In this document: one piece after another, positions 1 through 64,000 of the stretch | How positions within the stretch are numbered: the stretch's first letter is position 1 | Layout: every line of letters begins with the position of its first letter | Origin: Candidatus Pantoea edessiphila | GTDB taxonomy: Bacteria; Pseudomonadota; Gammaproteobacteria; Enterobacterales; Enterobacteriaceae | DNA length: 64,000 nt | Direction: 5' to 3' | Assembly: GCF_002933355.1 (NCBI RefSeq) | Contig: NZ_PDKU01000003.1 | Span: 1 to 64,000 of the forward strand | The notes under the pieces: generated by a model | The model's database searches: none | Seen by the model: only the letters and a program-made list of their open reading frames with translations | Told to the model about the DNA's origin: nothing | Position numbers and translations under genes: made by a program

Positions 1-86
1 AACCATGCCGAACTCAGAAGTGAAATGTCGTGGTGCCAATGGTAGTGTGGAGTTTCTCCATGTGAGAGTAGGAAACTGCCAGGCAT
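1..86 (+). rRNA. rrf: 5S ribosomal RNA, 3' part
   Basis: The window opens inside a 5S rRNA. The 86 bases match the enteric 5S from the 'aaccatgccgaactcagaag' segment through to the terminal 'ctgccaggcat'. About 34 bases of the 5' end lie outside the window, as presumably do the 16S and 23S genes. The gene converges on accC, whose stop codon lies 29 bases further on. Confidence 0.95.
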
Positions 87-101
87 TAATTTTTGTATGC
101 T

Positions 102-127
102 AATCTAAAATCTCTTAGATTGCTTTT
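102..127 (+). terminator. Possible terminator of the rRNA operon
   Basis: AATCTAA (102-108) and TTAGATT (115-121) form a perfect 7-bp inverted repeat with a 6-base loop, followed by GCTTTT. It lies 15 bases after the 5S 3' end and overlaps the stop codon of the convergent accC. The stem is A+T-rich and weak, so the call is tentative. Confidence 0.45.
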
Positions 128-1467
128 GAATGTAATGTATATTTATTTAAATAATAAAGACTGATATTACCATTTTGAAATTCTTTATCTTGCATAATTT
201 TAGTATGTAAATCTGTGTTGGTTTTTATACCATCAATTATAAGTTCTGATAAAGCATTTTTCATTTTTGCAATTGCTACTTGTCGAGTTTCTCCATAGGT
301 AATTAGCTTTCCAATCATTGAATCGTAGTAGGCAGGAATACTATATCCTGTATAGATATGGGATTCCCATCTAACTCCAAAACCACCTGGAGCATGAAAA
401 CGATTTATTTTACCTGAATTTGGAACGAATGTATTTGAATCTTCAGCATTAATACGACACTCAATAGCATGGCCGCAAAATTTGATATCTTTTTGTGTTA
501 TCCATAATGTTTCATTATTAGATATTCGTATTTGTCCTTTAACTAAATCAAAACCTGTAATCATTTCTGTTACTGTATGTTCCACTTGAATACGAGTGTT
601 GATTTCTATAAAATAAAACTTTCCTTGTTTATAAAGGAACTCAAAAGTGCCTACTCCTTTATATCCTATTTGAATAAATGTTTTAGAGCAAAGTTCTTCA
701 ATGTAGTTTTTCAATTCTGGTGTAATATTTAGTGCTGGGGATTCCTCGATTAATTTTTGATGTCTGCGTTGTATGGAACAATCACGTTCACCCAAACAAA
801 TAGCATTTCCTTTACCGTCTGCTATAACTTGAATCTCAATATGACGAGGATTTTCAATATATTTTTCCATATATATGATATCATCATTAAAAATTGACTT
901 AGCTTCGATTTTTGTAAGATTAATATATTTTTCTAAATCTTCTTTTTTATAAACAATGTGCATACCGCATCCACCACCTCCCTTAGAAGCTTTGATAATG
1001 ACTGGATAACCTATTCGATTAGCAATTTCATAATTTTTCTGTATTTTATTACTTAATGGACTATTAGAACCAGGTATGCAAGGAATTCCTAATTTTTTCA
1101 TTTTATTAATTGCTGATATCTTATCCCCCATAAGGCGAATTGTTTCTGCAGTTGGACCAATAAAAACAAACCCAGAACGTTCCACTTGTTCAGCAAAATC
1201 AGCATTTTCTGCAAGAAAACCATAACCAGGATGGATTGCTGTTGCTCCAGTAATTTCAGCTGCTGAAATTATTGCAGGAACATTAAGATAACTATTAATT
1301 GGCTGAGCTGATCCAATGCATACGGTTTCGTCTGCCAATAATACATGTTTAAGTTCTCTATCTATATCTGAATGCACTGCTACTGTCTTAATATCAAGCT
1401 CTTTACAAGCACGTAAAATACGTAAAGCAATCTCACCACGATTAGCAATCACTATCTTATCTAACAT
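115..1467 (-). CDS. accC: Biotin carboxylase subunit of acetyl-CoA carboxylase
   Basis: AccC performs the ATP-dependent carboxylation of biotin carried by AccB, the first half-reaction of acetyl-CoA carboxylase and hence of fatty-acid synthesis. The protein has 450 residues (E. coli 449). It shows the N-terminal [11 protein letters not shown] motif, a central ATP-grasp fold with [12 protein letters not shown] and [10 protein letters not shown], and the C-terminal domain with [10 protein letters not shown]. The glycine-rich ATP loop reads [10 protein letters not shown]; enteric AccC has Arg, and most relatives Lys or Arg, where this protein has Cys. It follows accB by 8 bases in an aroQ-accB-accC operon. 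Confidence 0.97.
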
Positions 1468-1475
1468 ATTGTTCC

Positions 1476-1943
1476 CTAGTATTCAATAATCATTAATGGT
1501 TCATTAAATTCAACTGGATGACCGTTTTCTGCTAAAATTGCTTTTACTATTCCGGATGTTTCGGCTGCAATTTGATTCATCATTTTCATTGCTTCTACAA
1601 TACATAAAATATCACCTTTGTTTATTTTTTGGCCTATTTCTATGAATGTTTTAGCTGCTGGACTAAGGGTTCGATAAAAAACACCTACCATTGGAGAACG
1701 TACTATGTAGTTATTGTTATGTGTTATTTGTTGATTGTCTAATTTACTTAGGTCTAATTGTTTCGATTTAATTGTATTTTGGTAATTAATTGGTGTATTA
1801 GTATTAGATAATTGTTTTTGATTGATTGTAAAATCACTATGACGACAAATACTAATAGATTCTGTTTTTCCTGAAATTTTTAATTTAGAAATATTATATT
1901 TCTCTGTTAGTTCAATTAATTTTTTTATTTTACGAATATCCAT
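1476..1943 (-). CDS. accB: Biotin carboxyl carrier protein
   Basis: AccB is the biotinylated carrier of acetyl-CoA carboxylase. The C-terminal half (about residues 79-155) is a biotinyl domain with the canonical EAMKM motif, the modified lysine being Lys120 (Lys122 in E. coli). The N-terminal 78 residues hold a short conserved head and a linker that has become Asn/Gln/Thr-rich instead of Ala/Pro-rich, probably from A+T drift. Length 155 against 156 in E. coli. It lies between aroQ and accC on the same strand. Confidence 0.96.
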
Positions 1944-1968
1944 TTAGAAATTTTCCGCATCTTATTGA

Positions 1969-2418
1969 TTAATTACCTTTAGAAATTCTTTTTATTGCTA
2001 TTTTTAATGCCCATAAGTAACTATCTGTTCCACATCCACATATTACACCTTCTGATATATCAGAAAAATATGAAATATGACGAAATGTTTCACGTGAATA
2101 TATATTTGAAATATGTATTTCAATAAAAGGAATACTTACTGCTAATAAAGCATCACGTAATGCTATACTAGTATGAGTTAAAGCCGCAGGATTTATAATA
2201 ATATAATCTACGTTACCGTGAGATTTATGAACACGATTTATTAATTTAAATTCAGCATTAGATTGTAAATGGCTTAATTTTATATTAAAATTTTTAGCAT
2301 ATTCGTTTAAATCTTGTAGTATATTGTTTAATGTAATATAACCATATTTTTCTGGTTCTCTTTTTCCTAGCAAATTAAGATTAGGTCCATTTAATACTAA
2401 AATATGATAATGTTTCAT
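1969..2418 (-). CDS. aroQ: Type II 3-dehydroquinate dehydratase
   Basis: Catalyses 3-dehydroquinate to 3-dehydroshikimate, step three of the shikimate pathway. The 149 residues show the type II signature [18 protein letters not shown] with the catalytic Tyr25, NPAALTHTS around residues 76-84, and the His102 region IEIHISN. E. coli uses the unrelated type I enzyme AroD; the aroQ-accB-accC order is that of Yersinia, Haemophilus and many other gammaproteobacteria. With aroK and aroB elsewhere in the window it implies a working pathway to chorismate. It is the first gene of the operon, divergent from mreB. Confidence 0.96.
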
Positions 2419-4128
<1,710 letters not shown>

Positions 4129-4169
4129 AATGAATTTCTATTAATTTTATAAATTAACGATATAAATTT

Positions 4170-5228
4170 ATGGGGTTAAGTTATAAAAAAAATTTTTTTC
4201 TGAAATTGCGTCTTTTTATTGCAATATGTATTGCTGTTTTATTAATAATACTCGATTGTAAGATAGGTTTGCTTATAAGAATTAGGAGTTATTTTGATGT
4301 ATCTATAGGATTACTTAATTCTTTAGTTAAAAAACCTGCACAAATCATAACTCATACATTAGAAAACTTTTCTGCAAATAGAGTTGCACAATTAGAAAAT
4401 AGAAAATTACGTCATGAATTATTTCTAAAAAATATTGAAACAATTTTATTTGATCAATATAAAGAGGAAAATAAATATTTACGCAAACTATTAGGTGCTA
4501 TCTCACAGCATAATGAGCGTGTAATGCTTAGTAGAGTTATGTTTACAACATCTATTCCATTTGCTGATCAAGTAGTAATAGATAAAGGTCAAGTAGATGG
4601 TGTATATCATAATCAACCTGTTATTGCTGATAAAGGTATTGTAGGTCAAGTCATATCTGTAAATAAAACCACTAGCCGCGTTCTATTAAGTTGTGATGCT
4701 TTAAGTGGAATACCTATAAAAATATTACGTAATGGTATTCGTGCGGTTGCATTAGGCAACGGTTGCAACAAGAGCTTTGATCTTAAGTATCTAGCAAACG
4801 ATGATTTTTATAGTAAAAGTATCTGTCTTGGAGATATTGTGGTGACTTCAGGTATATATAGTATGTTTCCAGAAGGTTATCCAGTTGGGGTAATATCATC
4901 TATTAGATATGATAAACAGAAATTAAATATTTACGTTCAAATTACTCCTACCACTAATTTCAAAAATTTAGATCGTTTACTTTTATTATGGAAAACAAAA
5001 GATTCTATTATATCAGAATCAGACAAGTTAGATAATTCATCAGATAATTCATCAGATAATTCATCAGATAATTCATCAGATAATTCATCAGATAATTCAT
5101 CAGATAATTCATCAGATAATTCATCAGATAATTCATCAGATAATTCATCAGATAATTCATCAGATAATTCATCAGATAATTCATCAGATAATTCATCAGA
5201 TAATTCATCAGATAATTCATCAGATTAA
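4170..5228 (+). CDS. mreC: Rod-shape protein MreC with a repeat-expanded tail
   Basis: MreC is a bitopic inner-membrane protein that links MreB to periplasmic wall-synthesis enzymes. One membrane segment lies at about residues 12-33, followed by a coiled-coil region and the beta-barrel MreC core (VVIDKGQVDGVYHNQPV, GIVGQVISV, GDIVVTSG). Length is 352 against 367 in E. coli. From residue 288 to the end the protein is sixteen DNSS repeats plus a final Asp: an unusual acidic, serine-rich, surely disordered periplasmic tail replacing the normal C-terminus. It starts 41 bases after mreB. Confidence 0.96.
   Translation: MGLSYKKNFFLKLRLFIAICIAVLLIILDCKIGLLIRIRSYFDVSIGLLNSLVKKPAQIITHTLENFSANRVAQLENRKLRHELFLKNIETILFDQYKEENKYLRKLLGAISQHNERVMLSRVMFTTSIPFADQVVIDKGQVDGVYHNQPVIADKGIVGQVISVNKTTSRVLLSCDALSGIPIKILRNGIRAVALGNGCNKSFDLKYLANDDFYSKSICLGDIVVTSGIYSMFPEGYPVGVISSIRYDKQKLNIYVQITPTTNFKNLDRLLLLWKTKDSIISESDKLDNSSDNSSDNSSDNSSDNSSDNSSDNSSDNSSDNSSDNSSDNSSDNSSDNSSDNSSDNSSDNSSD
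5031..5222 (+). repeat. 16 perfect copies of a 12-bp repeat inside mreC
   Basis: The unit GATAATTCATCA occurs 16 times in succession without a single substitution, in frame with mreC and coding Asp-Asn-Ser-Ser. It is followed at once by GAT TAA, the last codon and the stop. Identity at synonymous positions shows recent expansion by slippage or unequal exchange rather than ancient conservation. Confidence 0.98.
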
Positions 5229-5334
5229 TAGTATGATCATAAATAAAGTAATAACTTTTTATCAAATAACAATTAATTTGATCAATTCTTAATAAATATA
5301 ACAAATATATAATACGGTTTTGATAAGGTTAAAC

Positions 5335-5811
5335 TTGAACAAGTATTATTTTCAAAGCAAAAAATTAATTTTTCAATCTTTCATTCTAGTTTTATTATTA
5401 CAAATAATGCCATGGCCTCAAATAATTTATATATTACATCCTTCTTGGTTCTTGCTTTTCCTTATATACTGGGTATTAGCTTTACCGTATTTTATTAACG
5501 TAACTAGTGGTTTTTTACTAGGTATATTAACCGATGTTACATCTGGATCTAAGTTGGGTGTTAGTGCTCTTGTATTTAGTATAACGTCCTACTTAATTGC
5601 TGATAAATTTCAATTCATTCGTAATTTAAAATTATGGAAACAAATTTTTTGCGTTATGTTGATATCTATGTCAATCAATGTAGCTATATTTATAGTTGAA
5701 TATTTAACAATTAGAGCTTCATTTAGATACGAAATATTTTTGAATAGTATCATTAATGGTTTAGTTTGGCCGTTGTTTTTTTTATTGTTAGAAAAATTTT
5801 ATTATAATTAA
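5335..5811 (+). CDS. mreD: Rod-shape membrane protein MreD
   Basis: MreD is the polytopic third member of the MreBCD shape complex. The sequence is very hydrophobic with about five membrane segments and has the LLLQIMPWP motif at residues 20-28, at the same position as in E. coli MreD. I take the TTG at 5335 as start: AAGG lies 6 bases upstream (5325-5328) and the resulting N-terminus aligns residue for residue with E. coli. A TTG at 5320 would add five residues without a ribosome site. 158 residues against 162. Confidence 0.93.
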   Translation: MNKYYFQSKKLIFQSFILVLLLQIMPWPQIIYILHPSWFLLFLIYWVLALPYFINVTSGFLLGILTDVTSGSKLGVSALVFSITSYLIADKFQFIRNLKLWKQIFCVMLISMSINVAIFIVEYLTIRASFRYEIFLNSIINGLVWPLFFLLLEKFYYN

Positions 5812-5868
5812 CATATTCATTTAAATTTTGCCAATAAATTAAAAAAACAAAATAATAGGGAATAAATA

Positions 5869-6801
5869 ATGCGTATTTCTGTTCTTGGCGCTGCTGGAAA
5901 TATAGGTCAAGCTCTTTCATTATTATTAAAAATTTATCTTCCTGCTGGTTCAGAATTATATTTGTACGACATCAAACCAGTTGTATTAGGAATTACATTA
6001 GATCTGAGTCACATTCCTAATGATGTACAGGTTAAAGGTTTTACTGAAAAAGATATATTTTTAGCGTTAAATAATACAGATATAGTAATAATAGCAGCAG
6101 GAATAGCACGAAAACCTGGGATGGAACGGGCTGATTTATTTGATATTAACTCTAATATTATAATTAATCTAGTTGAAAAAATAGCTGTAATGTCACCAAA
6201 CGCTCTAGTTTGTATTATTACTAATCCAATTAATATTACTACAGTTATTGCTGCTGAAGTACTTAAAAAATATGGGTGCTACAATAAAAATAAATTATTT
6301 GGTATAACAACACTTGATATTATGCGTGCTAATCAATTAGTTTTTATAGAAAAAAATTTAAGAAATATTGATGTACCTGTAGTAGGTGGACATTCTGAGA
6401 TTACTATCTTGCCTTTATTATCACAATTAAAAAACATTACCTTCACCGATAAAGAAGCAATTGAAATTACTAAATCCATTCAAAATGCAGGCAGTGAAGT
6501 AGTAAAAGCTAAAATTGGAAATGGTTCTGCAACTTTATCAATGGGTTATGCAGCTACTCGTTTTTGTTTGTCATTGGTACAAGGTATGCAAGGTAAGCAT
6601 AACATCTTAGAGTATGCTTATATTGAAGGTGATGGGAAATATACAAGATTTTTTTCTCAACCTTTTTTCTTAGGAAGACATGGGATTGAAAAATATAAAG
6701 ATATCGGTAAAATTAATGGTTTTGAGCAAATCATTTTGCATAAAATGATCGAACATTTAAATAAAGATATTTTAAAAGGTGAAAAATTCATAAAAAAATA
6801 A
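5869..6801 (+). CDS. mdh: Malate dehydrogenase
   Basis: NAD-dependent interconversion of malate and oxaloacetate in the TCA cycle. 310 residues (E. coli 312). The Rossmann loop GAAGNIGQA starts at residue 7, the substrate-binding loop is RKPGMERADLFDIN, and the catalytic histidine lies in GGHSEITILPLLSQ (E. coli GGHSGVTI). A good GGGA-type ribosome site precedes the ATG. It stands alone downstream of mreBCD; the argR that lies near mdh in E. coli is absent. Confidence 0.97.
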   Translation: MRISVLGAAGNIGQALSLLLKIYLPAGSELYLYDIKPVVLGITLDLSHIPNDVQVKGFTEKDIFLALNNTDIVIIAAGIARKPGMERADLFDINSNIIINLVEKIAVMSPNALVCIITNPINITTVIAAEVLKKYGCYNKNKLFGITTLDIMRANQLVFIEKNLRNIDVPVVGGHSEITILPLLSQLKNITFTDKEAIEITKSIQNAGSEVVKAKIGNGSATLSMGYAATRFCLSLVQGMQGKHNILEYAYIEGDGKYTRFFSQPFFLGRHGIEKYKDIGKINGFEQIILHKMIEHLNKDILKGEKFIKK

Positions 6802-6832
6802 ACTAACACATGATCTAGTAATCTTTAATCCA

Positions 6833-9800
6833 TTAAATAGATTGAAAAAATTTTCTGGCAAAAGTTTTGTTTTTAGCAAAAGATTTTCCCTTCATTGATT
6901 CTAAACGCATTTGAAAGGGAGGGAATGGTATCACTATGTTATTTTGAGAAAATTTTTCTATAATCAATTGGTTTAATTCATGACGTAATGGCATACGATG
7001 TCCCATTTCTGCAACATATACGCGCAATTCAAATAATAAAATTCCTTGTTGTAAATCCACTAAAAAAACTTCTGGAGAAGGGGTTTTTAAGACATAATTA
7101 CAACATTCAGCAGCATGTTTTAAAATTTTTGTTATTTTATCAGTACTATTAATACTTAATGCAGGGATTGTAAGAACCACACGTGTTACTGAATCTGACA
7201 ATGACCAATTTACAAATTGTTCAGTAATAAATGCTTTATTTGGTACTATAATTTCTTTGCGATCCCAATCAGTAATAGTAGTAGCTCTTGTATTAATTCT
7301 AGTAATACTACCAGTTAAATCGCGTATGGTAACAGTATCACCAATACGTATTGGCCTTTCAAATAAAATTATTAACCCAGATATACAATTAGCAAAAATT
7401 TCTTGTAAACCAAAACCTAGACCAACACCTAATGCTGCAACCAACCATTGTAATTTCGACCATTCAATACCAATCACAGAAAAACCAAATAATCCACCAA
7501 ATAATATTGTAATATATTTAGTTAATGTAGAAATAGCATAATTTGTTCCTGGCCTTAAATTTAAATGCTGAAGCAATACAAGCTCAATTAAAGCTGGCAT
7601 ATTGCGGACTAATTGCAATGTGATAATAAAAATTAGCACAGCAATTAGCAAAGTACCTAATGTAATTGGATGATAAGCTCCACTACCTTGAATTGATCCA
7701 CTTGTATTCCATAATAACACGTTATCAAAGAAACCTAAAGCTAGGTGTATTTCTGACCAAGAAAATATTAAAAATACTAATGCTATTAACATTAAAATCC
7801 ATCTTACAAGTTTTAAAGATTGTGCACTTATTACATCTAAATTAACTACTGGTTCTTCTATTTCTATAGAATCTGCATTTTGCATACTCTGTTCTTTTTC
7901 TTCTTCACTACGTGCTCTAAAAGCAAGTATTTCAGCACGTTTTTGTTTAGCTCTATCGAAGCTAAGTCTACGATGTTGAATAAGCATCCAACGACGAATA
8001 ATGTGGTATGTTATCAACATTATAAACCAAATAACATTTGATATCTCTACATGTAATAAGATAGCTTTTGCAGTTGATAAATACCCCATTGCAGATGTTA
8101 TAGCAGCAACAAAAGGAATAATAATTATTATATTCCATATATTATTATTTATAAAATTATTGATTTTACCACTTTTACTAACATAAAGTGGCACATGAGC
8201 TTTTTTTAAGCTTATAGTACCTATACTTATGGTAGTACATATCAGAATAAAGCATAATCTTCCTAAGGATGAAGATAAATTGTTTTCTTCTAAATTATCT
8301 ATTACAGTTAATAAAATAACTAATGGTAAAATAAAGCAAAGAGTTATAAAATAATGGGCAGTTGCACGATTTACTAAAATTGAAGACCAACGAAAATGCA
8401 TAATAAATAAACCATTTGGTCTAGAAAACACAATTATAACTATAAAAGTTGTCAATATTGGAACAGTATTAATGATTCCATCACCTAAAGCAATTACAAT
8501 AGGATAAGAAGAAGATTGTTGCAACCCGTATCCAATTTGTGCCCATAGTATTGGTAATGATAGAGACATTAAAATTGACAATAATACAGTACGAATAGTT
8601 AATCTAAAACGGTCTTGAGTTACTTTACCAACTTTAGTTGCCGCATGTTCTAAAAAATTGTTATATGCATAGCGCATCTTAAAACTTAAAAAGACCAATA
8701 ATAATGAACCTAAAATAGGTAAAAATGTTTTTTCTTGCAAAATTATCGATTTTAGACCTTCTTTAACGTGTGTAAATGTTTTTAAAGATAATAGATATTG
8801 TATATCTCTTATAACATCTATAAAATAATTTAAATTAATAGGATTAGTATCAGTAATCCAAAAAAGTCGTTCTTGAGATAATTGTTTAACTTTTTTTAAA
8901 TTGTTCTGTAATTCTATTGTTGCTATTTTTAATTTAGTGCTTTCAATCACTAAGTTATCGCAACCAGAAATCAATAAATTAATCAATTTATATTCTATTG
9001 ATAATTGTTCATTAAATATTTTTTTTAAAACATCATTTGTAAAAATAGCTTTTTTTTCTTCTTGAGACAATGTGTCTTTATTTTCTATTAAATATTCATA
9101 ATGTAAACGTTGTAAACGTGCTTTTGTAATATCTTGATCTACTTTTGTTAAGTGTGGTATTTCAGGTAACTTTGCTATACGTAACCTTAGGGTTTCGCTC
9201 AATAAAAATGAATCACTCAATCCTGATTGTTCATTAAACATAGAATTTAAATATTTAACCTTGATGATCTGGTTATAAATTAGGTTTTGTTTATATTGTA
9301 TTTGATCCATTAATTTGATTTGATCACCTAAAGCAATAGATAAATCTTGATTTATGCGTATATGATTTAAAAAAGATAAGAGCGGTGAATTATGTTTATT
9401 GTTTTGATTTTTTATGATTTTTTCGATTTCTTTTATTGATATAGTTAGATTTTGACTCTTTATTTTAATCCGTAATGTTTGTAAGTATTTATTTAAATAA
9501 ATTGTTTTTAGTTGATGTATTTCAGAACGTAAACGTGCAAGTTTTTGACGGTTATTTGCTGATAATTGAGCTAATTCTAATTCATCAGCGTATAATTCAT
9601 TAATAATATTTTCATGCTGACGTATTAGTGATTTATGATTTTCTAGTAAATTCAATTTGTTTTCTATTAAATAGTCATCTTTTCCTACAATATTATTGCT
9701 ACCACGTGTTGCGATAAGTATTTGAGGTAATGTAGATAATGAAATACTAATTTCTCGTACTTTATCTTTTTCTTTTTGAAATTGACGTCCTTCTTCCATT

Positions 9801-10159
9801 ATTTGGACGATCACTTCTGAAATTTCTTGATTTAAATTAGTATATTGCCTGTCTATCCTCTCAATATTTTTTAAATTATAAATTTGTTTTCTCAATTCAA
9901 TATTTAATTTTGGGAATATACTTATAATTTTTTTATATTTTTTTATATTTTTGATATATTGATTTTTTTTAGAAATAAAATTTCTGTTTTTTTGAGATAA
10001 TAGTTCTTTATCTATTTGTATTTGTTTAGATAAATTTTTATCTATCGCTTTTGTTTTTTCTTCTGCTTGATTTTTAAACTTATAGAAATCAGAAACATTA
10101 ATAGCAAATGTTAACTTATTAGTCCATAAAGCAAGGAATATCAATATAAGTATGCGCAT
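6833..10159 (-). CDS. mscM: Large mechanosensitive channel MscM (YjeP)
   Basis: An MscS-superfamily channel of the MscK/MscM type, which releases solutes on hypo-osmotic shock. At 1108 residues it is as long as E. coli YjeP (1107) and is the largest gene here. It has an N-terminal signal segment (residues 1-19), a periplasmic helical domain to about 470, many membrane helices from about 480 to 900, then the MscS pore helix (VAALGVGLGFGLQEIFAN) and the beta and C-terminal domain (FERPIRIGDTVTI). It follows psd by 15 bases, as in enterics. Keeping so large an osmotic channel in a shrunken genome is notable. Confidence 0.95.
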   Translation of the reverse strand: MRILILIFLALWTNKLTFAINVSDFYKFKNQAEEKTKAIDKNLSKQIQIDKELLSQKNRNFISKKNQYIKNIKKYKKIISIFPKLNIELRKQIYNLKNIERIDRQYTNLNQEISEVIVQIMEEGRQFQKEKDKVREISISLSTLPQILIATRGSNNIVGKDDYLIENKLNLLENHKSLIRQHENIINELYADELELAQLSANNRQKLARLRSEIHQLKTIYLNKYLQTLRIKIKSQNLTISIKEIEKIIKNQNNKHNSPLLSFLNHIRINQDLSIALGDQIKLMDQIQYKQNLIYNQIIKVKYLNSMFNEQSGLSDSFLLSETLRLRIAKLPEIPHLTKVDQDITKARLQRLHYEYLIENKDTLSQEEKKAIFTNDVLKKIFNEQLSIEYKLINLLISGCDNLVIESTKLKIATIELQNNLKKVKQLSQERLFWITDTNPINLNYFIDVIRDIQYLLSLKTFTHVKEGLKSIILQEKTFLPILGSLLLVFLSFKMRYAYNNFLEHAATKVGKVTQDRFRLTIRTVLLSILMSLSLPILWAQIGYGLQQSSSYPIVIALGDGIINTVPILTTFIVIIVFSRPNGLFIMHFRWSSILVNRATAHYFITLCFILPLVILLTVIDNLEENNLSSSLGRLCFILICTTISIGTISLKKAHVPLYVSKSGKINNFINNNIWNIIIIIPFVAAITSAMGYLSTAKAILLHVEISNVIWFIMLITYHIIRRWMLIQHRRLSFDRAKQKRAEILAFRARSEEEKEQSMQNADSIEIEEPVVNLDVISAQSLKLVRWILMLIALVFLIFSWSEIHLALGFFDNVLLWNTSGSIQGSGAYHPITLGTLLIAVLIFIITLQLVRNMPALIELVLLQHLNLRPGTNYAISTLTKYITILFGGLFGFSVIGIEWSKLQWLVAALGVGLGFGLQEIFANCISGLIILFERPIRIGDTVTIRDLTGSITRINTRATTITDWDRKEIIVPNKAFITEQFVNWSLSDSVTRVVLTIPALSINSTDKITKILKHAAECCNYVLKTPSPEVFLVDLQQGILLFELRVYVAEMGHRMPLRHELNQLIIEKFSQNNIVIPFPPFQMRLESMKGKSFAKNKTFARKFFQSI

Positions 10160-10174
10160 GTGATAATATTTAGT

Positions 10175-11062
10175 TTATTTTATATATTTTGAGAATAAAG
10201 GTAATTTGATTGCAAGAGGTTGTCCTACACAGACAGTAGTTTCATGTTCTAATTCTGTAATTATTTTTATACGTTTTTTAGTAAATAAATTAATAACAGT
10301 CGAACCTAATTTAAATAATCCCATTTCCTGACCTTTTAATAATATTATCGCATTTTTATTGTTAGAATCAGGATAATACCATCTTTTAATAATACTACCA
10401 TGTGGTGGAATTATATTACCTGCCCATACTGTTTCAATACTACCTACAATGATGGCACCTACCATAATTTGTACAAATGGTCCAATGTGAGTATCAAAAT
10501 AACAAATTATTCTTTCATTAGAAGAAAATAAGTTATGAATTCTATTTCTATTTACTGCATTCACTGAATGAAGATTTCCAGGTACGTATATCATTTCACG
10601 TAAAACACCATTACAAGGCATGTGAACACGATGATAGTTATTAGGTGCAAGGTAAATAGTAACAAAATCTCCATTGAAAAACTTAGATGACATATTTTTA
10701 TCACCAGCTAGCAATGCATTAACAGTATAATAATGATCTTTAGCTTGTAAAAGATTATTACCTTTAATAGATCCCATTTGAGTAATTGTACCATCGGCTG
10801 GCATAGTAATTACATTTGGATCAAAATCAATTGGACGTAAATTTGGTTTAAGAAGACGTATAAAAAAACTATTAAAAGTTAAATATTCATTACTATTGAT
10901 TTTAACAGCTTCAGACATATCTATTTTATAGAACCAAATAAATATATTGATCATTAATGTTGTAAATAACCCTAATTTACTATTAGCAAACCATCCTAAG
11001 ATTTTAGCAAGCCATTTTTTTTGAAGTTTGTTACTAAAATAGAGTTTTAAACGGTTAAACAC
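10175..11062 (-). CDS. psd: Phosphatidylserine decarboxylase proenzyme
   Basis: Converts phosphatidylserine to phosphatidylethanolamine at the inner membrane. The proenzyme cuts itself at the LGST motif, here FKLGSTVINLF with Ser254, the residue that becomes the pyruvoyl cofactor and the same number as in E. coli. The HRVHMPC motif is also intact. Translation begins at a GTG with AGGA about 7 bases upstream. Length 295 against 322, the missing part being the variable C-terminal tail. rsgA, which precedes psd in E. coli, is gone. Confidence 0.97.
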   Translation of the reverse strand: MFNRLKLYFSNKLQKKWLAKILGWFANSKLGLFTTLMINIFIWFYKIDMSEAVKINSNEYLTFNSFFIRLLKPNLRPIDFDPNVITMPADGTITQMGSIKGNNLLQAKDHYYTVNALLAGDKNMSSKFFNGDFVTIYLAPNNYHRVHMPCNGVLREMIYVPGNLHSVNAVNRNRIHNLFSSNERIICYFDTHIGPFVQIMVGAIIVGSIETVWAGNIIPPHGSIIKRWYYPDSNNKNAIILLKGQEMGLFKLGSTVINLFTKKRIKIITELEHETTVCVGQPLAIKLPLFSKYIK

Positions 11063-11545
11063 TTTACATCCTATTTAATATATAATAAATAATAAACTAA
11101 TAGAATTTTAATCAAAAAACATATGTAAAAATCTTTCATAATGAATTCATCACTTTAATTTTGATTGTAATTAAATTAAGATTTAATTATACAAAAGTGT
11201 AAATTTAATTAATTATTTATTACGAATAATTATAAAAATAAAATTAATGATGATACAAAGACATTGATTTTAAAAATACAAAACTGTTCAACTATTTTAA
11301 ACAAAAGTATTTTGAATAATAAATATTAACTAAATGCACAATAATTCATTTTTGTATGATCTTACATGGAGTAAAGAATTAAAGATTACATTAAAATATC
11401 ATTTTATTAATAATAAATAGTGGTTAAAATCAATTCTAGTATAGCATAGTAATGATGCATTTATACTTTAAATTACTAAATTTGACGATGATTAACTTAC
11501 AATTAATATAGCAATTATAATTAACACAAATGGATGCTAAATGAT
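11063..11545. other. Gene-free region where rsgA would be expected
   Basis: About 480 bases of A+T-rich DNA lie between the divergent psd and orn genes. In E. coli the GTPase gene rsgA lies here. I looked for its GTPase and zinc-finger motifs on the minus strand and saw none, so the gene seems to be completely eroded. The region must contain promoters for both flanking genes. Confidence 0.5.
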
Positions 11546-12097
11546 ATGATAACTACCAAAAATGAAAACAATTTAATTTGGATTGATTTAGAAATGACTG
11601 GACTTAATCCAGAAAAAGATCGTATTATTGAAATTGCTACAATAATTACTGATACAAATTTGAATACTTTAGCAAATGGGCCAGTAATAGCAATATATCA
11701 AACTGAAGAAGAATTAAAACACATGGATAATTGGAATTTAAAAACTCATACTAATAATGGATTATTAGATAGGGTAAGAAAAAGTCAATTCAAAGAAAAA
11801 GAAGCCGAGCAAGTTACTATTGAATTTTTAAAGAAATGGGTTCCAGAAAAAAAATCTCCTATATGTGGTAGCAGCATATGTCAAGATCGTAGATTTTTAT
11901 TCAAATATATGACTGAATTAGAAGATTATTTCCATTATCGTTGTATTGATGTCAGTACGTTAAAAGAGTTAAGCATTCGTTGGAAACCAAACACCGTATT
12001 AAATATAAAAAACACTTGTTCACATACTGCATTAAATGATATAATCAATTCTATAGAAGAATTATCTCATTATCGAAAGCATTTATTAAATATTTAA
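11546..12097 (+). CDS. orn: Oligoribonuclease
   Basis: A DEDDh 3'-5' exonuclease that finishes RNA decay by degrading 2-5-nucleotide RNAs. The acidic motif IDLEMTG opens the protein, [11 protein letters not shown] carries the third Asp, and CSHTALNDI gives the catalytic His and last Asp. I chose the ATG at 11546, which gives 183 residues (E. coli 181) and aligns [14 protein letters not shown]; an upstream in-frame ATG at 11534 has no ribosome site. It is followed by tRNA-Gly, as in E. coli. Confidence 0.96.
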
Positions 12098-12132
12098 AAT
12101 TTAATGATAAACATGCATCATGGGAATAATTT

Positions 12133-12208
<76 letters not shown>

Positions 12209-12214
12209 TAAAAT

Positions 12215-12245
12215 TGTTATACAACAAATATAACATCTCCTTTCA
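12215..12245 (+). terminator. Possible terminator after tRNA-Gly
   Basis: TGTTATA (12215-12221) and TATAACA (12229-12235) form a perfect 7-bp stem with a 7-base loop, followed by the pyrimidine-rich TCTCCTTTC. It lies 6 bases after the CCA end of the tRNA. The stem is A+T-rich, so its strength is doubtful. Confidence 0.4.
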
Positions 12246-12422
12246 CAGTATTTTTCATTTATATTTCTCTATATCTATAAAAAACCACAATATTGACTAA
12301 TATCCGAATTTAACTTAAGTTAACAATATTTAGTAGTATTAATTCAAAAAATATAGCTAAATAACTCATATTATAAAAAGTTAAAATAATCTAATGAATT
12401 AATTGTTTTGGAGAGCATATAT

Positions 12423-13940
12423 TTGATTAAATCAATAAAAAAAAATAAAAATAAAGATCTACCTGACTCAATTTGGCCTATAACATCTATACCTAAATTA
12501 GAGAAAGAGGGTGCTGATTATTTAGGTATTGATTTATATGAACTTATGTTACGTGCTGGAAATGCTATTTATCAACACGTTTGTACTTATTGGCCTAATG
12601 CTAAACATTGGTTATTTTTATGTGGTCATGGAAATAATGGTGGAGATGGTTATATAGCAGCCCGTATAGCTAAAATAACAGGAAAAACAGTAACTTTAAT
12701 TTCTTACAAAGGGAAAAAACCATCATCTAAAGAAACTCAAAAAGCATATAATGACTGGTTGTTGGTTAATGAAAAAAATAATTTATCAGAAGATATAATA
12801 TGGCCAGATAAAGTGGATATTATTATTGATGCATTGTTAGGCATTGGTATTAATCGCATTCCTGATAAGGAATACTCAAATTTAATTCAAAAAGCGAATG
12901 TCTATTTAGCACCAATCATCTCTGTTGATGTACCTTCTGGTTTATTTGCATCTAATGGTTGTGTACCAGGAGAAGCTATTTTTGCCTATCATACACTAAC
13001 TTTTATTACTTTAAAACCTGGGCAAATAACTGGAAAAGCTCGTAATCATATTGGAAAACTCTATTATGCTGATTTAGGATTCAAATCTTTTCTGTTAAAT
13101 AAAAAAGCACCAATATTACGTTTTGATGCTAGCTATTTATCACATTGGTTAAAACCACGTAGTCCAACATCACACAAAGGTAATCATGGTAAATTATTGG
13201 TAATCGGAGGATATGTTGGAGTAGTAGGTGCAACTTTTATGGTAGCAGAAGCTGCACTTAAAACTGGCAGTGGATTGGTAAAATTATTAACCTATAAAGC
13301 AAACATTATACCTATTATTACTGCACGTCCTGAAATTATGATAGATGAATTGACTGATGATAAATTGACAGAATCGTTGTTATGGGCAGATGTAGTAGTT
13401 GTTGGCCCGGGTTTTGGTAATCATACTCAAGGAATAGAAATACTAAAAAAAGTATTATTAGTTAATAAAACAACGATTTGGGATGCTGATGCACTTAATG
13501 TTTTAGCTATATTAGATAATCAATGCCATAATCGAATAATCACTCCTCATCCGGGTGAAGCTAGCCGCTTACTTAATGTAAGTGTAACTGAAATCGAAAA
13601 TGACCGTTTATATACTGTAAAGTCTTTAATTAATAAATATGGTGGTATCGTAGTACTTAAAGGTCCAGGTACTATAATTTCTGATACCTATGGAAACATA
13701 GCTATTGCTGATGTTGGTAATGCAGGTATGGCATCAGGTGGTATGGGTGATGTATTGTGTGGTATTATAGCTTCATTGGTTGGTCAAAATTTAACATTAT
13801 TTGATGCGGCATGTGCAGGTTGTGTAGTACATGGTGCTGCAGCGGATGAATTAGCAACTAATAGAGGTCCAAGAGGTATACTAGCAACAGATTTGTTTAA
13901 AAATATTTGGAAATTTGTTAATCCTATTACGATAAAATAA
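12423..13940 (+). CDS. nnr: Bifunctional NAD(P)HX epimerase / dehydratase
   Basis: Repairs hydrated NADH and NADPH. The N-terminal part (to about residue 215) is the YjeF_N epimerase with LCGHGNNGGDGYIAARIA; the C-terminal part is the ADP-dependent dehydratase with SHKGNHGKLLVIGG, WDADALN, TPHPGEASRL and AGMASGGMGDVL. I prefer the TTG at 12423 as start because GGAG sits 9 bases before it (12410-12413); an in-frame TTG at 12408 has no such site. About 505 residues (E. coli 515). In E. coli it is followed by tsaE, of which only a remnant survives here. Confidence 0.93.
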   Translation: MIKSIKKNKNKDLPDSIWPITSIPKLEKEGADYLGIDLYELMLRAGNAIYQHVCTYWPNAKHWLFLCGHGNNGGDGYIAARIAKITGKTVTLISYKGKKPSSKETQKAYNDWLLVNEKNNLSEDIIWPDKVDIIIDALLGIGINRIPDKEYSNLIQKANVYLAPIISVDVPSGLFASNGCVPGEAIFAYHTLTFITLKPGQITGKARNHIGKLYYADLGFKSFLLNKKAPILRFDASYLSHWLKPRSPTSHKGNHGKLLVIGGYVGVVGATFMVAEAALKTGSGLVKLLTYKANIIPIITARPEIMIDELTDDKLTESLLWADVVVVGPGFGNHTQGIEILKKVLLVNKTTIWDADALNVLAILDNQCHNRIITPHPGEASRLLNVSVTEIENDRLYTVKSLINKYGGIVVLKGPGTIISDTYGNIAIADVGNAGMASGGMGDVLCGIIASLVGQNLTLFDAACAGCVVHGAAADELATNRGPRGILATDLFKNIWKFVNPITIK

Positions 13941-13942
13941 AT

Positions 13943-14148
13943 ATGAAATGCAAAGTTATTGATTTATCTATTAAACAAAAACAATGCAATTAGAAAATAG
14001 ATTAGGATTTATTTCCTAATTGTTTAATAGAATATTCTCAAAAAGGTCAAGGTATCTACCATTATCTGATTTATCATTAAATTTTTGCTATAAAGGTAAT
14101 AAACGCAAAGTAACATTAGTTTTATATTTATCTATTTCTGAATTTTGA
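13943..14148 (+). pseudogene. tsaE: Remnant of tsaE (t6A biosynthesis ATPase)
   Basis: Two bases after nnr, where enterics carry tsaE, three fragments resemble the E. coli protein in order. An ATG at 13943 opens MKCKVIDLSIKQ, like the TsaE N-terminus; after a shift of frame at an A-rich run comes TMQLENRLG (E. coli ATLDLGERV). The Walker A region and most of the ATPase domain are deleted. From 14018 NCLIEYSQKGQG matches the E. coli ICLVEWPQQGTG, and after another shift (from 14068) DLSLNFCYKGNKRKVTL matches the C-terminus, ending at TGA 14146-14148. About 206 bases remain of some 460; the gene cannot make an active enzyme. Confidence 0.8.
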
Positions 14149-14459
14149 TTCAACAATTATATGAAATAAAATAAATATTTAAAAATTAGCTAGTATCATT
14201 AATTATTACAGTTAATTAGCATAAAAAACAAATGTAATCCATTATCTATATGTTGGATTAATTAATTTAACAACTATGATTATTGGTTTTATTACAATCG
14301 AGTAAATTTTTTTAATATCATGTATATTATTTAAATAAATAAAAAATATATTAATCAAGGTAGCAAAATAAAGTATTTTTTAATATAACAAAATTTAATA
14401 AATTGTTTTCTATATTTTTCATATTATAAATTTAGTTAAGAATTTAAAGGGTATTTATT
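14149..14459. other. Gene-free region where amiB would be expected
   Basis: About 310 A+T-rich bases lie between the tsaE remnant and mutL. In E. coli the cell-separation amidase gene amiB stands here. I see no amidase motif or other coding signal. The last bases hold AAGGG about 8 bases before the GTG of mutL. Confidence 0.5.
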
Positions 14460-16226
14460 GTGCCGATTGAAATCTTACCTTCTTACCTCATAAACCAAAT
14501 TTCAGCTGGTGAGGTCATTGAACGCCCTTCATCAGTAGTGAAGGAATTAATAGAAAACAGTATTGATTCTGGAGCTAATCGTATCGATATTAAGATTCAA
14601 AAAGGTGGTATAAAACTAATTCAAATTCAAGATAATGGATCTGGAATTATTAAAGATGAATTATTTACAGCTATAAAAAAACATGCAACTAGTAAAATTA
14701 AATCTGCAAAAGATTTAGAACGAATTAAAAGTTTAGGTTTTAGAGGTGAAGCATTGACTAGTATTAGCTCTATTTCTCGTTTTACACTAACCTCAAGAAC
14801 CGTAGGACAAGATAAAGCTTGGAAAATTTATATTGATGATCATCAATCAGATAAAAGATTACAACCAGCGACACATCCAATTGGTACTACAGTTAAAGTT
14901 TATGATTTATTTTATAATATTGCTGTACGTCGTAAGCTAATGAAAAGTGAAAAATCTGAGTTTAATTATATAAATATGATAATAAACCAAATGCTATTAT
15001 GTCATTTTGATATAGCCATATCATTTAGTCATAATGAAAATTTGATTGGTTACTATCCAGCAATAGTAACTGAAACTGAAAAGAAAAAAAGACTACAACA
15101 TGTTTGTGGAATTGATTTTTCACAATGTGCCATGTATATTAATTATAAAGATAATGGATTATATCTTTATGGTTGGATTATCGATGATAATATCATTAAA
15201 AAAGTTAATTCTATAAAATATTGTTATGTCAATAAAAGAGTTATAAAAAATCAATTAATTAATATTGCTATTAAACAAGCATGTCAATCCATAATAAAAA
15301 ATAATCAGCAACCATCTTATGTAATTTACTTAGAAATAAATCCATATCAAATTGATGTTAATATTCATCCAGCGAAAAAAGAAATCCGTTTTCATCAACC
15401 AAAATTAGTGCATGATTTTATTATTCAAGGAATAACTAAATCTTTTAAAAGTTATAAAAAAACGGTACCAATGAATATACCTAATTTCGAAAAATATAAA
15501 AATAAATTAAATCTAGACAAATTACAACGTAATAATTTTTTTTCCCTACCAAATTGGTACTATAGAGATGATATCAGTGATATTAAAGAAGTTAAAAAAA
15601 ATGCTAGTCAACATATTTCAATTTATAAATCACAATATTTAACAACATATTCAAAAATATTTGGTGAATTACTTACTATTATAAAAGGTAATTATGCACT
15701 TCTTAAAAAGAATCAAAAATTAATACTAATGTCTCTAACTATGGGTTTAAATTATCTAAAAAAAGCACAATTAAAATATAGTCAAATTAACTTAAAAACT
15801 CGTCCTCTTTCAATCCCATTAAAGATAAAAATCAATGAATATGATTATAATATCATTAAAAAAAATAGTGATATTTTAAATAAAATAGGAATAAAATTTT
15901 TAATAGAAAAAGATCATGTAACTCTACTTACAATTCCTTTAACTTTTTATTTTTATGAATATAACTTACAAGTTTTAATGTATAAGATGCTAAATTATTT
16001 GACTAAAAAAACAAATCACTCTATTTATAACCTGTCTGCTTGGTTAGCAAGTTATGAAGATAATAGTAAAGTTATAGATTGGACTTTGTTACGCGCAAAT
16101 ATTTTATTAGCTGAAATTGAACACTTTTGTCCTGATTTACTAAATAAACCTCCATCAAATTTAATACAGTACATTAATATTAAAAATACAATAGACCTGT
16201 TAAATCATGATCATGGTTGCATGTAA
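14460..16226 (+). CDS. mutL: DNA mismatch repair protein MutL
   Basis: The GHKL-ATPase matchmaker that couples MutS mismatch recognition to downstream steps. The N-terminal ATPase motifs are clear: ELIENSIDSGANRIDI, DNGSGI, HATSKI and GFRGEALTSISSI. HPAKKEIRFHQ marks the end of that domain. The linker has shrunk, giving 588 residues (E. coli 615), and the C-terminal dimerisation domain is A+T-drifted but present. The start is GTG, preceded by AAGGG. It overlaps miaA by about 20 bases. No mutS or mutH is visible in this window. Confidence 0.96.
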   Translation: MPIEILPSYLINQISAGEVIERPSSVVKELIENSIDSGANRIDIKIQKGGIKLIQIQDNGSGIIKDELFTAIKKHATSKIKSAKDLERIKSLGFRGEALTSISSISRFTLTSRTVGQDKAWKIYIDDHQSDKRLQPATHPIGTTVKVYDLFYNIAVRRKLMKSEKSEFNYINMIINQMLLCHFDIAISFSHNENLIGYYPAIVTETEKKKRLQHVCGIDFSQCAMYINYKDNGLYLYGWIIDDNIIKKVNSIKYCYVNKRVIKNQLINIAIKQACQSIIKNNQQPSYVIYLEINPYQIDVNIHPAKKEIRFHQPKLVHDFIIQGITKSFKSYKKTVPMNIPNFEKYKNKLNLDKLQRNNFFSLPNWYYRDDISDIKEVKKNASQHISIYKSQYLTTYSKIFGELLTIIKGNYALLKKNQKLILMSLTMGLNYLKKAQLKYSQINLKTRPLSIPLKIKINEYDYNIIKKNSDILNKIGIKFLIEKDHVTLLTIPLTFYFYEYNLQVLMYKMLNYLTKKTNHSIYNLSAWLASYEDNSKVIDWTLLRANILLAEIEHFCPDLLNKPPSNLIQYINIKNTIDLLNHDHGCM

Positions 16227-17157
16227 AAATACAAAATATCCGAAAGCTATCCTATTATTAGGACCAACGGCTTCAGGAAAAACTCATTTAGCAATGCATT
16301 TACGTAAAATGCTACCAATCGAAATAATAAGTGTAGATTCAGCATTAATATATCGTCAAATGAATATTGGTACTGGAAAACCAACTGTTCAGGAATTAGC
16401 TATAACTCCACATCATTTAATAGATATAAAGGATCCATCTGAATGTTATTCAGCATCAGAATTTAGACGTGATGCATTAATAGAAATGAACAAAATAGTA
16501 AAAAGTGGTCGCATTCCCTGTCTTGTTGGTGGTACGATGTTTTATTTTAAAACGTTAATTGAAGGATTATCTAATTTACCACCTTCTGATACTAACATAC
16601 GTTATAAAATCAATCAAATAGCAAATACAAAAGGATGGGATTTTTTATATAATGAATTATGTCAAATAGACCCAGCATCTGGCAATTGTATTCATCCCAA
16701 TGATTTACAAAGAATACAGAGAGCATTAGAGATATTTTATATATCTGGTAAAACTTTTACTGAAATAAAAAAGATACCTCATAACTCTTTACCATACGAT
16801 TTATATCAATTTGGTATTGTGCCTTATAACCGTGATTCATTACATAAACGTATTAAATCACGGTTTAAACACATGTTATCTATAGGATTTGAAAAAGAAT
16901 CAACAAAATTATTTGAAAGAGGAGATTTAAATATTAATATGCCTTCTATGCGTTGCGTTGGTTATCGTCAGATGTGGTCTTATTTAAACGGTGAAATCAA
17001 TTACGATGATATGGTGTACAAAGCTATTTGTGCGACTAATCAACTTGCTAAACGTCAAATTACTTGGATGCGTAAATGGCAAAATATTCATTGGTTATAT
17101 AATTATGAAACTCAACCAAATATTAATTCGATAATGAAAATATTTAGGAAAATCTAA
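16207..17157 (+). CDS. miaA: tRNA dimethylallyltransferase
   Basis: Adds the dimethylallyl group to A37 of tRNAs that read codons starting with U. The P-loop GPTASGKT lies near residue 19, with DSALIYRQMNIGTGKP, LVGGTMFYFK and RCVGYRQMWSYL following. 316 residues, the E. coli length. The start may be ATG 16207 or 16213; both overlap the end of mutL, pointing to translational coupling. In E. coli hfq and hflX follow; both are absent here. Confidence 0.96.
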   Translation: MIMVACKNTKYPKAILLLGPTASGKTHLAMHLRKMLPIEIISVDSALIYRQMNIGTGKPTVQELAITPHHLIDIKDPSECYSASEFRRDALIEMNKIVKSGRIPCLVGGTMFYFKTLIEGLSNLPPSDTNIRYKINQIANTKGWDFLYNELCQIDPASGNCIHPNDLQRIQRALEIFYISGKTFTEIKKIPHNSLPYDLYQFGIVPYNRDSLHKRIKSRFKHMLSIGFEKESTKLFERGDLNINMPSMRCVGYRQMWSYLNGEINYDDMVYKAICATNQLAKRQITWMRKWQNIHWLYNYETQPNINSIMKIFRKI

Positions 17158-17603
17158 CGTTCAAAATTGATTTCCAAGTACCATCTTGTTTAGAATATAA
17201 AAAATAATCAATGTTTTTTTACAACAGATATTATTTTTTTAATTTTTTCAATATTAATATCCGGTGTCTTTTTAAATTGATCTACATTTTATATTAAACA
17301 TACAATTTTTGGTTGTTTACGAAGTATATTAAAACATAATTCTAGCACTAACTAGATTAAAACAATATAAAAATATCACATTCAAAAATGAATATTTAGC
17401 AATAATGTTATTATATCATGTTAAGCAAATAAAATTCATTAGTTGTTTTTCAGAGTTAAATAATTTTTTATTTTATGTAAAAGCTATATTTTCAATCAGT
17501 TATAAAAATATTTTGATTAGAAAATTGTTTTGTATTTAAACAACTCAAAAATTAATTACAATAATTCAAATGGACTTAATGAAAATAGAACGGAGGAAAT
17601 GAT
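17158..17603. other. Gene-free region where hfq and hflX would be expected
   Basis: About 445 A+T-rich bases lie between miaA and hflK. E. coli has hfq and hflX here. I saw no Hfq Sm motif and no HflX GTPase motif in any plus-strand frame. A short open frame at about 17405-17538 has no recognisable relative. The end holds the strong CGGAGGAAA ribosome site of hflK (17591-17599). Confidence 0.5.
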
Positions 17604-18872
17604 TTGAATAAACCTGGAAATAATAATAATAAAAACAATCATGATCCATGGAGCCCTGATAGCAGTCAAAATAATAAAAATTTTAGAAACAATAATCAAC
17701 AAGGAATGAATTTAAGATTCTTTAATTATAAATACATTTTTAAAATGTTAATAAAATCTTTTAGCGGATCAAATAATCAAGAACATAATAATATAAAGAA
17801 AACTAATCTTTTATTCATTAAATTAATTTTTATATTGTTAATTACTTTATTGTCTATTTGGATATTAAGCGGTTTTTATACTATTAAAGAAGAAGAGTGT
17901 GGTGTAGTAACTCGTTTTGGTAGATTCAACAATCTAGTTAAAACAGGGTTAAATTGGAAACTGAATTTTATAGATAATGTACAGATTATTAACATAAAAA
18001 AAATACGTGAATTTGGTATATCAGAAAACATCATAAGTTATGACGAAAATTTAGTATTTGTTGAAATTAATTTACAATATAAAATCGTTAATCCTAAAAA
18101 TTATTTATATTCATTAATAAATACTGATGATAGCTTATTAAAAGCCACTAATAGCGCATTACGTAGTATTATAGGGAGAACAACTATAGACAAACTTTTA
18201 AATCAAAGATGTACTATTATTTGTCCTAATACGAAAGATCAAATTAATAAAATTATCAGTTCGTATAATATGGGTGTTGAAATACTAGAAGTTAATCTTA
18301 AAAAATTAACTCTTCCTGAAGAAGTTAGATCAGCATTTCAAGATGTAATAAAAGCAAAAGAAAACCATATACAATATGCAAAAAAAGCAAAAATTTATCA
18401 TGATAAAGTTCAAACTATTGCTAAAAACAAAGCAAATAATATTCTTAAAGAAGCTTTAATCTATCAAAAAAATAGGTTATTAAATACCCAAAAAGAAGTT
18501 GAAAGATTTAAAAAATTTTTACCACAGTATAAAGCTCATCCAGAAATTACAAGAAAACTTTTATATATTGAAGCCATGAAAGATATATTGAGTCATACTA
18601 AAAAAATATTAATAGATACTAATAATAAGAACATTGTTTTACTTCCAACTGATTTATTATTAAATAATAAATCAGAATTAAATAAATCAGAATTAATAGA
18701 TATAGATAAAACTGTAAAAAATAATATTATTAAAACACCTTTAACTATTAAAACACCTTTAACTGTTCATAATATTATTAATGATATAAAATTACATAAT
18801 TCCGATAGTATTATGGATCAACGTAGAGCAAATGCTATTAGAAATAAAATCACGCGTGAAAAAAGAGAATAA
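17604..18872 (+). CDS. hflK: FtsH-associated SPFH membrane protein HflK
   Basis: HflK and HflC form a large membrane cage around the FtsH protease and modulate its proteolysis. The N-terminus is an Asn-rich version of the usual Gly-rich tail, then a membrane segment at about residues 72-92, then the SPFH domain (GFYTIKEEECGVVTRFGRF) and a helical region; the conserved tail IMDQRRANA is present. The start is TTG with a near-consensus ribosome site 4-6 bases upstream. 422 residues (E. coli 419). The segment before the tail contains two small in-frame tandem duplications. Confidence 0.95.
   Translation: MNKPGNNNNKNNHDPWSPDSSQNNKNFRNNNQQGMNLRFFNYKYIFKMLIKSFSGSNNQEHNNIKKTNLLFIKLIFILLITLLSIWILSGFYTIKEEECGVVTRFGRFNNLVKTGLNWKLNFIDNVQIINIKKIREFGISENIISYDENLVFVEINLQYKIVNPKNYLYSLINTDDSLLKATNSALRSIIGRTTIDKLLNQRCTIICPNTKDQINKIISSYNMGVEILEVNLKKLTLPEEVRSAFQDVIKAKENHIQYAKKAKIYHDKVQTIAKNKANNILKEALIYQKNRLLNTQKEVERFKKFLPQYKAHPEITRKLLYIEAMKDILSHTKKILIDTNNKNIVLLPTDLLLNNKSELNKSELIDIDKTVKNNIIKTPLTIKTPLTVHNIINDIKLHNSDSIMDQRRANAIRNKITREKRE
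18666..18764 (+). repeat. Two small in-frame tandem duplications in hflK
   Basis: A 15-bp unit (AATAAATCAGAATTA) is repeated exactly at 18666-18680 and 18681-18695, and an 18-bp unit (ATTAAAACACCTTTAACT) at 18729-18746 and 18747-18764. They give the peptide repeats NKSEL-NKSEL and IKTPLT-IKTPLT in the variable part of HflK. Both keep the frame. Confidence 0.95.
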
Positions 18873-18876
18873 ATTC

Positions 18877-19878
18877 ATGCATAAAACAATAACATTAATA
18901 ATAATTACAGTATTAATAATAATAAAATCGTCCTTATATATAGTATATGAAGGTCAGAAAGCTATTATAACCCGTTTTGATAAAATTTTAAGGAATACAA
19001 AAAATCATAACCCTATATTATTAGAACCAGGTTTACATTTTAAAATTCCATTTATTGATACTATAAAACCTTTAGATATTCGTATTCATACAATGAATAT
19101 GAAATCAAATCATTTTATTTCTAAAGATCATAAAGAAATTATTGTAGATTCTTACATTCAGTGGCGTATCAATGATATTGATAATTATTATATGTCTACA
19201 GGAGGTAGTGATTCACAAGCTGAAATGATATTAAATAATGTATCCAATGATATTTTAAGCATACAGATAGGAAATTTATATATTAAAGATATTATAAATG
19301 ATTTACACAACAACTTAACAAAAAAAATGCTTAATGCGTTGAATAATGCGAAATTAGAAACACAAAAAACATCTAATGATTCAATGAAGAATAAAATAAT
19401 ATCGAATAATTTAATTAGTGATTATAAGGATAAAATTACTAAAATTATATTACATTTTAATTCTATGGCTATATTAGGTATCAAAATTGTTGATGTACAA
19501 ATTAATAATATTAACTTTCCTAGTAATGAATTAAAGTATGTTTTTAATCGAATAATCTCTGAAAATAAATTAATAGCACAAAATGAGATTTTAAATAGTC
19601 AAGAAGAATTCAATAAATCAAAGATACAAGCAGATCATAATGCAAAAATCATTGTAGATAAAGCTACCAATAATGCACTAAGCATTCGTGAGAATAGTGA
19701 GTTACAAGCGGAAAAAATGCTTATTGATTCATTTAATAATGACATAGAATTTTATACTTTTATACTAAATTTAAATGCTTATAAAACGGTTTTTAATAAT
19801 AAAAAAGATTTGGTAATTCTAAACTTAGACAATGATTTTTTTAAATATATGAAAAATCCTTTAATTAATAAATATTAA
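18877..19878 (+). CDS. hflC: FtsH-associated SPFH membrane protein HflC
   Basis: Partner of HflK. One N-terminal membrane segment (about residues 4-22), then the SPFH domain with YEGQKAIITRFDKIL, EPGLHFKIPFIDTIKPLDIRI and IVDSYIQWRI, then a long helical segment, ending DNDFFKYMKNP as in E. coli. I use the ATG at 18877, 4 bases after the hflK stop, which gives 333 residues (E. coli 334). An upstream in-frame ATG inside hflK would add 15 unmatched residues. Confidence 0.95.
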   Translation: MHKTITLIIITVLIIIKSSLYIVYEGQKAIITRFDKILRNTKNHNPILLEPGLHFKIPFIDTIKPLDIRIHTMNMKSNHFISKDHKEIIVDSYIQWRINDIDNYYMSTGGSDSQAEMILNNVSNDILSIQIGNLYIKDIINDLHNNLTKKMLNALNNAKLETQKTSNDSMKNKIISNNLISDYKDKITKIILHFNSMAILGIKIVDVQINNINFPSNELKYVFNRIISENKLIAQNEILNSQEEFNKSKIQADHNAKIIVDKATNNALSIRENSELQAEKMLIDSFNNDIEFYTFILNLNAYKTVFNNKKDLVILNLDNDFFKYMKNPLINKY

Positions 19879-20027
19879 AGTATGTTACTAATGTTTAATT
19901 TTAATCTATTGTTGATATTAATAATTATGCTGTTGATCTTTATCAAATTAATATGTTATGAAGCATACATATTAATTATTTTAAAATAATATGAAAATTA
20001 TAAAAATATTTTCCAAGGTGGTCTTAA

Positions 20028-21335
<1,308 letters not shown>

Positions 21336-21720
21336 ATGATTCTTAATCAATTGGAGTTTATCTGTATTTAATATAATTTTATCCAATATATTATTATATA
21401 ATAATTTGATTTGTATAATATAAAGAAATATAGTCAATTATCGATATATAAGAAACAATGTCAGCAATACGACTTAACAAAAAATATCTAAAATAAATAA
21501 AATTTGCTAATCTGTAATAAACCAAATATATAACTATTATTTAAATAAATAATACTATATTTTTACTGTACTCAAAATAATAATATAGTGGTAAACATAT
21601 TAAATGATTTCAAATAATAGTATTTATATATTTAATTAAATTAGAAATGCTAATGATTTATATTTGATATTATTTGATAAATAGCAATGGTAAATATTAA
21701 ATGATATCTTAGGAACTACT
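21336..21720. other. Gene-free region purA | rnr
   Basis: About 385 A+T-rich bases. In E. coli the nitric-oxide-sensing repressor gene nsrR lies between purA and rnr. I saw no winged-helix or cysteine motif of NsrR, and no other gene. Confidence 0.5.
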
Positions 21721-23955
21721 ATGCTAAAATATTTTTCTCAAAAACGAGAAATTAAACAAAACCAAAATTCTATTCCTAGTCGTAAGTTTATTTTAGATTT
21801 TTTAAAGAAACAAAAAAAACCAATAAGTCATAAAAAGCTAATTAAAAAAATATGTTTACAAGACGTAACTAAATTTAAAGCTTTAAATCGTCGTCTATAT
21901 GCTATGAAACGCGATGGTCAGCTATTATTAACTTATCGTAAACAATATACTGTACCAAAAAATTTTAATTTAATCAAAGGTAAAGTAATTGGCCATCGTG
22001 ATGGATATGGGTTTTTGAGAGTAGAAGGTCAAAAAGATGACTTTTATTTATCAACAGAACAGATGAAATTTTGTATTCATGGAGATATTATACTTGCACA
22101 GATAATAAAAACTGATCGTAAAGGTCGTAAAGAAGTAAGGGTTATTCGTATACAAAAATCAAAAAATAAAAAAATTATTGGCCGCTATATTAAACAAATA
22201 GGTAGCAGTTTTGTTATTCCAAACGATAATCGATTACCATTTAATATAACAATTCCATCAAAGTATAATTTAAATGCTAATGAAAATTCTATAGTGATAG
22301 CAGAGTTATTGAATAGACCAACTCATAATCATAAAGCAAATGGAAAAATCACTGAAATATTAGGTGAAAAAATGGATGTCAACCTAGCTATCAATATAGC
22401 ATTAAGAAGTCATGAAATTCCTTATAATTGGTCAAATGAAGCAAAACTACAAATAAATAATTTCAGTCATAAATTAACAGAAACAGATAAAATAGGACGT
22501 ATTGATTTACGTAAATTACCTTTAATTACAATAGATGATGAAACTGCACGTGATTTTGATGATGCACTATATTGTGAAAAAATGTATAGTGGGGGTTGGC
22601 GTTTATGGGTTGCTATAGCTGATGTCAGCTATTACGTACGTCCTGGTACACCTTTAGATAAAGAAGCATATTTACGTGGTAATTCAGTGTATTTCCCGTC
22701 ACAAGTAATCCCAATGTTACCAGAAATTCTCTCTAATGATCTATGTTCTTTAAATCCAAAAGTTGACTGTCTATGTATAGTATGTGAAATGAATATATCT
22801 TCTAAGGGTAAATTAACTAGTTTTAAGCATTATGAAGCAATTATGAATTCACATGCTCGCTTAACATATAATGAAGCTTGGAATATACTCCAAGGAGATA
22901 ACCAATTACATAATCAATATAAATTATTAAAAAACATTCTTAGTGATCTTCACTATCTATATAAAGTATTGGAACAAGATCGTCATAAAAGGGGTGGAAT
23001 TTATTTTGAAAATTCAGATGTTAAGTTTATATTTAATACTGAAAACAGTATAAAAAATATTAAGCGTGTTTTTCGTAATGATATACATAAAATTGTCGAA
23101 GAATGTATGATTCTAGCTAATTTTGCTTCTGCTCGTTTTGTAGAAAAAAGTAAAGTACCCATTTTATTTCGTGATCATGATCGTCCAACTAATGACAGTA
23201 TTAAAAATTTTTATATTGTATTAAATGAATTAGGTATTTCATTAAAAAAGAGAGAAGAAGAGAAACCTACATCTATAGAGTATTCGTTATTATTAAAGAA
23301 AATTGCAAATAGGCCAGATAGTGAAATGCTACAAATGATGTTATTACGTTCTATGAAACAAGCAATTTATGATCCAAAAAATCGAGGGCATTTTGGTTTA
23401 GCTTTAAATGTATATACACATTTTACTTCTCCTATTCGACGTTATCCTGATTTACTTTTGCATAGAGTAATTAAATATTTATTATATAAAGAAAAAAGAG
23501 ATAATTTATTTAAAGATAATGGAGGGTACAAGTATAACATTAAAGAAATGATAAAATTAGGTTATCAATGTTCTTTAACGGAACGTCGTGCTGAAGAAGC
23601 TGTTCGTGATGTTTCAGACTGGTTAAAATGTGACTTTATGAGAAATAGAATAGGCAAAATATTCGAAGGGGTTATTTTTAGTATAACTAATTTTGGTTTA
23701 TTCGTTCGTCTAAATGAATTTTTTATTGAAGGTCTTATACATATTTCAACACTTACAAAAGATCATTATACATTAGACACAATATGTCAACGTCTTACAG
23801 GCAAGTCAAGCGGTTGTGTCTATAGTTTAGGTGATACAGTAAAAGTTTCTATTACAGCTGTCAATATGGATGCAAGAAAAATTGATTTAACATTAATTTC
23901 TTACTGTAGTGTTTTTAGTGAAACGCGTAATATAAAGAGAAAAAATATGGTTTAA
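21721..23955 (+). CDS. rnr: Ribonuclease R
   Basis: A processive 3'-5' exoribonuclease of the RNB family that degrades structured RNA. An N-terminal winged-helix region and cold-shock-like domains (KGKVIGHRDGYGFLRVEG) precede the RNB core with the catalytic acidic motif TIDDETARDFDDALY, then HFTSPIRRYPDLLLHR and a C-terminal S1 domain (GKIFEGVIFSITNFGLFVRL). 744 residues against 813; the loss is in the basic Lys-rich C-terminal tail and N-terminus. It precedes rlmB, as in enterics. Confidence 0.97.
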   Translation: MLKYFSQKREIKQNQNSIPSRKFILDFLKKQKKPISHKKLIKKICLQDVTKFKALNRRLYAMKRDGQLLLTYRKQYTVPKNFNLIKGKVIGHRDGYGFLRVEGQKDDFYLSTEQMKFCIHGDIILAQIIKTDRKGRKEVRVIRIQKSKNKKIIGRYIKQIGSSFVIPNDNRLPFNITIPSKYNLNANENSIVIAELLNRPTHNHKANGKITEILGEKMDVNLAINIALRSHEIPYNWSNEAKLQINNFSHKLTETDKIGRIDLRKLPLITIDDETARDFDDALYCEKMYSGGWRLWVAIADVSYYVRPGTPLDKEAYLRGNSVYFPSQVIPMLPEILSNDLCSLNPKVDCLCIVCEMNISSKGKLTSFKHYEAIMNSHARLTYNEAWNILQGDNQLHNQYKLLKNILSDLHYLYKVLEQDRHKRGGIYFENSDVKFIFNTENSIKNIKRVFRNDIHKIVEECMILANFASARFVEKSKVPILFRDHDRPTNDSIKNFYIVLNELGISLKKREEEKPTSIEYSLLLKKIANRPDSEMLQMMLLRSMKQAIYDPKNRGHFGLALNVYTHFTSPIRRYPDLLLHRVIKYLLYKEKRDNLFKDNGGYKYNIKEMIKLGYQCSLTERRAEEAVRDVSDWLKCDFMRNRIGKIFEGVIFSITNFGLFVRLNEFFIEGLIHISTLTKDHYTLDTICQRLTGKSSGCVYSLGDTVKVSITAVNMDARKIDLTLISYCSVFSETRNIKRKNMV

Positions 23956-24139
23956 TATGTAATTATCGAAAACAAAAAAGTAATTAAATTATTTCTTTAA
24001 TGAAGGTGCTATAATATACTAGGTAATAAAACTAATTTTCATTTTAATTTGCTGCTGATACAATAAAAGTTATTTTTCTATAATTTTGTTATTTTATATC
24101 TTTTACAACTATTGATAATTTATTTAACTAAATAAAAAT

Positions 24140-24892
24140 ATGAACAATAATATTATTTTTGGAATACATCCTATAGATGCTTTACAGAAAACTAATCATC
24201 AAAGCTTACAAGAAGTTTTTATTCTTAAAGATGTTAACAATAATCGATTAAATTTATTAAAGTGTTCTTTACAAAAAAAAGGCATTAAAATTAATTTAGT
24301 AGATCGTAAAATATTTACTAGTAAAGTTAAAGATGATTGTGTTCATCAAGGCATAGTAGCAATAGTTAAATATATTAATCAACATCATGAAGAATATCTA
24401 TATAAAATAATTAAAAATGTACAAAAACCATTTTTATTAATTCTAGATTGCATTACTGATCCTCATAATCTTGGTGCCTGTATTCGTACTGCTGATGCAG
24501 CTGGAGTTGATGCAATAGTAATACCAAAAAAAAGATCAGCTTCAATTAACAAGACTGTACATAAAGTTGCTAGCGGTGGGTTAGCAAATACACCAGTAAT
24601 TCGAGTTACCAACTTAGCTAGAATATTATGTTTATTAAAAAAACAAAATATTTTAGTAGTTGGTACTTCAGATGGGTTGAACAATAATTTATACGAAAAA
24701 ACATTACTACCTCCAATAGCTGTCGTAATAGGTTCAGAAAGTACAGGTATACGATATCTCACTCGCAAGTATTGTGATATAATTATAAATATTCCGATGT
24801 ATGGCATCGTTTCATCTTTAAATGTATCAGTTGCAACTGGTATCTGTTTATTTGAAATAATACGTCAACGAAATATGCAAAAAAATCAATAA
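24140..24892 (+). CDS. rlmB: 23S rRNA (Gm2251) 2'-O-methyltransferase
   Basis: A SPOUT-family (SpoU) methyltransferase acting on G2251 of 23S rRNA in the P-site loop. An N-terminal substrate-binding domain (IIFGIHPIDALQ) precedes the knotted domain with LILDCITDPHNLGACIRTADA, IGSESTGIRYL and the SAM-binding IPMYGIVSSLNVSVATGIC. 250 residues against 243. No strong ribosome site is seen before the ATG. Confidence 0.96.
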   Translation: MNNNIIFGIHPIDALQKTNHQSLQEVFILKDVNNNRLNLLKCSLQKKGIKINLVDRKIFTSKVKDDCVHQGIVAIVKYINQHHEEYLYKIIKNVQKPFLLILDCITDPHNLGACIRTADAAGVDAIVIPKKRSASINKTVHKVASGGLANTPVIRVTNLARILCLLKKQNILVVGTSDGLNNNLYEKTLLPPIAVVIGSESTGIRYLTRKYCDIIINIPMYGIVSSLNVSVATGICLFEIIRQRNMQKNQ

Positions 24893-25191
24893 TAGCTTAT
24901 TGATTTAATCATTAATATATCTAAATTAAAAAAATAAACTAAAACTATTATCATTTTACTATTTGAAATATTCTTGATATAATTCATTTACTTTAAAAAA
25001 TATACTTATTGATTTTTAAAATTACTTTACTATTAATTATAATTAATACGCTTTAATAATTTTTCTAATTGTTTAAAGTGTTTGAAATGATCGACTAATA
25101 ATATTAATTGTATTTTTAATAAAGTTCCTTGCTTCTATTATTTATTGACAATGATATTTAAGGAAGCTATAACCCATAAGGAGCCATTACA

Positions 25192-25578
25192 GTGCGTCAT
25201 TATGAAATTGTATTTATGGTTCACCCTGATCAAAGTGAACAAGTTACAAAAATCATTGAAAGTTACACTACTTTAATAACTAAATCTCAGGGCAAAATAA
25301 ATCGTGTAGAAGATTGGCGTCGTCGTCAGTTAGCTTATCCAATAAAGAAACTTCATAAAGCTCATTATATTCTATTGAATATTGAAGTTTCAAAATTAAT
25401 AATTAAAGAAATAGAAAATAGTTTTAGATTTAACGATGCTATCATACGTAGTATGATCATACGTGTTAAAGACGCAATAATCGAACCTTCATGTATCATG
25501 AAAATTAAAGATGATCGCCGAAATAAACGTGAAGATTTAGTTGCTGAATCCACAATTTCTTCATCTAATGATGAGTAA
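25192..25578 (+). CDS. rpsF: Ribosomal protein S6
   Basis: Small-subunit protein that pairs with S18. It begins [18 protein letters not shown], close to the E. coli N-terminus, and has [20 protein letters not shown]. The start codon is GTG with a good AAGGAG 8 bases upstream. 128 residues; the C-terminal tail is variable, as in other enterics. It leads rpsF-rpsR-rplI; priB, which separates rpsF and rpsR in E. coli, has been lost, leaving only about 95 bases. Confidence 0.97.
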
Positions 25579-25674
25579 AAATTACTGAAGAGTAGTATGT
25601 AATTTGTTTGACACAGTAGATTATAACAGGTATTTATATAAAATTAGCATAATAAATTTTAAGGAATGAGTTAT

Positions 25675-25902
25675 ATGACACGTTTTTTCCGCCGTCGTAA
25701 ATTTTGTCGTTTTACAGTAGAAGGAATTCAAGAAATAGATTATAAAGATATTGTAATGCTTAAAAATTATATTACTGAGAATGGTAAGATCGTGCCAAGT
25801 CGCATTACTGGTACTTGTGCGAAATATCAACGTCAATTATCTTTAGCTATTAAACGTGCACGTTATTTAGCTTTAATACCTTATACTGACCGTCATAAAT
25901 AA
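25675..25902 (+). CDS. rpsR: Ribosomal protein S18
   Basis: Small-subunit protein that binds next to S6. With the ATG at 25675 the protein has 75 residues, exactly the E. coli length, and begins [22 protein letters not shown] at 25661-25665 gives normal spacing to this ATG; an in-frame ATG at 25666 would abut the ribosome site directly. The sequence is nearly invariant, e.g. [20 protein letters not shown]. Confidence 0.98.
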
Positions 25903-25956
25903 TAAATATTTTTGGTTTCAACACAAAAGTGTGTTCAATATAAGTAGGATCTAATA

Positions 25957-26406
25957 GTGAAAATTATTGTTCTTGATAAAATAAAAAAACTAGGTAATGT
26001 TGGTGATGTTATTGATGTTAAACCTGGATATGCACGTAATTTTCTAGTGCCGAAAGGAAAAGCATTAATTGCTACTCAAAAAAATGTTGAGTCTTTTAAA
26101 ATAGATAGAATAAAAATAAAAGATCAATTAGCTGAAAATATGAGAATAGCAAATAGTAGAGCAGAAAAAATTAATAAACTAGGCATTGTTACAATTATAT
26201 CTAAAGCAGGAGATAAAGGTAAACTATTTGGTTCTGTTACTACACGTAATATTGCAAATGCTGTTACTTCAGCTGGTGTTGAAATAAATAAACATGAAGT
26301 AAGATTACCAAATGGTGTGTTACGTACAATTGGTAAGCATGAAGTATATTTTCATCTTCATAATGAAGTATCTGCTAAGTTGATTATAAATGTTGTAAAT
26401 TGTTAA
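25957..26406 (+). CDS. rplI: Ribosomal protein L9
   Basis: Large-subunit protein with two globular domains joined by a long helix. 149 residues, exactly the E. coli length, starting from GTG with AGGA upstream. The N-terminal signature [15 protein letters not shown] and the C-terminal [15 protein letters not shown] are intact. It follows rpsR by 54 bases in the rpsF-rpsR-rplI operon. Confidence 0.98.
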
Positions 26407-26519
26407 CATTATAACATTTTAATATTATGAAATTTTATTTGTTAGTTAATAGGATTAGTTACTTTTTTATAGTATAATGTTAAAATTTTATTTGTTAATG
26501 ATAGTAATCAAATTGCTAT

Positions 26520-27287
26520 ATGAGTAAAAAACATGAAAATATATTAAAAAGTGTTTGTATCATAGCACGCTCAGCAGGTGATGCCATAATGTATATATAT
26601 AATAATCTGGAAAATTATTATACTAGTAAAAAAAATGATAAATCACCGGTAACCATTGCAGACTTTATTGCACATGACATAATAATCAAAGGACTAAGAC
26701 ATTTAGTACCAACTATGCCTATTTTATCAGAAGAAAATCCAATATCTTGGGAAATTCGTAAAAATTGGCAACATTACTGGTTAGTAGATCCTTTAGATGG
26801 TACTAAAGAATTTCTTAAACATAACAATGAATTTACTGTAAATATTGCTTTAGTTGAATACGGTAAACCTGTGCTAGGAGTAATTTATGCACCAGCAATG
26901 AGTACTATGTATTATGCAATTGAAGGAAAATCATATAAAGAAATTAATAATAAAATAGTACAAATTAGAGCTCGTATTATCCATCCACCGGTAGTAGTTA
27001 TCAGCCGTTCACATGATAATAATATTGATAAAATAAATAATTTTTTATTAAAATTAGGTGCACATAAAATTATCAAAATAGGATCATCACTAAAGTTTTG
27101 TTTAGTAGCTGAAGGTAATGTACAATTTTATCCTCGTTTTAATCCAACAAACATTTGGGATACATGTGCAGGACATGCAATAGCTTTAGCTGCTGGAGCA
27201 TATGTTAATGATTGGAGCGGTAATACATTAAATTACTTGCCTAACAGGTCATTTATTAATCCAAATTTTTTAGTTTCTGTATTGTAA
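26520..27287 (+). CDS. cysQ: 3'(2'),5'-bisphosphate nucleotidase CysQ
   Basis: Hydrolyses PAP (adenosine 3',5'-bisphosphate), a by-product of sulfate assimilation and of 4'-phosphopantetheine transfer. The inositol-monophosphatase-fold metal motifs are clear: ILSEEN, VDPLDGTKEF and WDTCAGHAIALAAGA. 255 residues against 246. Sulfate-assimilation genes are not in the window, so clearing PAP made by carrier-protein loading is an alternative role. It converges on ppa. Confidence 0.95.
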   Translation: MSKKHENILKSVCIIARSAGDAIMYIYNNLENYYTSKKNDKSPVTIADFIAHDIIIKGLRHLVPTMPILSEENPISWEIRKNWQHYWLVDPLDGTKEFLKHNNEFTVNIALVEYGKPVLGVIYAPAMSTMYYAIEGKSYKEINNKIVQIRARIIHPPVVVISRSHDNNIDKINNFLLKLGAHKIIKIGSSLKFCLVAEGNVQFYPRFNPTNIWDTCAGHAIALAAGAYVNDWSGNTLNYLPNRSFINPNFLVSVL

Positions 27288-27323
27288 TGAATATCTAGCA
27301 TTATTTTAAGTATTGCATAAAAA

Positions 27324-27875
27324 TTATTCGTCAATAAAACTATTTTTCAGTTTTTTAGCACGTTCGACAGAAGCAATTATTTCATTTTTAGCTGCTGTAA
27401 CATCATCCCAAGATTTTATTTGCACCCATTTCCCTTCTTCTAAATCTTTATAATGTCTAAAGAAATGCATTATTTGATTACGTAAAAGTTTTGGAAGGTC
27501 ATTTATATTATGAATATCATCATATTCTTTAGATACTGTTGTATGAGGTACAGCTATTAATTTAAAATCTTCTCCAGAATCATCGATCATCTTTAACATA
27601 CCGACTGGACGACATCTAATTACAGATTTTGATCTTAATGGATATGGAGTTGGTACTAATACATCAATTGGGTCACCGTCAAGAGACAAAGTATCATTAA
27701 TATAGCCATAATTACATGGATAAAACATAGTTGTTAAAATAAAACGATCTACAAATAAAACATTTAATTTCTTATTGATTTCGTATTTAATTGGATTATC
27801 ATTTGCAGGAATTTCGATAATCACATAAATATCTTCTGGTATTTGTATACCTGCTGGTACTTTACTTAAGTTCAT
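27324..27875 (-). CDS. ppa: Inorganic pyrophosphatase
   Basis: Hydrolyses pyrophosphate and so pulls biosynthetic reactions forward. The metal-binding signature [10 protein letters not shown] is present, with [12 protein letters not shown] and [15 protein letters not shown]. 183 residues against 175 in E. coli, the extra ones at the C-terminus. Convergent with cysQ, about 36 bases apart; the same pair occurs in the same region of E. coli. Confidence 0.98.
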
Positions 27876-28096
27876 TAAAGTTATACCTCTAAATATAAAA
27901 AATAATAAAATTTAAGATATATATCTTATCAAATCTTTAAATTAAGAAAAGTATTCTTTCACACTAGAATTTAGTAAAGTTAAATATAAATGCAATATTA
28001 ATAATAATCTTTTTTGTAAACATAAATAAATAATTTATTGCAGTAAATTATTTATTAGTTAAATATAATTATATTTGTTAAAATATAAATTATTTG

Positions 28097-28125
28097 CTGA
28101 CATAAATAATAAAACGTGTTACTCT
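28097..28125 (+). promoter_or_regulatory. Sigma-70 type promoter of rnpB
   Basis: CTGACA (28097-28102) is one base from the -35 consensus. After a 17-base spacer comes TACTCT (28120-28125), a weak -10 hexamer whose position is right: the RNase P RNA begins 7 bases later. The spacing makes the call likely though the -10 is poor. Confidence 0.55.
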
Positions 28126-28131
28126 GCTTTA

Positions 28132-28506
28132 GAAAGTCGACTAGACAGTCGCTGCTTCCTTAATCTAAAAAGGAAGGAGAGGAAAGTCCGGGCTCTTAGG
28201 GTTAGGGTGCCAGGTAACGCCTGGGAAGCGAGAGCTTACGACTAGTGCAACAGAAAAAAAACCGCTTATGTAAATATTTTAAATATTAACTATTTACAAG
28301 CAAGGGTGAAAAGGTGTGGTAAAAGCACACCGCGCTTATTGGTAACAATTTGTGGCATTGTAAACTCCACCCGGAGCAAGGCCAAATAGGGTTTTTTTAA
28401 GTATAACCCATACTAAACCCGGGTAGGCTGCTTGAATTAATAAGTAATTATTAGTCTAGATGAATGACTGTCCACGACAGAACCCGGCTTATAGGTTGAC
28501 TTTCTT
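28132..28506 (+). ncRNA. rnpB: RNase P RNA (M1 RNA), type A
   Basis: The catalytic RNA that trims 5' leaders from pre-tRNAs. About 375 bases (E. coli 377). Conserved blocks occur in order: GAGGAAAGTCCGGGCTC, GGTGCCAGGTAACGCCTGG, AGTGCAACAGA, CCACCCGGAGCAAGGCCAAA and ACAGAACCCGGCTTA. The 5' GAAAGTCGACT and 3' GGTTGACTTTC ends pair as stem P1, which fixes the boundaries. Variable helices are shortened and A+T-rich. It converges on yqjK. Confidence 0.98.
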
Positions 28507-28514
28507 AAAAAACA

Positions 28515-28808
28515 TCATATAAAATATCTTATAGCTTTCCAAATGTAAAAAAATCTCAATCCATATCTGAATCCGTACTTAGTCCAATTAAATAACGCAT
28601 TAATTCTCTGTAGTTTTGTAGACCATATTAGTAATATACTACTACCTAATAATAAATATTTTTGCATATTTACAAAAATTAACCAATAATTATCATAATT
28701 TTTAGTCCTTATAATCAATTCATACTTTAATTTTAATAGATCTAATCGCTGATTATTAATTTGATTGCACATTGAATTGATTAAAATTACACGTTTCCTA
28801 CTATTCAT
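28515..28808 (-). CDS. yqjK: YqjK-like membrane-associated protein
   Basis: Small protein of unknown function matching E. coli YqjK: NNQRLDLLKLKYELIIRT aligns with QQQRLDLSASRREWLETT, and LLLGSSILLIW with ALVGSSVMAIW. 97 residues against 99. One or two hydrophobic stretches around residues 48-62 suggest membrane association. Its start overlaps the end of yqjE by 8 bases, so the two are surely coupled. Confidence 0.88.
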   Translation of the reverse strand: MNSRKRVILINSMCNQINNQRLDLLKLKYELIIRTKNYDNYWLIFVNMQKYLLLGSSILLIWSTKLQRINALFNWTKYGFRYGLRFFYIWKAIRYFI

Positions 28809-29211
28809 TATATTGATCTTCCTTGTTGTTCATTATAGCACTATCAGTCTTTAGTTCTTTACGCGTATACTGCAACAAAGTGGAACTTCTTAATTTTTTA
28901 AGAACCCAAAGAACTAAAAGAAATGATATTGATAGCAGTATGACACTTAAGATAGTAATAGTTATTATACGAAATTTAGGATTTAAAGACCATACTACTG
29001 CCATCAATAGACAAACAAATCCTAATGCAGCAAATAAAAAGATAAAACCAAGCATTAGTAATATCTTTATTATTTTAGATTTTTCTTCTTCTATCTCCAA
29101 TATTGCCAAACATAGTCTAGTTTCAACTATATTTATCATTTTTGTAATAATTTTTTGACCAATTTCTATTATAGTTTTGCTAGGTCCTTGTCTGCTTTTC
29201 GAAGTATTCAT
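28801..29211 (-). CDS. yqjE: Phage-holin-like inner-membrane protein YqjE
   Basis: DUF1469 / holin-superfamily membrane protein of unknown function. It matches E. coli YqjE well: QGPSKTIIEIGQKII, VETRLCLAILEIEEEKSKI and STLLQYTRKEL. Two membrane segments lie at about residues 50-75 and 80-108. I prefer the ATG at 29211 because its N-terminus aligns without gaps; another ATG lies two codons upstream. 136 residues against 134. yqjD, which precedes it in E. coli, is absent. Confidence 0.9.
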   Translation of the reverse strand: MNTSKSRQGPSKTIIEIGQKIITKMINIVETRLCLAILEIEEEKSKIIKILLMLGFIFLFAALGFVCLLMAVVWSLNPKFRIITITILSVILLSISFLLVLWVLKKLRSSTLLQYTRKELKTDSAIMNNKEDQYNE

Positions 29212-29488
29212 GGTCATATCTTAGGTTAAGATTATAATTCAATATTATTTTTGTATTTCTAGATGTAACATATTTTTGATTTACAAATAATAATGTATCA
29301 TAGAAAAACAATGATGAAATATTTCATTTTTTAGACACTTAACGTTAATTGTATTTAATATCAATCGTTCATATCATACTGATGATACAATAACAAATTA
29401 TAGACATTACTAATTAAAAATTCAAAAAACCGATAGATAATTTTAAATTATTCTTGTATATTTCAAACTAACGATTTATTAATCAATA

Positions 29489-30151
29489 TCATTTTTTATT
29501 CAATTTACGTTTACGATACAACATTACTAATAGACTAATTATGCCAAACAATAGCAATATTAGAGGTAATACTATTAATAAAAACATTAATTTATCTTCA
29601 TAATAAATAAAAAATTTTGTTTTACTTAGTATAAATCCTACTGTAATAAGTATTACAACCCATAATAATCCGCTGATCCAACTAAAAAACTGAAAACGGA
29701 TATTGTTTAATCCTGACATACCAGCAATTGTAGGAAGTAAAGTTCTTAAAAAAGCAATAAATCTACCTATTAATAGTGCTGCTAATCCATGACGATAAAA
29801 AAGGTTATATGCTCTTTTATGATATTTATCAGGAAGTTGTGCAAGCCATTTTTGTACTATTATAGTATTTCCTAACCATTTTCCTTGTATATAACTTATC
29901 CAATAACCTAAACCAGCACTAATAGTTAATAAAAAAACAATTAATGGAAAATTTACTATTCCTTTACCTACAAGAACACCCACTAAAATTAATAAACTGT
30001 CTCCTGGTAAAAAAGCTGCTGGTAGCAACCCATTTTCTAAAAATACAATTAGAAATAAAATCCCGTAAATTAACCACATTACTGCTGGATCTGATAAAGT
30101 GTTATAATCTTTTTGCCATAAAGCATGTAATAAAGTTTGCAAAATATTCAT
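29489..30151 (-). CDS. yqjA: DedA-family membrane protein YqjA
   Basis: DedA-family inner-membrane protein. In E. coli YqjA supports proton-motive-force maintenance and alkaline tolerance and, with YghB, envelope integrity; the family is related to lipid scramblases. 220 residues, the E. coli length. The signature ENGLLPAAFLPGDSLLILVG and the GRFIAFLRTLLPTIAGMSGL segment are intact, with five or so membrane helices. It is one of the retained members of the yqjA-yqjK neighbourhood. Confidence 0.95.
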   Translation of the reverse strand: MNILQTLLHALWQKDYNTLSDPAVMWLIYGILFLIVFLENGLLPAAFLPGDSLLILVGVLVGKGIVNFPLIVFLLTISAGLGYWISYIQGKWLGNTIIVQKWLAQLPDKYHKRAYNLFYRHGLAALLIGRFIAFLRTLLPTIAGMSGLNNIRFQFFSWISGLLWVVILITVGFILSKTKFFIYYEDKLMFLLIVLPLILLLFGIISLLVMLYRKRKLNKK

Positions 30152-30611
30152 TTACAATTCCTGAACTATTTATTAAATAATATTTCATATTTTGGGATTA
30201 TTTTGTAATACATTACATTTTGTTAAAATAGCAGGTAGGCATATTTACTAATAAATTTTTAGAAAATTAGTTTTTTTAAATTACTTCTTACTTGAATTCT
30301 TTCTATAAATAACAAACTTAATATAAACACACAATATATCAGTTAAAAAATGTATTAAAACTTGTTTTTTTATAAAAATCTAATTTTGGAATTAATTAAA
30401 ATTACATTTTTTACTAATAATAAAAATAGCATACATAAAAACATTTAGTTAAAATTTTAATAATAATTATTGTTAAAATTTTAATGTTCTTAGTCAAATG
30501 ATCTTATTATTTTTTGAAAAAACAATAAAATTAAATACTTATTTCTATGAAATAAAAAAATAAATTTATGAATAAATAACTACTGAAAGTTAAATTTTAT
30601 ATTCAGTTTAA
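30152..30611. other. Gene-free region upstream of yqjA
   Basis: About 460 very A+T-rich bases with no recognisable gene. GTTAAAATTTTAAT occurs twice near 30450-30485, each containing the palindrome TTAAAATTTTAA. The region ends at the 40-bp tandem array and presumably holds the yqjA promoter. Confidence 0.5.
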
Positions 30612-30824
30612 ATTTGTATATTAGCAAGGTTTGTGTAGTTATAAAGGTGAGATTTGTATATTAGCAAGGTTTGTGTAGTTATAAAGGTGAGATTTGTATA
30701 TTAGCAAGGTTTGTGTAGTTATAAAGGTGAGATTTGTATATTAGCAAGGTTTGTGTAGTTATAAAGGTGAGATTTGTATATTAGCAAGGTTTGTGTAGTT
30801 ATAAAGGTGAGATTTGTATATTAG
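30612..30824. repeat. Tandem array of a 40-bp repeat, 5 perfect copies
   Basis: Five identical 40-bp units run from 30621 to 30820 (starts at 30621, 30661, 30701, 30741, 30781), each beginning TTAGCAAGGT and ending GATTTGTATA. Partial copies flank them: ATTTGTATA at 30612-30620 and TTAG at 30821-30824. There are no spacers. The array ends 11 bases from the 3' end of tRNA-Ile2, so on the minus strand it lies in the trailer of that tRNA. 40 is not a multiple of 3 and all frames contain stops. Confidence 0.97.
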
Positions 30825-30834
30825 ATAATATAAA

Positions 30835-30906
30835 TGGCCCCTGCTGGATTCGAACCAGCGACCAAGCGATTATGAGTCGCCTGCTCTACCACTGAGCTAA
30901 GAGGCC
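30835..30906 (-). tRNA. ileX: tRNA-Ile2 (CAU anticodon, lysidine type)
   Basis: A 72-base tRNA with acceptor GGCCTCT / AGGGGCC, anticodon loop CTCATAA (CAU), T-arm GGTTCGAATCC and discriminator A; CCA is not encoded. The anticodon suggests Met, but the sequence GGCGACTCATAATCGC and the position beside rpoD match E. coli ileX, whose C34 becomes lysidine through TilS so that it reads AUA. AUA-type codons are common in this A+T-rich genome. Confidence 0.92.
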
Positions 30907-31109
30907 TGAATTTAAAATAATTACCAATGATTTTTATATTACAATATACATCAGTACAGTAAACTTTTAAGTGACAACGATCATAACTTACTGCATGATA
31001 ATATATAATACGGCACTATTATGTAAATCTATAACAATGGTATCTCTTTTCGCTAATGTTACCATAAAAAAAAAATTATTACATCTAATTATAATAAAAA
31101 ATTATAAAT

Positions 31110-32933
31110 TTAATCATCGAGAAAACTTCGAAGTATTTCACAACGACTAGGATGACGTAATTTACGTAAAGCTTTAGCTTCAATTTGTCTGATACGTTCT
31201 CGAGTGACATCAAATTGTTTGCCTACTTCTTCTAATGTGTGATCAGTATTCATATCTATTCCAAAACGCATCCTTAAAACTTTAGCTTCACGTGCAGTGA
31301 GACTAGATAATATATCGTTAGTTACTGCTCTTAAACTTTCAGAAGTTGCTGAATCCAAAGGCAATTCTAACGCAGTGTCTTCAATAAAATCTCCTAAATG
31401 TGAATCTTCATCGTCACCAATTGGAGTTTCCATTGAAATTGGTTCTTTTGCGATTTTTAATACCTTACGAATTTTATCTTCAGATATAAACATTTTTTCG
31501 GAAAGTTCTTCTGGTGTTGGTTCTCGTCCTATTTCCTGTAATATTTTACGTGAAATACGATTTAACTTGTTAATAGTTTCGATCATGTGTACAGGAATAC
31601 GAATAGTACGTGCTTGATCAGCTATAGAACGAGTAATTGCTTGACGAATCCACCATGTTGCATAAGTAGAAAATTTATAACCTCTTCGGTACTCGAATTT
31701 ATCAACTGCTTTCATTAAGCCTATATTACCTTCTTGAATTAAATCTAGGAATTGTAAACCTCGATTAGTATATTTTTTTGCAATTGAAATAACTAGTCTT
31801 AAATTAGCTTCTACCATTTCTTTTTTTGCTCTTCTAGCTTTAGCTTCACCAATAGACATTCGTTTGTTTATATTTTTTATTTGTTCTATAGTTAATCCAG
31901 TTTCTTTTTCTATTTCTATTAATCTATCTATACAATTTACAATATCATTTTGATATTCCAATATTTTTTCAGACCATGGTGTATTCATTGCTATTATATT
32001 TTTGAGCCAAATGCGATTTGTTTCATTTCCAGAAAATAATTTAATGAAATTTTTTTTAGGCATCTTAGAAAAATTTACACAAAACTTCATTATTATACGT
32101 TCTTGAAAACGTATTTTTTCTATTATGATACGCATATTGTTTACTAAATGATCAAACTGTTTGGGTACTAGTCTAAATTGCTTAAATATTTCAGAAAGTG
32201 TTTGGATTGTAGCAATAGAATCCATATGATTACGATTTTTTACTTTAATAACTGCCTTAGTAATTTCATACTGAGCTCTAAGAGCTGAAAATTTTTCTCG
32301 TGCTAGATCCGGATCTATTTCTTCACTATGTTCATTTTCCTCGTCACAATTTTTACAATCTTGTTCACAAATTTCAGATTCAATATTAGCTGGTATAGGT
32401 ATTGGATCTTCTTTAGCATTAGGATCAACAAAACTAATTATTAAATCGGATAATTTAGATTCTCCTATTTCAACTTTATCATATTGTTCTAATAAATATG
32501 TTATTGCTTCTGGATATTCAGCAATTGAACATTGAACTTGGTTAATACCTTCTTCAATTCTTTTTGCAATATCAATTTCTCCTTCTCTAGTCAATAGGTC
32601 CACTGTCCCCATTTCTCGCATATACATACGAACAGGATCATTAGTAAGACCAATTTCAGATTCAACACTTGATAATACTTGGGCAGCAGCTTCCTCTACA
32701 TTATCATCGTAAGTACTAGAATTGCTTTCGTTCAATATTAAATCGTCGGCATCTGGAGCTTTTTCAACTACCTGAATTCCCATATCATTAATTGTTTTAA
32801 TTATATCTTTTATTTGATTTGAATCGGTAATATCTTCGGGTAGATGATCATTAACTTCAGCATAGGTCAGATATCCTTTTTCCTTGCCGCAAGTAATAAG
32901 AAGTTTAAGCTGTGACTGTGAATTTTGTTCCAT
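31110..32933 (-). CDS. rpoD: Primary sigma factor RpoD (sigma-70)
   Basis: The housekeeping sigma factor. 607 residues (E. coli 613). Region 1.1 is present at the N-terminus ([20 protein letters not shown]), followed by [11 protein letters not shown] (region 1.2), the non-conserved region, [17 protein letters not shown] and [20 protein letters not shown] (regions 2.2-2.4), region 3, and the helix-turn-helix of region 4.2 ([24 protein letters not shown]). It is last in rpsU-dnaG-rpoD, as in enterics. A 17-base imperfect palindrome lies in its leader at 32982-32998. Confidence 0.98.
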
Positions 32934-33140
32934 AAGATGGTATCTACACTCCTGTTAATTAAATTAGTATCTATTGGCTACGAGCTAACATGTTGCTCAT
33001 AAATCAAGCAAGAGTACAGCCTCTAGCAGAACAATATTTAATAAGGCGTGGCTTAAACGGTGATAAATCGACTGTTTAACCGTACTAGTAAATTTATTAA
33101 GCTGAATTATAACTTTTAAAAACAAAAAATAATAAATACA

Positions 33141-34892
33141 CTATTTTTTTACAAATTTTTTACTTAAAATCCAAAATTTATTACGTTCTTCAGCACTTAA
33201 TTTTTTGATACGATCACGCATAATTAGGTCTTCAAGTTGCTTTTCACGTAAATTGTCGCAAATTTTAATTAACGAATCTTGAAATACTGCCTTGATTTGT
33301 TCATCTACTATCATGTGGTTCCATAATGCCAATGTTTCAAGCTTATTAATAAAATTTGTACCTCGATATAACTCTAATAATTGGGCTGTATTTAACTTAG
33401 GATTTATATTGCACTGTTTAACCAAATCAATAAACATTGATAGACCAGCAATTTTATATTGTGCAATATTCTTGAAAGACGGTACTAATATTGCTAATTT
33501 TGGATTTTGTATTAATAATGCTAGCAAAATTTTCATAGTAGTAAATTTAAAAGACGGAACAACAGATGTTGTTTTAATTTGTATTATCTTTTCTTGAGGT
33601 ATTAATTTTTCAATCTGATTATCATCAAGAATTCCTAATTTACTTCCTAGTTGCTGACGCATGTAAATGCGCAATGTTTCACCAGGAATTTGAGAAATTA
33701 AAGGTAATGCAAGAGCACTTAATTTAGCTTTTCCATCATAAGAACTAAAATCTACTGCAGTTAATAATGTATCAAATAAAAAAGAAGAAAATGGTACTTT
33801 TTCTTTAATTCTATTTTCAAAAGCAATTTTTCCTTCTTTACGAATTAAAGAATCTGGATCTTCATGATCAGGTAAAAATAAAAAACTGAGTTGATAACCA
33901 TCATGCATATAAGGTAATGCAATTTTTAGTGTTTTCCAAGCAGCTTTTCTTCCAGATTGATCACCATCATAACAACAAATTATATTTGGTGTATTATAAA
34001 ACAATTGTTGAATGTGATCAGATGTTATTGAGGTACCCAGTAAAGCAACTGCATAATTTATGCTATATTGTGATAATGTCATTACATCTGTGTAACCTTC
34101 AACTACTATTAAATGATTAGGTTTTGGATTATAATTTAATGACTCATATAGTCCATATAATTGACGTCTCTTATGAAAAATAGTTGTTTCTGGGGAGTTT
34201 AGATATTTAGGTTCTTTATTTCTTATAGAACGTCCACCAAATCCAATAACACAACCGGTTTTATTGCGAATTGGAAAAATAATTCTTTCACGAAACCGAT
34301 CATATAAATTATCATTTTTGTTCCTAACTAACATACCAGCTTTAATCAATAATTCACGATCTTCATGAGTTTTACCAAAGTTTTTAAGGATGTTATTCCA
34401 ACCTATGGGTGCATAACCAATGCCGAAACGATCAATAGTCGTAGAAGTAAAACCACGATCATTAAGATAATTTAATGCATATTTTGCTGTAGATTTATTT
34501 AATTCTAATTTATAAAAAATAAAAATATTATTTATTAAAGAATATATTTTTTTTCGATAAAAATGAATTTTTTGATTTGAGTATTGAAATTTTTCAAAGA
34601 TTATTTCAGAATGATTTAAACTGGCTAGTTCTTCTATAGCTTCAACAAACCCAAGGTGTTCATATTTCATTAAAAAATCAATAGCATTACCATGTATACC
34701 ACAACCAAAACAATAAAAAAATTGTTTTTCACTATTTACAGTAAAAGAGGGTTTTGTTTCCTTATGAAAAGGACAATATGTATAAAAGTTATTGCCTTGT
34801 TGTTTTAAGTTAATACGAGTGTTAATTAAATTAACTATGTCTGTATTAGCAATCAAGTCAATAATAAACTTACGTGAAATTTTTTCAGTCAT
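33141..34892 (-). CDS. dnaG: DNA primase
   Basis: Makes the RNA primers for DNA replication. 583 residues against 581. The N-terminal CHC2 zinc ribbon (YCPFH and CFGC), the TOPRIM catalytic core (VVEGYTDVMTLSQYG, CYDGDQSGRKAAW) and the C-terminal helicase-binding domain (TTMKILLALLIQNPKLA) are all present. It is the middle gene of the macromolecular-synthesis operon, about 200 bases upstream of rpoD. Confidence 0.98.
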   Translation of the reverse strand: MTEKISRKFIIDLIANTDIVNLINTRINLKQQGNNFYTYCPFHKETKPSFTVNSEKQFFYCFGCGIHGNAIDFLMKYEHLGFVEAIEELASLNHSEIIFEKFQYSNQKIHFYRKKIYSLINNIFIFYKLELNKSTAKYALNYLNDRGFTSTTIDRFGIGYAPIGWNNILKNFGKTHEDRELLIKAGMLVRNKNDNLYDRFRERIIFPIRNKTGCVIGFGGRSIRNKEPKYLNSPETTIFHKRRQLYGLYESLNYNPKPNHLIVVEGYTDVMTLSQYSINYAVALLGTSITSDHIQQLFYNTPNIICCYDGDQSGRKAAWKTLKIALPYMHDGYQLSFLFLPDHEDPDSLIRKEGKIAFENRIKEKVPFSSFLFDTLLTAVDFSSYDGKAKLSALALPLISQIPGETLRIYMRQQLGSKLGILDDNQIEKLIPQEKIIQIKTTSVVPSFKFTTMKILLALLIQNPKLAILVPSFKNIAQYKIAGLSMFIDLVKQCNINPKLNTAQLLELYRGTNFINKLETLALWNHMIVDEQIKAVFQDSLIKICDNLREKQLEDLIMRDRIKKLSAEERNKFWILSKKFVKK

Positions 34893-34991
34893 AAGCCCGT
34901 CAATTATTAATGAAGAAAAAATATGCTAGGGCTTTTCTTATTTTTTTAGAAATTAAAAAATATATTTCATTATATAAAAATATAAACATAC

Positions 34992-35207
34992 CTAATATAA
35001 TCGAATATGGCGTGCATTTTCACGGGCTATTTTCTTAGAATGTCTTTTAATTGCTGATGCTTTAGCACGTTTACGCTCTGCTGTAGGTTTTTCATAAAAT
35101 TCACGTCGACGTACTTCAGTTAAGATACCTGCTTTTTCACAAGAACGTTTAAAACGACGTAATGCTACATCAAATGGTTCATTTTCGCGTACATTAATTA
35201 TTGGCAT
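34992..35207 (-). CDS. rpsU: Ribosomal protein S21
   Basis: Small basic 30S protein needed for efficient initiation at natural mRNAs. 71 residues, as in E. coli, beginning [21 protein letters not shown] and ending in the usual basic tail. First gene of rpsU-dnaG-rpoD, divergent from tsaD, as in enterics. Confidence 0.98.
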
Positions 35208-35429
35208 TTCATCTATTCCTTATCAATTAATTTAATTAAAATGCATTTTATTGCGATATTAATTTCAATGCATTATACTATGTCAAAATGTTTATGATAT
35301 TTTAATCTAGTATAAATTACTTTGTAAAGTATTAATATAATTTAATTAAATATTAAAAATTATATATTACAAAGCTATTTTTTAATTTTAAATTTATATT
35401 GTTGTTTTTTCAAAAAATTGGTATAAATC

Positions 35430-36443
35430 ATGCGCGTTTTAGGTATTGAAACTTCTTGTGATGAAACTTGTGTTGCAATATATGATGATAATATTGGATT
35501 GTTAACTAATGAAATATATAGCCAAACGGAATTACATTCTTACTATGGAGGAGTAGTTCCAGAACTAGCATCACGTGATCATGTACAAAAAATTATACCA
35601 TTGATTTCATCCTCTTTAAAAAAAGCTAAATTAGAACCGTATCAACTTGATGGTATAGCATATACAGCAGGACCGGGTTTAGTTGGTTCATTGTTAGTTG
35701 GTGTAACAGTTGGCCGTACTTTAGCTTTTTCATGGAATATACCTGCTGTGCCAGTCCATCATATGGAAGGTCATATTATGAGTCCAATGTTAGAACATAA
35801 TAATTTAACGTTTCCCTTTTTAGCTTTATTAATTTCTGGAGGACATACTCAATTAGTTAGCGTGAATGGAATTGGATCTTATAAAATAATAGGTGAATCA
35901 CTAGATGATGCAGCGGGGGAAGCTTTTGATAAAATAGCTAGGTTATTAGGTATTAAATATCCTGGTGGAGCTACTTTATCAAAAATAGCAAAAAATGGAA
36001 AAAAAAATCGATTTATTTTTCCAAGACCTATGATTAATGATGATAGTCTTAATTTTAGTTTTTCTGGATTAAAGACATTTGCTGCAAATACTATTAATAA
36101 AAATAATAAAGATGATCAAACAATATCTGATATTGCTCGTGCTTTTGAAGATGCAATCATAGAAACATTACTGATTAAATGTAGACGAGCACTAAAACAA
36201 ACTGGCCTTAAGAAATTAGTCCTTGCTGGGGGAGTCAGTGCTAATTGTACTTTACGTAATAGAATGTCTGATATGATTACAGAGATTAAAGGGGAAATAT
36301 TTTATTCCATTCCAGAATTATGTACAGATAATGCAGCAATGATTGCTTATGTTGGTATGTTACGTATTAATACTGATAACTGTAAAGAACTAAGCATTAC
36401 GGTTTATCCTCGATGGTCATTAACAGAGTTATCTAGTATTTAA
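35430..36443 (+). CDS. tsaD: tRNA N6-threonylcarbamoyladenosine transferase TsaD
   Basis: Transfers the threonylcarbamoyl group to A37 of ANN-reading tRNAs (t6A). 337 residues, the E. coli length. The N-terminal [15 protein letters not shown], the metal-binding [20 protein letters not shown] and [12 protein letters not shown] are intact. In E. coli TsaD works with TsaB, TsaC and the ATPase TsaE; here tsaE is a remnant, so the pathway must run differently or poorly. It is divergent from rpsU. Confidence 0.97.
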
Positions 36444-36542
36444 TTAAATATTTATACACTTTATATTATTATAAATAACTACATATAAATTTACGTTTTT
36501 TGTTTTATTAAAAATATTTATATTAAACTAATAATTAAAATA

Positions 36543-36908
36543 ATGGATATTATCTTCATAGAACAGTTAGTAATATTTACTACCATTGGCATTTACGACT
36601 GGGAACAAAAAATAAAACAAAAATTGATTATAGATGTTGAAATGATATGGGATACACAATTATCAAAGAACAAAAATAATATTGACAATTATCTTAATTA
36701 TTCTGAAGTATCTGAAGCTATTTTAACATATTTAAATAATAATCATTTTTTGTTAATTGAAAAAGTAGCTGAAGAAGTTGCTAGTTTGCTAATGAACCGT
36801 TTTAATTCACCAGGTGTATATATAAAAGTAAGTAAACCCAATGCTATTGCACAAGCCAAACAAGTTGGTATAAAAATAAAACGTGGTGTTATTATTGATG
36901 ATCATTAA
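36543..36908 (+). CDS. folB: Dihydroneopterin aldolase
   Basis: Folate biosynthesis: cleaves 7,8-dihydroneopterin to 6-hydroxymethyl-dihydropterin. 121 residues, as in E. coli. The family features are IEQLVIFTTIGIYDWEQ at the N-terminus, NYLNYSEVSEAI, and LIEKVAEEVASLLM with the catalytic lysine region near the end. plsY, which neighbours it in E. coli, is missing. Confidence 0.94.
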   Translation: MDIIFIEQLVIFTTIGIYDWEQKIKQKLIIDVEMIWDTQLSKNKNNIDNYLNYSEVSEAILTYLNNNHFLLIEKVAEEVASLLMNRFNSPGVYIKVSKPNAIAQAKQVGIKIKRGVIIDDH

Positions 36909-36948
36909 TTTTTATTAAAAATTATGAATTAATACTTTGATTATAAGA

Positions 36949-38184
36949 TTATAAAATTTTAAAAACTGTCAGACCATCTTTAATAGCTATAATTCTTCTT
37001 TTAGTAAGTTCTTCGAAAACTTTCATTCCTTCGAATCCTTCTTTAACTATCGTTTTACTAGAAACACTTTGAGCTAACTTGAAAGTATAACGTAAATAAT
37101 AACCCTGTTTGTATTTTATATTTTCTAATCCAGCACGACCTCTAGCATCAGCTTCACTAATTATAGCCATTTGTTCTACACGATAAGGCTTACGCCAAGC
37201 ATCAATACGATTAAAAAAATTTACTAATGATTCAATGGATTGGTTTTCGATTGTATGTATTTTATCATGTAGTTCTGTAACTAAAATAGATAAATTACGA
37301 ATTGTATTTGGTATTGGCCAGCGTTTACATAAAGATTTTATTAACGAAACTCCTAGTTGTCCATGATTATGATGGCTTGGCCATTGATTACGTGGTGTTA
37401 ATGATTTACCTACATCATGAAATAACGTAGCAAATCTTATATCTACTGAATTAGATAATGCTGCAGATATTGTTAATGACATTAATGCATGTAATCCTGT
37501 ATCGATTTCTGGGTGCCATTTAATTGGAGATGGAATTCCAAATAAATTATTTATTTCTGGAATCAATATCCTTAGTGCACCACATTCACGTAATACATGA
37601 AAATAGATTTGAGGATTTTTTGAAACAAGAGCTTTTTGTGTTTCTCTCCATATACGTTCTGTTGTTAAACTAGATAATTCTCCATCTTGAGTTATTTGAT
37701 ACATTAATTTTTTTGTATCATGGGCTATTTGAAAATTAAGGTGAGCAAAACTTGCTGCAAATCTTGCTACTCGCAATACTCGTAGTGGATCTTCATTAAA
37801 AGCTGAAGATACATGACGTAATTTACGATTGATAATATCATTCTGACCATTATATGGATCAACTAATTTACCTTGATCATCACAAGCAATAGCATTAATT
37901 GTTAAGTCTCTTCTTTTTAAATCTTGTTCTAATGTAATATCTGGAGTAGACCAAGTAACAAATCCACTATAACCTTTTCCAATCTTACGTTCAGTTCGTG
38001 CTAGTGAGTATTCTTCACCGTTTTGTGGGTTTATAAAAACAGGAAAATCATTACCTACTTGATGATAGCCTTTTTTTATCATCATTTCTGGAGTAGCACC
38101 TACTACCACCCAATCTTTATCTTGAATAGGAAGATCGAGTAATCTATCGCGAACAGCTCCACCAACAAGGAAGATTTTCATCAA
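36949..38184 (-). CDS. cca: CCA-adding enzyme (tRNA nucleotidyltransferase)
   Basis: Adds or repairs the 3' CCA of tRNAs. 411 residues (E. coli 412). The nucleotidyltransferase core is clear: [36 protein letters not shown]. The C-terminal HD phosphohydrolase domain of the enteric enzyme is also kept ([12 protein letters not shown]). It is needed here since tRNA-Ile2 has no encoded CCA. Confidence 0.97.
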
Positions 38185-39335
38185 TGAATCTCCATAAACT
38201 TAAAATATTACTATAAAATTAATAGTTATTATGTGAAATAAAATTTTATTTTTAATATTTTGATTGATATCATTTTTACTAATGATACAGTCTTATATTT
38301 TTATTTGTATATAACTAAATATTCAATTGGAATTAAAAAAAGAAAATATAGTAATAAATTATTTTCAATAATATATAATAGAATTTTTAATTTATTGCTA
38401 ATATTGCAATTGTCCTTTTTTTTATAATGAAATTACAGTAAATTTGTCTGTTACAAAAATGTTTAATTACATTTATCAAATTGCAAAATAATATTATTAA
38501 AATTTTTATTATTTTATAAATCTTTTAGTAAACAAAGATATAACATTTTTTTCAAAAAAATAGTATAATGTGTTCTTTAACAATTTTATTAAACTAATAT
38601 ATTTCAATGATATTGCATTATTAATAATGCATAATATATTATGATGTACGAATTAAATATAGTACCATATATATTTAGTAAATTACTAACATAGAAGTAA
38701 ACGCTAAAATGACGTAAATTAAAATTTAAAAAAAGGATTTTTATATTATAAAAATTATATTAAAAATTAAAAAAATATGTGATCAAATTGGGAAAAAATG
38801 ATATGTTACCTATACTGTTTATACTTTAAATATAATCAACTCAATAAACTGTTAGAAGTTATTTTATTAATTTAATTAAATATCATCACTATAAATACAT
38901 GTTAATTAAAAATAATTTTGATTATAATTAATATAATGTGTATATATCAATAAATCATGTAGAATCATGTTTTTATAATTATTTAAATTTATGATTTCAA
39001 TTTTTCAAGTAAACATTTAACTTAATAATATGATTTATTTAGGTGAATTTTACATTAATGTATGACTGCTTATAAACATTAGTACCTCGCTATTAATTTT
39101 AGATGAAAATATTACATGTTTATCTGTAGTAACGGATTTATAATTTAGTAGTTAGAAATTTTTTATAAATTATTAGATTCAAATTTTTTAAAATTAAACA
39201 TTAAAGTTAGGAATGAAACGTAATAATGCTATTATTTATTAATATATCGATATTATTGCAGACCATTTTTTCAAATTTATAATTGAACTTATTTTAGTTA
39301 TATCAGTTAAATACATTTAAACAAGGTGTATTACC
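38185..39335. other. Longest gene-free region, cca | ribB
   Basis: About 1.15 kb of A+T-rich DNA between the divergent cca and ribB genes. In E. coli ygiM, ygiF, glnE, hldE and others lie between them; I recognise no fragment of any. The FMN riboswitch that precedes ribB in many enterics is not visible: none of its G+C-rich conserved blocks occur. An 18-bp perfect palindrome lies at 38614-38631. The region may hold only promoters and fossil sequence. Confidence 0.55.
38614..38631. repeat. 18-bp perfect palindrome
   Basis: TGCATTATTAATAATGCA reads the same on both strands. It stands in a long gene-free region about 430 bases upstream of the cca start and 700 bases upstream of ribB. It could be an operator-type site or a chance A+T-rich palindrome; nothing else here identifies it. 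Confidence 0.6.
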
Positions 39336-39983
39336 ATGAATCAGAAATTACTTTCTGAATTTGGCACACTAGAACATCGTGTGGAACGATCTATTTATTC
39401 ACTACGTAATGGACAGGGCGTAATAGTAGTTGACAATGAAAACCGTGAAAATGAAGGTGATATTATTTTCGTTGCTGAAACTATGACTATAGAACAAATG
39501 GCATTAACAATTCGTTATGGTAGTGGAATTGTTTGTCTTTGTCTAACTGAAAAGATTTGTGAACAATTAAACTTACCATTAATGGTAAAAAATAATACGA
39601 GTGCTTATGGTACTAGATTTACTGTAAGTATTGAAGCAGCTTTAGGTGTTACTACAGGTGTATCTGCTAAAGATAGAATTACTACTATTCGTACTGCAAT
39701 AGCTGATGGTGCAAAACCTGAAGATCTGAATCGTCCAGGTCATGTTTTTCCAATTTGTGCTCGTAATGGAGGAGTTTTAGTTAGAGCTGGACATACAGAA
39801 GCAACAATAGATTTAGTTAAATTAGCTGGATTTAAACCTGCAGGAGTTTTATGTGAATTAACTAATGATGACGGTTCAATGGCTCATATGGAAGAAGCTA
39901 TTATATTCGCAAAACTCCATAATATGCCTATAGTAACTGTTGAAGATTTAATTTTATTTTTTCATAGTAAAAAAATATTTTAA
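39336..39983 (+). CDS. ribB: 3,4-Dihydroxy-2-butanone 4-phosphate synthase
   Basis: Makes the four-carbon unit of riboflavin from ribulose 5-phosphate. 215 residues (E. coli 217). The metal and substrate motifs [40 protein letters not shown] and the acidic C-terminal half are intact. AAGGTG lies upstream of the ATG. Retention of riboflavin synthesis is common in insect nutritional symbionts. Confidence 0.97.
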
Positions 39984-40225
39984 ATGTATTAATTTAGTTA
40001 CATTAAAAATTTTTACTTGATCAGGATAATTAGGAAACATAATGACATGTTGTGCAACTTTATGTACTTTTTTATAGTATTTCTAAAATATAAGTAATTA
40101 TAGATTTTATATTATTATAATTACTTCAGTTGAGATTGATAAAATTCAACTAATATATTAAAAATATTGAAGCATTTAGTGTTAAATTTTTCTAACAAAA
40201 ATATATTTCTAGTAAAGAGATACAT

Positions 40226-40969
40226 ATGTTATTTATATTACGTATTATTTTTTTTATTGTCTATTCATTAATAATTTTTATTAGTAGTATTATTTGGTGT
40301 TCTTTTTCGCCTAGAAACCCACGTAATTTAGCAATATTCGGTCGAATGTTTAGTATTTTATCTACAGTATTTGGTATGAAAATTGAATTAAGACAATCTA
40401 AATTGGTTGAAAATTATCTGGGTAATGCTATATATATAGCGAATCATCAAAACAATTATGATACAATTATTTTATCTAAAATAATACCTAAAAACACAGT
40501 AACAATAGGTAAAAAAAGTTTATTTTGGATTCCATTTTTCGGCTTGTTTTATTGGATTACTGGTAATATGTTTATTGATCGTAATAGTAATATTAAATCT
40601 TATAATACTATTAGACATATAGTTAAAAAATTAAAAGAACAACATATTTCGTTTTGGATTTTCCCAGAAGGTACTCGTAGTAATGGAAGAGGACTATTAC
40701 CTTTTAAATCTGGAGCTTTCCAAGCTGCAATAATGGCTGGAGTTCCTATCATTCCTGTAATTTTTTCTAATACGCACAATAGAATTAAACTTAATCGTTT
40801 AAATAATGGGTTAGTAATTATTGAAATGTTATCTCCTCTAGATTTAGACAGATACAAATATTTATCAGTACGTGAATTATCTAAAGCATGCCATAATTTA
40901 ATGCTCAGTAAATTAGAAAATCTGAATGCTGAAGTAAATGCTAAAGAGAAATATGATAAATTACAATAA
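40226..40969 (+). CDS. plsC: 1-Acylglycerol-3-phosphate acyltransferase
   Basis: Second acylation step of phospholipid synthesis, giving phosphatidic acid. 247 residues against 245. An N-terminal membrane segment (residues 3-25) precedes the catalytic HX4D motif NHQNNYD and the substrate motif FPEGTRSNGRG. parC, the usual neighbour in E. coli, is absent. Confidence 0.95.
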   Translation: MLFILRIIFFIVYSLIIFISSIIWCSFSPRNPRNLAIFGRMFSILSTVFGMKIELRQSKLVENYLGNAIYIANHQNNYDTIILSKIIPKNTVTIGKKSLFWIPFFGLFYWITGNMFIDRNSNIKSYNTIRHIVKKLKEQHISFWIFPEGTRSNGRGLLPFKSGAFQAAIMAGVPIIPVIFSNTHNRIKLNRLNNGLVIIEMLSPLDLDRYKYLSVRELSKACHNLMLSKLENLNAEVNAKEKYDKLQ

Positions 40970-41165
40970 ATATAACTTATATGATCAATAAGATAACTTT
41001 AATACATCATATTTATGTATAATACTTTTTTAAATGTTATAAACTATAAAATAAAAATTTTATTATAAAGATATAGTTAATAATAATAAAATATATTTTA
41101 AAGTATTTATAATATTAAAAAATGTTTTATGTCAAAGAAATGATTTTTATTAGGAATATGATTCT

Positions 41166-42758
41166 ATGTGTGATTCCTGTCTAAAAGAACTATTACGTCG
41201 TCGAACCTTTGCAATAATTTCTCATCCAGATGCTGGTAAAACCACAGTAACAGAAAAAATGCTTTTATTTGGTAATGTAATTAATATGGCAGGTACAGTT
41301 AAAAGTAGGGGATCCAATAAATATGCTAAGTCCGATTGGATGTCAATTGAAAAAGAACGCGGTATATCTGTAACCACTTCTGTTCTACAATTTTCATATC
41401 TTGGTAGATTAATTAACTTACTAGATACTCCTGGACATAAAGATTTTTCTGAAGATACCTATCGCACTTTAACTGCAGTTGATTCTTGTGTCATGATAAT
41501 TGATTCTTCTAAAGGTGTAGAAGAACGTACTTGTAAATTAATAGAAGTTACACGACTGCGTGATATACCTATCATAACGTTTATGAATAAATATGACTGT
41601 GATGTAAATAATCCCTTCGATTTAATAGATGAAATAGAAAGTAAGTTAGGTATTATTTGCACCCCAATTACTTGGCCAATAGGTTATAGTAAGTATTTTA
41701 AAGGTGTTTACAACCTTTATGAAGATCTTGCTTATATTTATAAAACAGGTAAAGGTAATATCATTAAACAAACAAATATTGTTAAAGGTTTATATAATTC
41801 TAACCTTGATAATGAAATAGGTAAAGAATCATCAATACAATTACGCGAAGATATCAAATTAATTAGAAAATCTATTTGTGAATTTAATCATGAAGATTTT
41901 TTAAATGGAATACAATCACCGGTATTATTTGGTACTGCATTAGGTAATTTTGGCATTGATCATATACTTAATTTTTTAATTTTATGGGCTCCGTATCCGA
42001 TGCCACGGACTACAGATTTGAGATTAGTTGATTCAAAAGAAAAGCAATTTACTGGCTTTGTTTTTAAAATTCAAGCCAATATGGATTTAAAACATCGTGA
42101 TAGAATAGCATTTATTCGTATAGTATCTGGAATATACAATACAGGAATGAAACTTTATCACGTTCGTATTAAAAAATACATAATTGTTTATAATGTTCTA
42201 ACATTTATAGCAGGTAGTCGTTCGAATATAAAAAAAGCATATCCAGGTGATATTATAGGATTGCATAATCATGGCTCTATTAAAATTGGTGATACTTTTA
42301 CGCAAGGTGAGAACATTAATTTCATAGGTATTCCTAAATTTGCTCCTGAGATTTTTTTTATTGTACGTTCTAAAGATCCATTTAAAAAAAAACAACTAAA
42401 TATTGGTTTAATGCAAATATCAGAAGAAGGTAATGTACAATTAATACGTCGCATTTATAATAACGATCTTATTATTGGAGCAATAGGTCAATTACAATTT
42501 GAAATTATTATTTCTCGTTTAAAGCATGAATATAAAGTTGAAGCATCATATTCATATACTAATATTGCTACTATACGTTGGTTAGAGTGTAGTGATAATA
42601 AAATACTTAAATCTTTCCAAAGTGAATGCAATAAAAATATTGCATTCGATAACAATGATAATTTAATTTATATTGTTTATAATATGGTTAATCTAAAGAT
42701 AGTGCAAGAACGTTATCCGGAAATTTTGTTTTGCAAAACACATGAATATCAAATATGA
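41166..42758 (+). CDS. prfC: Peptide chain release factor 3
   Basis: RF3, a translational GTPase that recycles RF1 and RF2. 530 residues against 529. G1 is [14 protein letters not shown]3 [16 protein letters not shown] and G4 NKYD; GRGS is present as [22 protein letters not shown]. The C-terminal domains follow the E. coli sequence, e.g. [18 protein letters not shown]3 is dispensable in E. coli and often lost from small genomes. Confidence 0.97.
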
Positions 42759-42911
42759 CTATTTTAATAATAAAATCTAAATTTAAGATTAATAACATTC
42801 TATCTCAATGAGAATCTAACACATTAGTTAGATTTATATCTAAATAATATGCTATAATAACTTCAATAAAATTATTAAAATAATCACTTTAAGTTATGAG
42901 ATCATTAAATA

Positions 42912-43718
42912 ATGAGTGTATTTAAGAGTAGAGATGATTTTGATCTTTATTATAAAGACTGGGGTAAGGGTAAGCCAATTATTTTCAGCCACGGTTGGCC
43001 ATTGAATGCTGATATGTGGGATAATCAAATGTATTTTCTCGCAGAGAATGGCTATCGTGTAATATCTTTTGATCGTCGTGGTTTTGGCCGTTCAGCACAA
43101 CCATGGAAAAACTATAATTTTGATGTATTTTCTGATGATATTTATTGTTTGATTGAACATTTACAACTACAAGATGCTACTTTAGTTGGTTTTTCTATGG
43201 GAGGAGGAGATGTAACAAGATATATAAGCAAATATGGTACAGATAAAGTGAAAAAACTTGTATTGCTGGGTAGTATAACACCAGTTGTCTGTAAGACTCA
43301 CAATAACCCTAATGGTATTGAAAAGGCGATTTTTGATAGTATAAAATTAGAATTATTAAAAGATCGACCTCAATTTCTTAAGGAGTTTATAAAAACTTTT
43401 TATGGTAATATGGTTTCAGATGGAATAATGATTCAAACTCTGAATATTGCTCTATCAGCTTCTTTAAAAGCTACTATTGATTGTATGATTGCATTCTCTG
43501 AAACTAATTTTTTTAATGATTTAAATAAAATCAATATTCCTACATTAATTATTCATGGTTTCAATGATCAAATTTTACCCTATCAATTTACTGCTGAAAT
43601 AACACATAAATTGATATGCAATTCTACATTAAAATTATATGAAAATGGTCCCCATGGATTTGTTGTTACACACCAAGATAAATTAAGACAAGATCTAATA
43701 TTATTTTTAAAAACATAA
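42912..43718 (+). CDS. Alpha/beta hydrolase, non-haem chloroperoxidase type
   Basis: An alpha/beta-hydrolase of 268 residues belonging to the non-haem chloroperoxidase / arylesterase group. The oxyanion segment is FSHGWPLNADMWD, followed by ISFDRRGFGRS. The catalytic triad is Ser95 in GFSMGG, Asp219 in HGFNDQ and His248 in GPHG. Group-specific features such as DRRGFGRSAQPW and AFSETNFFNDLNK are strong. These enzymes halogenate in vitro, but esterase or perhydrolase activity is their more likely natural role; the substrate is unknown. It is not part of the E. coli core gene order, and bioH encodes a different hydrolase. Confidence 0.88.
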   Translation: MSVFKSRDDFDLYYKDWGKGKPIIFSHGWPLNADMWDNQMYFLAENGYRVISFDRRGFGRSAQPWKNYNFDVFSDDIYCLIEHLQLQDATLVGFSMGGGDVTRYISKYGTDKVKKLVLLGSITPVVCKTHNNPNGIEKAIFDSIKLELLKDRPQFLKEFIKTFYGNMVSDGIMIQTLNIALSASLKATIDCMIAFSETNFFNDLNKINIPTLIIHGFNDQILPYQFTAEITHKLICNSTLKLYENGPHGFVVTHQDKLRQDLILFLKT

Positions 43719-43795
43719 AAATTTGATGATCGACTTTAAATAAAGTACAATGTTTGCTTTATATTTATGGAACTCACTTTTTCAATTATTAAATT

Positions 43796-44509
43796 ATGAA
43801 ATTAATTCAAGATAATTTAAAAAAAATAATAAAAAAAATAAATAATATTGCTATACTAAACAATCGTGATCCTAAAACAATTAGACTAATTGCAGTAAGT
43901 AAGAATCAATCTATTGATAATATTTCGAAAGTTGCATCTTTAGGGCAAATAAGTTTTGGAGAAAATTATGTACAAGAAAGCATTAAAAAAATTCAGTTAA
44001 CAAGAAGTACTTATCCTAATTTAAAATGGCATTTTATTGGTTTATTACAATCTAATAAAACCAGGTTAGTAGCAGAAAATTTTTCTTGGTGCCATACAAT
44101 TAATCGAATTTGTATAGCAAGAAGATTGAATGATCAAAGACCAAATTCATTACCTCCACTTAATGTTTTAATTCAAGTAAATATTAGCAATGAAATTAAA
44201 AAATCTGGAACTTCATCTAATGAGATTTTTAATATCGCGAATCAAATTTTGTCTCTGCCTAACCTTAGGTTACGTGGGTTGATGGCAATTCCTAAAATAG
44301 AAAAACATTATCATAAACAATTAGATGAATACAAAAATTTTACTAAATTATTTAAAAATTTAAAAAATAATTTTAGAGATATAGATACTATTTCATTAGG
44401 AATGAGTAATGATATAGAAGCAGCTATCGTTGCAGGAAGCACAATGTTACGTATCGGAACAGCAATATTTGGTACTAGAGATAACTGTAATAATTCTAAC
44501 AGAAATTAA
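43796..44509 (+). CDS. yggS: PLP homeostasis protein YggS
   Basis: A pyridoxal-phosphate-binding barrel protein of the YggS/PLPBP family that balances PLP and amino-acid pools. PLP would bind Lys36 in AVSKNQS; FGENYVQES, WHFIGLLQSNK and LRLRGLMAIPK are conserved, as is SLGMSNDIEAAI near the C-terminus. 237 residues against 234. It is followed 11 bases later by hemW; in E. coli the two lie in the same cluster. Confidence 0.96.
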   Translation: MKLIQDNLKKIIKKINNIAILNNRDPKTIRLIAVSKNQSIDNISKVASLGQISFGENYVQESIKKIQLTRSTYPNLKWHFIGLLQSNKTRLVAENFSWCHTINRICIARRLNDQRPNSLPPLNVLIQVNISNEIKKSGTSSNEIFNIANQILSLPNLRLRGLMAIPKIEKHYHKQLDEYKNFTKLFKNLKNNFRDIDTISLGMSNDIEAAIVAGSTMLRIGTAIFGTRDNCNNSNRN

Positions 44510-44520
44510 ATATTAAAAAA

Positions 44521-45656
44521 ATGATTTTTCTACCCCCTTTAAGCTTATATATTCATATACCATGGTGTATAAAAAAATGTTATTACTGTGATTTTAATTC
44601 ACATCAATTAAAAAAAAAGTATCATATATTAAGTATGTCACCCATCTATTATTGGATCTTAAAAATGATTTATGTTTAATTGATCATAGAACAATATATA
44701 CTGTTTATATTGGAGGAGGTACACCTAGTTTAATGGATATAGAAGCTATTGATATTTTAATCAATGGTATAAAGGAGAATCTAAATTTATCACTAGATGT
44801 AGAAATTACTATAGAAGTAAATCCTGGTACAATCAATGTTGATCTTTTATCTTTCTATAAAAAAATTGGAATTAATCGTATTTCAATAGGTGCTCAAAGT
44901 TTCAACTCGAAACAGTTAATTTCACTCGGAAGAATTCATACTCCAGAAGCAATATATTATACAGTTAATTTAATTAAACATCTTGGGTTTAATAACTTTA
45001 ATATAGATTTAATGCATGGTTTACCCAATCAATCAATTTCAGTAGCTTTAAATGATCTATACCAAACTATTATACTTGATCCTCCGCATATATCATGGTA
45101 TCAATTAACTATTGAACCAAATACGTTATTTAGCGCAAAAAAAATAAATTTACCTAACGATAGTATTTTATGGAATATCTTTAAAGCAGGGCATGATTTA
45201 CTAATTAATTATGGTTATCATCAATACGAAATATCAACTTATGCTAAGTTAAATTATTATTGTAGGCATAATCTTAATTATTGGTATTTTGGTGATTATA
45301 TTGGAATTGGTTGCGGTGCACATGGAAAAATAACACAATTAAATGGTGAAATTATACGTACTATCAAAATTCGTCATCCTCAAAAATTTATGAAAGGGTT
45401 TTATCTTAGTAAGAAATACACTATTTCTGATTTTGATAAACCACTTGAATATTTTATGAATAGATTTCGTTTAATAGACATTGTGTATCGTGGCGAATTT
45501 GAGTTTTTTACTGGTTTAAAAGAAGATTATATTCGTTCAAGCATAGATGTAGCAATATCAGAAAAATATATAATTGAAACAAAAAAATACTGGAAACTAA
45601 CTACAAAAGGTAGATTATTCTTAAATGATTTACTAGAACTATTTTTTAATACATAG
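44521..45656 (+). CDS. hemW: HemW-type radical SAM protein, interrupted by a frameshift at A9
   Basis: HemW is a haem-binding radical SAM protein related to HemN and proposed as a haem chaperone. Its start ATG 44521 and the iron-sulfur motif CIKKCYYC lie in one frame that stops at 44677-44679 after 52 codons. The rest (VTHLLLDLKNDLC onward, ending LLELFFNT) is in another frame. The shift coincides with nine A at 44610-44618. One extra A would give LKKKVSYIKYVTHLLLDL, which aligns with E. coli LKGEVPHDDYVQHLLNDL. The downstream frame opens only from a TTG and lacks the cluster. It is a new pseudogene, a sequencing error, or a gene rescued by slippage. Confidence 0.85.
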
Positions 45657-45703
45657 ATAAATTAATTTATAATATTTAATTAAATAAATATATAATAAAT
45701 TTT

Positions 45704-46393
45704 TTATTTGTGTTCATTATTCTTTTCAAATATTAAATCCCAAATTTTATGTCCTAAAATTTTTCCACGTTGTTCAAATTTAGTTATAGGTCTATTTTTA
45801 GATATTTTAGAAGATTGGTTTCGATAATTATCTATACTATTAATTAACTTAATGATATAATGGGCATAATTTTCACAATCTGTTACTATATGAAATATAG
45901 AGCCGTGTGAATTGAGTTTTTTATTTACCAAATTAATGAACGGTAAATTTATAATTCTACGTTTATGATGACGAGTTTTAGGCCATGGGTCGGGACAAAA
46001 TAATTGAACTTTATGTATTGAATTATCAGGAATCATATTTTCTAAGACTTCTGTTATATCATGGTATATAATACGCAGATTTCTTAATTCTGCTGTTTTT
46101 ACCTCAGCAATACAATTACATACTCCCGGTAAGTAAACTTCTACCCCTAAAAAATTTTGATCTGGATTATCTTGTGCCATTGCAACCAAAGAATTACCCA
46201 TCCCAAATCCAACCTCAATTATAACTGGTTTATTAGATTTAAATAATGCAGTGAAATTTATTAATTCAAATTTAAATTCAATACCAATTTCTAACCAGTA
46301 ATTATTAATTGCTATTTGTTGTTTTTTAGTTAATTTTCTTCTTCTAATCATAAAACTACGAATTTTACGTAATAGGATAACATTATTTTTCAT
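45704..46393 (-). CDS. trmB: tRNA (guanine-N7-)-methyltransferase
   Basis: Methylates G46 of tRNAs. The SAM-binding motif is EVGFGMGNSLVAMA and the family signature FCPDPWPKTRHHKRRI; TKFEQRGKILGHKIWDLIFEK closes the protein. I use the ATG at 46393: its product (229 residues, MKNNVILLRKIRSF) matches the E. coli N-terminus MKNDV...LRRIRSF. An in-frame ATG at 46465 would add 24 hydrophobic residues with no counterpart in E. coli. Confidence 0.94.
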   Translation of the reverse strand: MKNNVILLRKIRSFMIRRRKLTKKQQIAINNYWLEIGIEFKFELINFTALFKSNKPVIIEVGFGMGNSLVAMAQDNPDQNFLGVEVYLPGVCNCIAEVKTAELRNLRIIYHDITEVLENMIPDNSIHKVQLFCPDPWPKTRHHKRRIINLPFINLVNKKLNSHGSIFHIVTDCENYAHYIIKLINSIDNYRNQSSKISKNRPITKFEQRGKILGHKIWDLIFEKNNEHK

Positions 46394-46632
46394 ATATAAA
46401 TTCATCAAAAGTAATATTATAAAGTTATAAAGTATTGAATATATAATTAATAAATTTCTGAACATTGTAATATATAAAATAATTTGATTATTTTATATAT
46501 ATTTTTTAAAAATAATTTTTAATTGGTATTATTATAAGATTATAATAAGTAATATAACATATAAAATTTTATAATAAATAATGTAATTTTAAGTAAATTT
46601 ATTACTTTTCAGTAAATAAATAGAGATTAATA

Positions 46633-46872
46633 ATGAATCGTATCATTTTTTGTAGTTTTCTAAGATGTGAATCTGAAGGACAAGAGTATCAAGTTTATCC
46701 AGGTGATATAGGTAAACGAATTTATAATGAAATTTCTAAAAAAGCTTGGAAATTATGGATAGAAAAACAAACCATATTAATTAATGAAAAAAAACTTAAT
46801 TTAATTAATCAAAAAGATCGTAAAATATTGGAAGATGAAATGATCAAATTTTTATTTAAATCATTTTTATAG
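46633..46872 (+). CDS. yggX: Fe(2+)-trafficking protein YggX
   Basis: Small protein linked in enterics to iron trafficking and protection of Fe-S clusters from oxidants. The match is strong: [32 protein letters not shown] and [14 protein letters not shown]. It has 79 residues; E. coli has 91, the missing part being the C-terminal tail. The E. coli partner mutY, whose product carries a 4Fe-4S cluster, is absent upstream. Confidence 0.94.
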
Positions 46873-46995
46873 TATTAATATTTTTACTATTTTTACAAAA
46901 CAGCAAATAAAAAGACATGATTTGTTGAATATTCATAAAATGATTGTGTTTTTGAATAAATTAAAAAATTATTTAATTTGCTCATAAAATTTTAA

Positions 46996-47421
46996 TTACT
47001 TTGAAAGATAACCTATAATCCAATCTTGTAAAATAATTGCAGCAGAATTAGAATCAATAGATTTTTTAATTAAAGCACTATATCCTCCACATCTAAATAA
47101 TTCTGAACGTGCTTCTATAGTACTAAGTCGTTCATCTTGCATATAAACATTAATACTATATTTATCATTCAAATAATCAGCGAATTTTTTAGCACAATTA
47201 GTAATATGTTGTTCCGTTCCATCCATGTTTAATGGTAAACCTACAACAATGGCACTGGGTTGCCATTCTTTTATTATTTTTCCAATTTTTGTCCAATCAG
47301 GTATCCCTTCTTTTGATTTTAAAGAACATATAGGACTTGTTGTGCCAGTAATTAATTGTCCAATTGCAATACCAATATTTTTAATACCAAAATCAAATCC
47401 TAATATGATTTGTATTGACAT
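46996..47421 (-). CDS. ruvX: Putative pre-16S rRNA nuclease RuvX (YqgF)
   Basis: RNase-H-fold nuclease implicated in maturing the 5' end of 16S rRNA. FDFGIKNIGIAIGQ carries the first Asp, VVGLPLNMDGTEQ is conserved, and DERLSTIEA has further acidic residues. 141 residues against 138. Its start codon overlaps the stop of yqgE by one base, as in the enteric yqgE-yqgF pair. Confidence 0.96.
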   Translation of the reverse strand: MSIQIILGFDFGIKNIGIAIGQLITGTTSPICSLKSKEGIPDWTKIGKIIKEWQPSAIVVGLPLNMDGTEQHITNCAKKFADYLNDKYSINVYMQDERLSTIEARSELFRCGGYSALIKKSIDSNSAAIILQDWIIGYLSK

Positions 47422-47984
47422 TAAGCATGTCCTAAATCACTAGCTATATTATACATATTTACTCCGATATTTAAAGCTGCCTGACTCCAACGTTCTGCTG
47501 CTGGAGTATGGAACAGAATCGTACTGTTAGCTGGAGTAGTTAACCAAGCATTAGCCATTAATTCATTTTCCAACTGATTTTTCTCCCATGCACAATAACC
47601 AAGTGCTATTAATATATTATTTGGTTGTAAATTTGACCCAATGACTTCTAATACGTCTCTTGATGTTGTAATAATAGTTGTATCTGATATATACACACTA
47701 GAATTAAAAACACGTTGTGCAGAATGTAATATAAAACCTCGGTCTTCAGCCAAAGGCCCACCTATAAATACTTGTTTATCAAGTGTTATATTTGGATCTC
47801 TATTGTTTATAGAAATATTTAATTTTTTCAGTATATCTTTTATACTTAAATTTCTTATAGGTTTATTAATAATTAATCCCATTGCTCCATCTACATTATG
47901 TTCACAAACGTATATAACAGAACGCTTAAAAAATGGGTCGCTTAATGATGGCATAGCTATTAAAAAGTGATTTTGTAAATTCAT
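47421..47984 (-). CDS. yqgE: Conserved protein YqgE (AlgH family)
   Basis: UPF0301/AlgH-family protein of unknown biochemical role. With the ATG at 47984 it has 187 residues, exactly the E. coli length, beginning [19 protein letters not shown]; an in-frame ATG at 48002 would add six residues. [17 protein letters not shown]-type features and [13 protein letters not shown] are present. Coupled to ruvX by a one-base overlap. Confidence 0.95.
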
Positions 47985-48065
47985 TATTAGGTAATATACC
48001 AAAAGTAACCTAGATCAGAATAGGTATTCAGTTATAAAAAATTATTAAATTTGTGTTAAATAATC

Positions 48066-49010
48066 TCAATGTAATCGTTTTTCAATTGCATCCATTAACA
48101 TACAAGAAATAGAAATTGGTAATCTTGATTCAATTTGACAAACTCCGGTAGGACTAGTTACATTAATTTCTGTAAGTTTATTACCAATGACATCTATACC
48201 AACAAAAATTAAACCTCTCTTTTTTAGCTCCACACCAATGTTTTTAGCAATTTCTAAATCATTTTTACTTAAATTCCTTACTTCCCCATGACCACCCGCA
48301 GTAAGATTAGCTCTGCTGTCTCCTTTTTGGGGTATTCTAGCTAGACAGTAAGGTACTGGTTTACCATCTACAATTAAAATTCGTTTATCTCCATCTTTAA
48401 TATCTGGAATATATTCTTGTACTGTACAAAATAGTCTTCCTTCTTTAGTTAGAGTCTCTATGATTACTGAAAAATTAGGATCATCTTTTTTCACATGAAA
48501 TATAGATTTTCCGCCCATATTATCTAGCGGTTTTATGACTATATCAATATGTTTTTGCCAAAATTTTTGAATTTGTTGTTTATTACAAGAAACTAAAGTG
48601 CTAGGAGTTAACTCTTTAAACCAAGATATATATAATTTTTCGTTACAATCTCGTAAACTTTGTGGTTTATTGATAACTAGTGTACCTGATTTTTCTGCGT
48701 ATTCTAAAATGTATGTTGCATAAATATATTGCATGTTAAATGGAGGATCTTTACGCATTAATATCACATCTAAGTCAGAAAGATTAATATATTCCTTTTT
48801 TTCAAAGTTATACCAATTGTTATTATCTTTTTGTACCTGAAGTAAATATGTATCTGCATAAGCTACACCTTCAAATAAAGAAAGATCATTTATTTCCATA
48901 TAGTAAATTTTATAGTCACGTTTTTGTGCTTCTAATAACATATTAAATGTAGTATCTTTTTCTATATTAATAGAAGAAATGGGATCCATTAATATTCCAA
49001 GTTTAATCAT
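48066..49010 (-). CDS. gshB: Glutathione synthetase
   Basis: Joins glycine to gamma-glutamylcysteine, the last step of glutathione synthesis. 314 residues against 316. The ATP-grasp features are clear: VIKPLDNMGGKSIFHV, VQEYIPDIKDGDKRILIVDG, and NVTSPTGVCQIE at the C-terminus. gshB, yqgE and ruvX keep enteric order. gshA would be needed elsewhere. Confidence 0.97.
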   Translation of the reverse strand: MIKLGILMDPISSINIEKDTTFNMLLEAQKRDYKIYYMEINDLSLFEGVAYADTYLLQVQKDNNNWYNFEKKEYINLSDLDVILMRKDPPFNMQYIYATYILEYAEKSGTLVINKPQSLRDCNEKLYISWFKELTPSTLVSCNKQQIQKFWQKHIDIVIKPLDNMGGKSIFHVKKDDPNFSVIIETLTKEGRLFCTVQEYIPDIKDGDKRILIVDGKPVPYCLARIPQKGDSRANLTAGGHGEVRNLSKNDLEIAKNIGVELKKRGLIFVGIDVIGNKLTEINVTSPTGVCQIESRLPISISCMLMDAIEKRLH

Positions 49011-49326
49011 TATTATCTCCTTAGAAGAGATGATACATATTATCCATTAACTTAAATAAATATTTAACCTATAATGATTTGTTAATCAACATAGTATAAA
49101 CATGAAAAGAAATGAAAAATTAAATGAATTTCAGTTTTTATTGATCAATATTTTTTATTTTAACTAACAATATATAATTGATATTTAGTATATATTATGA
49201 TGATTTATATGATAACTAATTTATATTAGCATAACTAGTTATCATCACGTGGCACTTTCAAACAATTATTACATTAAATAATTATGATTAGCATTAATTA
49301 TTTAAAACACAATTATTAAGGTTTTA
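49011..49326. other. Gene-free region gshB | hemB
   Basis: About 315 A+T-rich bases between two minus-strand genes. No gene is seen. A perfect 10-bp inverted repeat is the one clear structure. Direct upstream of gshB there is a TCTCCTT/AAGGAGA-type ribosome site on the minus strand. Confidence 0.5.
49209..49245 (-). terminator. Hairpin between hemB and gshB, possible terminator
   Basis: ATGATAACTA (49209-49218) and TAGTTATCAT (49236-49245) pair perfectly over 10 bp with a 17-base loop. It lies about 80 bases after the hemB stop and 200 bases before gshB, both on the minus strand. There is no clear T-run after it, so it may be an operator or processing structure instead. Confidence 0.35.
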
Positions 49327-50304
49327 TTATAGTAATTTTTTTTCAGCAAGATCTAGAGTGAAGTAACTAAAAATGATATCTGCACCAGCGCGTTTAATTG
49401 AACCTAAACTTTCTAATATTGCTTTGTTTTCATCTATTGCACCTGCTTTAGAAGCAAATTTTATCATAGAGTATTCCCCACTCACTTGAAAAGCAGCTAG
49501 TGGTAGTTCAGTTTTTTCACGGATATCACGTAATATATCAAGATAAGCACCTGCTGGTTTTACCATTAATGCATCTGCACCTTCATTCATATCAATTAAA
49601 GATTCTCTAATAGCTTCTCTACGATTCATTGGATTAATTTGATAAGTGTCACGATTAGATTCATAATTGATTTTTGTTGCTTGTCTAAAAGGACCGTAAA
49701 AAGAAGATGCAAATTTAGTAGAATAAGAAATTATTGCCGTCTGATTAAATCCAGATAAATCTAGTGCTTTACGTATACTTTGTACTTGTCCATCCATGGA
49801 AGCTGAAGGTGCAATAAAATCAGCACCTGCTGCTGTTGCTACTACTGCTTGCTTACATAAATTAATTAATGTTTGATCATTATCAATATTATTGTTATAT
49901 ATAATTCCACAATGTCCGTGAGTAGTGTACTGACAAAAACAAGTATCAGATATTAATACCATTTCTGGTACTGTATGTTTACATGTACGAATAATGCGTG
50001 CTATTAAACCATTTTCATTCCATGTATCACTTCCTGTATCATCAGTATGATGAGATATACCAAATAATAATACTATATTAATTCCCGCTTTAGCTATACG
50101 TTCTATTTCATATGCTAATTTTTTTTCAGGAATACGCATGATTCCAGGCATAGTTGTTATTTCTTGATAATCAGATAAATTTTCTTCAACAAAAATTGGA
50201 AAAACCAATTTATTTAAACTAAGATTAATTTCTTGAAAAGCTTGACGAATAAAAGCATTAATGCGTAATCTTCTTGGACGCTGATGTAAATTAATTATTT
50301 TCAT
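49327..50304 (-). CDS. hemB: Delta-aminolevulinic acid dehydratase (porphobilinogen synthase)
   Basis: Condenses two 5-aminolevulinates to porphobilinogen in haem synthesis. Active-site lysines lie in [14 protein letters not shown] and [13 protein letters not shown]; the metal-binding cysteines are in [15 protein letters not shown] choose the ATG at 50304, giving 325 residues (E. coli 324) and aligning LHQRPRRLR; an in-frame start at 50331 would add nine residues. It is out of E. coli order here, so it sits at a rearrangement boundary. Confidence 0.97.
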
Positions 50305-50649
50305 TATTTTATGAATTATTTTATTTAACAATATATTATAAATAAATTGTAATTTTATTATTTAATATTAAAATATTATGTTTCAAATCTTGTTTCATTA
50401 TCAACGATAATAGTTTAATTTATGTTAATTGATAAATTTTATTTAGGGTAATTCAATGAATAATCCTTGTATTAAATAAAATCACATTTTGTACAATTTT
50501 GAGTTGTAATAAATATCAATATATACTAAACAATAGATAATTATAGTATTGTATTAAAATAAATTGATAATCAGAACTATATTTATGTAATAGACAATAT
50601 GTGTCAATGAAATAATATTTTCATATATAACTATATTTAATGGTATTAT
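50305..50649. other. Gene-free region hemB | rsmD
   Basis: About 345 A+T-rich bases with no recognisable gene or structure. It marks the junction between hemB and the rsmD-ftsY-rpoH block, which are far apart in E. coli. Confidence 0.5.
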
Positions 50650-51228
50650 TTATTGATTCAAATGATATAAAGAAAAACTTACTTTTCCAGCTGTTTTTCT
50701 ACGATACAACTTCCAATTTATTGGTATATCAGCTATCATTATATCTATTTTATTTTCAATATATATTAATGAATCATCGTTTAACCAACCAAAAGTATTT
50801 AGTAACCATACGGTTTTATTTACCAAATTGTCATCAAACGGTGGATCAACAAACACTACATCAAATGGTTTACCTCTTTGTTTTAGCCAAGATAAGGTAT
50901 TTGTTTTGATAATCTTTCCATTAAATATTTTAAGATTTTTTAAATTTTTTTCTAATTGTTTTACTGCATTAATATTTGATTCTAGCATTATTACGTAACT
51001 TGCATAGCGTGATATGGCTTCAAATCCAAGGGCTCCACTTCCTGAAAAACAATCAAGACAATTAGATTGTTCCAAAATGGGGTTTAACCAATTGAATAAA
51101 GTTTCACGTATTCGATCACTAGTAGGATGTAATCCTTTTAAATTCAAAACTGGTAGTTTATATCCACGAAATTTACCTCCAATAATACGAATATATCCAG
51201 AATAATAATTATTGTAAAATTTTTTCAT
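50650..51228 (-). CDS. rsmD: 16S rRNA (guanine(966)-N2)-methyltransferase
   Basis: Methylates G966 of 16S rRNA. 192 residues against 198. RIIGGKFRGYKLPV opens the conserved part, LDCFSGSGALGFEAISR is the SAM site, and VFVDPPFDD the catalytic (N/D)PPF motif. Divergent from ftsY, as in enterics. Confidence 0.96.
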   Translation of the reverse strand: MKKFYNNYYSGYIRIIGGKFRGYKLPVLNLKGLHPTSDRIRETLFNWLNPILEQSNCLDCFSGSGALGFEAISRYASYVIMLESNINAVKQLEKNLKNLKIFNGKIIKTNTLSWLKQRGKPFDVVFVDPPFDDNLVNKTVWLLNTFGWLNDDSLIYIENKIDIMIADIPINWKLYRRKTAGKVSFSLYHLNQ

Positions 51229-51389
51229 CGAAGTATTTATATGATAATATGCAAGTAAATAACAATTAATTTAAATTTCTAACAATAAATATACGAATTA
51301 ACATATTAAAATATTCACAATTGAGTTAATTCATATAATTGTTTGAAAAAAATACTAAGTTAATCTGACTCTAAAGGATCTAAAATATA

Positions 51390-52664
51390 ATGGTAAAAAA
51401 AACACAAAATTCTTTTCTTTCTTGGTTAGGATTTAAAAAAAAAGATAAAGAAAACAAAAACTTATTAACACAAAAGAATAACACTACGTTATCTAAAAAA
51501 AATGAAACTTCAAAACAAGCAAAAATAGACGTTTTATTTAATAATCAAGAAATATCATTAAATGAAATAGATAACAGACACACAATAACACAATCAGAGA
51601 TCATACCTCAACATATACAAAATAACGATTCGAACAGTACTGATTTGCATACAATTAACAAATCTATCGAACAAACAGATATCAATCATCTTAACTCACT
51701 AAATGATACACCTAATTATGATATAATATCAAATAATTTTGATAACAAAAAAGGATTTTTTACTCGTTTAAAAAACAGTTTAATAAAAACCCGCCAAAAT
51801 TTGGCTGTAAATTTAATAAAATTATTTCGTGGAAAAGCAATTAACAATGCATTGTTTAAAGAGTTAGAAGAACATTTGTTAATTGCTGATGTAGGAGCGG
51901 AAACAACTAAAACTATTATAGAACGAATATCTAAACAAGCATATCTTAAAGGTATATATAACGCAGAAAATCTTTATGATTTACTGAAATTTGAATTAAT
52001 ACAAATCCTTGAAGGAATAGATATTCCCCTTACATTAACAAATAAAAAACCTTTTATTATTTTAGTTGTAGGCGTGAATGGCGTTGGAAAGACAACAACT
52101 GTTGGGAAATTAGCTTATCACTATAGTAATTTAGGTAAATCAGTTATTTTAGCTGCAGGAGATACGTTTCGTGCTGCAGCAATTGATCAATTACAATTTT
52201 GGGGACAAAAATATAAGATTCCGGTAATTGCACAAAATACTGGATCAGATCCTTCTGCAGTAATTTTTGATTCTATAAAATCTGCTAAATCTCGAGAATC
52301 AGATATAGTAATTGCAGATACTGCCGGTCGTATTCACAATAAAATGCAATTAATGGAAGAGTTAAGAAAAACCATTCGCGTAATAAAAAAATTAGATGAT
52401 TCTGCACCGCACGAAATAATGTTAGTTATAGATGCTAATACTGGACAAAATGCTATTTTACAAGCAAAGTTATTTCATCAATATGTTAAGTTGACAGGTA
52501 TTGTAGTAACTAAATTAGATGGAACTGCTAAAGGAGGTATCATTTTTTCTATAGCTAATCAATTAGCAATACCAATTAGGTATATTTGCATTGGAGAAAA
52601 AGCTGATGATTTAAAAATTTTTAAATCTGCAGATTTCATTAAAGCATTATTTTCTCAAAACTAA
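51390..52664 (+). CDS. ftsY: Signal recognition particle receptor FtsY
   Basis: SRP-receptor GTPase that delivers nascent membrane proteins to the Sec translocon. The NG domain is complete: GVNGVGKTTTVGKLA (G1), GDTFRAAAIDQL, DTAGRIHNK (G3) and TKLDGTAKGG (G4). 424 residues against 497 because the acidic N-terminal A domain has shrunk to about 125 residues rich in Asn, Lys and Thr. Downstream ftsE and ftsX, present in E. coli, are lost. Confidence 0.97.
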   Translation: MVKKTQNSFLSWLGFKKKDKENKNLLTQKNNTTLSKKNETSKQAKIDVLFNNQEISLNEIDNRHTITQSEIIPQHIQNNDSNSTDLHTINKSIEQTDINHLNSLNDTPNYDIISNNFDNKKGFFTRLKNSLIKTRQNLAVNLIKLFRGKAINNALFKELEEHLLIADVGAETTKTIIERISKQAYLKGIYNAENLYDLLKFELIQILEGIDIPLTLTNKKPFIILVVGVNGVGKTTTVGKLAYHYSNLGKSVILAAGDTFRAAAIDQLQFWGQKYKIPVIAQNTGSDPSAVIFDSIKSAKSRESDIVIADTAGRIHNKMQLMEELRKTIRVIKKLDDSAPHEIMLVIDANTGQNAILQAKLFHQYVKLTGIVVTKLDGTAKGGIIFSIANQLAIPIRYICIGEKADDLKIFKSADFIKALFSQN

Positions 52665-53011
52665 CTAAGATTAATAGTTAATATTATTTTTTATAATTGA
52701 TACGATCCTCATATTAATATATTTGCTATGTTAAGTGGTATGCTTAATATTAAAAAATGATATATTATTTATACTGTTAACAAATATGAAATAAATAATA
52801 GTATATATAAATACGCTATTTTATGTTATGTTTCTACTATAATGATAGTATCCTGATCATTGATTTTTATAATGAGTTATTTTAACAAATTCATTGAAAA
52901 TTAGATTTTTATAGTTAGAAAATCTTCTTTAGTAAGTAATATGTTCACGTTTTTGATTATAAAAGACACAATTGATATAATGGTTTATCAAAAAATTTTA
53001 AAGGATTTTTA
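52665..53011. other. Gene-free region ftsY | rpoH, former ftsEX site
   Basis: About 345 A+T-rich bases. In E. coli ftsE and ftsX lie here; I saw no ABC-ATPase motif. A small perfect hairpin, TACTAT-AATG-ATAGTA, is at 52835-52850. The promoter or promoters of rpoH must lie here, but I cannot pick one with confidence. Confidence 0.5.
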
Positions 53012-53869
53012 ATGACAAAAGAAACACAAGCTTTATCTATTGCTCCATTGGGTAATTTAGAATCATATATTCAAGCTGCTAATATATTACCTATGCTATC
53101 AGCTGAAGAAGAAAAAATTTTAGCTAAGCAATTACATTACCATGGTGATCTAAAATCAGCTAAGGTGTTAATTTTATCTCATTTACGTTTTGTAGTTCAT
53201 ATTGCTCGTAACTATTCTGGTTACGGATTGCCACAAGCTGATTTAATTCAAGAAGGAAATATTGGATTAATGAAAGCTGTAAGAAGATTTAATCCCGAAG
53301 TGGGTGTTCGACTAGTTTCTTTTGCCGTACACTGGATTAAAGCTGAAATTCACGAATATGTATTACGTAATTGGCGTATAGTGAAAGTAGCAACTACCAA
53401 AGCACAACGTAAATTATTTTTTAATCTTAGAAAAACTAAAAGGCATTTAGGTTGGTTTAATCAAAATGAAATAGAGATGGTAGCACGTGAATTAGGTGTA
53501 AGTAGCAAGGATGTGCGTGAAATGGAATCACGTATGGCTGCACAAGATATGACTTTTGATTTATTTAATAGTGATGACAATAGTGAAGATAAAGTTATGG
53601 CACCAGTACTTTATCTTAAAGATAAAACCTCAGATTTTGCTAATGGTATTGAAGAAAATAATTGGGAATTACATGCTGCAGATAAATTAAGTTATGCATT
53701 AGAAAGTTTAGATGAACGTAGTAGATATATTATACGCACTCGTTGGCTTGAAGAAGATAATAAAACCACTCTTCAAGAACTAGCTAATAAATATGGTGTA
53801 TCAGCTGAACGTGTGCGTCAACTTGAAAAAAATGCTATGAAAAAACTTAGAGTAGCCATTGAATCATAA
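53012..53869 (+). CDS. rpoH: Heat-shock sigma factor RpoH (sigma-32)
   Basis: Directs transcription of heat-shock genes. 285 residues (E. coli 284) with strong identity. Region 2 reads [20 protein letters not shown] and [16 protein letters not shown]; the RpoH box, contacted in DnaK/FtsH control, is [17 protein letters not shown] at about residues 132-148; region 4.2 is [25 protein letters not shown] precedes the ATG. The FtsH modulators HflK and HflC are also in this window. Confidence 0.98.
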
Positions 53870-54045
53870 TATTTTGAAATCATAATTTCATAAATTGTAT
53901 GTTTTTGATTTTTTTAATCACCATTCTATTCTAGTTGATAACAATCTATTATGTATTATCAATACTAAATAAATTATACTAAAAAATCAGATTTTATTAT
54001 ATCAATATTCAAATATAATATATAACTATTCAATAAAAATTTAAA

Positions 54046-54639
54046 TTACAATTTTAAATAAACTCTAATACCATCTAAAAACATTTGTGTTGCTAGCATA
54101 ACCAGCACTAAACCCATTAGGCGTTCGAGTGCATTTACACCCTTTTCTCCTAACACACGTAAAAATAATTCTGAAAGTAATAAAATAATTAATGTCAGTG
54201 CCCATGCTATCAGTATTGAAATTATGATAATATGAATTTGATTTGCATATTGGTGAGCTAGCATCATTAAAGTTGCTAACAGCGATGGACCAGCAACTAA
54301 TGGAATAGCTAAAGGAACTAAAAAAGGTTCTTCACCAGCAGGTAATCCAGTGTTATCATCTTCAGATGAGGGAAAAATCATTTTAATAGCTATTAAAAAT
54401 AAAATAATGCCACCTGATATTGACACCGATTCAGTACGTAAATTTAAGAAATTTAATATGCTTTCTCCAGAAAATAAAAATAATATCATGATTATTAAGG
54501 AAATAATCATTTCACGAATTAAAATTATTTTTCTTCTTTTAGGTTCAATATATTTTAAAATTGACATAAAAACAGGTAAATTACCTAAAGGATCCATAAT
54601 TAATAACAATAATATTGTTCCAGAAATTATCTCATTCAT
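54046..54639 (-). CDS. yhgN: MarC-family membrane protein YhgN
   Basis: Six-helix inner-membrane protein of the MarC/UPF0056 family, transport substrate unknown. LLIMDPLGNLPVFMSIL at the N-terminus, SGGIILFLIAIKMIFP and AIPLVAGPSLLATLMML are typical. 197 residues, as in E. coli. It lies beside asd, divergent, as in enterics. Confidence 0.94.
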   Translation of the reverse strand: MNEIISGTILLLLIMDPLGNLPVFMSILKYIEPKRRKIILIREMIISLIIMILFLFSGESILNFLNLRTESVSISGGIILFLIAIKMIFPSSEDDNTGLPAGEEPFLVPLAIPLVAGPSLLATLMMLAHQYANQIHIIIISILIAWALTLIILLLSELFLRVLGEKGVNALERLMGLVLVMLATQMFLDGIRVYLKL

Positions 54640-54867
54640 TTACTTTACACCTTAATTATTAAATATAATTTGTTATTAGTTAGTTTGCTAAAGTACTTAG
54701 TTTAAACAAATAATTTGTTTAAGGAAATTAAAATAACTTTGATCAAAGTACTAACTATTTATAAATCTAATTATTACATATCGCTAAACAAAATTAATAC
54801 CCTAGTAATTTCTTTAAAAAGAAATTAGAAAATTTTGAACATTTGAACAATTGAAAATGGATATAAT

Positions 54868-55977
54868 ATGAAAAATGTTGGTTTTATTGGTTGGCGTGGA
54901 ATGGTTGGTTCAGTATTAATGTCTAGAATGATAGAAGAAAATGATTTTAAATTAATTAACTCTATATTTTTTTCTACATCACAGCAAGGACATTTAGCAC
55001 CAAATTTTGGAGCCAATTATAATAGTATACTTCAAGATGCTTTTAATATAGAAACTTTAAACATGTTAGATATAATTGTCACTTGCCAAGGAAGTGAATA
55101 TACAAAAGAAATATATCCTAAATTAAGAAATACAGGTTGGCAAGGTTACTGGATAGATGCTGCTTCTATATTAAGAATGAAAAAAGATACAGTTATTGTA
55201 TTAGATCCAGTTAATCATCATATAATTTGCCGAGGTATAAATAACGGCATTAAAACTTTTATTGGTGGTAATTGCACAGTTAGTCTAATGTTAATGTCAT
55301 TAGCTGGTTTATTTTCAAAAAATTTAATAGACTGGGTATCAGTTGCAACTTATCAGGCTGCATCAGGCAGCGGTTCTCAACACATGAAAGAATTACTAAT
55401 ACAAATGGGTCTAATATATAACCATGTAGAAAAATCCTTAAAAAACCCAGCAACTCTAATTTTAGAAATAGAACGTAATATTAATAATTTTACTAAATCT
55501 GGTTTATTACCTACGAATAATTTCGGGGTGCCTTTAGCAAACAGTTTGATTCCTTGGATTGATAGAAAACTTGGAAATGGTCAGAGCCGAGAAGAATGGA
55601 AAGGTCAAGCAGAAACAAATAAAATCCTTGATACTCAAAAATTAATTCCAGTTGATGGAATCTGTGTGCGTATTAGCACACTACGTTGCCATAGTCAGGC
55701 TTTTACTATCAAACTTAATAAAGACATACCATTAAGAGAAATTGAAAAAATAATAAATTCAAATAACACTTGGGTAAAAGTAATTCCCAACGATCGTGAA
55801 TTAACGATGCATCAATTAACTCCATCTACAGTTGCTGGAACTTTAGTAATTCCTATTGGTCGTTTAAGAAAACTTAATATAGGTTCAAAATATCTATCTG
55901 CTTTTACTGTTGGAGATCAATTATTATGGGGTGCTGCTGAACCTATACGCCGCATGTTACGTTTATTGATAAATTAA
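54868..55977 (+). CDS. asd: Aspartate-semialdehyde dehydrogenase
   Basis: Makes aspartate semialdehyde for lysine, threonine, methionine and diaminopimelate. 369 residues against 367. [19 protein letters not shown] is the NADP site; the catalytic cysteine is Cys136 in GGNCTVSLM (Cys135 in E. coli); the later catalytic His region [16 protein letters not shown] is present. It is needed at least for peptidoglycan. Confidence 0.98.
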
Positions 55978-56074
55978 AAATAATTTTTTCATTTCAAATA
56001 CATCTGTTCATTATTTGCTTTATTAATTAACAAACTAGAATTAATTTATTTAATTTTTGTTTTAAACTAAAGAA

Positions 56075-56653
56075 CTAAAAATAAGAGTGTCTTCCATGTA
56101 GATGCTCTGTATTATCAATAACCCCTCTTAACACGGGAAATGCTAATAATAATTCTTTCTCTACACTATTTTTTAATGTAATATTAATCATTGCACATCC
56201 ATTACAACCGCCTCCAAATTCTAGTATAGCATAATTATCATCAGTAATTTCAATTAATGATACATATCCACCGTGTTCAGCTAACCTTGGATTAATTTGT
56301 GTATACAATAGATGTTCTATACGTTTAAATATGGGTGAGTTTTCAGGTAACTTTTTTACTTTTGTAGCATTTGGTGCTTTTAATGTCAGTTGAGATCCTA
56401 ATTTATCTACTGCTAGATCAATTTCCGCTTCTTTTAGATAGGGTAAGCTCAATGGATCAATATAAACAGATAAGGTATCAAAGTCTAATTTAATATCTGT
56501 ATCATTAACATTATTAGGTTGACAATAAGAAACACTACATTCAGCTCTAGGAGTACCTGGATTATTGACAAACATCCTAATCTGAGTACCTTTTTCTTGT
56601 TTACTTAGTAATCTTAAAAAATGTTTTAGGGCAGGATCGCTTATTTTAATCAT
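56075..56653 (-). CDS. nfuA: Fe-S cluster carrier NfuA
   Basis: Carries 4Fe-4S clusters to target enzymes. A degenerate A-type scaffold domain at the N-terminus ([13 protein letters not shown]) precedes the Nfu domain with Cys150 and Cys153 in GGGCNGCAM. 192 residues against 191. Its clusters could serve enzymes such as HemW. In E. coli it is close to bioH, as here. Confidence 0.97.
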
Positions 56654-56859
56654 TATTAATTACTCAATTTTTATTGGTTCTTAATTATATTAATTCAGAT
56701 ATTTAAATATATAAAATATATTACACTATATTAGCAATTATTTACTATAGACATTTAGTTTAATATAACCAATAAATTTTTATTTACTTAGCTAGATTAA
56801 TTATTTTAATTATATTTATTAATATATTGTAGTATATCTTAATTTCTTTTTAACTTTAA

Positions 56860-57639
56860 TTGAAAATTTCAATGTATTGGTATACTTGTGGAAAAGGTAG
56901 TACAAATCTTGTGTTAATACATGGCTGGGCTCTTAATGCAGAAATATGGAACCTTGTTATTCCTAATCTTAGTAAACATTTTCGTCTACATTTAGTTGAT
57001 TTACCAGGTTATGGACGTAGTAAAGTTTGTACTGAATTTACTATAAAAGGTTTAGCGAAACAATTAATACCATTTCTGCCTACTCAATCAATTGTACTAG
57101 GCTGGTCTTTAGGCGGTTTGGTAGCTATGCAAATAGCATTAATTCATCCTGAATTACTAAGTGGAGTTATTACTGTAGCATCATCACCTAAATTTATTGC
57201 TACAGAATCTTGGCCAGGTATAAAAATAAACATATTGAAAAATTTCCAGCACTATGTTCATAAAAATTTACAGAAAGCAATAGAACGGTTTTTAGTATTA
57301 CAAACATTAGGTTCAAAGAAAGATAGTATTGACATTTTAATGTTGAAACAAGCAATATTTTCTCAACCTATACCATCAATTTCAGTACTTAATAACGGTT
57401 TAAAAATATTGAGTATTACAGATATACGTAAAGAACTACCTTTAATACAATTACCTTTTTTACGTATATATGGGTCTTTAGATAGTTTAGTACCACGTTA
57501 TGTTGTACCAATTATAGATGATATCATTCCATCTTCACCTTCAATCGTAATAGAGAAAGCAGCACATGCTCCATTTATTTCTCATTCTGATAGATTTTGC
57601 GAACATGTTATTAACTTTTTAGATTTAGTAGGTTATTAA
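56860..57639 (+). CDS. bioH: Pimeloyl-[acyl-carrier protein] methyl ester esterase BioH
   Basis: Removes the methyl group from pimeloyl-ACP methyl ester, ending the pimelate stage of biotin synthesis. LIHGWALNAEIWNLVIPNL, the nucleophile motif GWSLGGLVAMQIAL (Ser83 from the TTG start), ASSPKFIATESWPGIK and KAAHAPFISHSDRFC with the catalytic His follow E. coli BioH closely. The start is either TTG 56860 or ATG 56872; neither has a clear ribosome site and alignment favours the longer form. 259 residues against 256. It fits with accB/accC here, which need biotin. Confidence 0.94.
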   Translation: MKISMYWYTCGKGSTNLVLIHGWALNAEIWNLVIPNLSKHFRLHLVDLPGYGRSKVCTEFTIKGLAKQLIPFLPTQSIVLGWSLGGLVAMQIALIHPELLSGVITVASSPKFIATESWPGIKINILKNFQHYVHKNLQKAIERFLVLQTLGSKKDSIDILMLKQAIFSQPIPSISVLNNGLKILSITDIRKELPLIQLPFLRIYGSLDSLVPRYVVPIIDDIIPSSPSIVIEKAAHAPFISHSDRFCEHVINFLDLVGY

Positions 57640-58011
57640 ATTATAGATTTTTATATGAAACTAATAATTTGCAATTATGCAATATTAATAGACAAAAAAT
57701 CAAAATTACCAAAATAAATTATATTTATTTACTATAAAGATTAATTTAGATTAAGATAAAATTTAATATTATTATAAATAGTACTATGAATATAAAATCC
57801 AATATGTAATAATAGTGATTTTAAAAATCAATATCATGATGATCATGATGGGTAACTTGAATTGATTACTGTTTTTAATTTGAATAACTTAATATAATTA
57901 TCATTTAATGATTTACCAAAGTTATAACAATTTTTAACATTCAATTTTTATCTCGCCAGCTTAAATTATAAACGCTGGATATTATTAACAAATCTTATTA
58001 ATACCAAAAAA
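57640..58011. other. Gene-free region bioH | aroK
   Basis: About 370 A+T-rich bases, no gene seen. ATCATGAT occurs twice near 57834-57850. CCAGC (57956-57960) and GCTGG (57974-57978) could pair just upstream of aroK with a 13-base loop, a weak structure in the likely leader. Confidence 0.45.
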
Positions 58012-58539
58012 ATGGCAGAGAAACGTAATATCTTTCTAGTTGGTCCAATGGGTGCTGGAAAAAGTACTATTGGTCGTTATTTAGCTCAACAGCTTAAAAT
58101 GGAATTTTTTGATTCAGATCAAGAAATTGAACAACGTACTGGAGCAGATATAAATTGGGTTTTCGATGTTGAGGGAGAAGAAGGTTTTCGTGATCGTGAA
58201 GAAAAAATCATAAATGAACTAACTGAAAAACAAGGTATTGTTCTTGCAACTGGAGGGGGTTCTATTAAATCGCAGAAAACTCGTAATCATCTTTCTGCTA
58301 GGGGAATAGTAGTTTATTTAGAAACTGCAATAGAAAAACAGTTATCAAGAACGCAACGTGATAAAAAGCGACCTTTATTACAACTGGATCCTTCTCCTAG
58401 TAAAATACTTAAAACGTTAGCTCAAGAACGTAATCCATTATATAGAGAAATTGCTGACATTACAGTTAGTACTGATAATCAAAGTACAAAAATTGTTGCT
58501 AATCAAATTATCAAATTGTTAAAAAACGAAATAATTTAA
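58012..58539 (+). CDS. aroK: Shikimate kinase I
   Basis: Phosphorylates shikimate. 175 residues against 173. P-loop [15 protein letters not shown] near residue 11, the [27 protein letters not shown] shikimate-binding region (given here in part), [10 protein letters not shown] and RPLLQ. Followed 38 bases later by aroB, as in enterics. Confidence 0.97.
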
Positions 58540-58577
58540 AAAATTAAAGTTAATATAAAATAAACAGGTACTGATTT

Positions 58578-59669
58578 ATGGAAAAACTTACTTTTTCATT
58601 AGGAAACAGAAGTTATCCAATTATTATATCTTCTGGATTATGCAATAATATATGTTCTTTATGGCATTTAAAAATAAATGATAAAGCATTAATAGTGACT
58701 AATCAAACTTTAGGTGCTCTATATTTGGATAGATTGATAAAATTGATGCAAACAGCAAAAATACAAGTTGATCATATAATTTTACCTGATGGTGAGCAGT
58801 ATAAAACTCTTGATACAATTAATAAAATTATTAATTTATTATTAAAACAATTACACGATCGTAATACAACTTTAATTGCTCTTGGAGGAGGGGTTGTGGG
58901 TGACCTGACTGGGTTTGCTGCATCCATCTATCAACGTGGAATACGTTTTATCCAGATACCAACAACTTTACTAGCACAAGTAGATGCTTCGATTGGAGGG
59001 AAAACAGGAGTAAATCATCTACTAGGCAAAAATATGATTGGTTCATTTCATCAACCAACTTTAGTAATAATAGATACTGATTTTTTGATATCATTGCCTT
59101 CTCGTGAATTTAATTCAGGGTTATCGGAAATCATAAAATACGGTATTATTTTAGATTCTACATTTTTTCAATGGATTGAAGAAAATCTACATTTACTACT
59201 AGCACTAGATACAAGTAAACTTATTTATTGTATCCGTAGATGCTGTGAATTAAAATCTAGTCTAGTTTCCAGTGATGAATATGAAATTAAAAATCGTGCT
59301 CTCTTAAATTTAGGACATACTTTTGGTCATGCGATTGAGGCGTATACGGGTTATGGCAAATGGCTACATGGAGAAGCAGTAGCAGCTGGAATTGTCATGG
59401 CTGTGCGTACAGCAGAACGTTTAGGACAATTTAAATCGATAGAAGGCAACAGAATTGTCAAATTATTAAAACGTGCTAATTTACCAATAAGAGGTCCATT
59501 AGAAATGCTTCCAGAAAATTATTTACCTTACATGATGCGAGATAAAAAAACAATATCAGGTCAATTGAGGCTAATACTTCCTTTAACTATCGGTATTGCT
59601 GAAATACGTCATGATGTTCCTAATCAATTGATATTAGAAGCAATCAATGATTGTCAAAATATTCATTAA
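58578..59669 (+). CDS. aroB: 3-Dehydroquinate synthase
   Basis: Cyclises DAHP to 3-dehydroquinate, step two of the shikimate pathway. 363 residues against 362. [52 protein letters not shown] and [13 protein letters not shown] (Zn-binding His) are all intact. Operon with aroK; damX and dam, which follow in E. coli, are lost. Confidence 0.98.
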
Positions 59670-59969
59670 TAATTTTTTGAATATTTTTTAAATCAATTAT
59701 TTTTTATTAAATATAGTTTAGTAAATGTTTATAATATTCTCATTATGAGTTTATATACATTTTCAATATATGGAAGATAAAATATGACCATTGCAATCTG
59801 ATATATCAAAATATTAAATCTAATAGAAATGTATCATATGGAAAAGTATATTTATAAATATCATTTATGCAAATTATATGCTTTGCGGTACTAGTAATAT
59901 AAAACTTAGCTTATCAGATGAGTTGTTAACATAATACAGCATATAGTTCGATAAAATAGGATGTTAATG
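59670..59969. other. Gene-free region aroB | rpe, former damX-dam site
   Basis: About 300 A+T-rich bases between aroB and rpe. E. coli has damX and dam here; I recognise no part of either. AGGA at 59958-59961 serves rpe. Loss of dam alongside retention of mutL would mean mismatch repair without GATC strand marking, if no dam exists elsewhere. Confidence 0.5.
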
Positions 59970-60644
59970 ATGAGTAAATATTTAGTAGCTCCTTCAATAC
60001 TTTCAGCTAATTTTGCTAAATTAGGTGAAGAAACTACAAACGTCTTAAATGCTGGTGGAGATGTAATTCACTTTGACGTTATGGATAATCATTATGTTCC
60101 TAATTTAACTATAGGTCCAATGGTGTTGAAATCTTTGCGTGATTACGGTATTGCTGCACCTATTGATGTACATCTTATGGTAAAACCTGTAGATGATTTA
60201 ATACCTGAATTTGCTAGAGTTGGTGCTAATTACATTACATTTCACCCTGAAACAAGTGAGCATGTCGATCGTACATTGCAAATAATAAAAGAAAATGGTT
60301 GCAAAGCTGGATTAGTATTTAATCCTACCACTTCACTTAACTATCTTGACTATATAATGGATAAACTAGATATTATTCTTATAATGTCGGTAAATCCTGG
60401 TTTTAGTAATCAATCCTTTATTCCTAGTACATTAGATAAATTAATTGATGCAAGAAAAAGAATTGATCAAAGTGGATACAATATTATTCTTGAGATAGAT
60501 GGTGGTATAAAGATAGATAATATTAGGAAAGCAGCCGAATTTGGAGCTAATATGTTTGTTATAGGTTCTGCTATTTTTAGTAGTAACAATTATAAAAAAA
60601 TTATTAATTCTATGCGTAATGAAATAGAAAAAGTAATTGCATAA
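59970..60644 (+). CDS. rpe: Ribulose-phosphate 3-epimerase
   Basis: Interconverts ribulose 5-phosphate and xylulose 5-phosphate in the pentose phosphate pathway. TIM-barrel motifs: [46 protein letters not shown] and LEIDGGIK. Three ATGs are in frame (59961, 59967, 59970); the last is 8 bases from AGGA and aligns [13 protein letters not shown] with the E. coli N-terminus. 224 residues against 225. gph, which follows in E. coli, is lost. Confidence 0.97.
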
Positions 60645-60825
60645 TTCATTAAAATAGAAATCATAATAAATGATGCCATCTAATAATATTTAATATTAAT
60701 AGATAGATGAATTGTTACATGAATATTTTTAAACATTAAATTGTAGGTAGACGATTATTCACTTAGCTTATTTTACATATACGTTACGTTAAGATTTAAT
60801 TTTCTTGATTATTTAGGGTTTCATT

Positions 60826-61833
60826 ATGGGAAAATATATAGTTTTTAGCGGTGCCCAACCATCTGGAGAATTAACTATTGGTAATTATTTGGGTGCAATT
60901 CGCCAGTGGAATCAAATGCAAGATAATTTTGATTGCTTATATTGTATTGTAGATTTACATACTTTAACTACTCGCCAAAATCCTCATATATTAAATAAAT
61001 CTACTTTAGATACTTTAGCTTTATATTTAGCATGTGGTATTGATCCTAATAAAAGTATTATTTTTGTTCAATCTCATGTATTAGAACATACTCAACTTAA
61101 TTGGATTTTAAATTGTTTTTGTTATTTTGGTGAACTCAGTCGTATGACACAATTTAAAAATAAGTTGATTAGTAATAATAACATAAATTCAGGTATATTT
61201 AACTACCCAGTATTGATGGCATCCGATATCTTATTATATCAAACTAATCAAGTACCTGTTGGTGAAGATCAAAAACAACATATAGAATTAAGTCGTGTAA
61301 TTGCTTGTCGTTTTAATAAAATTTATGGAGATATTTTTACAATTCCAGAACCAATGATACCTAAGTCAGGTGCAAAAATCATGTCGCTTACAGAGCCAAG
61401 TAGAAAAATGTCTAAATCGGATTGTAATAATAGTAATGTTATTGGTCTTTTAGAAAATCCTAAATCCATAATAAACAAAATCAAGCATGCAATTACTGAC
61501 TCTGAGTGCCCTCCTATAATTCGCTATGATATTAAAGAAAAAGCTGGTATTTCAAATCTTCTTAACATATTGTCAGCAGTAACTTATAAAGATATTGTTA
61601 CATTAGAAAAAGAATTTCAAGGAAAAATGTATAGTCAATTGAAATTTTCTGTTTCTAATGAAATTTGCTTAATGTTACTAGATATTCAAGAACGTTATCA
61701 TTATTACAGAAATAATGTATCATTGCTTAGAGAAATTATGTATGAAGGAGCTAATAAAGCTAGAGTGAAAGCACAAAAAACAATCAGTAAAGTATATAAT
61801 ACAGTTGGTTTATGTTCTTATTTCAATGATTGA
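60826..61833 (+). CDS. trpS: Tryptophanyl-tRNA synthetase
   Basis: Class I aminoacyl-tRNA synthetase. 335 residues against 334. The HIGH-equivalent is [13 protein letters not shown] and the KMSKS loop is [16 protein letters not shown] and [13 protein letters not shown] are typical. Start codon ATG with TAGGGTTT upstream. Next to crp, in the same region as in E. coli. Confidence 0.98.
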
Positions 61834-61947
61834 TCGTGATACGAATCACTTCGTTAATAATTAAGGAATAATCACGAATCTTACATTATTTCACTATATT
61901 GTTAAATTAATTAAGAAAATAAAAAAGATGTAATTATTAATTTTAAG

Positions 61948-62580
61948 TTATCTTGTTCCGTATACCACAATTGTTTTACCATGAGCATAAATTAATTTTT
62001 TATCTCCTAATATTTTTAAAATACGACCTACCGTCTCTCGCGAACAACCAACTATTTGGCCTATTTCTTGTCTAGTAATTTTAATTTGCATTCCGTCAGG
62101 ATGTGTCATAGCATCTGGTTGTTTAGTTAAATCAATTAACGTTTTAGCAACACGTCCTTTTACATCTAAAAATGCGAGATTACTAACTTTTTCAGAAGTC
62201 AATTTTAACCGACGTGCCATTTGAGATGCTAATCTCATTAGAATATCTGAGTTTAATTGAATTAATTGACTAAATTTAATGTAAGAAATTTCTGCTAATT
62301 CACATGCAATTTTAGCACGTACATAAACATTACGTTTTTTATCTTTTTTAAAAAATCCCAACTCACCAATAAAATCACCCTGATTTAAATAAGAAAGAAT
62401 TATTTCTTTACCTTTATCATTTTTGATTAATATTGTTGCTGACCCTTTAACAATATAGTAAAGAGTTTCAGCCTTTTCTTCGTGGTGAATTAAAGTGCTT
62501 TTAGAGGGATATTTATGAATATAGCAATGAGATAGGAACCATTCAAGTATAGAATCTGTTTGTGGTTTGGCAAGAACCAT
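61948..62580 (-). CDS. crp: cAMP receptor protein CRP
   Basis: Global transcription regulator activated by cAMP. 210 residues, as in E. coli. The cAMP pocket has GELGFF with Glu72 and Arg82 (E. coli numbering), but Ser83 is Asn; TSEKVSN keeps Thr127 and Ser128. The helix-turn-helix [20 protein letters not shown] is unchanged at the DNA-contacting Arg180, Glu181 and Arg185. The segment at residues 77-81 is Lys-rich (KKDKK) where E. coli has EEGQE. A strongly retained global regulator is unusual in a reduced symbiont genome; cyaA is not in this window. Confidence 0.97.
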
Positions 62581-63533
62581 TCGGTATTATCCTCTTTTAT
62601 CATTATGCTTAAAAAAGCAGGAGAAAAATATTTTTACTTACGAGACAAAATTTAAGTATATTGTTTTTTTTATAAAAAAATAATTTGTTTTTAAATTGCA
62701 AAGAAAATATATATTATATTTTTGCGAATTTATAAAATAGAACAAAATATTTTTCTTTTTATTGTTATTAGCAATTATAATATATGTATTTTAATTACAT
62801 CGAGTAATGTGAAAATAATTAGTGTATTTTTTAATTTGATTAAATTAGTTTAGTTTGATTTTTAAAATTAACATAGTTATTATAAATTTTATTGAATATA
62901 AAATTTGTGTTAATATTTAAGTCTGCATTAATATTTTTCAAAAAATGAGAAATTATTAGAGATGAATACAGTGAACATATTAATTATCATATTTGCTGTA
63001 TATTATCTCTTGAAGATGAATTGTTTTTTTGAAATAATAAATATTACATTTATTTTCTTCAGTATCATTTTTCTATGGAATATTATAAAAAATAAAAGAG
63101 TAATAAATTATGTTTTTACGCATGCAATTTGTTATTATGTTTTTGTTAATTTATATTGTCTTATAAATTTAAAATTTTATTATACAATACTATAACATCA
63201 TATTTATGATATCAATTTAAGTATAAATCTATTAAAAAATAATTGTTTTATATATATAATTTAATAAAAACAATTAAATTACTTTTTAAAAATTTTATTG
63301 TTAAAGTTAACATGAAAAATTCTATTTATAAAGATGGACAATATTTAATTAATCGACAAAATCATAATAAAAATAAATAGCTATTACGACTTTTGCTATT
63401 ATTAAATAAATATATAAAAATATAAGAATATTTATGTTAAGATACTCAAGTGAAATGAGAAAGTTCATATTAATATGATATATTACATTGTTATAATATT
63501 ATCATTGGGTCATTAGTAGGTGTTAATTCCAAA
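62581..63533. other. Long A+T-rich region crp | tusD
   Basis: About 950 bases. In E. coli many genes separate crp from tusD. Apart from one doubtful open frame (62962-63195) and a 22-codon frame at 63312-63380, I see nothing that looks coding. The promoters of crp and of tusDC must lie at its ends. Confidence 0.5.
62962..63195 (+). CDS. Doubtful small hydrophobic ORF
   Basis: A 77-codon open frame beginning MNTVNILIIIFAVYYLL, rich in Ile, Phe, Tyr and Asn, with two or three stretches that could span a membrane. I do not recognise it. Such composition arises by chance in A+T-rich DNA, and no ribosome site stands at a normal distance from its ATG. It may be noise or the eroded end of a membrane-protein gene. 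Confidence 0.2.
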   Translation: MNTVNILIIIFAVYYLLKMNCFFEIINITFIFFSIIFLWNIIKNKRVINYVFTHAICYYVFVNLYCLINLKFYYTIL

Positions 63534-63920
63534 ATGAATTACAATTTATTAGTAATGGGACCTCCGTATGGTACTCAGAATGCAACTAGTGCTTTATTAT
63601 TTGCTCAGGCATTATTGAAAGCGGGTCACAATCTAAAAAGCATTTTTTTTTATAGGGAAGGTGTGTTAAACGCTAATCAATTTATCACAATTCCTCATAA
63701 TGAATTTAATATAATCCATGAATGGCAAAATCTTAATAGAACACAAGGTGTGCTTCTAAATATATGCATATCATCAGCTTTCTATCGTGGTATATTAGAT
63801 ACACCAGAATCTGAACATCTACACTGCTCTTCAGGTAATCTTCAATCGGGTTTTAATTTTAGTGGGTTGAAATCATTGGCTGAAGCAATTGTAAATTGTG
63901 ATAGAGTTGTACAGTTTTGA
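63534..63920 (+). CDS. tusD: Sulfurtransferase complex subunit TusD
   Basis: TusBCD relays sulfur from TusA to TusE and MnmA for 2-thiouridine at the wobble position of tRNAs for Lys, Glu and Gln. 128 residues, the E. coli length. GPPYGTQNATSALLFAQALL opens the protein and FFYREGVLNANQ follows; the active cysteine of TusD is in LLNICISSAFYRGI. It ends CDRVVQF exactly like E. coli. Its TGA overlaps the tusC ATG by one base. Confidence 0.97.
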   Translation: MNYNLLVMGPPYGTQNATSALLFAQALLKAGHNLKSIFFYREGVLNANQFITIPHNEFNIIHEWQNLNRTQGVLLNICISSAFYRGILDTPESEHLHCSSGNLQSGFNFSGLKSLAEAIVNCDRVVQF

Positions 63921-64000
63921 TGCATCCTATAGCTTTTATATTTTCTCGTGTACCGCATGGCAGTACTCTAGGTCTAGAAGGATTAAATGCGGCAATAGCC
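63920..64000 (+). CDS. tusC: Sulfurtransferase complex subunit TusC, N-terminal part
   Basis: The 27 codons before the window edge read MHPIAFIFSRVPHGSTLGLE and continue, matching the TusC N-terminus (IAFVFSTAPHG...GREGLDALLA in E. coli). The ATG at 63920 overlaps the tusD stop, as expected for translational coupling in tusDCB. The gene runs off the window. Confidence 0.93.
   Translation, partial: MHPIAFIFSRVPHGSTLGLEGLNAAIA

Follow-up and report, generated by a model that had tools for sequence, protein, structure and literature searches.

The closest known cases to the array described here are the tolA repeats of Blochmannia and Escherichia coli. In the available part of PMC4389277, the tolA repeats of Blochmannia resemble it in lying, in frame and in tandem, within an envelope protein encoded by an insect symbiont with a reduced genome; their length and sequence vary among species and one species of six has no repeats, just as arrays are absent from some of the genomes compared here, but the units of the long-repeat species measure 81-102 bp and lie within TolA, whereas those studied here are 12-30 bp long and sit at the C-terminus of MreC. 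The tolA gene of E. coli likewise carries short in-frame units (15 bp) in an envelope protein, with a copy number shown to be variable and to affect stress tolerance (available part of PMC3477136), whereas the mreC array is known from one genome per species. The repeat of this study lies in MreC, and TolA (PF06519) was detected in none of the six genomes of the genus, with the E. coli control being positive. Contingency loci, in which simple sequences drive phase variation, also place a tandem repeat in coding sequence, as in mreC, but the mreC unit is a multiple of three, so that no on/off switching follows. The MreC tails of larger-genome relatives occupy the same place as the array, behind an LLLLW end, but they contain no perfect tandem arrays and are mostly rich in Pro, Ala and Gln, with a motif common to most. 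A search by title and abstract of the open-licence literature on Edessa symbionts, Blochmannia MreC, and grpE and endosymbiont in-frame repeats yielded no publication describing these arrays; PMC8032781 nowhere uses the word mreC, and the accessible portion of PMC9251289 holds nothing on symbiont repeats.

The window, the whole 64,000-nucleotide stretch analysed, carries on its plus strand mreC (4170-5228), an open reading frame of 352 aa whose core matched the MreC models above their cut-offs in profile searches (PF04085, E 4.8e-36, 124.2 bits against a cut-off of 28; TIGR00219, 216.3 bits against 92.75) and aligned to the solved chain 7eft_A (residues 10-275). Upstream on the same strand lies an open reading frame that we recognise as mreB (3085-4128), its product 91-99% identical in 17 loci, and downstream one that we take to be mreD (5320-5811), with products 39-61% identical and adjoining mreC in 17 loci; its start at 5320 is the mechanical start of the frame, and the true one may be slightly more internal. 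Behind the MreC core, where the Pfam match ends at residue 273 and the last predicted strand at residue 275, a short non-repeated spacer (4995-5029, plus strand) leads into the array. The sixteen perfect 12-bp repeats of the preliminary description were confirmed and slightly extended: the maximal perfect period-12 stretch spans 5030-5225 on the plus strand (196 bp, 16.33 copies, zero mismatches), within which 5031-5222 comprises 16 whole in-frame units (GAT AAT TCA TCA), followed by one GAT and, immediately after this partial last unit, the stop codon TAA (5226-5228), so that the encoded tail reads (DNSS)16 D. TCA accounts for 27% of the Ser codons genome-wide, and with the codon usage of this genome the chance of the same codons recurring in 15 further DNSS copies is about 10^-18.7, far beyond chance, which identifies the copies as DNA duplicates and bears out the earlier claim that identity at synonymous sites reflects in-frame expansion at the DNA level. 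The array is unique within its genome, as a two-unit pattern has 15 match sites in 837,119 bp, every one of them within mreC. With perfect units inside a gene and a period divisible by three, it is an in-frame intragenic tandem repeat of the VNTR type; it stays in frame up to the stop, and gain or loss of a 12-bp unit changes its length without shifting the reading frame, as had been proposed and unlike the length changes of a contingency locus.

We compared six genomes of the genus, namely that of the window (G000), SoEE (G001), SoEX (G002, Pantoea sp. from Edessa oxcarti), G003, SoEO (G004) and SoET (G005). The reduced genome to which the window belongs, with 12 contigs and a GC content of 27.4%, is very probably that of SoEL, the gut symbiont of the stink bug Edessa loxdalii in the "Ca. 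Pantoea edessiphila" group, for which the available part of PMC8032781 (Table 1) gives 0.837 Mb, GC 27.6% and 12 scaffolds; G003 is probably SoBr from Brachystethus, listed there with 30 scaffolds. Symbionts of this kind in pentatomids inhabit crypts of the midgut and are transmitted by egg smearing (available part of PMC7728854), and Edessa symbionts lack lipid A synthesis, save lpxA in some (available part of PMC8032781). Tandem Repeats Finder was run over all of SoEL, 848,614 bp of SoEE and 455,945 bp of SoET (about half of that genome), while SoEX and SoEO were surveyed over 80 kb around mreC, and SoBr at mreC and in family searches.

We found mreC in all six genomes, and the MreC core of SoEL is 54-60% identical to those of four relatives and 41% identical to that of the fifth. 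Perfect arrays are present in three of the six, with three different units at one place: besides the 12-bp unit of SoEL, SoEE has 9 copies of a 30-bp unit (DSSTRTKPIE) and SoET 15 copies of a 21-bp unit (DSSDNTS), both after the conserved LLLL end. SoEX has a plain tail of 18 aa, rich in Asn and Ser, and the tails of SoEO and SoBr measure 0 and 6 aa. Relative to the species split marked by these core identities, the expansion is recent, as the preliminary description had held. Its description of the tail as acidic does not extend to the arrays in general, since that of SoEE is neutral, with 18 negative and 18 positive residues (17 and 0 in SoEL, 30 and 0 in SoET). In SoEO the stop codon follows LLLL within a 13-bp duplication (12 of 13 positions identical; L013:2306-2360), and behind it lies a stretch of 28 open codons in a different frame; because of these two features, a plain tail appears to have been lost there. 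Separate births of the arrays are indicated by their unlike periods (12, 30 and 21 bp), and the end of MreC gives the impression of a site that acquires repeats recurrently and tolerates them.

Beyond the genus, a scan of 105 other mreC loci, from which four duplicate records of Edessa symbionts had been dropped, recovered two perfect arrays, those of SoEE and SoET. None was found among the 100 loci outside the genus (at least 2.5 copies in the last 500 bases), which are the best matches, many of them from Vibrio, with reduced symbionts thinly covered and further duplicates sought by a crude search; an identical tail in distant relatives, which would have argued against a recent expansion, was likewise looked for and absent. 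Among 18 larger-genome relatives the MreC tails range from 59 to 227 aa (median 71), a set that leaves out one locus with no measurable tail, one reduced genome (26 aa) and more distant loci (2-79 aa). Most of these tails carry an EVxRxANERLMQMMPQVLP-like motif, which was not seen in any of the six genomes of the genus. The view that repeats replace the C-terminus of MreC thus stands insofar as the tail motif of the relatives is gone, but it needs to be widened from an event in one strain to arrays in three of six genomes with three units.

A structure predicted from 24 sequences, of modest confidence overall (mean pLDDT 67.3, pTM 0.44), places a long helix at residues 6-108 followed by strands at 116-275, the N-terminal helix and beta-rich core expected of the family. 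Residues 279-352 have pLDDT values below 50 and are predicted to be disordered, in agreement with the long disordered tail proposed earlier. From the known topology of MreC we take the tail to be periplasmic, and the array units contain what we assume to be N-glycosylation sequons. The tail would form a polar, flexible string whose specific role, if any, is slight; no known role of the MreC tail was found in the available parts of PMC7793260 and PMC13327600, the tail discussed in the latter being that of RodA.

We also scored arrays inside mechanical open reading frames of at least 90 aa. At scores of at least 150, they occur in SoEL in mreC, in grpE and three times in a porin of 809 aa, in SoEE in mreC, grpE, a DacA-like gene and a CyoA-like gene, and in the surveyed half of SoET in mreC and grpE. 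The MreC, GrpE and porin of SoEL were identified by Pfam; the DacA-like and CyoA-like genes are so named by recognition, and the GrpEs of the other genomes are taken as such by recognition together with a sequence match. At scores of at least 90, the period is divisible by three in 14 of 14 arrays inside reading frames versus 12 of 34 outside (Fisher P 2e-5), and at scores of at least 50 in 91 of 135 versus 91 of 343, with 44 arrays inside reading frames having other periods. In grpE of SoEL (G000:C5:28131-28841, equivalent to L126:8131-8841), an array of nine 18-bp units (AELEKS) lies near the N-terminus, and the arrays of SoEE and SoET share this N-terminal place and the 18-bp period with differing units. 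The open frames of grpE in SoEO, SoEX and SoBr comprise 217, 208 and 204 codons, which is 24-52 codons shorter than in the array genomes (241, 256 and 244); judged from frame length, this suggests smaller arrays or none in these three. If grpE arrays are absent there, both arrays fall in the same three genomes, with a chance of 1 in 10 for five genomes or 1 in 20 for six, which would be a faint hint of a genome-wide tendency to arrays. A view of array birth comes from the CyoA-like gene of SoEE (G001:C9:33386-34357, in L232), which ends in (NMNH)10 with a perfect 12-bp unit, where SoEL and SoET have a single MNH at the same site; the comparison shows an array arising from a one-motif seed. Different perfect arrays in two housekeeping proteins of related symbionts, with a seed visible in a third gene, amount to parallel repeat birth.

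We consider it probable, though well short of certain, that (DNSS)n arose within its lineage when a few codons of the unstructured C-terminal tail of MreC were multiplied in tandem by slippage and RecA-type recombination, with reading frame as the filter and the disordered end of the protein tolerating the outcome. This reading is favoured because the codons of the copies are identical, three units occupy one place, and tails of 18, 0 and 6 aa suffice elsewhere in the genus; because long coding arrays have periods divisible by three without exception, the CyoA-like gene offers a seed and the tail is predicted to be disordered; and because MutS, RecA and MutL all exceed their cut-offs in the six genomes, while contraction of the tolA repeats in E. 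coli is RecA-dependent and MutS-independent. An array would grow from a short seed by replication slippage and RecA-type unequal recombination, and its loops, longer than about 4 bases, would lie beyond the reach of mismatch repair, which covers bulges of about 1-4 bp (available part of PMC3477136). According to the same part of that study, contraction of the 15-bp tolA repeats drops to 15% when RecA is missing, shows no significant change in the absence of MutS, and expansions were not recovered; for the symbiont, we infer slippage and recombination. Selection would then filter the frame, and arrays would persist where the protein is loose, since in-frame length change of a dispensable, disordered tail would be cheap in a drift-prone symbiont. 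Counted against tolerated expansion are the occurrence of both mreC and grpE arrays in all three surveyed genomes (P 8e-5 against random placement, a post hoc value that treats relatives as independent) and the 352-399 aa of the array-bearing MreCs, as selection for length would give. Loss of mismatch repair was rejected as a cause, as MutS and MutL are present in all six genomes. DNA hairpins were rejected as a general cause, as the four array strands of SoEE and SoET fold no better than shuffles (z 1.15 to 1.37); the minus strand of the SoEL array does fold better (z -3.24, 1 of 200 shuffles as good), and its plus strand gave z -1.68, with 12 of 200 as good.

A single old ancestral array, with units rewritten in each lineage by concerted evolution and losses in SoEX and SoEO, would account for the same pattern, and we regard it as unlikely. 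For grpE, the units of an old array may have been rewritten, given their weak residual similarity: place and period are common to three genomes, and the three-way unit similarity (P 0.01) agrees more readily with an old array than with separate origins, although the pairwise values are P 0.27, 0.05 and 0.13. In SoEE grpE, moreover, EQTQSV is followed by DQTQSV, a variant unit that has spread over adjacent copies in the manner expected of homogenisation. For mreC, the units of SoEL and SoEE have an 8-mer in common (P 0.012, uncorrected, one of six pairs), but the other five pairs show nothing clear (P 0.09 to 0.99) and the periods differ. In an unrooted tree built from 61 proteins common to five genomes, SoBr not among them (17,399 columns), SoET and SoEX are united with 100% support and SoEE joins them at 92%; as SoET is thus grouped with the array-less SoEX, arrays arose, or were rebuilt completely, within individual lineages, and an old array requires losses in SoEX, the sister of SoET, and elsewhere. 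The tree of MreB and MreC with SoBr and outgroups (613 columns), of weak support inside the genus (66-85%), likewise keeps the three array genomes ungrouped.

Rather improbable, in our assessment, is that selection maintains a spacer at the end of MreC, in the form of a long disordered tail that tandem expansion rebuilds after loss of the old one. Such selection would explain the recurrence of arrays in one gene and the array-bearing lengths of 352, 385 and 399 aa, inside the range of the 18 relatives (329-497 aa), and it has a precedent in E. coli TolA, whose repeat number alters stress tolerance (available part of PMC3477136), but SoEX, SoEO and SoBr live with short tails or none and charge is not preserved among the arrays. 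We favour tolerated expansion and treat selection for length as the bolder, minority reading. In a broader form, to which we give similarly little credence, Edessa symbionts would repeatedly rebuild lost disordered ends by tandem expansion, selection keeping the length while the sequence is free, so that MreC and GrpE would carry selected, self-renewing spacers of tunable copy number. If true, copy number would be a tunable trait in bacteria with few other routes to adapt. The parallel birth of repeats makes the choice between neutral tolerance and a selected spacer a testable question.

That the array is a contingency locus, its copy number varying between cells and tuning MreC, we consider very unlikely: perfect units, the presence of RecA and the preserved frame are compatible with it, as are E. 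coli tolA contractions at about 7e-5 (available part of PMC3477136), but the 12-bp unit keeps the frame and so provides no usual on/off switch. Copy number also depends on the assembly. The genomes new in PMC8032781 were built from Illumina 2 x 300 reads with Unicycler "as in" an earlier study (available part), and assemblies of this type may misstate the number of repeats. Exact 127-bp tandem duplications in small contigs (L040:3167-3424 in G000:C2, G001:C1:11940-12193 and G005:C2:3370-3624), probably assembly overlaps and not biology, suggest an assembly k of 127; since the 196-bp array exceeds this apparent k, the copy number of 16 is the assembler's estimate. An array that is nonexistent or grossly wrong would fit this short k but is highly improbable, as in-frame arrays with different units occur in three assemblies, periods divisible by three throughout the 14 long coding arrays are not what an artefact would produce, and two arrays, in the CyoA-like gene of SoEE (125 bp) and in grpE of SoET (126 bp), are shorter than k, so that the doubt concerns only the copy number.

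Several further repeats were observed. In the OmpF/C-type porin of 809 aa (L153:1541-3970, or G000:C5:281541-283970, outside the window), Asn/Pro-rich repeats totalling about 440 aa interrupt the core, first a 15-bp unit in 44 copies (NPNNS and HPNDW are examples), then a 27-bp unit in 8 copies (NDKNINTDK). The insertion lies between residues 220 and 232 of the OmpF chain 3hw9_A, which we take to be an outer loop, and the open frames of the porin across the six genomes range from 367 to 810 codons. SoEO hflK (L174:17752-19053) has 3.9 perfect 21-bp copies near its C-terminal end. Within the window, two perfect 41-bp copies lie in the intergenic region upstream of mreB (2451-2534), and an intergenic array of 5.3 perfect 40-bp copies (30612-30824) adjoins a tRNA-Met gene (30835-30906, minus strand), with no match in the surveyed sequence of SoEE and SoET. 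Finally, at the start of a small contig of SoEE (L185:1-205, G001:C4), a 20-bp unit that contains TTATCCACA, presumably a DnaA-box sequence, is repeated about 10 times, and this start is perhaps a plasmid origin.
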